DNA of 23,447 bases, taken from a virus. The stretch lies in the IMG/VR virus record IMGVR_UViG_3300025425_002043, positions 1 to 23,447 of that record, one strand, 5' to 3'. Below, one piece after another: positions 1 to 23,447 of the stretch (position 1 is the stretch's first letter; every line of letters begins with the position of its first letter). Under the pieces are notes generated by a model, which did not search any database, had not been told where the DNA came from, and saw only the letters and a list, made by a program, of their open reading frames with translations. A program made the translations under genes and the position numbers.

Positions 1-408
1 GGACTCATTATCCTCCGTGAAGTGAGGATAAGCGTAGGCGTTCACTATGCGCCTGCTACGCCTCTCTCCTGCTGCGAAGGTCATGAGTCTTTTCATTCTC
101 GCCCCTACATAGGCTAATCCCTCTGATCCTGTTATGGTGGGTGGAGGGATCACGTCTACAGCTGTCATGGGGAAGTCCCCGCTGAACTGACTGGCTGTGC
201 CAGCGTCTACCCAGCACATGGGCATGCCGATGAAGCCCGGTTGACAGGGGATGACTCGGTGTGTTCTCACACGGAGATTGATACTGATCTCCGGATAGGG
301 GTGAGGTTCGCTTCTCGCCTTCCACTGTGAGGTGGTCAGCATCTCGTATCCTTCTTCCTTACACAGGGCTTCTACGTCCTGCTCAAGTTTGCTTGGTGGT
401 GTTCTCAT
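1..408 (-). CDS. Hypothetical protein, 3' end outside the window
   Basis: An open frame of 136 codons runs from an ATG at 408 to the window edge without a stop, so the C-terminus is missing. The start is supported by an ATGA overlap with the stop of the upstream DUF3307 gene (TGA at 405-407), the junction style used throughout this window. The visible product begins MRTPPSKLEQDVEALCKEEG and has a mixed soluble composition, with a Pro/Ile-rich middle (VIPPPTITG near residues 86-94) and a basic stretch (GERRSRR near 114-120). I do not recognise the family. Another frame of the same strand is open over 56-325, but it lacks the coupled start. Confidence 0.7.
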   Translation of the reverse strand, partial: MRTPPSKLEQDVEALCKEEGYEMLTTSQWKARSEPHPYPEISINLRVRTHRVIPCQPGFIGMPMCWVDAGTASQFSGDFPMTAVDVIPPPTITGSEGLAYVGARMKRLMTFAAGERRSRRIVNAYAYPHFTEDNES

Positions 409-851
409 AGTTCGAATATTGAGGGGCCGGTGAATAGCTTGACTCCGTAGTAGCTCACCAACAGGTGTATGCCGTTGTCCACGATCGTGTAGACCACGGC
501 GTAGAACCCTCCCTCGAGGGCCATGGTTCTCCCACTGGAGTGTCCGTTACTGTATCCCCTGAAGTGTCTTCCCTTTATCAGCCTCAGCCAGTGGTCTGCC
601 AACGAGTGACGATCCACCAGGTAGTGAGTGACGAAGATGAAGGCCCACCAAGGACCTACCAGGTCTAACTCGACCCAAGGGAAGGTAGTCAGCGTCACAG
701 CCGTGGCGTAGACCACGCAGTGCAGCGCACAATACCAACCGTTGGTCACACCGGGACGATACTTCACCTGAGCCCACTTCTTGGGTTGGAGAAGATAGTC
801 ACCGATGATGTGTCCCATCAACAGGGCTGCGAAGAATGATTCAGTCTCCAT
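405..851 (-). CDS. DUF3307-family membrane protein
   Basis: This encodes a 148-residue protein with several hydrophobic segments. The N-terminal motif GHIIGDYLLQPKKWA (residues 13-27) matches the H-x-x-x-D-x-x-LQ signature I associate with DUF3307, and a second conserved-looking motif, HYLVDRHSLADHW, lies mid-protein. DUF3307 proteins are small integral membrane proteins of unknown function found in bacteria and some phages. The His/Asp pairs inside hydrophobic segments are seen directly; any catalytic or metal-binding role would be inference. The ATG at 851 overlaps the last 11 bases of the upstream gene and has only a distant GGAG. The stop overlaps the next start by four bases. It probably acts in the host inner membrane. 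Confidence 0.75.
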   Translation of the reverse strand: METESFFAALLMGHIIGDYLLQPKKWAQVKYRPGVTNGWYCALHCVVYATAVTLTTFPWVELDLVGPWWAFIFVTHYLVDRHSLADHWLRLIKGRHFRGYSNGHSSGRTMALEGGFYAVVYTIVDNGIHLLVSYYGVKLFTGPSIFEL

Positions 852-1515
852 CTGCGCAGCCTGCTCCGGTTACTCCCCAGTTCTCCAGGAGATCGGCGTG
901 GCGGGTGATCATCTGGACGACCGTCTCCCAGTGCCAATCCAGCGATCCGAACTCATCCCGGATGTTATGCAGGATGAATTGCTCTTTGTAGTGGTAGTCC
1001 AGTTCATTCCAGTCCCGAGGGAGCGGCGCATCGAGGTAGCACATCACGCGCTCGCGCCGAGCACTCATTGCCTTGTATCCTTGGATGTCCGGGCCTACCT
1101 CCCTGTGGAGGATATCCGCCAAGTGATGGATCCGGTCGAGTATCGTACCAGATGACAGTTCCATGTAGGGCCACACTCTGTGCGCCTTCACGAAGTCCAA
1201 CCAGGCTTCCTCTGACAGCTTCTGCCAATCTTCGGGGAGTGCCTCGTTGAGATACTCCGTTGCCGCGATCTTGAGATACAGGAAATTGTTGATCTCCTCC
1301 CGTGGTTCGCCCATCTCTCGCTTCAGGTGCTGGGCATGCGCCTCGAGCACGTCAAAGATGTCTTTCGGCGCCCAGCCCTCGTAGGGACGGAACGCGTGCT
1401 TCTCCAGCCAGGTCTCCCGGGTAGAGTCGTGCATCTCGAACCAGTCGTCTGGTATCTCCTCGGTCAGGATAGGTCCCGACGCGAGCTTCAGGTATCGTAA
1501 GTCTGCTTTGTCCAT
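841..1515 (-). CDS. Unrecognised protein built from three tandem repeats
   Basis: This 224-residue protein consists of three imperfect modules of about 67 residues (roughly 4-69, 74-141, 147-214). Each has a short hydrophobic start, then [IL]P-x-DW (IPDDW, LPEDW, LPRDW), a Trp/Phe-containing helix ending near His or Asn, and a closing amphipathic helix with Ala-His or Ala-Asp (AHAQHLKREMG, HLADILHREVG, RHADLLENWG). Many Trp, His and acidic residues are shared. I know no family with this unit. I chose the ATG at 1515: the frame is open further upstream, but that part runs through a terminator hairpin (1542-1567). No Shine-Dalgarno precedes the ATG; the bases before it are ACTTTT. The stop overlaps the DUF3307 start by 11 bases. 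Confidence 0.75.
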   Translation of the reverse strand: MDKADLRYLKLASGPILTEEIPDDWFEMHDSTRETWLEKHAFRPYEGWAPKDIFDVLEAHAQHLKREMGEPREEINNFLYLKIAATEYLNEALPEDWQKLSEEAWLDFVKAHRVWPYMELSSGTILDRIHHLADILHREVGPDIQGYKAMSARRERVMCYLDAPLPRDWNELDYHYKEQFILHNIRDEFGSLDWHWETVVQMITRHADLLENWGVTGAGCADGD

Positions 1516-1536
1516 AAAAGTTATCGTGTGATACAA

Positions 1537-1567
1537 TAAAAGGGTGAGAGCCCGAAGACCCCCACCC
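1537..1567 (-). terminator. Rho-independent terminator with UUCG loop
   Basis: On the minus strand an 11-bp stem (GGGTGGGGGTC paired with GGCTCTCACCC, including several G-U pairs) closes on a TTCG tetraloop. A TTTTATT tract follows directly. The C(UUCG)G loop is a classic very stable tetraloop. It lies just after the stop of the gene at 1586-1996 and ends about 20 bases before the start at 1515. It therefore probably closes the long transcript from upstream. Confidence 0.8.
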
Positions 1568-1585
1568 TCCTTGTTTGTGCGTCGC

Positions 1586-1996
1586 TTACTCAGCAACTGG
1601 GGCGGCTTCCCGCTCAATCACCGCGCGACGTAGCATGTCGGCGGTAAACTTGTAGTCCTTCCCATCAACCAGACCTCTCGCCTGGAATGGATACTTCGGC
1701 GCTTTGACGTTGTAGCCGGTGAGCTGGAACTTCTGTCGACCCTGGCGGAATGTCCCCCACAGGTCTACAGCTTCCAACCCGGCCTCGTCACAGTAGAGTG
1801 AGAAGGCTTTGGACTCCGGGGTCGCCGGCCGACCGTCAGTTCCGACGTTGTTGATCTCGAGCGTCAGCTTGCCGGTGTGTCCGTAGCTGCCTCGACCAAA
1901 CTTGATGTCTACGCCCGCTTCTTCTCCTACTGCTTTCACAGCATCACGCAGGCCATTTTGGACCTGTCTCAGTTTTTCTTTGGTGATATCACTCAT
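1586..1996 (-). CDS. Small phage protein of unknown function
   Basis: This encodes a 136-residue soluble protein. The N-terminal helix (about 1-27, MSDITKEKLRQVQNGLRDAV) is followed by a Gly-rich beta-like segment, IKFGRGSYGHTGKLTLEI (31-48), and later aromatic-rich stretches (GYNVKAPKYPFQARG). The pattern of a helix followed by 'VDIKFGRGSY..TGKLTLEI' resembles a commonly seen phage hypothetical family, but I cannot name a function. The start ATG overlaps the upstream stop as ATGA (1993-1996). It is the last gene before the terminator at 1537-1567, so it ends the long operon. Confidence 0.7.
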   Translation of the reverse strand: MSDITKEKLRQVQNGLRDAVKAVGEEAGVDIKFGRGSYGHTGKLTLEINNVGTDGRPATPESKAFSLYCDEAGLEAVDLWGTFRQGRQKFQLTGYNVKAPKYPFQARGLVDGKDYKFTADMLRRAVIEREAAPVAE

Positions 1997-3186
1997 TGGG
2001 ATTTATCTTCTGTTTGCCGTCTTTCCATTTCGGAGCGCAGCAGCTCTCCTAAATCTTCAGAATCCCGCAGGTGTTGGAGGGCTGCAGTGCTTACTCCGTC
2101 TAGGATCCTTCGGGTTCTACCTGCGGTTTGCCCCGCAGGCTTCGGGGTAGGTTCGATGCCGTCCGCCACGCTTACACGCCTGCGGAAATCATCGCGCTCC
2201 TCTCGCTTGATCGCGATAGCCCGGTACATCAGCAGATCCAGCCGGGGGTAAGGTTCGGGCTCCCAGTCCAGGAGCTCCAGTCCGTCAACCAGCTTCACCA
2301 GCTGCCACTCAGGGTAGGCGATGAAGAAGTTGGCGAACGTCCGAGCGATGTCCCGGTAAGGGCCGTCTTCTCTGCGTGCGCCTTTATCCTCGACCGGCCC
2401 TGTCCTGCGGAGCCGCAGCCCCTCATCGAATCCCTTACGGAAATGATCACCGACACGGATACCCGAATGCTTGATCCAGTCATCCACTGAGGAGAACATC
2501 GGCAACTGTCCGATGCGCTTTCCCTCCTCATAACCGGAGGGGATGCGCTCGGGCTGCTGCACCTCACCACCCTTCCGAGCGAGCACAGCCGCATGAAAAC
2601 CTCGGCGATGATCTTGGGTGATGCTCGTTCCTTCAAGCGATAGGATGTCATTCAGCGTGCTCATCTCCCAGTGGTCCCGGCCCATCTTGTAGCCTTCACG
2701 ATACTCCTGCGAGTAATCAACGAAGGCGACGTCTACTGATCCGGGTACCGGGACATGCACGTGCTCGATCGGGATGCTGATCAACTCCTCTGGAGCCCCC
2801 ACCTCGTCGAGCGGTATCCCCTCTCCTAGGTGTGCGCTCCCCTGTATATCCAGGTGGTCGAGCAGCCCTGCCACCACGCCCTTCGACGGATGTGGGGGCT
2901 TTGCCGGCTCGCCTGGCCCAGAGAACTCACTGGGATGGAAGTCCTGCAGCGACTGGATTGCATGCATGAGCGCCTCGCGGCCCATCCCCTTGAGGATAGC
3001 CAGCGCAACCTCGATCGCGAAGTCCATCCTCCAAGCGAGAGCGCGAGAAACACCAGCACTCTCGTGGCTTGTTGTGATTCTTACCAAATCACCGAACACC
3101 TCAATTTCATTAGTTTCGGCTCCGAATACGTAAGTCGTCTTTCTTGACTTGAATCTTCCTGATATTGTTGTTCCGCTATCTTCCAT
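1993..3186 (-). CDS. Unrecognised protein with a duplicated Gly/aromatic module
   Basis: This 397-residue protein has a mixed alpha/beta N-terminal part (1-110), a Pro-rich linker (88-102), and a central region holding two copies of a roughly 46-residue module (162-207 and 219-263). The shared pattern is Y-x-EG-x-x-x-G, about ten residues, then [ND]D[IW]-[LI], G, and H-[FR]-R-[KR]-GF (for example DHRRGF and DHFRKGF), ending in basic residues. The C-terminal third is charged and helical, with many Arg and Glu. No catalytic motif is evident. The start at 3186 overlaps the upstream gene by 11 bases and has no clear Shine-Dalgarno. The duplication is seen directly; its role is unknown. Confidence 0.7.
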   Translation of the reverse strand: MEDSGTTISGRFKSRKTTYVFGAETNEIEVFGDLVRITTSHESAGVSRALAWRMDFAIEVALAILKGMGREALMHAIQSLQDFHPSEFSGPGEPAKPPHPSKGVVAGLLDHLDIQGSAHLGEGIPLDEVGAPEELISIPIEHVHVPVPGSVDVAFVDYSQEYREGYKMGRDHWEMSTLNDILSLEGTSITQDHRRGFHAAVLARKGGEVQQPERIPSGYEEGKRIGQLPMFSSVDDWIKHSGIRVGDHFRKGFDEGLRLRRTGPVEDKGARREDGPYRDIARTFANFFIAYPEWQLVKLVDGLELLDWEPEPYPRLDLLMYRAIAIKREERDDFRRRVSVADGIEPTPKPAGQTAGRTRRILDGVSTAALQHLRDSEDLGELLRSEMERRQTEDKSQ

Positions 3187-3574
3187 CGTTTTCTGTGAAA
3201 TGACTTACTTTAGTTGATACGAGTAACCTGCCTTTTGCAGCTCGTTCTGTGATAATACGTCCAAATGCTAAAAGCAGTTGAAGCTCGTCTTCAAAGACTC
3301 CTTCGAGAACTCCGTCCTCCCAGGCCACTTTGATCGAAACCTGACATAACCTAGCTACTGCCGCAACTATGCCGGGAATCTCATCCTCTTCGGGCCACTG
3401 CGACAACAGTGATTCGCAAAAGTCGCGGTGGCAGACTCGGCGCGCATCCGCCAAGATCTCATGCTGATTCTCAAAAGCCCACTGCACCGCCTGTAGGAAT
3501 GGTTCAGACCACGTGGGATCATCCGCATTCCGACAGACGGGCGTAAGCTCGAGGCTAACTACCTGACTCATCAT
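3176..3574 (-). CDS. Hypothetical protein
   Basis: This encodes a 132-residue mostly helical protein with three cysteines and a C-terminal basic segment (ITERAAKGRLLVSTKV). I do not recognise it. Two adjacent ATG codons (3574 and 3571) could both start it; AAGG lies immediately before the first, so the second has the better spacing. It overlaps the upstream MazG-like gene by 20 bases and the downstream gene by 11, so it is probably translated as part of the same message. Nothing in the sequence points to an activity. Confidence 0.65.
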   Translation of the reverse strand: MMSQVVSLELTPVCRNADDPTWSEPFLQAVQWAFENQHEILADARRVCHRDFCESLLSQWPEEDEIPGIVAAVARLCQVSIKVAWEDGVLEGVFEDELQLLLAFGRIITERAAKGRLLVSTKVSHFTENDGR

Positions 3575-4202
3575 CCTTGTCCCGGCGCGCAGTCGCGTCG
3601 TCGTCTGAGTAGGTGCCTTCCTTGTAACGGGCGGCCGCTCCAGTATCGAGCTTGTCCTCGTTGTGCTTCAACGAGTCCTCACGGTCGAAGAGCAGCGCCT
3701 GTCGGCTGCCTTCCAGGTAGAACTCGACATCGCCGTGCTCCTCTTGGTAGTTGTCAACATCGAGATCCTTGAACTCGAACATCTGCGCGTAGGATGCCTC
3801 AAGCATCTCACAGCCCTCACCCGTCACACCGACGGCCATGTGGAGGATGTACATGTCTGTCGGGGCGGTCCGATCGAAGAACGCCTCGGTTTCCGCGTCG
3901 AGCACGTCGACGGGTAGAAGGTCCTCCTTCTTCTCATAGACCCTTACGGCTCGCGCCAGGTCTCCGAGAGTCGTTTGGATGTCTGCCTGGGCCTTGGGGA
4001 GACGATCCTCCAGACCCTCCTTCGGCGGTTTGTTGTAGATGACCCGGCGCTTCACCTCATCGAGGATGATGCCTGCCAGGATCAAGAGCTTCACCGTGTG
4101 ACGGAGAAGGATCATTTTCTCGGTCGATAAAGAGCCGAGGATTGCAGAACCAGGCTTTGCAAGCCGGCTCACCATGTTTTTGTACCAATCTGGGTTTTCC
4201 AT
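3555..4202 (-). CDS. MazG-like nucleotide pyrophosphohydrolase, internally duplicated
   Basis: MazG-type enzymes hydrolyse (d)NTPs to monophosphates and pyrophosphate; phage versions are thought to adjust nucleotide or alarmone pools. In this 215-residue protein the C-terminal half carries the family signature: HMAVGVTGEGCEMLEA (121-136, E129-x-x-E132), then EEHGDVEFYLEG (154-165, E155-x-x-D158), then the phage-type tail HNEDKL, YKEGTYSDDDA and RRDK. The N-terminal half (about 1-60) looks like a second copy of the same start, with WYKNMVSRLAKPG, then a hydrophobic helix, DEVKRRVIYNKP. In it the acidic pair is replaced by hydrophobic residues (ILAGIIL). Phage MazG proteins I know of are much shorter. 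The ATG at 4202 follows ATTCTT with no Shine-Dalgarno. The frame is open upstream but offers no other ATG or GTG. Confidence 0.75.
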   Translation of the reverse strand: MENPDWYKNMVSRLAKPGSAILGSLSTEKMILLRHTVKLLILAGIILDEVKRRVIYNKPPKEGLEDRLPKAQADIQTTLGDLARAVRVYEKKEDLLPVDVLDAETEAFFDRTAPTDMYILHMAVGVTGEGCEMLEASYAQMFEFKDLDVDNYQEEHGDVEFYLEGSRQALLFDREDSLKHNEDKLDTGAAARYKEGTYSDDDATARRDKDDESGS

Positions 4203-4371
4203 AAGAATTTTGTAATCGATACCCCATCCAGCACGCAGAAGACAGGTTGCCTCGGTAGTGATACCGGAGCCCGCCTCGAGGGTTGGATGTGGTGAAGCAA
4301 CCGGGATTGCAGAGCGCTCCCAGGTTGCAGAAGTGTTGGTGCGTAATCTCTGTGATCATTTGATTTTCTGC
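4203..4371. other. Unassigned stretch between two genes, possible small ORFs
   Basis: This 169-base stretch is the second longest without a confident gene. On the minus strand all three frames are open for much of it. A 69-codon ORF (ATG at 4378, stop at 4169) has GAGG eight bases before its start and would overlap the MazG gene. A 100-codon ORF starts at 4359 and ends at 4057, overlapping MazG by 145 bases, with Cys-rich FCNLGALCNPGCF. The MazG frame itself is open back to a stop near 4358 but has no ATG. None is convincing. A degraded gene or a leader of the MazG message would also fit. Confidence 0.3.
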
Positions 4372-4461
4372 TCAGCATCTTCTGCACCTCGCAGACTTGT
4401 TTATGTAATCGCCAGTCTTCTTACAGGAGATCAAGTCGCCGGGTAATATGTCGTCGCTCAT
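4372..4461 (-). CDS. 29-residue Cys-containing microprotein
   Basis: A short ORF starts at an ATG at 4461 that overlaps the stop of the PP-loop gene as ATGA, and ends at 4372. It encodes 29 residues with cysteines at 13, 26 and 29, the last two as a terminal CRRC, in a basic context (KSARCRRC). The coupled start, the usual junction style here, is the main support. A C-x-x-C pair could bind a metal or be redox-active, but with three cysteines this is speculation. It directly follows a PAPS-reductase-like protein that itself has a conserved cysteine pair. Confidence 0.45.
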   Translation of the reverse strand: MSDDILPGDLISCKKTGDYINKSARCRRC

Positions 4462-5528
4462 TTCTTCGCTTTGTCCTTCGCTGCTTTGATCTCCATCAGC
4501 TTCTGGTAGCGCTCTCGCACTTCTTTACCGGTGGTGTATTTCACATCCCACCCGTAGAGGTGGCCGACTTTCCGCCGCATCGTTGCTAGCTTCTCCGTCT
4601 CTTCTTCCGTCGGGACGCAGTGAGGCCAGCCTCGTGTGAACTGCAGATGCTTCGGCAGCCATGCTTGGGCCTCTGTCCGCATTGTCTGCAGTTGCTTGGC
4701 ATTCTCCAGGCGTATAGCGCCGTCGGGTATCAGATCGATTCCCAGTGACGTGAGCCATCGACTGCCCTGAAACGCGAAGCCGCTCTTCAGCTCGAGATCA
4801 CACATCTCCGTGTAGATGGCCTGCGCTGCGGGATCTACCAAGCTGGCTCGCAGATCCGCCTCATTGGCGAGAATGCAGAACCGACACGATACGCGCGACG
4901 ACCCGAACCGGGAGTAGGCTTCATGAGCTGTCACACCTGAGTCCTTGATCGCGTCCCACACATCCTGGATAAGCCAGTGATGGATAGGACGCCAGTTCAG
5001 TGACCCGGGCGGTAGCTTCTTCTCGACCGAGACGATCGGTTGCTTGGCTCTCGCACTGCTCTCTTCGCCCCGTACGCCCGTGACGTTGATCATCGGTACG
5101 CGACCGAACCGCTTCTTGAGAGCCGACGTGATCGGGCCGACCTTCAGCTCCGACGTGCAGAACCTCATAGCGGGTGTAGACCACGGCAGCACGACGACCA
5201 CCGTCTCCATCTCGATGTAGCGCCTGATAGACGAAGCCCACCGGGCATTCCACCGATGCATCATGCCTCCGGCTCTCCTCGAGCAGGTGATCAGCTCCCA
5301 GCCGATCTTGTCTGCGATGCGCTGGCATGCTGGGTGGGAGTCTTCCCACTCTACGGATCCAAGATCGCTATGGATCAGGATCTTCGGTCCTTCGTAGTCC
5401 TTGAGCTCCTGGGACAACGCCCAGGCGACGGCGTGGCTGTCTTTTCCGCCGGAAATTCCGCAGCAAACTGGCGCCCTAGCATCAAGCAGGGCCTGAACTT
5501 CTGGTGTGTTATTTATTGATCGACTCAT
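4458..5528 (-). CDS. PAPS reductase / DndC-like PP-loop ATPase family protein
   Basis: This 356-residue protein has the N-type PP-loop SGGKDS (26-31), which binds ATP and adenylates or pyrophosphorylates a substrate. It also has IHSDLGSVEW (52-61), MRFCTSELKVGP (121-132), TGVRGEES (150-157), WRPIHHWLIQDVW (179-191) and a cysteine pair SCRFC (C215, C218). This order is typical of the phosphoadenosine-phosphosulfate reductase family, including DndC-type sulfur-transfer proteins. C124 with C215 and C218 could help hold an Fe-S cluster. The C-terminal 130 residues are long for a plain PAPS reductase. No dndB, dndD or sulfurtransferase gene is nearby, so the substrate is unknown; nucleic-acid modification or sulfur assimilation are possibilities. 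I chose ATG 5528; a TTG at 5540 would add four residues. Confidence 0.8.
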   Translation of the reverse strand: MSRSINNTPEVQALLDARAPVCCGISGGKDSHAVAWALSQELKDYEGPKILIHSDLGSVEWEDSHPACQRIADKIGWELITCSRRAGGMMHRWNARWASSIRRYIEMETVVVVLPWSTPAMRFCTSELKVGPITSALKKRFGRVPMINVTGVRGEESSARAKQPIVSVEKKLPPGSLNWRPIHHWLIQDVWDAIKDSGVTAHEAYSRFGSSRVSCRFCILANEADLRASLVDPAAQAIYTEMCDLELKSGFAFQGSRWLTSLGIDLIPDGAIRLENAKQLQTMRTEAQAWLPKHLQFTRGWPHCVPTEEETEKLATMRRKVGHLYGWDVKYTTGKEVRERYQKLMEIKAAKDKAKK

Positions 5529-5540
5529 AATTTGACACAA

Positions 5541-5933
5541 TTACTGCCCACTTTTTGTGTCAGATTCTCTCAGCCACATCCCTTTCCAGGAGTCGTCAAG
5601 GGCTGACATACTCAGTCGCGGACACTCCAGGATGTCAGTCCCGTCGATGTAGGTCACATCCACTCGCTGCCAGTGCAGATCGGTGAACAGCCGCCATAAC
5701 CAAATGCCTGCCTCGTCCGGCTCTTCCACTGCCTTCTCCTCCCAGTTAGGATGCCAGTCCACCTGCTTTCCAGCGGGATCTAGCATCACCTCACCTTTAG
5801 AGGCCTTGGCTCGTGCTCTAGCTTCGCTGCGCGTCATTCGCTGAGACTGCTTACCATCCGGGTATTCGACGCGCCACTCCTTAGGCTGTAGCCGCCTCTG
5901 TAGTCGCTTCCACCAGCTCAAGTTTCTCTTCAT
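5541..5933 (-). CDS. Hypothetical basic, Trp-rich protein
   Basis: This encodes 130 residues with a strongly basic N-terminal region (KRLQRRLQPKEWR, SEARARAKASKGE) and a Trp-rich second half. I do not recognise the family. The first ATG lies inside the upstream gene by 53 bases, an unusually long overlap here, so translation may start downstream. The next in-frame ATG begins MTRSEARARAKASKGE at codon 33. The basic N-terminus might bind nucleic acid, but that is inference from charge only. The stop lies just before the PP-loop gene. Confidence 0.6.
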   Translation of the reverse strand: MKRNLSWWKRLQRRLQPKEWRVEYPDGKQSQRMTRSEARARAKASKGEVMLDPAGKQVDWHPNWEEKAVEEPDEAGIWLWRLFTDLHWQRVDVTYIDGTDILECPRLSMSALDDSWKGMWLRESDTKSGQ

Positions 5934-6378
5934 AATAATCTTTATAATCCACGAACTTATGTGCGTAGCAGTGGCTGACTGCTGACTTTCTCAGCATTAG
6001 ATCTGCAATCTCCGCATCATCAGGCTTCCCCTTGTGAAAGGAGAAAAACTTCATGACGTGATATCGCAGAGCCGCTAATACTAAATCACCGACCGGATGG
6101 TTCTCGAGATGGCAGTTCTGCTTCCAATGATCGAACTGATACCAAGGCTTGATTCCATTCGGGTGGTTCGAGGGAAAGAGCATCAGCTGACAGAACAGCG
6201 TGTAGCCGTCCCGGTGATCCTTCGCCGGGACAAATTTCACCCAGACCGGGCCGAAATACGAGTTGATGATCCAGGTGTCTTCATTCTCATACTCCCATAT
6301 TGAAGCTTTCATGAACTTTCGCTCGGACATCCAGTTACGGAAGCCATCTTCTACGATTTTTCGATTCTTCTTATTCAT
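5881..6378 (-). CDS. Hypothetical protein
   Basis: This encodes a 165-residue soluble protein rich in Trp, His, Phe and Tyr. The middle region contains SYFGPVWVKFVPAKDHRDG followed by a His-rich part (FDHWKQNCHLENHP), and the last 20 residues are acidic and Ala/Thr-rich. No known motif is visible. The clustered His, Cys and Asp residues could bind metal but show no standard spacing. The ATG overlaps the upstream stop as ATGA (6375-6378), which supports the start. There is no Shine-Dalgarno, only GGAAAAATAG before the ATG. Confidence 0.65.
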   Translation of the reverse strand: MNKKNRKIVEDGFRNWMSERKFMKASIWEYENEDTWIINSYFGPVWVKFVPAKDHRDGYTLFCQLMLFPSNHPNGIKPWYQFDHWKQNCHLENHPVGDLVLAALRYHVMKFFSFHKGKPDDAEIADLMLRKSAVSHCYAHKFVDYKDYYEEKLELVEATTEAATA

Positions 6379-6611
6379 CTATTTTTCCGCCGGCTCTTGC
6401 GGGCCAGGGCTTTCTTACGTGTGCGCTTCTTGCGCTCTGCCTTCGTGATGGGCTTCCGAACTCCTTGTCGGCTTCTCGGATCTTTGGGATCGATCCATTC
6501 CAGCTTGAGTGCCTTCTCATTCCTAATAGTGATCGCATTCTCGTCTTTTAAAACGAGCTCAAATCCTATCTTGTAGGGCTCATCCTTTGTTCGCAAACCG
6601 TTGGGCGTCAT
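6375..6611 (-). CDS. Small protein with highly basic C-terminal tail
   Basis: This encodes 78 residues. The first 45 alternate charged and hydrophobic residues in a beta-like pattern (PYKIGFELVLKDENAITIRN). The last 25 are almost all Lys and Arg (TKAERKKRTRKKALARKSRR), resembling disordered nucleic-acid-binding tails. The start at 6611 lies 32 bases inside the upstream gene; no better start is evident and there is no Shine-Dalgarno. The stop overlaps the next ATG. RNA or DNA binding is a reasonable guess from the tail alone. Confidence 0.6.
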   Translation of the reverse strand: MTPNGLRTKDEPYKIGFELVLKDENAITIRNEKALKLEWIDPKDPRSRQGVRKPITKAERKKRTRKKALARKSRRKNR

Positions 6612-7146
6612 GTCGTGTGAGTTCTGTGATTAGGATTTCTGACTCTTTCTCGTCAGGTTTGAACGGTAGGATACGTCCCTTTCTCACGCCCTTCATCCAG
6701 GCTCGGAGCTCCATCAGCGATGTGTGGGTTGTAACCACGCCATCGATCCATGAGAATTTGGTACGCTCGATCGCGCCCTTGGTTGGAAGATAACGCTTCA
6801 CTAGGTAGCAGTCTCGAGCCTTCCCTCCGACACGCCAAAGCGATCGGTAGGGGAGGCAAGTGATGTGCGGGGGCAGCAGCACGCCTACGCGCTTAGCCTT
6901 GTCTGAAGGGCGAACCTCCACCGCTGACGAGGGAATGCCTAGAGGTTTCATCAGCTCGTGTATCGGCTTCTTGTTTACGTCGGCCGCATCTACGATCCGA
7001 TGTAACTCCCCATCGATTATCACATGAACCTTGTCCCCCGCAGGCTTCAACACGAGCACCGGACAATACTCGGCTTCGATGTCCAATATCCCTTCACTAA
7101 TAGCCGCCAGGATATCGTCCTTTTCATCTTGCTCTGCTTCACTCAT
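6580..7146 (-). CDS. Hypothetical protein with strong Shine-Dalgarno
   Basis: This encodes a 188-residue protein with an acidic N-terminus (MSEAEQDEKDD) and a beta-rich middle (YCPVLVLKPAGDKVHVIIDG at 27-46). Further on are GVLLPPHITCLPYRSLWRVGGKARDCYLVKRY and a helical end. It is one of very few genes here with a canonical ribosome binding site: GGAGG six bases before ATG 7146. It overlaps its neighbours at both ends. I do not recognise the family and see no catalytic motif. Confidence 0.65.
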   Translation of the reverse strand: MSEAEQDEKDDILAAISEGILDIEAEYCPVLVLKPAGDKVHVIIDGELHRIVDAADVNKKPIHELMKPLGIPSSAVEVRPSDKAKRVGVLLPPHITCLPYRSLWRVGGKARDCYLVKRYLPTKGAIERTKFSWIDGVVTTHTSLMELRAWMKGVRKGRILPFKPDEKESEILITELTRHDAQRFANKG

Positions 7147-7690
7147 TGAATACCTCCTGATACTGTTCTTCCGTGGGCCACTCGAACTTCTCCATGGCGA
7201 TCACCATCTTAACGAAGTCTGCAGCCTCAGGCCAGTCCAATTCTTTGAGACCTTCCTGGAGCTTGTTCAAGTTGTATTCGCGGAACCGCTGCGCCACCCA
7301 CTGATCCCGGTAGGTCCGGACCATGTATTCCTGACGATCGCAGAAGTTGTCGTGCGCTGTGGGAAAGGTCAAACCTGCCCCTTCCAGGTGAGATACCAAG
7401 AAGGTGTAGATCGGCAGGACATCCCACTCCTCGGCAAACTCCCGAGCGTGGAACCGGAGCTCCAGCCATTGCACGCCCTCTCGGATATCAGTCTCCGGAT
7501 CCACGTGCTTGGGGTCTATCAAGATGTCCTTGGCGAGGTAGTTCCGCACACGCGGGTCATTACGCTCACCATTCAGTCCCTCGTCGATACCTTCCCCAAA
7601 CACGCGCGCCTTGAAGCTCATAAATTGGGGGTCGATCGGTGTTTTGATCCAGATACCGTTGGCGTAGCGTTTGAGGTCGGCTTTCTTCAT
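7139..7690 (-). CDS. Hypothetical protein
   Basis: This encodes a 183-residue, charged, mainly helical protein with many aromatic residues (WLELRFHAREFAEEWDVLPI, EYMVRTYRDQWVAQRF). It begins MKKADLKRYANGIWIKTPID. No known domain is visible. The start ATG overlaps the upstream stop as ATGA (7687-7690). The stop overlaps the next gene by eight bases, covering the spacer between that gene's GGAGG and its ATG. It probably works as part of the same unrecognised cluster at 5.5-8.6 kb. Confidence 0.65.
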   Translation of the reverse strand: MKKADLKRYANGIWIKTPIDPQFMSFKARVFGEGIDEGLNGERNDPRVRNYLAKDILIDPKHVDPETDIREGVQWLELRFHAREFAEEWDVLPIYTFLVSHLEGAGLTFPTAHDNFCDRQEYMVRTYRDQWVAQRFREYNLNKLQEGLKELDWPEAADFVKMVIAMEKFEWPTEEQYQEVFNE

Positions 7691-8094
7691 GCTCGATTCC
7701 AGTCCTCACCGAACACGATATGCGCCGGGAGGTGAGGTGCGATCTTGTTGCTCAAGAGTGGTAGACCGCCATACCAGGAGAACAGCCACGCCTTCTCTGC
7801 TATTTCCTTGAGGGTCATCCCCTCTTTGAACTTGGCCGTCAGAACGTCCTTCTCCACGGCTTTGAGCCCCTGCTTAGGGGATCTGTAGGTCTTCCGCTGG
7901 TTGTGGAAGCAGTGCCCTGTGACCATGTCGTAGAGCTTCCACTTCCTTTCAGCAAACTGCACGGCGCCAAGCACTACCCCAGTGAAGGGGTCACCCATCG
8001 CCTTGCTCGTGTCTCCGACAATTATCGGTACGGCCGGAACCGTCTCCAGACGATCATTGACCAGGATTCTTATATTGATCTTGTCGCTCTTCAT
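7687..8094 (-). CDS. Hypothetical protein
   Basis: This encodes 135 residues beginning MKSDKINIRILVNDRLETVP, with a predicted beta start (residues 4-30), then GAVQFAERKWKLYDMVTGHC and a helical C-terminus (MTLKEIAEKAWLFSWYGGLP). I placed the start at ATG 8094, where GGATCC precedes it. A TTG at 8142 would add 16 residues but deepen the overlap with the upstream gene from 41 to 89 bases. The function is not recognised. Confidence 0.6.
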   Translation of the reverse strand: MKSDKINIRILVNDRLETVPAVPIIVGDTSKAMGDPFTGVVLGAVQFAERKWKLYDMVTGHCFHNQRKTYRSPKQGLKAVEKDVLTAKFKEGMTLKEIAEKAWLFSWYGGLPLLSNKIAPHLPAHIVFGEDWNRA

Positions 8095-8560
8095 GGATCC
8101 AAACTGGGATATACTTTTGACCCGTCTTCGGGTTTGTTGCAAGCTTCTTCGCCTTGCGAAGACCCTGATTCAGGGCCTCCAGCAATTCGAGCAGTCTCGG
8201 CTCATCGCAATCGTCTGCGGGGAGGTAGTAAACCCCGCCTTCTACGGTGGTTCCAACCACTGCATGCCAGAAGAGCTGGAAGCCCTGATTATCCATGACA
8301 TCAGTCTCCAGGCGCGCTTCCGGGAACTCAGGTGGCCCGCACTGGGGAAGGCTATCGAACACGTTGCGTTCGGAAACTACCCATTCGGCGCACACTTTAT
8401 CAATCAACTCCTGCATTTCGACACCCCGCCTGCATGCGTAGGTTAGTTGCCCCTCAGGTCCCTCGTTGTTGATTTCCGAGGCGTCGTGCATCGCCAGGTC
8501 GATCACCAGATCGTCCAGCTCATCGTCGGCCACAAGCGTGGCTAGTTCTTCAATGTTCAT
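8054..8560 (-). CDS. Hypothetical acidic protein
   Basis: This encodes a 168-residue acidic protein. Its N-terminus is a run of helix-forming acidic and hydrophobic residues (MNIEELATLVADDELDDLVI). It is followed by a central part with three cysteines and a segment GFQLFWHAVVGTTVEGGVYY at about 92-111. The start ATG overlaps the stop of the 24-residue ORF upstream as ATGA (8557-8560), with bases CGCTT before it. No family is recognised. Confidence 0.65.
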   Translation of the reverse strand: MNIEELATLVADDELDDLVIDLAMHDASEINNEGPEGQLTYACRRGVEMQELIDKVCAEWVVSERNVFDSLPQCGPPEFPEARLETDVMDNQGFQLFWHAVVGTTVEGGVYYLPADDCDEPRLLELLEALNQGLRKAKKLATNPKTGQKYIPVWIHEERQDQYKNPGQ

Positions 8561-8631
8561 AAGCGTCTTCGAATGTTCCGTTCATCACCTAGCCCGAAGG
8601 CCATTTCATTATCCTGCCAAACGTAAGCCAT
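8557..8631 (-). CDS. 24-residue coupled microprotein
   Basis: A tiny ORF (ATG 8631, stop at 8557) fills the only gap between the methylase fragment, whose stop lies three bases upstream of the ATG, and the next gene, whose ATG overlaps this stop as ATGA. It would encode MAYVWQDNEMAFGLGDERNI followed by RRRL. The exact packing at both ends is the evidence. It may be a real peptide or simply a coupling leader for the gene at 8560. Confidence 0.4.
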   Translation of the reverse strand: MAYVWQDNEMAFGLGDERNIRRRL

Positions 8632-8634
8632 AGT

Positions 8635-8976
8635 TCATTTCTTGATTAGTAATACTTCTTCTGCAGCCGCGCTGCTGTTGTCTCGGCGGTTCTTCGTCGC
8701 CTCGAATTTCACCTTCTTCCACAGCTCCGCCGGGTAGAGGTCTGCCATCGTGTCGAACTCGTAGTAGGAGACGACCGCCGCAGCCGGCACGCTGACAAGC
8801 AGCTCTGCCAATTTCGCATGCTCGTCTCGATCGAACTTCCTGGAGTAGTAGCGTTCAAACCCGTGGTAAGGCGGATCACAGTAAAGCACCGCGCCCTTCC
8901 TCTTACCGTAGTTCTGAATCAACTTCTCGAAGTGGAGGTTCTCGAGCACGACGTCATTCTCGGTAGACGTTCTCAA
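8635..8976 (-). CDS. C-terminal half of a D12-class DNA adenine methylase
   Basis: This encodes 113 residues containing the catalytic motif IV as YCDPPYHGFERYYSRKFDRDEHAKLAELL at about 32-60. That matches the DPPY region and following helix of Dam-type (D12) N6-adenine methyltransferases. VVSYYEFDTMADLY and the closing strand also fit the C-terminal half of that family. The N-terminal part with the AdoMet-binding F-x-G-x-G motif and the target recognition domain is absent, and the upstream gene does not supply it. It probably starts at TTG 8976, which has AGGAAGG six bases upstream; a GTG at 8949 is the alternative and no ATG exists. It is most likely inactive alone, or works with a partner encoded elsewhere. 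Confidence 0.65.
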   Translation of the reverse strand: MRTSTENDVVLENLHFEKLIQNYGKRKGAVLYCDPPYHGFERYYSRKFDRDEHAKLAELLVSVPAAAVVSYYEFDTMADLYPAELWKKVKFEATKNRRDNSSAAAEEVLLIKK

Positions 8977-9442
8977 GCCGCGCCTTCCTGTCTCGGCGTG
9001 CTTGGTCGAAGTGTCCCTTCAGATCCGTTCGGATCTCTGATCCAGACCAATCCCTGGGTTTACCCAGCCAAAGATCCTCATCGCAAGCGTCCACACCATC
9101 CGCGTAGCTCTCGGCCTCTTCCTGATCCAGGATCGACCCCTCGAGGCCCATCCGGGTTAGGAACAGCACGACGTATTTGAGATGTCGCTTCCCGAACTGA
9201 GCGTTCTTGGTCGTCTCAAAGAAGTCGATCGCATGCCCCTGCTTCGCAAACCCGAGGCAGGCTCGTCGCACCAACTTCAGCCAAGTGAACTGCTCGGCGT
9301 GAGCGTTAAAGTCCATGACCACCACCTGCTTCTGAATCGCTTGGGCGAAGAACGGACCGTCGTCCTCTAAGGCTTTGTTGGCGCGACGCAGGCGCTTCTC
9401 GGTCGCCCGGGACGCCCGCCACTGCTTGAATCGCTCACGCAT
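8954..9442 (-). CDS. Hypothetical protein
   Basis: This encodes a 162-residue charged helical protein. The N-terminus is very basic (MRERFKQWRASRATEKRLRR), followed by a mixed central domain and an acidic stretch, DQEEAESYADGVDACDEDLW. The C-terminus is again basic (ARRDRKARLENVYRE). It overlaps the thymidylate kinase stop by eight bases and the methylase fragment by 23 bases. AGGAC directly precedes the ATG. I do not recognise the family; it does not resemble the missing half of the methylase. Confidence 0.6.
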   Translation of the reverse strand: MRERFKQWRASRATEKRLRRANKALEDDGPFFAQAIQKQVVVMDFNAHAEQFTWLKLVRRACLGFAKQGHAIDFFETTKNAQFGKRHLKYVVLFLTRMGLEGSILDQEEAESYADGVDACDEDLWLGKPRDWSGSEIRTDLKGHFDQARRDRKARLENVYRE

Positions 9443-10379
9443 GTCCTGGTTTAAGGAGCTCCATTATGGTTTGGGTCACGCTCTGCACGACCTCCTCCGG
9501 AGTCATGTTGGTCGTATCCTCGCGGATTACCGGCTCGTTACCTTGGACGAGGCTGAGTGCGTTCCCGTAGCCCGTGTGTATAGCCTTCTGGAATGTGTCG
9601 TCGTCGAACCGCTCTTGGCTCACTATGTCGACTGCCTCATCCTCTTGGCCTGTTTTGATTACCCTCCACTGGGTGAAGATATTCAGTGCTCCATTGTCGT
9701 CGCACCTAATATGAGCTTGAATATACCGTAGGTTCATCGGTGTTGGTTTCTTATCCAACTTCGCTAAAGCGGTCTCGACCCCATTAACCTTGGCATGCGC
9801 CAGCAGCTCCTTAATGTAATCCTCATCATCGCCGAGAATAGTCTTCAGGAGATTAGCATCACCCGCCCGGGCAGCTGCGACGATATCCATCACGGTCTCC
9901 CGCGGTGTGAAGTATTCATCCCACCGGGATGATAGCCGGCGCTTCCTCAAGACTTCGTAGTCGGCTGTGAGGACCACGTAGACGCTGGGTATCACGGCCT
10001 CGGTGATCTCGATCAGCTTCCTGTATTCAGCCCACTTGTTGCGGCGCGCCAGCACTTGGTAGACGATGGTTGACATTGTGTAGCGATCGCAGAGGACAGC
10101 CTTCCCAGCTTGTAATGCCGGGATGATTGTCTCTTCCGCCATCTGGGCTCGGCACGACAAGAATAGCAGTAACTGCGCCGTCGCCGTCATTGGTATCTTA
10201 CCGCCCTTTAGCACCGGACGGAGCGCTTCACCCAACTGCGAGGCTCCAGGGTCGCGAATAACCACGATGTCCTGCTCTTTGTAGCCGCGCTTCCGTAGCT
10301 CTTGGGCCACGCCCTTCATGGTGGAGGTCTTCCCCACGCCGTCCGGCCCTTCGAAGGCGATAAACATTGCTTTGCTCAT
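9435..10379 (-). CDS. tmk: Thymidylate kinase with a large insertion
   Basis: Thymidylate kinase phosphorylates dTMP to dTDP with ATP, feeding phage DNA synthesis. This 314-residue protein shows FEGPDGVGKT (P-loop at 11-18), IRDPGASQLGEALR (41-54, the usual REPGGT...GE segment), DRY (98-100) with the following STIVYQ, and VYVVLTADYEVLRKRR (133-148). After that, SRWDEYF at 151-157 reads as the start of the LID. Roughly 100 extra residues follow before ERFDDDTFQKAIHTGYGNAL (256-275), which resembles the family's normal helix after the LID; MTPEEVVQSV ends it as usual. Typical enzymes have about 210 residues. ATG 10379 has GGAAG seven to eight bases upstream and overlaps the upstream stop as ATGA; a TTG at 10391 is less likely. 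Confidence 0.85.
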   Translation of the reverse strand: MSKAMFIAFEGPDGVGKTSTMKGVAQELRKRGYKEQDIVVIRDPGASQLGEALRPVLKGGKIPMTATAQLLLFLSCRAQMAEETIIPALQAGKAVLCDRYTMSTIVYQVLARRNKWAEYRKLIEITEAVIPSVYVVLTADYEVLRKRRLSSRWDEYFTPRETVMDIVAAARAGDANLLKTILGDDEDYIKELLAHAKVNGVETALAKLDKKPTPMNLRYIQAHIRCDDNGALNIFTQWRVIKTGQEDEAVDIVSQERFDDDTFQKAIHTGYGNALSLVQGNEPVIREDTTNMTPEEVVQSVTQTIMELLKPGHA

Positions 10380-10897
10380 AATTTCTTCCAATAGACGGGA
10401 GTGCCCCCGCCGGCATTTGCTGGTTTCATGTTTTTCTCGTAGTAGTCGATCGATAGAATGACTTGGTCAGTTGTACCTTTTGATTGGCTGTCTTTCACAG
10501 TCTCCGTCAGCTTCGCAATCACCGCGTCCCACTCATAGACTATGAATGGGGGATTCCTGTAACCTCGGAAGCCCTGCCCGGCGATACACGCATGCATCAT
10601 CTCCCAGGCCATCATCCGTCCGGATGTCACCCGCTCCCAGAAGATCGTCTTTGCCGGCGGTAACATCACCACAGGCAGGTCCGGACCTTGCTGAAACATC
10701 ATGGGTGTGATCTTTCGAAACACTTCCCGAGGCGAGGTCTGATCAAGGAGGTGTAGCGCTACGGCTACCCAGTCATACAAAGGCACCTGCCCTGAGTAAT
10801 CTTCAGCCACGCCCACGAGACCTACATCCGCAAAGGAGGGAAGCCAAAGGGGGCGGACGTCGGGGTATTTCTCGGTTACAGCTTCTCGAAGATCCAT
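10376..10897 (-). CDS. Hypothetical protein
   Basis: This encodes a 173-residue soluble protein beginning MDLREAVTEKYPDVRPLWLP. The middle is Pro- and Met-rich (RKITPMMFQQGPDLPVVMLPP at about 61-81) and is followed by a helix-rich part and GGGTPVYWKKL at the end. I see no known motif. The ATG shares one base with the stop of the upstream gene (TGATG at 10895-10899), and the stop overlaps the kinase start. Its position just before thymidylate kinase does not by itself say what it does. Confidence 0.65.
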   Translation of the reverse strand: MDLREAVTEKYPDVRPLWLPSFADVGLVGVAEDYSGQVPLYDWVAVALHLLDQTSPREVFRKITPMMFQQGPDLPVVMLPPAKTIFWERVTSGRMMAWEMMHACIAGQGFRGYRNPPFIVYEWDAVIAKLTETVKDSQSKGTTDQVILSIDYYEKNMKPANAGGGTPVYWKKL

Positions 10898-11454
10898 CAG
10901 GTGACAATTTCCACTCTCTCGAACTTACCCGGGGTCAGATCGATCCGCCCCAGGAAGTCGTTGATTGGAAGTTGAGCCAGAATCGCATTTTTTACCAGTG
11001 TTTTCGGCTTGGATCCTCGAGCGCGCGGATTTACCGGCGCTTTGGTGGTGACTGTCTTCTTCACGATGACAAGCTGCTTGATGACGAGCTTCTGCCCTTC
11101 ATCCTTGTAGTAGATCCCACCCACCTTATCTGCGAACAGTCTCTCGTGACGGTTCATGGAATCACCACCGTTCGTAGCCTTCGCCTGTAAAGAGCTGCCG
11201 ATCTCGTCCAGGGCTTTGATTGTGGTTTCCTGATCAGCGACGTCAGGCATCTCGTAGTCGTGCTGTTTGAACTTCTGTAGCGACTTACTTGCGAGCTCCT
11301 GATAGTCCTCTTGCGTGATGGCTTTCAGGTCATAGTCAATCACCTCTTTCGTCGAGGTGGAGACATACCCAGTGACGCGTAGCACCGCCTGGGGGTTAGC
11401 TACGGCATAGCGTAGCACGAGGAGCGAAGGCTCCATTTCTTCAATCAATTTCAT
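10897..11454 (-). CDS. Hypothetical protein
   Basis: This encodes 185 residues. The N-terminal half is mostly helical, with a Gln-rich stretch. The C-terminal half has a strand-like segment (KLVIKQLVIVKKTVTTKAPV), a basic loop (NPRARGSKPKTLVKN) and a final beta-like segment ending in ERVEIVT. There is no recognised domain. The basic loop might contact nucleic acid, which would suit its place between the RecU-like gene and the kinase. The start ATG lies 14 bases inside the RecU-like gene. Confidence 0.6.
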   Translation of the reverse strand: MKLIEEMEPSLLVLRYAVANPQAVLRVTGYVSTSTKEVIDYDLKAITQEDYQELASKSLQKFKQHDYEMPDVADQETTIKALDEIGSSLQAKATNGGDSMNRHERLFADKVGGIYYKDEGQKLVIKQLVIVKKTVTTKAPVNPRARGSKPKTLVKNAILAQLPINDFLGRIDLTPGKFERVEIVT

Positions 11455-12004
11455 ATTGGTAATCTAACAGGGACTCGATCTCAGGATACAGGCGCGTGCC
11501 TCGATCACCTAAGGTCGACCACGCCAGTTCAGGCGTGTCGTAGTTCTCCAACGTATTCCAGTTGGTGCTTTTCACTTCCCCGCGCGCCCAGGATTCCCAG
11601 AATGGGAGGTCCGGATGCACGGGCACAGCAAACGTCCTCGCTGGGAGTGTTTGCTTTGTCAGCTTCCGGGCATTGAAGTGTAGCACCACGAAGCAAAGAG
11701 CTCCGAATCGAGCCCGCTTCATCAGGTGCTTTATCTGATGTGCCTTGATATGCTTCTCGTTTGAGAAGTCAAAGCTTGGTTGCCCCCAAGCTTTCGCCTC
11801 GATGACAATCTGCCTACCGTTAGGCGCTACAGCACCCTCCAGATCAGGGTAGCTATCGATGGGTTTCCATTCACCACCAACCATCACTGCCTGTACGCCG
11901 TAGCGTCCCAGGCACAGGACCTTCTGCTTTTCGAGGTAACGTCCTCGTTTCAGTAGGTCCTCTTCGAAGTCTTTCCCGCTCCTGTGCGGGATTTGCTCTT
12001 CCAT
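11441..12004 (-). CDS. RecU-like Holliday junction resolvase (PD-(D/E)XK nuclease)
   Basis: RecU enzymes cut four-way DNA junctions with a PD-(D/E)XK active site. This 187-residue protein has GKDFEEDL (10-17) as the N-terminal acidic helix, SYPDLEG (51-57), VIEAKAWGQPSFDF (67-80, containing E69-x-K71) and HQIKHL (89-94). GALCFVVLHF (101-110) follows. This order and spacing match RecU: the PD/D strand, the E-x-K strand, S-F then H-Q-I, and the C-F-V-I-x-F strand. In a phage it could resolve branched replication intermediates before packaging. The start at 12004 follows AATTT with no Shine-Dalgarno and lies five bases after the stop of the large structural-type gene upstream. A plain restriction-like nuclease is the main alternative. 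Confidence 0.72.
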   Translation of the reverse strand: MEEQIPHRSGKDFEEDLLKRGRYLEKQKVLCLGRYGVQAVMVGGEWKPIDSYPDLEGAVAPNGRQIVIEAKAWGQPSFDFSNEKHIKAHQIKHLMKRARFGALCFVVLHFNARKLTKQTLPARTFAVPVHPDLPFWESWARGEVKSTNWNTLENYDTPELAWSTLGDRGTRLYPEIESLLDYQYEID

Positions 12005-12009
12005 AAATT

Positions 12010-13800
12010 CTATTTGGCGACGCCGGCCAGATCATTCATCGCCTCGTCTACGATGTCTCCCTGCTCTGTGGCTTCTTCGATTGGGTCATCACCCTTAGAG
12101 TTCTCGGTCTCCGCAGCTTGACTGCTGCGACTCACCGTGATGTTAATCGCGTCGTGGGTCGGAACATCACCGCTGGCCGTCTTAGCATTGCCTGAATTCA
12201 GCGACTGCAGGACGGCCATCTGTCTTTCGTCCTGCTCTTCCTGCTTGCTGTTATGCTTACCTGCTGCCCATCGACTTCCGAGGGCGCCGCCAATAGCAGA
12301 GCCGATAATACCACCACCTAACGGCGCTAGATCGGACGCGTCAAAACCCCTACCAACCTCGGTCTTGCTTAGGAGATGCCTTACCAACAAACCCCCGGCA
12401 ACAGCACCTGCGAGGGATCCACCTCCGCTTGCCAGTCCGCTACCCAGCGCACTACCTACAGAGTCCGAGGACACGCCCGAGTGGATACCCGAGGCTAAAG
12501 CGGCAGGTACAGGACCGCCCAGACCCCCTAAGGCTCCGGCTATCGTCGCTGTAGTCGGGTTGATTTTTGCCGGAGCTTGAACGAAGGAGCGCTTCTCCAT
12601 ACAGATCTGAGACAGCATCGCCAAGGACACGTTCACATCGACCGAGGCTGCAGCTTTCTGGAAATCTCCAGTACCTTCCTCGCCGAGATACTGCTCGACA
12701 TCCACCACCCGAGAAGTAGCTCCCATCAGAGCTGCAAACTTCACGAGTTGCTCACCTACCCGGGGATCGATCGCTCTCGCCTGGGAACATAGCATCGGAT
12801 GTGAGTCCGCGAACTCGGCTGCCGTTAATAGCGCGACTGCCGGCCCGAGAGCTGCGCTCTTGGTCATGAGGTGGATGCCGGCAGCGCGATCAAGCTCGTC
12901 TGCCCAACTACGGCGTGACGCGCTTTTCACATGAGCGAAGCCGGCGTCCGGTCCGCGAAACATGAAAGTGTTTGCTGTCCTCTGATAGTCGACTGACCCG
13001 TTCAGTAAGAGATCCGGGAGCTGACTCACAGCAGCCGTCTTCTCATTACCCAAGACGGTACGCACCAGAAACTCAACAGCATCGCTGTGCTCCAACTCGT
13101 AAAAGGCTTCTTTCTCCAGTGTCTCGTCTTGGACTTCGTTCTCCTGAGTCGCATCCTGAGCCGCTGGCTCTTCTGCAGTCTCGGAGTCGTTTGCGTCCTC
13201 GATCTCCTGCTCGACGGGCTGCCTGCGGATCCGAATCCTCTGCTGGCGCTTCGCCGGCTTAGCTATGGGGAAGGACTTGTCCAGAATCTTGTTCGTCATG
13301 AAGGCGGCCGCCAGCCCCGAAAGAGGCACAACACCACCAGCCAAGGCTCCCCACATCTCTCGGGTGAGATACGGACGCCCATTCGGGTTTGTCATGTCGC
13401 CGGCCGACTTCGCCAGCGCTTCCGAGTAAGCTTCCTCGGAGTTAGCCAACTCGATTTCCAGCTCCTTCTTCTTGTTCTGCTGGTAAGCTCGACGAGCTGC
13501 CGCATAGGAGAGAAGCGCCGGGATACCAATTGCAGGGAGTGATAAGGACAGCGCTGTGATGCCTGGGCTCTTATCTACATGCTTGCTCGGATTTTCGTCG
13601 ATGTTCGCCTGCTTCAAACCGTAGGTTGAAGGGATCTCGATAACAGGATCGTCAACCGCCTTGTCTGCGTCGTCCTTGAGAGACTTGATCTGGTTACCGT
13701 AGGATGTCGCCAACCCGGCGGCGCCACCTGCTGCGGCTCCTCCTACGAGAAATTTCAGAAGCATCAGCTTCTCGGTGTCTGTTAGCGCTCGTTTTTCCAT
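12010..13800 (-). CDS. Large Gly/Ala-rich membrane-like virion protein
   Basis: This encodes 596 residues. Hydrophobic, Gly/Ala-rich segments lie near 13-33 (FLVGGAAAGGAAGLATSYG), 80-102, 149-172 (WGALAGGVVPLSGLAAAFM), and in a long glycine-zipper region near 415-505 with GSALGSGLASGGGSLAGAVA. Between them lie an acidic, Gln/Glu-rich disordered linker (195-232) and a helical domain. Such zipper segments are typical of proteins that insert in membranes, as ejected internal virion proteins do. It also carries eight K-x-A motifs with a preceding small or hydrophobic residue (AKSAG, EKEAF, VKSAS, TKSAA, VKFAA, QKAAA and others). ATG 13800 shares its A with the upstream stop; a GTG at 13803 precedes it. 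Role by composition and position only. Confidence 0.65.
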   Translation of the reverse strand: MEKRALTDTEKLMLLKFLVGGAAAGGAAGLATSYGNQIKSLKDDADKAVDDPVIEIPSTYGLKQANIDENPSKHVDKSPGITALSLSLPAIGIPALLSYAAARRAYQQNKKKELEIELANSEEAYSEALAKSAGDMTNPNGRPYLTREMWGALAGGVVPLSGLAAAFMTNKILDKSFPIAKPAKRQQRIRIRRQPVEQEIEDANDSETAEEPAAQDATQENEVQDETLEKEAFYELEHSDAVEFLVRTVLGNEKTAAVSQLPDLLLNGSVDYQRTANTFMFRGPDAGFAHVKSASRRSWADELDRAAGIHLMTKSAALGPAVALLTAAEFADSHPMLCSQARAIDPRVGEQLVKFAALMGATSRVVDVEQYLGEEGTGDFQKAAASVDVNVSLAMLSQICMEKRSFVQAPAKINPTTATIAGALGGLGGPVPAALASGIHSGVSSDSVGSALGSGLASGGGSLAGAVAGGLLVRHLLSKTEVGRGFDASDLAPLGGGIIGSAIGGALGSRWAAGKHNSKQEEQDERQMAVLQSLNSGNAKTASGDVPTHDAINITVSRSSQAAETENSKGDDPIEEATEQGDIVDEAMNDLAGVAK

Positions 13801-14348
13801 CACTTGATCTCTATTAGGCTGCGGTAAAATACCTCTTTGTAAATCACGAATACCACGAAGGACCCTAAAGTTGGTGAGAATTCAGGCTGTTCCATCATGA
13901 TGTCTACCTGGGGAGCTCCTTCCTTGGCCGCCAACTTCTTCAGTTCGTTCAGCTTATTCTTCTGCCCGTCGTCGGACATATTGTATTGCTCGTAGATGTC
14001 GGGGCCTGTACTGACCGTCGAGGCGAACCGCGGATCGCGATACTGAGTCTTGACCGTGGGTGTCCTCGACCAGCCGTCGTCAGCGCTCTTACCCTGAGGT
14101 ACGCCGACTTTGTAGCCAGCGGACTGGAGTATGTCCTCCGCGTCAGGAACGACTTCGGGTGGTGCTAGCTCTGCCGGCTTGTTCGCCGCCGCTTCCTTCT
14201 CCTCCATTTCCTTGAGGCGGACGTCGTGGCTTTTACCACGAGCAGATCCATCCTCGGCCTGTGACCCCGAGACCAATTCGATCTCCGGTGGCTTCTGCCC
14301 TTCAAGCTCTTTAGCTATACGGGCTGCTTCTTCTTTGTCATTTGCCAT
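13800..14348 (-). CDS. Acidic, largely disordered protein with C-terminal hydrophobic segment
   Basis: This encodes 182 residues. The first 110 are Glu/Lys/Ala/Pro-rich and look disordered (ELEGQKPPEIELVSGSQAED, KEMEEKEAAANKPAELAPPE). The C-terminus has a strongly hydrophobic stretch, LGSFVVFVIYKEVFYRSL (about 161-178), that could sit in a membrane. I do not recognise the family. It sits between Gly-zipper proteins, with two bases to the gene upstream and a one-base overlap with the gene downstream, so it is probably part of the same virion or ejection module. Confidence 0.6.
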   Translation of the reverse strand: MANDKEEAARIAKELEGQKPPEIELVSGSQAEDGSARGKSHDVRLKEMEEKEAAANKPAELAPPEVVPDAEDILQSAGYKVGVPQGKSADDGWSRTPTVKTQYRDPRFASTVSTGPDIYEQYNMSDDGQKNKLNELKKLAAKEGAPQVDIMMEQPEFSPTLGSFVVFVIYKEVFYRSLIEIK

Positions 14349-14350
14349 GC

Positions 14351-14902
14351 TTATTGAAATCCTTTAGCCATGAGATTGCTGTTGATGTCCTCCGTCAGCT
14401 CATTGTATTTATCCTTCTTCGACTCCAGCTTCTCCACTTCCGGGACATCCTGCTCGCCATGTCGATTCATACCCCAGTGCAATGCGCCCAGCGACGAGCC
14501 GGCCAAAAGACCTGAAGTGACCAGCATCTGGAACAGCTCGGGTCCCATCTTCATTCCTTGCCCTGCTAACCCTAGGACTGCGAGGGGTCCAGCCGCATCA
14601 GCCTCCTTCGTGAGATAGGCGGAGCGTCCGAGGGCTTGGTAGGCGACCTTCATGAACCTATTGTATGCTGGGTCCCAAGTCGGCGAGGACGCAAGCTTCG
14701 TAAACAACGCCCAACCGAAATCATTCTCTCGACCCGCTTTCTCGTATGCCATCTTGACGAACTTGCACGTTGCTTGGTGGAACTGTTGCGCATCCTCTCC
14801 CGCCAGTGTGTCGGCTATTGATGCTTGCTTCAGCACCTCTGGCTGCGTTACCCCAGCCAACGCGAATGCGATAGACTGACCTCTGTATTCTCCTGCTTTC
14901 AT
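14351..14902 (-). CDS. Probable virion protein with membrane-like segment and K-x-A motifs
   Basis: This 183-residue protein is helical and contains five motifs of the form hydrophobic-x-K-x-A: LKQAS, FVKMAY, FTKLAS, FMKVAY and LTKEAD. A Gly/Ala-rich hydrophobic region follows (AVLGLAGQGMKMG and LVTSGLLAGSSLGALHWG, about 107-145), then a charged C-terminus. The alternation of FVKMAYEKAG and FMKVAYQALG looks like an internal repeat. The ATG at 14902 follows TTAGAT, without a Shine-Dalgarno, two bases after the upstream stop. The family is not recognised; a structural or ejection role is inferred from composition and neighbours. Confidence 0.6.
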   Translation of the reverse strand: MKAGEYRGQSIAFALAGVTQPEVLKQASIADTLAGEDAQQFHQATCKFVKMAYEKAGRENDFGWALFTKLASSPTWDPAYNRFMKVAYQALGRSAYLTKEADAAGPLAVLGLAGQGMKMGPELFQMLVTSGLLAGSSLGALHWGMNRHGEQDVPEVEKLESKKDKYNELTEDINSNLMAKGFQ

Positions 14903-14904
14903 AT

Positions 14905-15621
14905 CTAAAATGCGAATCCTGGTAATGTGTTTGAGCTTCCTCCAAAAGAACCGCCCAGCGCCCCGCCCAGCATAGAACCCAGCAGACCACCTCCGATAGC
15001 GCCGGCCGCCGCACGGATGAGCCCACGCCCGGACAAAAATCTGACGATCAAGGCTCCAGCGGCAGCTCCGAACGTTCCACCTAGCATCCGGGCAAGCTGG
15101 TTGGCGTCTGAAGGGTTGAGTTGACCTACCGCTTGAAAGGCCTGCTGCTTCATATCGAATGGTATCTCCGCGCCTTGCAACGCTTGAAAGATTTCCTCAT
15201 AGGGATTCTCGGGGCCTGTACGCCAAGCTCCTGATCGCTTACTCATCCAGTGATGTCTGGAATTTCCAAAACTACCACCCAACGCACCTCCGAGAGCTCC
15301 GGTCATCGCTCCTGTTAGCCAGGGATTCCGATGCTGCGCCTGAGTGCCAAAGTAGTTAAGCAGTGCTTGACCGCCGGCGCCGAGAAGCATCCCGGGTATA
15401 GCGCCGCCGAAAAATCCACTCGCCGGGTGACTGAACGTCTTGTTGAAAGCTTTTCCTGCTGTCTGCCCTACGGGACTGTTCCGGAATCCATCGCGCATCC
15501 AGGTTCCCAAGTTGTAACCCATGTTATCGTAAGCCGTGCCTGTGTTTAGGCCATGGGCTTTCGCTGCCTCAAAATAGCTTGGAGGCTGTCGGAAAGGGCT
15601 GGGTACGAATCCATCCGGCAT
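14905..15621 (-). CDS. Glycine-zipper protein, probable virion or ejection component
   Basis: This encodes 238 residues dominated by G-x-x-x-G and GG-A-x-GG zipper repeats in four blocks: GFFGGAIPGMLLGAGGQALL, LTGAMTGALGGALGGSFG, LGGTFGAAAGALIVRFL and AGAIGGGLLGSMLGGALGG. Between them are a Phe/Pro/Asn-rich soluble N-terminus and an amphipathic helical stretch with GAEIPFDMKQQAFQAVGQL. The pattern suggests close-packed transmembrane helices, as in phage proteins that form a channel during DNA entry. No signal peptide is visible. The start ATG follows TCGAG, five bases after the upstream stop. The specific family is unknown. Confidence 0.6.
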   Translation of the reverse strand: MPDGFVPSPFRQPPSYFEAAKAHGLNTGTAYDNMGYNLGTWMRDGFRNSPVGQTAGKAFNKTFSHPASGFFGGAIPGMLLGAGGQALLNYFGTQAQHRNPWLTGAMTGALGGALGGSFGNSRHHWMSKRSGAWRTGPENPYEEIFQALQGAEIPFDMKQQAFQAVGQLNPSDANQLARMLGGTFGAAAGALIVRFLSGRGLIRAAAGAIGGGLLGSMLGGALGGSFGGSSNTLPGFAF

Positions 15622-15626
15622 CTCGA

Positions 15627-15950
15627 TTAACCGTGGTAGTTGTTCTTGGAGGAGAGCTGGTGGCCTGTTCCGGATCCAGATATCCCGCTTCCGTTGAGTT
15701 TTGTGAACGATCTGTCTGTCCCCGTAGGATCATCTGGATTGGTCTTCTTGTTGTTGGATCCGTTCTCCGGCATGCCCTTAGGGATAGCCGGCTCTTCGAA
15801 CCAGTCGTCGTCCTGCAACCTACCGCCGTTGGCTGGTTGCGTCTGATCGGGAACACCGCCTACGGTATCCGCCTTGGGTTTATCAGGCTTTACTTCCTGA
15901 ATTGACCTCAGATTATTAGCTGCGATGGACGCCCACTTAGTTAGACTCAT
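15627..15950 (-). CDS. Small Gly/Asn/Pro-rich protein
   Basis: This encodes 107 residues beginning MSLTKWASIAANNLRSIQEV, with one LTKWAS motif like those of the downstream proteins. After that helix the rest is low-complexity and probably disordered (Asp, Asn, Gly, Pro, Ser and Lys), ending in GSGISGSGTGHQLSSKNNYHG. It lies 40 bases after the portal stop; that gap holds no terminator or obvious promoter. I do not recognise the family. A tail or minor virion role is likely from position only. Confidence 0.55.
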   Translation of the reverse strand: MSLTKWASIAANNLRSIQEVKPDKPKADTVGGVPDQTQPANGGRLQDDDWFEEPAIPKGMPENGSNNKKTNPDDPTGTDRSFTKLNGSGISGSGTGHQLSSKNNYHG

Positions 15951-15990
15951 GGTGAACTATGTAGAGAGCTTGTCCTCGTAGCAACTAATT

Positions 15991-18768
15991 TTACATCTGA
16001 CCTTCAGCCACCATCTGCCTTCCGGCCGACTCTCCTTGGCTTCGACGATCCTCCAATTTCTGGCTGACCATCGCATGCATTTGTGGGTCGGTCTGCTTGA
16101 GCTGCATGAGAGCTTTACTCCGCTCCCCCTGATAAGGCATAGCGAGAAGTTCCTCGGCCTTGGCCTCCGCCTGGTCCATGACATCCAGCGGCGTCATACC
16201 ACCGCCCCCGCCGGGACCTCCTCCAGCCGCCCCTTCTCCTTGGGCGATGTGGTCGTTCATAGAGCCGATCATCTGCTCTCGCTCCAGTTCCTGCTGAATC
16301 TTCACCGTGCCTCGTTGAATGTCGGCCTCTTCGCGCTGAGCTTTGAGAGCCTCCTCCACAGCATCTTTGATGCCCCAACCTTTGAAGCCCGTCTCCTTAG
16401 AGACTTGACCGCCGGCGACCATCTGAAGCATCACGTGTCGCTTCTCGATGTCGTCGGCCATGCGTGGCGACTCCATGCTTGGATTCAACGCCCCCATGCC
16501 CAGGTAATTCCTGACCTTAAGAGTGAACCATTTGAGGAGGTTGTTGTTGTTCGTCGGGAGAAACTGAAAAGTATTTTCGAAGATACGAAGCGCTGCCGGC
16601 ATCTGCTCGATCGCTAATGAACCGTGAAAAAGCTCCGCCGGGTAACCCATACCATCCATAAGGTGATCGGTGTGCCATGCGACGTTATCCTTTGATACCA
16701 GCTGGTGTCCATCGGCTCCAAACTCCATCATCTGGGTCGGGAATGGCATCGCATACATTTTGAACGGATCCACTCGACGCTGCTTGATCATCTGATCCGT
16801 GTGCGCTTTCCATTCATTCAACCCGGTTCGGTTCGTCTGCGTGTTCCAGTTGGCGTCCGATACGTTCGGCGTAAAGAGTCGAAAAGGTAAGACGTAGTCC
16901 ATACCCACCACTTCGTCGATTCGCCGATACACCTGCAGACGGTGAAGGTTTCGATAGTTCGCAAGAACCTCGGGTACGCCCCATCCAAAGTTGGACAGGC
17001 CTGAGATAGTCGGAGCCTTCATGTGAAATACCTCACCCTCCTCAAACCGGTAATCCTGCTGTTTCGAGATCGCTTCCAGCACCTCGAGGGGTGTGTCGTT
17101 CACTTGGTAGATCACTCCGCTACGGATCTGACTCAGAAGTTCAGGCTCAATCTCCCACACGACCCGGAACCGGCCTGACATAAAACTGGACTGCAGCACA
17201 ACACGTCGCGGGTCTAGGCGCTTAAGCTTGATCTGCGTCCAGTCCGAGGATTGTCGATCGCAGAAAGGAAGGTCGACGGTCCTCGCTCCGGTTCCACCCT
17301 TGTCGAAGTCGCGAGGATCCCGGACCGTGTACGTGAGATTCTCCCAGTTGTATGTGATACCTTCTGGAAAGTTTTCGAAGTGTGAAAGCGCATGCTCCAC
17401 GCGAGAACCACTCCGGGTATCGTAAAGGATGCGTCGAAAGGGGAAGTAGATGTGCCCAAACGAATTTCCATAGCAGTTACCTGTAAGTATCCCATTACCG
17501 ATTACGAAGGTGTGCGTCGCCATCTCCTCGCAGCAGAATACCTCTTCTTTGCGGTTAGTTGGATGCACGGCCTTGATGCCTGTGAATCGCCCGTAATTCG
17601 ATTTCGGATTGAAGTGCTTATCGAAATTAGATCGGTGCTGTGGGATTAGAAAATCCTCGGGCTGCATGAATCGCTTCTGCAGCCCCATAAAATGGATTGT
17701 GGAGTCGTAGACTGCGTCTGGTCCGGACCACTTCGTCAGATCTACGCGCCGCCGCTGTGATCGTATAGGTCCTGCCACCATGCCGAGGCGGGGCAATTGA
17801 TCCTCGATAGCCTGAAGAGTTTTCGCATCCTTCTGGGTTAGGACAGGACAGCCATGAACGTCGACCGACCCGTCAGCGGCCAAGAATCCCGCCACGAATC
17901 CATACCAGTATGAAGAGCTCAAGTCGGCAGCAGGAAGATCTTTGTATTCCGTGGGGAATCCGTGCTTCCTCCAGTAACCTGGCTTGTCCGATCGCTCTAT
18001 AGCGGGGTGCCCATGCCCGCGGAAGTGCTCACGCATATGAGAATCCTTCTCACCTACGAAAAGCGCTGTGGTGCCTTTACCGCGACAGGAGATAGAACCG
18101 TCGCCGTAAATAAAACCATGACGAACACCGTGCTCGTAGTCCTCGTCCTTCGCTGGTCGCTCGGCCACGGTCCGTTCAATCCTATGAGTTCCTGGACAGA
18201 GTTCGTCTGTCCTGACCCGCACCTCTTTTCCTACACCATTCTTAACGACCCACTGATGCTCTGGCGTTGCGCATATCCGACGTCCGTCCGGGAACTCGAC
18301 TTCCATCAGATTCTGCTCGCCGTAAGACTTGAAAGTAGCTTCTCGGTAGACACCTCCCTGCGACAATACATCAACCGTCTTGCCCTTCAGCTCCCGGATA
18401 GGGAAGACTCCGTTCCTAGTGGTGACTTTGGTGTCTCCGGCGAAGCAAGACCAATCATCCCCCATCTCTCCGAGGAAACCTTTTATGTTAACCTCCTCGT
18501 TGATGTAGTCGCGCCAAGTGTCCTGCTCTACCTTGTCTCCCTTTGAACCATCAAAAGTGATATCTGTGATGAAATGACCGACAACCCGCTTAGAGGTCTG
18601 CCGGTAGATTGGATTCATCCAGTATAGAAACTGGCAAAAATCCATCCCACCCTCGAAATCGGTTGGGAAGCTCTCGCTGCTGGGGAGTAAAAACGGATCT
18701 GCAAACTCGGAGGCGCTTGTGGTGCCCCCGTGAATGTCAGACATCCGCGAGGGGATCATCTGATTCAT
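15991..18768 (-). CDS. Portal-like protein precursor interrupted by an intein
   Basis: The 925-residue precursor should splice to 601 residues (1-107 joined to 432-925). Portal proteins form the dodecameric ring through which DNA enters the head. Supporting features: an N-terminal part with MDFCQFLYWMNPIYRQTSKR, a junction giving DDWS followed by CYGNSFGHIYFPF (the conserved 'YGNSF' strand of portals), DWTQIKLKRLDPRRVVL, and FHMKAPTISGLSNFGWGVPE. A long helix YRNLHRLQVYRRIDEVVGMD and a Gly/Pro-rich, Gln-rich C-terminus (GGGPGGGGG) follow. The portal assignment is by recognition and context, not proven. ATGs at 18768, 18759 and 18744 are all possible starts; none has a Shine-Dalgarno. It overlaps the 65-residue gene upstream. 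Confidence 0.62.
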   Translation of the reverse strand: MNQMIPSRMSDIHGGTTSASEFADPFLLPSSESFPTDFEGGMDFCQFLYWMNPIYRQTSKRVVGHFITDITFDGSKGDKVEQDTWRDYINEEVNIKGFLGEMGDDWSCFAGDTKVTTRNGVFPIRELKGKTVDVLSQGGVYREATFKSYGEQNLMEVEFPDGRRICATPEHQWVVKNGVGKEVRVRTDELCPGTHRIERTVAERPAKDEDYEHGVRHGFIYGDGSISCRGKGTTALFVGEKDSHMREHFRGHGHPAIERSDKPGYWRKHGFPTEYKDLPAADLSSSYWYGFVAGFLAADGSVDVHGCPVLTQKDAKTLQAIEDQLPRLGMVAGPIRSQRRRVDLTKWSGPDAVYDSTIHFMGLQKRFMQPEDFLIPQHRSNFDKHFNPKSNYGRFTGIKAVHPTNRKEEVFCCEEMATHTFVIGNGILTGNCYGNSFGHIYFPFRRILYDTRSGSRVEHALSHFENFPEGITYNWENLTYTVRDPRDFDKGGTGARTVDLPFCDRQSSDWTQIKLKRLDPRRVVLQSSFMSGRFRVVWEIEPELLSQIRSGVIYQVNDTPLEVLEAISKQQDYRFEEGEVFHMKAPTISGLSNFGWGVPEVLANYRNLHRLQVYRRIDEVVGMDYVLPFRLFTPNVSDANWNTQTNRTGLNEWKAHTDQMIKQRRVDPFKMYAMPFPTQMMEFGADGHQLVSKDNVAWHTDHLMDGMGYPAELFHGSLAIEQMPAALRIFENTFQFLPTNNNNLLKWFTLKVRNYLGMGALNPSMESPRMADDIEKRHVMLQMVAGGQVSKETGFKGWGIKDAVEEALKAQREEADIQRGTVKIQQELEREQMIGSMNDHIAQGEGAAGGGPGGGGGMTPLDVMDQAEAKAEELLAMPYQGERSKALMQLKQTDPQMHAMVSQKLEDRRSQGESAGRQMVAEGQM
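17476..18447 (-). mobile_element. Intein with LAGLIDADG endonuclease, in the portal gene
   Basis: The 324-residue intein starts at Cys108 of the precursor (CFAGDTKVTTRNG, block A) and ends at Asn431, followed by Cys432 as the +1 nucleophile. Block B is ATPEHQW at intein residues 60-66. Two LAGLIDADG-type motifs lie at 110-119 (HGFIYGDGSI) and 182-194 (YGFVAGFLAADGS), so a homing endonuclease is embedded. The C-terminal blocks read HTFVIGNGIL then TGN. The penultimate residue is Gly, not the usual His, which some active inteins tolerate. Removing it restores an uninterrupted portal-like sequence. All residues expected for Cys-type splicing are otherwise present. Confidence 0.88.
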
Positions 18769-18934
18769 TGCTGTCAGACTGCACTGTTCCTACGTCAGAG
18801 TCCAGCGGGATTTCCGGCATGTTCGGACAATCCTCACCATCGGAAAGTGCCTCGCCTGACTTTACGAAGTCACTCTTACCTCCACTCACCACGGATGGTG
18901 TGTGGCCTTCTTCAACTCGTCCGGTCTTGATCAT
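18737..18934 (-). CDS. Small acidic protein
   Basis: This encodes 65 residues starting MIKTGRVEEGHTPSVVSGGK, with an acidic Ser/Asp-rich second half (DSDVGTVQSDSNESDDPLADV). It fills the gap between the gene at 18912-19415 (23-base overlap) and the portal gene (8 to 32 bases overlap, depending on the portal start). The tight packing argues for a real gene, but the sequence is low-complexity and no family is recognised. Confidence 0.5.
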   Translation of the reverse strand: MIKTGRVEEGHTPSVVSGGKSDFVKSGEALSDGEDCPNMPEIPLDSDVGTVQSDSNESDDPLADV

Positions 18935-19415
18935 CCTCTACTTTACGAGCTACGAATGAGATAAGCAAGCCTCCCAACGACGCCAACTGCATCCTGGAGC
19001 CAGCGTAGAAAACATCAAACACAGTCCCGCGGACGGTAAGCTTGAAGGCGCATTCCAGCTCGGGTCGAAGGTCGAACCCGGCAGGCAGCAACAGGGCTAT
19101 CGCCGAGTTCTCTTGGTCGACGTTCACTTCCAATACCTCGAAATGTATCGTCAACGTGTCGGCGCTAAGGATTACTTTGTGCATCTTACGGGGCGGCTCT
19201 TCCCTCGGCGACAACGTAAACGAAGGAACAGCCGCCGGCACTTTCGAGGGCTCAGGTTCCGGGTTGAGTGCCTTCTCTAACTCCTCTGACGGTTCTATCT
19301 CCTTAGCTGTCTCTGCCGTGCTGCCCTCCGCTTTCCTGAGAGCTGCTGCCAGACGAGCCTCCTGCTCTCGGAATGCCGATGGGGCTTCCTCCTCTTTGTG
19401 GTCGACTTTACTCAT
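18912..19415 (-). CDS. Hypothetical protein, disordered N-terminus and beta-rich C-terminal domain
   Basis: This encodes 167 residues. The first 75 are Glu/Ala/Pro-rich and look disordered (EEEAPSAFREQEARLAAALR, LNPEPEPSKVPAAVPSF). The remainder alternates hydrophobic and polar residues as expected for a small beta domain (MHKVILSADTLTIHFEVLEV, SAIALLLPAGFDL, FKLTVRGTVFDVFYAGSRMQ). It lies immediately upstream of the portal block, so it may be a virion component, but I recognise no family. The ATG at 19415 comes eight bases after the upstream stop, preceded by AGAATT rather than a Shine-Dalgarno. Confidence 0.65.
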   Translation of the reverse strand: MSKVDHKEEEAPSAFREQEARLAAALRKAEGSTAETAKEIEPSEELEKALNPEPEPSKVPAAVPSFTLSPREEPPRKMHKVILSADTLTIHFEVLEVNVDQENSAIALLLPAGFDLRPELECAFKLTVRGTVFDVFYAGSRMQLASLGGLLISFVARKVEDDQDRTS

Positions 19416-19423
19416 AATTCTAA

Positions 19424-20068
19424 TTATCCCTCGTGCATCGGGATCTGTCGAGATCCTATATCGGTGCCTTTGGAAAGGGTAGTAAAATATTTAAGGTGAC
19501 CGAGCAATCGCTCAAAATCACATCCGCCTGCAAACACCGAGGTTACGAAATCTTTCCTATCCTGCAAACCTCCGCTCACCCACATTTTAAAATGAATCTC
19601 CCCAGTCAACATTTTCGCCTGGATGTCGATGAATAGTCCGTTCTGAAGCCGATACAACGTGTAGGCGTCATAGTCGGGCTCCAAGGCTGGATTCACCGCG
19701 GGGTGTCTTCGCGTGTCCGCGTAGGTCTCCGGGAAGTCACACAGGTGCGCTCGATGGATCGTCTCCAAGTACTGCTGTGTGGCCCAGGCTCGTGAGTTAT
19801 AACCGGTTTCGGAAAGATACTCCGCGAGGTGTCTAAATCGAATGTCCCCTCCCGTCCGCTCGCCTATCGTGTCGCGGTTTATCCCGAAGGCGTCGCACAC
19901 GGCCCCAAACATACTGACGCTCATCGCGCGGTCGTTGTCCCAGCGACAGAAGTTTCGGTGTGCTATGCCTGCGGCTTGCAGCTTAGCATGGATCTTACCT
20001 GTGAACCTCGCTCTTATACGGGAGATTAAAGCTCGCTGCTTATGGATCTGGATGGTCTCGACAGGCAT
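19424..20068 (-). CDS. HTH-like protein, possible regulator
   Basis: This encodes 214 residues. Residues about 18-60 (RIRARFTGKIHAKLQAAGIA, then HRNFCRWDNDRAMS and MFGAVCDAFGINRD) look like a Cro/CI-type helix-turn-helix: helix, 'AGIAHRNFCRWDN' recognition region, then a helix resembling '..ADALGIN'. The remaining 150 residues are an unrecognised domain with aromatic-rich segments (FIDIQAKMLTGEIHFKMWVS). It is the first gene after the terminator at 20071-20096. Its ATG lies only three bases beyond the terminator's TTTTC tract, with no Shine-Dalgarno. A nearby sigma70-like promoter candidate sits upstream of the hairpin. Regulation of the late genes is a reasonable guess, not shown. Confidence 0.6.
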   Translation of the reverse strand: MPVETIQIHKQRALISRIRARFTGKIHAKLQAAGIAHRNFCRWDNDRAMSVSMFGAVCDAFGINRDTIGERTGGDIRFRHLAEYLSETGYNSRAWATQQYLETIHRAHLCDFPETYADTRRHPAVNPALEPDYDAYTLYRLQNGLFIDIQAKMLTGEIHFKMWVSGGLQDRKDFVTSVFAGGCDFERLLGHLKYFTTLSKGTDIGSRQIPMHEG

Positions 20069-20070
20069 AG

Positions 20071-20096
20071 AAAAGGGCCGACCGTTAGGCCGACCC
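20071..20096 (-). terminator. Rho-independent terminator or 5' hairpin
   Basis: On the minus strand a 9-bp stem (GGGTCGGCC paired with GGTCGGCCC, two G-U pairs) with loop TAAC is followed by TTTTC. It lies about 40 bases after the stop of the 80-residue gene and three bases before the ATG at 20068. It reads as a terminator for the upstream transcript. If the promoter candidate just upstream is used, it would instead form the 5' end of the next message. Confidence 0.7.
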
Positions 20097-20099
20097 TTG

Positions 20100-20129
20100 A
20101 CTATAGAAGCAAGATAGAAGAGAAATCAA
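20100..20129 (-). promoter_or_regulatory. Candidate sigma70-type promoter
   Basis: The minus strand reads TTGATT (20124-20129), an 18-base spacer, then TATAGT (20100-20105). This is four of six and five of six matches to the -35 and -10 consensus. It lies in the 66-base intergenic region between the stop at 20135 and the ATG at 20068. Transcription would begin about seven bases on, right at the base of the hairpin at 20071-20096. Evidence is sequence resemblance only. Confidence 0.3.
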
Positions 20130-20134
20130 GCAAG

Positions 20135-20377
20135 TTACGCCCCACGCGCCGAAAGGATGGCACTACGAATGCTCATCGCATTTTCGGCTCGCTTCTGCAT
20201 CTGCCAAGGGTAGGCGGCTGCTGCGAATTTAATTTCCTCCGTCGTGAACTCACGATGGTTTCCATTACGATCCGAGAGTCCGCCAGCTTTGAGCTGATTT
20301 ACAAAACCATGCAATTGTGAGCGACCGAGAAAGTTCGCTCGTTTCTGCATCTGTTCGGGGGACGGTTGATTTGCCAT
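20135..20377 (-). CDS. Small protein with two QMQKRA motifs
   Basis: This encodes 80 residues, helical and basic. QMQKRA occurs twice (PSPEQMQKRANFLG at 5-18 and PWQMQKRAENAM at 57-68), each in a similar setting, suggesting a short internal repeat. The middle holds NHREFTTEEIKFAAAAY. AGGA lies nine bases before ATG 20377, one of the few plausible ribosome binding sites. It follows the probable virion protein gene by 40 bases and ends before the terminator. The family is not recognised. Confidence 0.65.
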   Translation of the reverse strand: MANQPSPEQMQKRANFLGRSQLHGFVNQLKAGGLSDRNGNHREFTTEEIKFAAAAYPWQMQKRAENAMSIRSAILSARGA

Positions 20378-20417
20378 GATATTTTATCCTGTGATGAATT
20401 GTGGAAGGTGTCCAGAA

Positions 20418-21203
20418 TTAAAATCCGAAAACGAGGAGAACGAGCTCGTCGGTGGCTGCGATATCCGCAGTTCCGGCGCTGTTCAGGAAGAGAGAACCTC
20501 CAGAAGTTGATACAGTGCCGTTGTAGGCCTTGTAAGCCCCACCGGTGGCTTGCACCAGAACGAGATACTCAGTGATCGTAGTGAAAGGGGTGACAACCAA
20601 CTCTTCGTCGGCTGTGGCGGTCTGACGAGCAACCCACATACGAACAGCGGCCGCGCTGCTGGCGTCCGTCTTAGTCACCACCATACCGGTGTCACCTGTC
20701 GCGGTGTAGTCTGAAGGAGCGGTGCCTGCAGGAAACTCAATCACGAGGTAGGCAGCGGCCGTCGGGTCGGTGCCTCCGATAGTTTCCCGGGCAACGATAC
20801 CAGCGTCGGAAAGGGTGGCGTTCGCGTTGATCTCGGTAAGGAGCGCGTCTGCGATGTCGATGGAATCGCTGTCGACCGAAGTATCGATCTGCGTGTTTCC
20901 ATCGGTGAAAGTGTCGTCATCATCGATCTCGAAAACTTCGGTCCCGATAGTGAGGAGCTCCTCGTCTGCGGGAGCCCCGATCGCAACAACCACGGTGCCT
21001 GGAACAGCCGGTACGAAGTTGAGCTGTGCGCCTTTAGGTGGCTCATCAATCGAGATGAGGCCTTTGTTCGCAGCGTCAACGGCAGCGGCTACGGTTTCCG
21101 GTTCATCGTCCACCGTTTTAGAGGCGCCGATTGCGAGTTCAGTCCCTACGCGACGACCCAAACCAAGTGGTAGGAAAGCGCCGGAAATATTCGTGATCTT
21201 CAT
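20418..21203 (-). CDS. Probable virion surface protein, Thr/Ala/Asp-rich
   Basis: This encodes 261 residues rich in Thr, Ala, Val, Asp and Gly, with very few Cys, Lys and Trp, as seen in phage head decoration or fibre-like proteins. The N-terminus (MKITNISGAFLPLGLGRRVG) resembles the small beta domain often seen in capsid-associated proteins. The centre has TVVVAIGAPADEELLTIGTE then DDDDTFTDGNTQIDT. The C-terminus is beta-rich and ends VLLVFGF. I chose ATG 21203. A longer frame exists upstream to 21275, but those 24 residues are rich in Cys and Thr and unlike the rest. No Shine-Dalgarno is evident. It follows an 84-base gap, the largest clear non-coding gap here after that at 4203-4371. Confidence 0.65.
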   Translation of the reverse strand: MKITNISGAFLPLGLGRRVGTELAIGASKTVDDEPETVAAAVDAANKGLISIDEPPKGAQLNFVPAVPGTVVVAIGAPADEELLTIGTEVFEIDDDDTFTDGNTQIDTSVDSDSIDIADALLTEINANATLSDAGIVARETIGGTDPTAAAYLVIEFPAGTAPSDYTATGDTGMVVTKTDASSAAAVRMWVARQTATADEELVVTPFTTITEYLVLVQATGGAYKAYNGTVSTSGGSLFLNSAGTADIAATDELVLLVFGF

Positions 21204-21287
21204 TGTCTGAGTATTTAGTCGGTGAGTGGTAAAAGGTTGTGACTCTAAACAGCAGAGGTCTGTCCATACAGTCAAGAGGATTTTTTC

Positions 21288-22967
21288 CTAATCAGGAATC
21301 TTGACGACTTTTCCCGACAACTGCACGGGAGACAGCCAATGCTCTTTTCCTGTCTTACGGTTGCGAAACTTCTGATAGACGTTGCCGTCATCCCCTATAC
21401 GGACGCCGGTTGAGAGCCTGGAGTCGACACCAATTCTTTCCGAATTCCCGGTCCAATGCCCATAACCCGAACCACGCCGAATGAAGATAAGACCTCCCTC
21501 TACCGTAACACAAAACACATCATCATCGTAAGGTTGACGATACCAGGCGTCCTGATTATAGGCGGTGCGTGTCTGCCGCTCCCGGTTTTTAAAGATCGAT
21601 ACCACCCAATTTGTCGATTTGACATGCTCCCGACTGTCAGGTTCCTCGCGGAACGAAGTGGATATACCCAGAGAAATCATAAGACGTTCAGCACCTCTCG
21701 CGAATGCCTTGCTCGTGGATACGAATGAGCGGTGCGTCTTGTTAATTCGCCTATCCGTCTCCATGAGCGCCTGCAAGAACGCCTCTCTAACCTTGATAGG
21801 CTGCGTAAGGACGTATTCTGGAATAAACTTATCTCCGGCTTTACCGAACTGGCTAAGATACTCCCCTAACCCTTTGTGATTTATGTAAAAATCGCCTTTA
21901 GTTCCCGGGTCTGGCCCGTAGCGAGGTCGGTATTCCCAAGTCAGCCCGGAGGCTTTTAGCGCCTCGCATATACCGGGATAAGCTGGGCGGTCGCTGCTGT
22001 GTGTGATGACCGCTCCGTAGGGAGTGCGGTAGCCGTCCGCCAACCAGTAAGCCAGGAGCTTACACCAAATCAGCATAGGGATGGATAATCCAGAGACTTC
22101 TGAAAATGGCGAGGTGCTTGGATATTCGATTGGTGCGTGGCCCGTATCGATGTTGATGCGCTTGTCGAATAAATCCTCAGCGAATCCCATCTGGAATTGA
22201 CGCCCCGCCCTATTCCGTTTGTCTGTGTCCCTATACCAAATCCTATGGTTTGGGGTTACCAGGAAATCCACATAAAGCGAAGTAACCCCGATCAAATCTC
22301 CCTGGAAAGGGTAACGGTGCACTTTGGTTGGATGTCTGAACGCCAGCGTCCCTTTGATATTACAAGCCACCTCGTGCTCCATCGTCACTTCAGGCGCTGG
22401 TATCCAACCGACACTTGTAAAAATTTTACTGTCCCTTGAGAGCGACTCTGGCCCCTCGAGAGGCGACTTAAATCCGAACTGCCCTGGTTCTACGTTTTGC
22501 ATGCCCTGGGTTATCGCATTGTCCGATCCGATACCGCCGGGCCCCATCTGCGTGACACGTCTGGATTGATCTACACCATGCAGAGGATTGATCTCCTCGA
22601 TCGGGGCTGAGAGAGGATTACCCACCAGGTGTCCGACCATCATGTCATCGAAAGCGAAAGGGGACACGCCTGCCAGGGAGCCTTTCTTGGAGGCATTGCG
22701 AATCGCTTTCCTCACCAACTTGTTCCGATCCATCTTGACTCGTTCCTTGAGAAGAGCTGGTGTGTCATAAACCCGCTTGAACTCCTGCGCATCTCGAGAG
22801 TCGACTGGGACCATCCCTCGGTTTACCGCCAAAAGTTTCTCAGTGGATGCGAGAATACCATCTAATCCGAGAGGGATATACTCCCCTGTGTTATTGGACT
22901 TCTCAGAAACCTTTAAGTCTCCGACTGATGCGCGGAGAGCCTCCTTTACCTGGCTGAATTTATCCAT
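21288..22967 (-). CDS. RNA polymerase beta-subunit fragment interrupted by an intein
   Basis: The 559-residue precursor should splice to 225 residues (1-174 plus 509-559). The extein follows the fork region of bacterial RpoB in order: PVDSRDAQEFKRVYDTPALL (54-73, like 'DDIDHLGNRRVRSVGELL'), a helix of basic residues, NPLHGVDQSRRVTQMGPGGI (127-146, like 'NPL..LTHKRRLSALGPGGL'). Then SPLEGPE (168-174) and, after splicing, SERIGVDSRL, aligning with 'CPIETPEGPNIGLI'. The end WLSPVQLSGKVVKIPD fits 'YLSA..EG.YVIAQAN'. So it is a piece of a multisubunit RNA polymerase, as encoded in pieces by some giant phages. No other beta or beta' piece is visible here. ATG 22967 has no Shine-Dalgarno. Confidence 0.75.
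   Translation of the reverse strand: MDKFSQVKEALRASVGDLKVSEKSNNTGEYIPLGLDGILASTEKLLAVNRGMVPVDSRDAQEFKRVYDTPALLKERVKMDRNKLVRKAIRNASKKGSLAGVSPFAFDDMMVGHLVGNPLSAPIEEINPLHGVDQSRRVTQMGPGGIGSDNAITQGMQNVEPGQFGFKSPLEGPESLSRDSKIFTSVGWIPAPEVTMEHEVACNIKGTLAFRHPTKVHRYPFQGDLIGVTSLYVDFLVTPNHRIWYRDTDKRNRAGRQFQMGFAEDLFDKRINIDTGHAPIEYPSTSPFSEVSGLSIPMLIWCKLLAYWLADGYRTPYGAVITHSSDRPAYPGICEALKASGLTWEYRPRYGPDPGTKGDFYINHKGLGEYLSQFGKAGDKFIPEYVLTQPIKVREAFLQALMETDRRINKTHRSFVSTSKAFARGAERLMISLGISTSFREEPDSREHVKSTNWVVSIFKNRERQTRTAYNQDAWYRQPYDDDVFCVTVEGGLIFIRRGSGYGHWTGNSERIGVDSRLSTGVRIGDDGNVYQKFRNRKTGKEHWLSPVQLSGKVVKIPD
21444..22445 (-). mobile_element. Serine-type intein with LAGLIDADG-like domain, in the RNA polymerase fragment
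   Basis: The 334-residue intein starts at Ser175 of the precursor (SLSRDSKIFTSVGW, block A, with Ser in place of the usual Cys) and ends at Asn508, followed by Ser509. Block B is VTPNHRI, with Thr at intein residue 64 and His at 67. LAGLIDADG motif 1 is clear at 130-139 (LLAYWLADGY); motif 2 is degenerate but keeps its Asp (FLQALMETDR, 223-232). The end reads FCVTVEGGLIFIRR then GHWTGN. The penultimate residue is Gly rather than His. Excision joins SPLEGPE to SERIGVD, restoring an RpoB-like ETPEG region. An intein here is strongly supported by the restored extein. Confidence 0.85.
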
Positions 22968-22983
22968 GAGTTTACTTTAGATT

Positions 22984-23447
22984 TCATCGACCCTCATTAC
23001 TCCAGGGAGTATCCCATTGAGTCTCCCATGGGGGAGTTCCGTGAAGATCCGAATACGGATTCAACGCCGTGTAAGGATTCTCTTCTCCGGACGAGCGGAG
23101 GAGTCGTTGCATCTGTTCGTCGAATTTAGCGGGTGCGCTTAGCCCACCCAACCAGCTAGGCGCTGGTCGAGCACCTCCGAGGTTACTAAATCCCGAAGGT
23201 GTGCCTGGTTCCCGGAGCACTCCCATCGTCGGCGCTGGGAGTGCTCCCCATCCTCTTGTCTCGTTAGAATTCGGCGCGGTCGTAGATGCTGCTGGAGCTA
23301 TATTTGCCGGCGCGCCGGGGGCCGGAGCCGCTGCGGATCCTCCCCTAGGGTTCCACCCCTGCGAAGGAGTCGCAGGTGTCGTAGGTGCAGGTGTCGTAGG
23401 CGCAGGTGTCGTAGGTGCTTGCGGTGAGGTGTTGAAAGGGTCTGGAG
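22984..23447 (-). CDS. Pro/Ala/Thr-rich protein, 5' end outside the window
   Basis: The frame is open from the window edge to a stop at 22984 (about 154 codons visible; the start is missing). The visible N-terminal half is low complexity: three APTTP-type units encoded by 15-base repeats, then Pro/Ala/Gly-rich sequence (AAAPAPGAPANIAPAAS). The C-terminal 70 residues are soluble and mixed (FDEQMQRLLRSSGEENPYTA, GTPPWETQWDTPWSNEGR). An ATG at 23226 exists, but the frame continues open and protein-like upstream of it, so it is probably internal. It does not contain RNA polymerase sequence, so the beta fragment downstream is not a simple continuation of it. Confidence 0.65.
   Translation of the reverse strand, partial: PDPFNTSPQAPTTPAPTTPAPTTPATPSQGWNPRGGSAAAPAPGAPANIAPAASTTAPNSNETRGWGALPAPTMGVLREPGTPSGFSNLGGARPAPSWLGGLSAPAKFDEQMQRLLRSSGEENPYTALNPYSDLHGTPPWETQWDTPWSNEGR
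23372..23416. repeat. Three 15-base tandem repeats coding for APTTP
   Basis: Three copies of GCAGGTGTCGTAGGT (plus strand; one copy ends in C) run head to tail, and each encodes five residues (Ala-Pro-Thr-Thr-Pro register) of the Pro-rich protein on the minus strand. This is a coding microsatellite-type repeat that could vary in copy number. Confidence 0.85.

Follow-up and report, generated by a model that had tools for sequence, protein, structure and literature searches.

The predicted portal gene of an uncultured phage carries a full-length LAGLIDADG intein. We consider it very likely (probability of roughly 0.9) that this is a mobile element which a lineage of tailed phages carries at one constant position in the portal gene and that it excises after translation, a reading drawn from sequence comparison and structural models. 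The window, by which we mean the whole 23,447-nt stretch of DNA that was analyzed, is a complete IMG/VR virus entry and probably a fragment.

An intein in a portal gene

The element occupies residues 108-431 of the precursor, exactly 324 codons in frame (18447 down to 17476), and its removal leaves an extein of 601 residues (Table 1). The first-pass annotation had placed an insert at 17476-18447 between DDWS and CYGNSF, and both its coordinates and its junction are correct.

Table 1. Features of the intein-bearing open reading frames in the window
Feature	Position	Strand	Details
Portal precursor ORF	15991..18768	-	Single open frame, 925 aa, extein plus intein
N-extein	18448..18768	-	107 aa, last residues ...GEMGDDWS; aligned with intein-free portals
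Intein	17476..18447	-	324 aa, CFAGDTK...ILTGN
Cys1 of intein	18445..18447	-	Class 1 nucleophile position; 26/26 family members
Block B His64-Gln65-Trp66	18250..18258	-	B:10 His and B:12 Trp of the WCT triad; His64 and Trp66 each 26/26
First DOD motif, GVRHGFIYGDG	18097..18129	-	Intein residues 107-117
Second DOD motif, GFVAGFLAADG	17869..17901	-	Intein residues 183-193
Block F Cys305-Cys306	17530..17535	-	Cys305 = F:4, class 3 nucleophile position; both 26/26
Block G end Thr322-Gly323-Asn324	17476..17484	-	Thr322 = G:5 of the WCT triad; Asn324 for cyclization
Cys+1	17473..17475	-	C-extein residue one; Cys in 15/15 intein-bearing portals tabulated
C-extein	15991..17475	-	494 aa plus stop, first residues CYGNSF; aligned with intein-free portals
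Second intein	21444..22445	-	334 aa, Ser1 type, inside RNA polymerase beta-like ORF 21288-22967

Profiles, residues, and predicted fold agree on the nature of the insert. NCBIfam TIGR01445 (intein_Nterm) matched it at 30.4 bits (curated cut-off 24.5) and Pfam LAGLIDADG_3 at 22.7 bits, just over the cut-off of 22.5; Pfam Intein_splicing gave 1.5e-6, but its 28.5 bits fell below the gathering score of 35.8. Blocks A, B, F, and G are complete, the splicing residues Cys1, block B His64, Asn324, and Cys+1 are all found, and each DOD motif keeps its aspartate (Asp116 and Asp192). An AlphaFold model of the intein, built from 26 family members, reached a pLDDT of 94.9, and structure comparison aligned 302 of its residues with the intein endonuclease PI-PfuI (Z 25.0, rmsd 3.3). 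The full-length alignment extended to other endonuclease inteins, with the LAGLIDADG fold recovered, and numerous HINT domains matched at Z 16-19. A phmmer search of PDB sequences returned weak matches only, and the relationship was found by structure comparison and profile search. Chance resemblance is ruled out because intein-free relatives lack precisely the 324-aa segment. On these profiles and this model, the insert is confirmed as a LAGLIDADG intein, bearing out the earlier description of a full-size element with Cys1, a block B His, two DOD motifs, and an Asn-Cys end. Its DOD domain is probably a LAGLIDADG homing endonuclease.

The identification of the host gene rests on homologues and fold because the spliced extein is too distant from curated portal models; searched directly against Pfam and PHROGs, it matched no portal model. 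Only four cultured phages gave matches to the joined 601 residues: Salmonella phage Arash, in which the gene is annotated as a portal (4e-31, 98% coverage), and three Vibrio phages. The alignment continues unbroken across the junction in the homologous portals of Arash (gp204) and Vibrio phage D69 (VPHD69_0259), which differ from the window portal in being intein-free and thus present a natural empty site (FDYH/AYGNSF in D69). Homologues of the extein in IMG/VR match the PHROG portal families phrog_2739, phrog_64, and phrog_16240.

A model of the whole precursor, of modest confidence (pLDDT 75.7, pTM 0.43), found the portals of phiXa, T4, and E217 in Foldseek (E 5e-5 to 4e-4) and those of Pa193 (Z 14.3), E217 (Z 13.9), and G20C (Z 13.6) by structure comparison, with the lambda portal and others also among the fold matches. 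In a BFVD fold search with the precursor, matches of the intein portion to RNR and terminase proteins prevailed, which left the search uninformative on the portal. Comparison of the spliced 601 residues with portal families had been proposed earlier as a check; through Arash, the PHROG families of the homologues, and the portal folds, it supports assignment of the host gene as a phage portal.

In D69, the gene immediately upstream of the intein-free portal (L002:7384-7983) is annotated as a free-standing homing endonuclease and looks HNH-like by eye.

Distribution, divergence, and probable mobility

The insertion site is both empty and occupied among relatives of the window phage. Of the 33 portal loci that a profile scan recovered from IMG/VR, 31 are without the insert, and an intein-profile scan found the portal CYGN site occupied in 16 distinct phage contigs, window included; the C-extein begins C[YF]GN in all 16. 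The idea that the intein is unique to the window contig was therefore rejected. Empty sites in L007 and L009-L011 read EWA/CYGNAF, and L016 and L017 carry a 963 nt intein at that point; the exteins of L016 (intein-bearing) and L009 (empty) are 96% identical. On the portal tree the intein is scattered, with at least 6-7 gains or losses. Both DOD aspartates are retained in most copies of the intein family, whereas neither remains in L063 or L065, and in L050 each is replaced by Asn. Given these degenerate copies, the precise empty sites, and the intact copies, full, decaying, and empty alleles coexist. Together with the scatter, this pattern in the sequences is what would be expected of a homing cycle and fits a selfish element. 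The conserved portal YGN motif is thus a recurrent intein target across a broad group of uncultured phages, and all three kinds of allele of one intein are available for study of the homing cycle. A scan of genome contigs for the intein gave just two loci, one of them an RNR intein in a Cyclobacteriaceae MAG, with no clear host signal.

The intein family extends to other genes, namely ribonucleotide reductase (RNR) genes and a primase-helicase-like gene (matches to PF19263 DUF5906 and AAA). In the intein tree, a branch with support of 87/98 separates the 16 portal inteins from those in RNR and primase genes. The closest cultured-phage intein is that in the RNR of Thermobifida phage P318 (38-41% identity over the full length). 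The inteins in P318 and related phage RNRs share Cys1, the WCT triad, and an EEVFCC block F with the window intein; the P318 element differs in its host gene, in ending with Gln, and in its insertion context.

When the window is compared with its nearest intein relatives, the inteins (55-59% amino acid identity) are more similar than the portals (41-45%). In the close pairs L016/L017 and L041/L042, however, the intein shows no higher conservation than the extein, and recent homing is not visible there. Because these pairs show the reverse order of conservation, transfer of the intein between phages is only suggested by the sequence comparison.

Several other inteins were seen during these scans. 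In L060, L062, L064, and L066, a family intein sits in a large primase-helicase-like protein (DUF5906, AAA) at ...DPGKPN/CF or similar. In L067:3449-5900, the RNR downstream of the family intein apparently has a further intein (Pfam Intein_splicing 8.6e-17). The portal ORF at L053:2156-5953 is doubly interrupted, by an intein at the CYGN site and by another, 427 aa long, at a different portal position; the latter starts CVTPDSFVETING and ends ATHN/SDNNYIP.

In the mechanism that we propose, the 925-aa precursor would be translated, the intein would excise, and DDWS would be joined to CYGNSF to give the 601-aa portal. Either Cys1, as in class 1, or Cys305 of block F, as in class 3, would make the initial attack, the sequence alone being compatible with both; in the final steps, Cys+1 would serve as acceptor and Asn324 would cyclize. 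Portal alleles that lack the intein are probably cleaved at the insertion site by its central DOD domain, and such cleavage would lead to copying of the intein between phages that co-infect one cell (homing). Splicing would be needed before portal assembly, and it is a reasonable inference that an unspliced portal could not assemble.

Two other readings of the insert deserve consideration. It might be an internal domain that does not splice, or an intein that has broken down, with the portal functioning around it, as the absence of the usual penultimate His (Gly in the window intein) could indicate. A mycobacteriophage intein that also has penultimate Gly (Bethlehem RDF) splices, and changing this Gly to His worsens splicing (Kelley et al., PMC5050341). 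Conservation weighs against a non-splicing insert in three respects. The catalytic positions are all kept across family inteins 29-59% identical to that of the window, and residue +1 is Cys in every intein-bearing row tabulated, although it is Cys, Ala, Val, Ile, or Thr in the intein-free rows. In addition, non-synonymous change is about 1/10 of synonymous change in two close comparisons, from an analysis usable for few pairs, synonymous sites being saturated in most. We regard such an insert as exceedingly unlikely.

It is very unlikely, too, that the insert is a domesticated regulator whose conditional splicing, for example under redox control via Cys1, Cys305, and Cys306, times head assembly. 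The vicinal Cys305-Cys306 pair is indeed invariant, and a mycobacterial DnaB intein is reported as an oxidative stress sensor (PMC6195587). The same Cys pair is found in the RNR and primase inteins, however, and is therefore not specific to portals; the element is sporadic among close relatives, and most copies retain both DOD aspartates, as expected for a selfish mobile element. The first-pass annotation had stated that splicing would control head assembly. As a claim of regulation this is not supported and remains conjecture, since the patchy occurrence, the exact empty sites, and the endonuclease decay seen in some copies fit a selfish element.

Splicing chemistry: class 1 or class 3

What defines a class 3 intein is the WCT triad of Trp B:12, Cys F:4, and Thr G:5 (PMC3196547, PMC5050341), usually together with the absence of a nucleophile at position 1 (PMC7891396, PMC7664689). 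With block B positions B:10 and B:12 taken as defined in PMC3196547, the window intein has the whole triad as Trp66, Cys305, and Thr322, a feature that had been overlooked in the first-pass annotation. Within the family, Trp66 and Cys305 are each conserved in 26/26 members and Thr322 in 23/26. Cys1 is likewise present in all 26, at the position where class 3 inteins usually lack a nucleophile, and for this reason we do not file the window intein as class 3, though it may act like one.

Known class 3 inteins (mycobacteriophage Bethlehem; M. smegmatis and M. chimaera DnaB; PMC7664689, PMC7891396, PMC3196547) thus have Trp B:12, Cys F:4, and Thr G:5 in common with the window intein and a HINT fold similar to its model (6bs8, a class 3 DnaB intein, Z 18.9), and the window intein differs from them in its additional, invariant Cys1. 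RNR inteins of cultured phages such as ICP1 combine Cys1 with Cys F:4, mostly with Phe at B:12. Tori and Perler (2011) reportedly called cases of this kind mixtures, and the Catera Gp206 intein, with Ser1 and WCT, is reportedly a class 3 intein in which Ser1 is dispensable.

That precedent is one reason to take seriously that the same intein starts splicing at block F Cys305, with Cys1 dispensable, a proposal about mechanism that leaves the identity of the element as it is. The triad is kept throughout most of the family, and Ser1 is combined with WCT in the other intein of the window phage. The invariance of Cys1 suggests its continued use, class 3 inteins usually have no nucleophile at position 1, and the motif match comes from alignment and not from a solved structure. 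We put initiation at Cys305 at somewhat short of even odds.

A more elaborate proposal places the family between class 1 and class 3, with Cys1 and the block F Cys both working as nucleophiles and with splicing that oxidation of the neighboring Cys residues, for example, could hold back, so that portal rings, and with them heads, form only under suitable conditions; taken as a whole, this is very unlikely. A family that combines Cys1 with the class 3 triad makes the origin of class 3 splicing testable.

Portal inteins in other phages and a second intein in the window

Cluster C1 mycobacteriophages are already on record as carrying portal (PORT) inteins (PMC5050341, Table 1, n=6). Comparing the portals of Colt, ET08, and Rahel with the intein-free portal of Alice, we located the C1 sites after Alice residue 115 (Rahel) and after residue 504 (Colt and ET08). 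The C-terminal site was placed relative to the window site by the hhalign register, in which the portal profile aligned with the C-terminal part only of the Alice portal (E 0.00096), and the N-terminal one was placed by eye. The C1 inteins resemble that of the window in three ways: large tailed phages carry them in the portal gene, their presence among relatives is sporadic, and they start with Cys. They differ in occupying two other portal positions (between Alice residues 115 and 116 and between 504 and 505) and in lacking Cys at F:4, and Colt has Thr at +1.

A tblastn search with the window intein did not recover the C1 PORT inteins, and a literature phrase search for a portal intein found no mention. 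The window element is a new portal insertion site and a new lineage, inteins in portals being already known from the C1 mycobacteriophages. It was therefore fair to call a portal intein less usual, and such an intein is not unprecedented, given the C1 cases and the same site in 16 uncultured contigs.

A further intein on the fragment had been overlooked in the first-pass annotation (Table 1, last row). It interrupts SPLEGPE/SERIGVD and has its own LAGLIDADG match and WCT residues. The product of its host ORF is a partial RNA polymerase beta-like protein (match to RNA_pol_Rpb2_3 at E 0.0027, below the gathering score); in Arash, the portal gene lies two genes upstream of the annotated RNA polymerase beta gene. 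The SPLEGPE/SERIGVD site is occupied in L004, L016, L020, and L024-L027 and empty in L008-L010, L021-L023, L028, and L044. L027 carries this intein and the apparently very similar L022, L023, and L028 do not, possibly a recent gain or loss. Elsewhere in the window, on the minus strand, lie auxiliary genes for phosphoadenosine phosphosulfate reductase-like and thymidylate kinase-like proteins (4458-5540 and 9435-10391).
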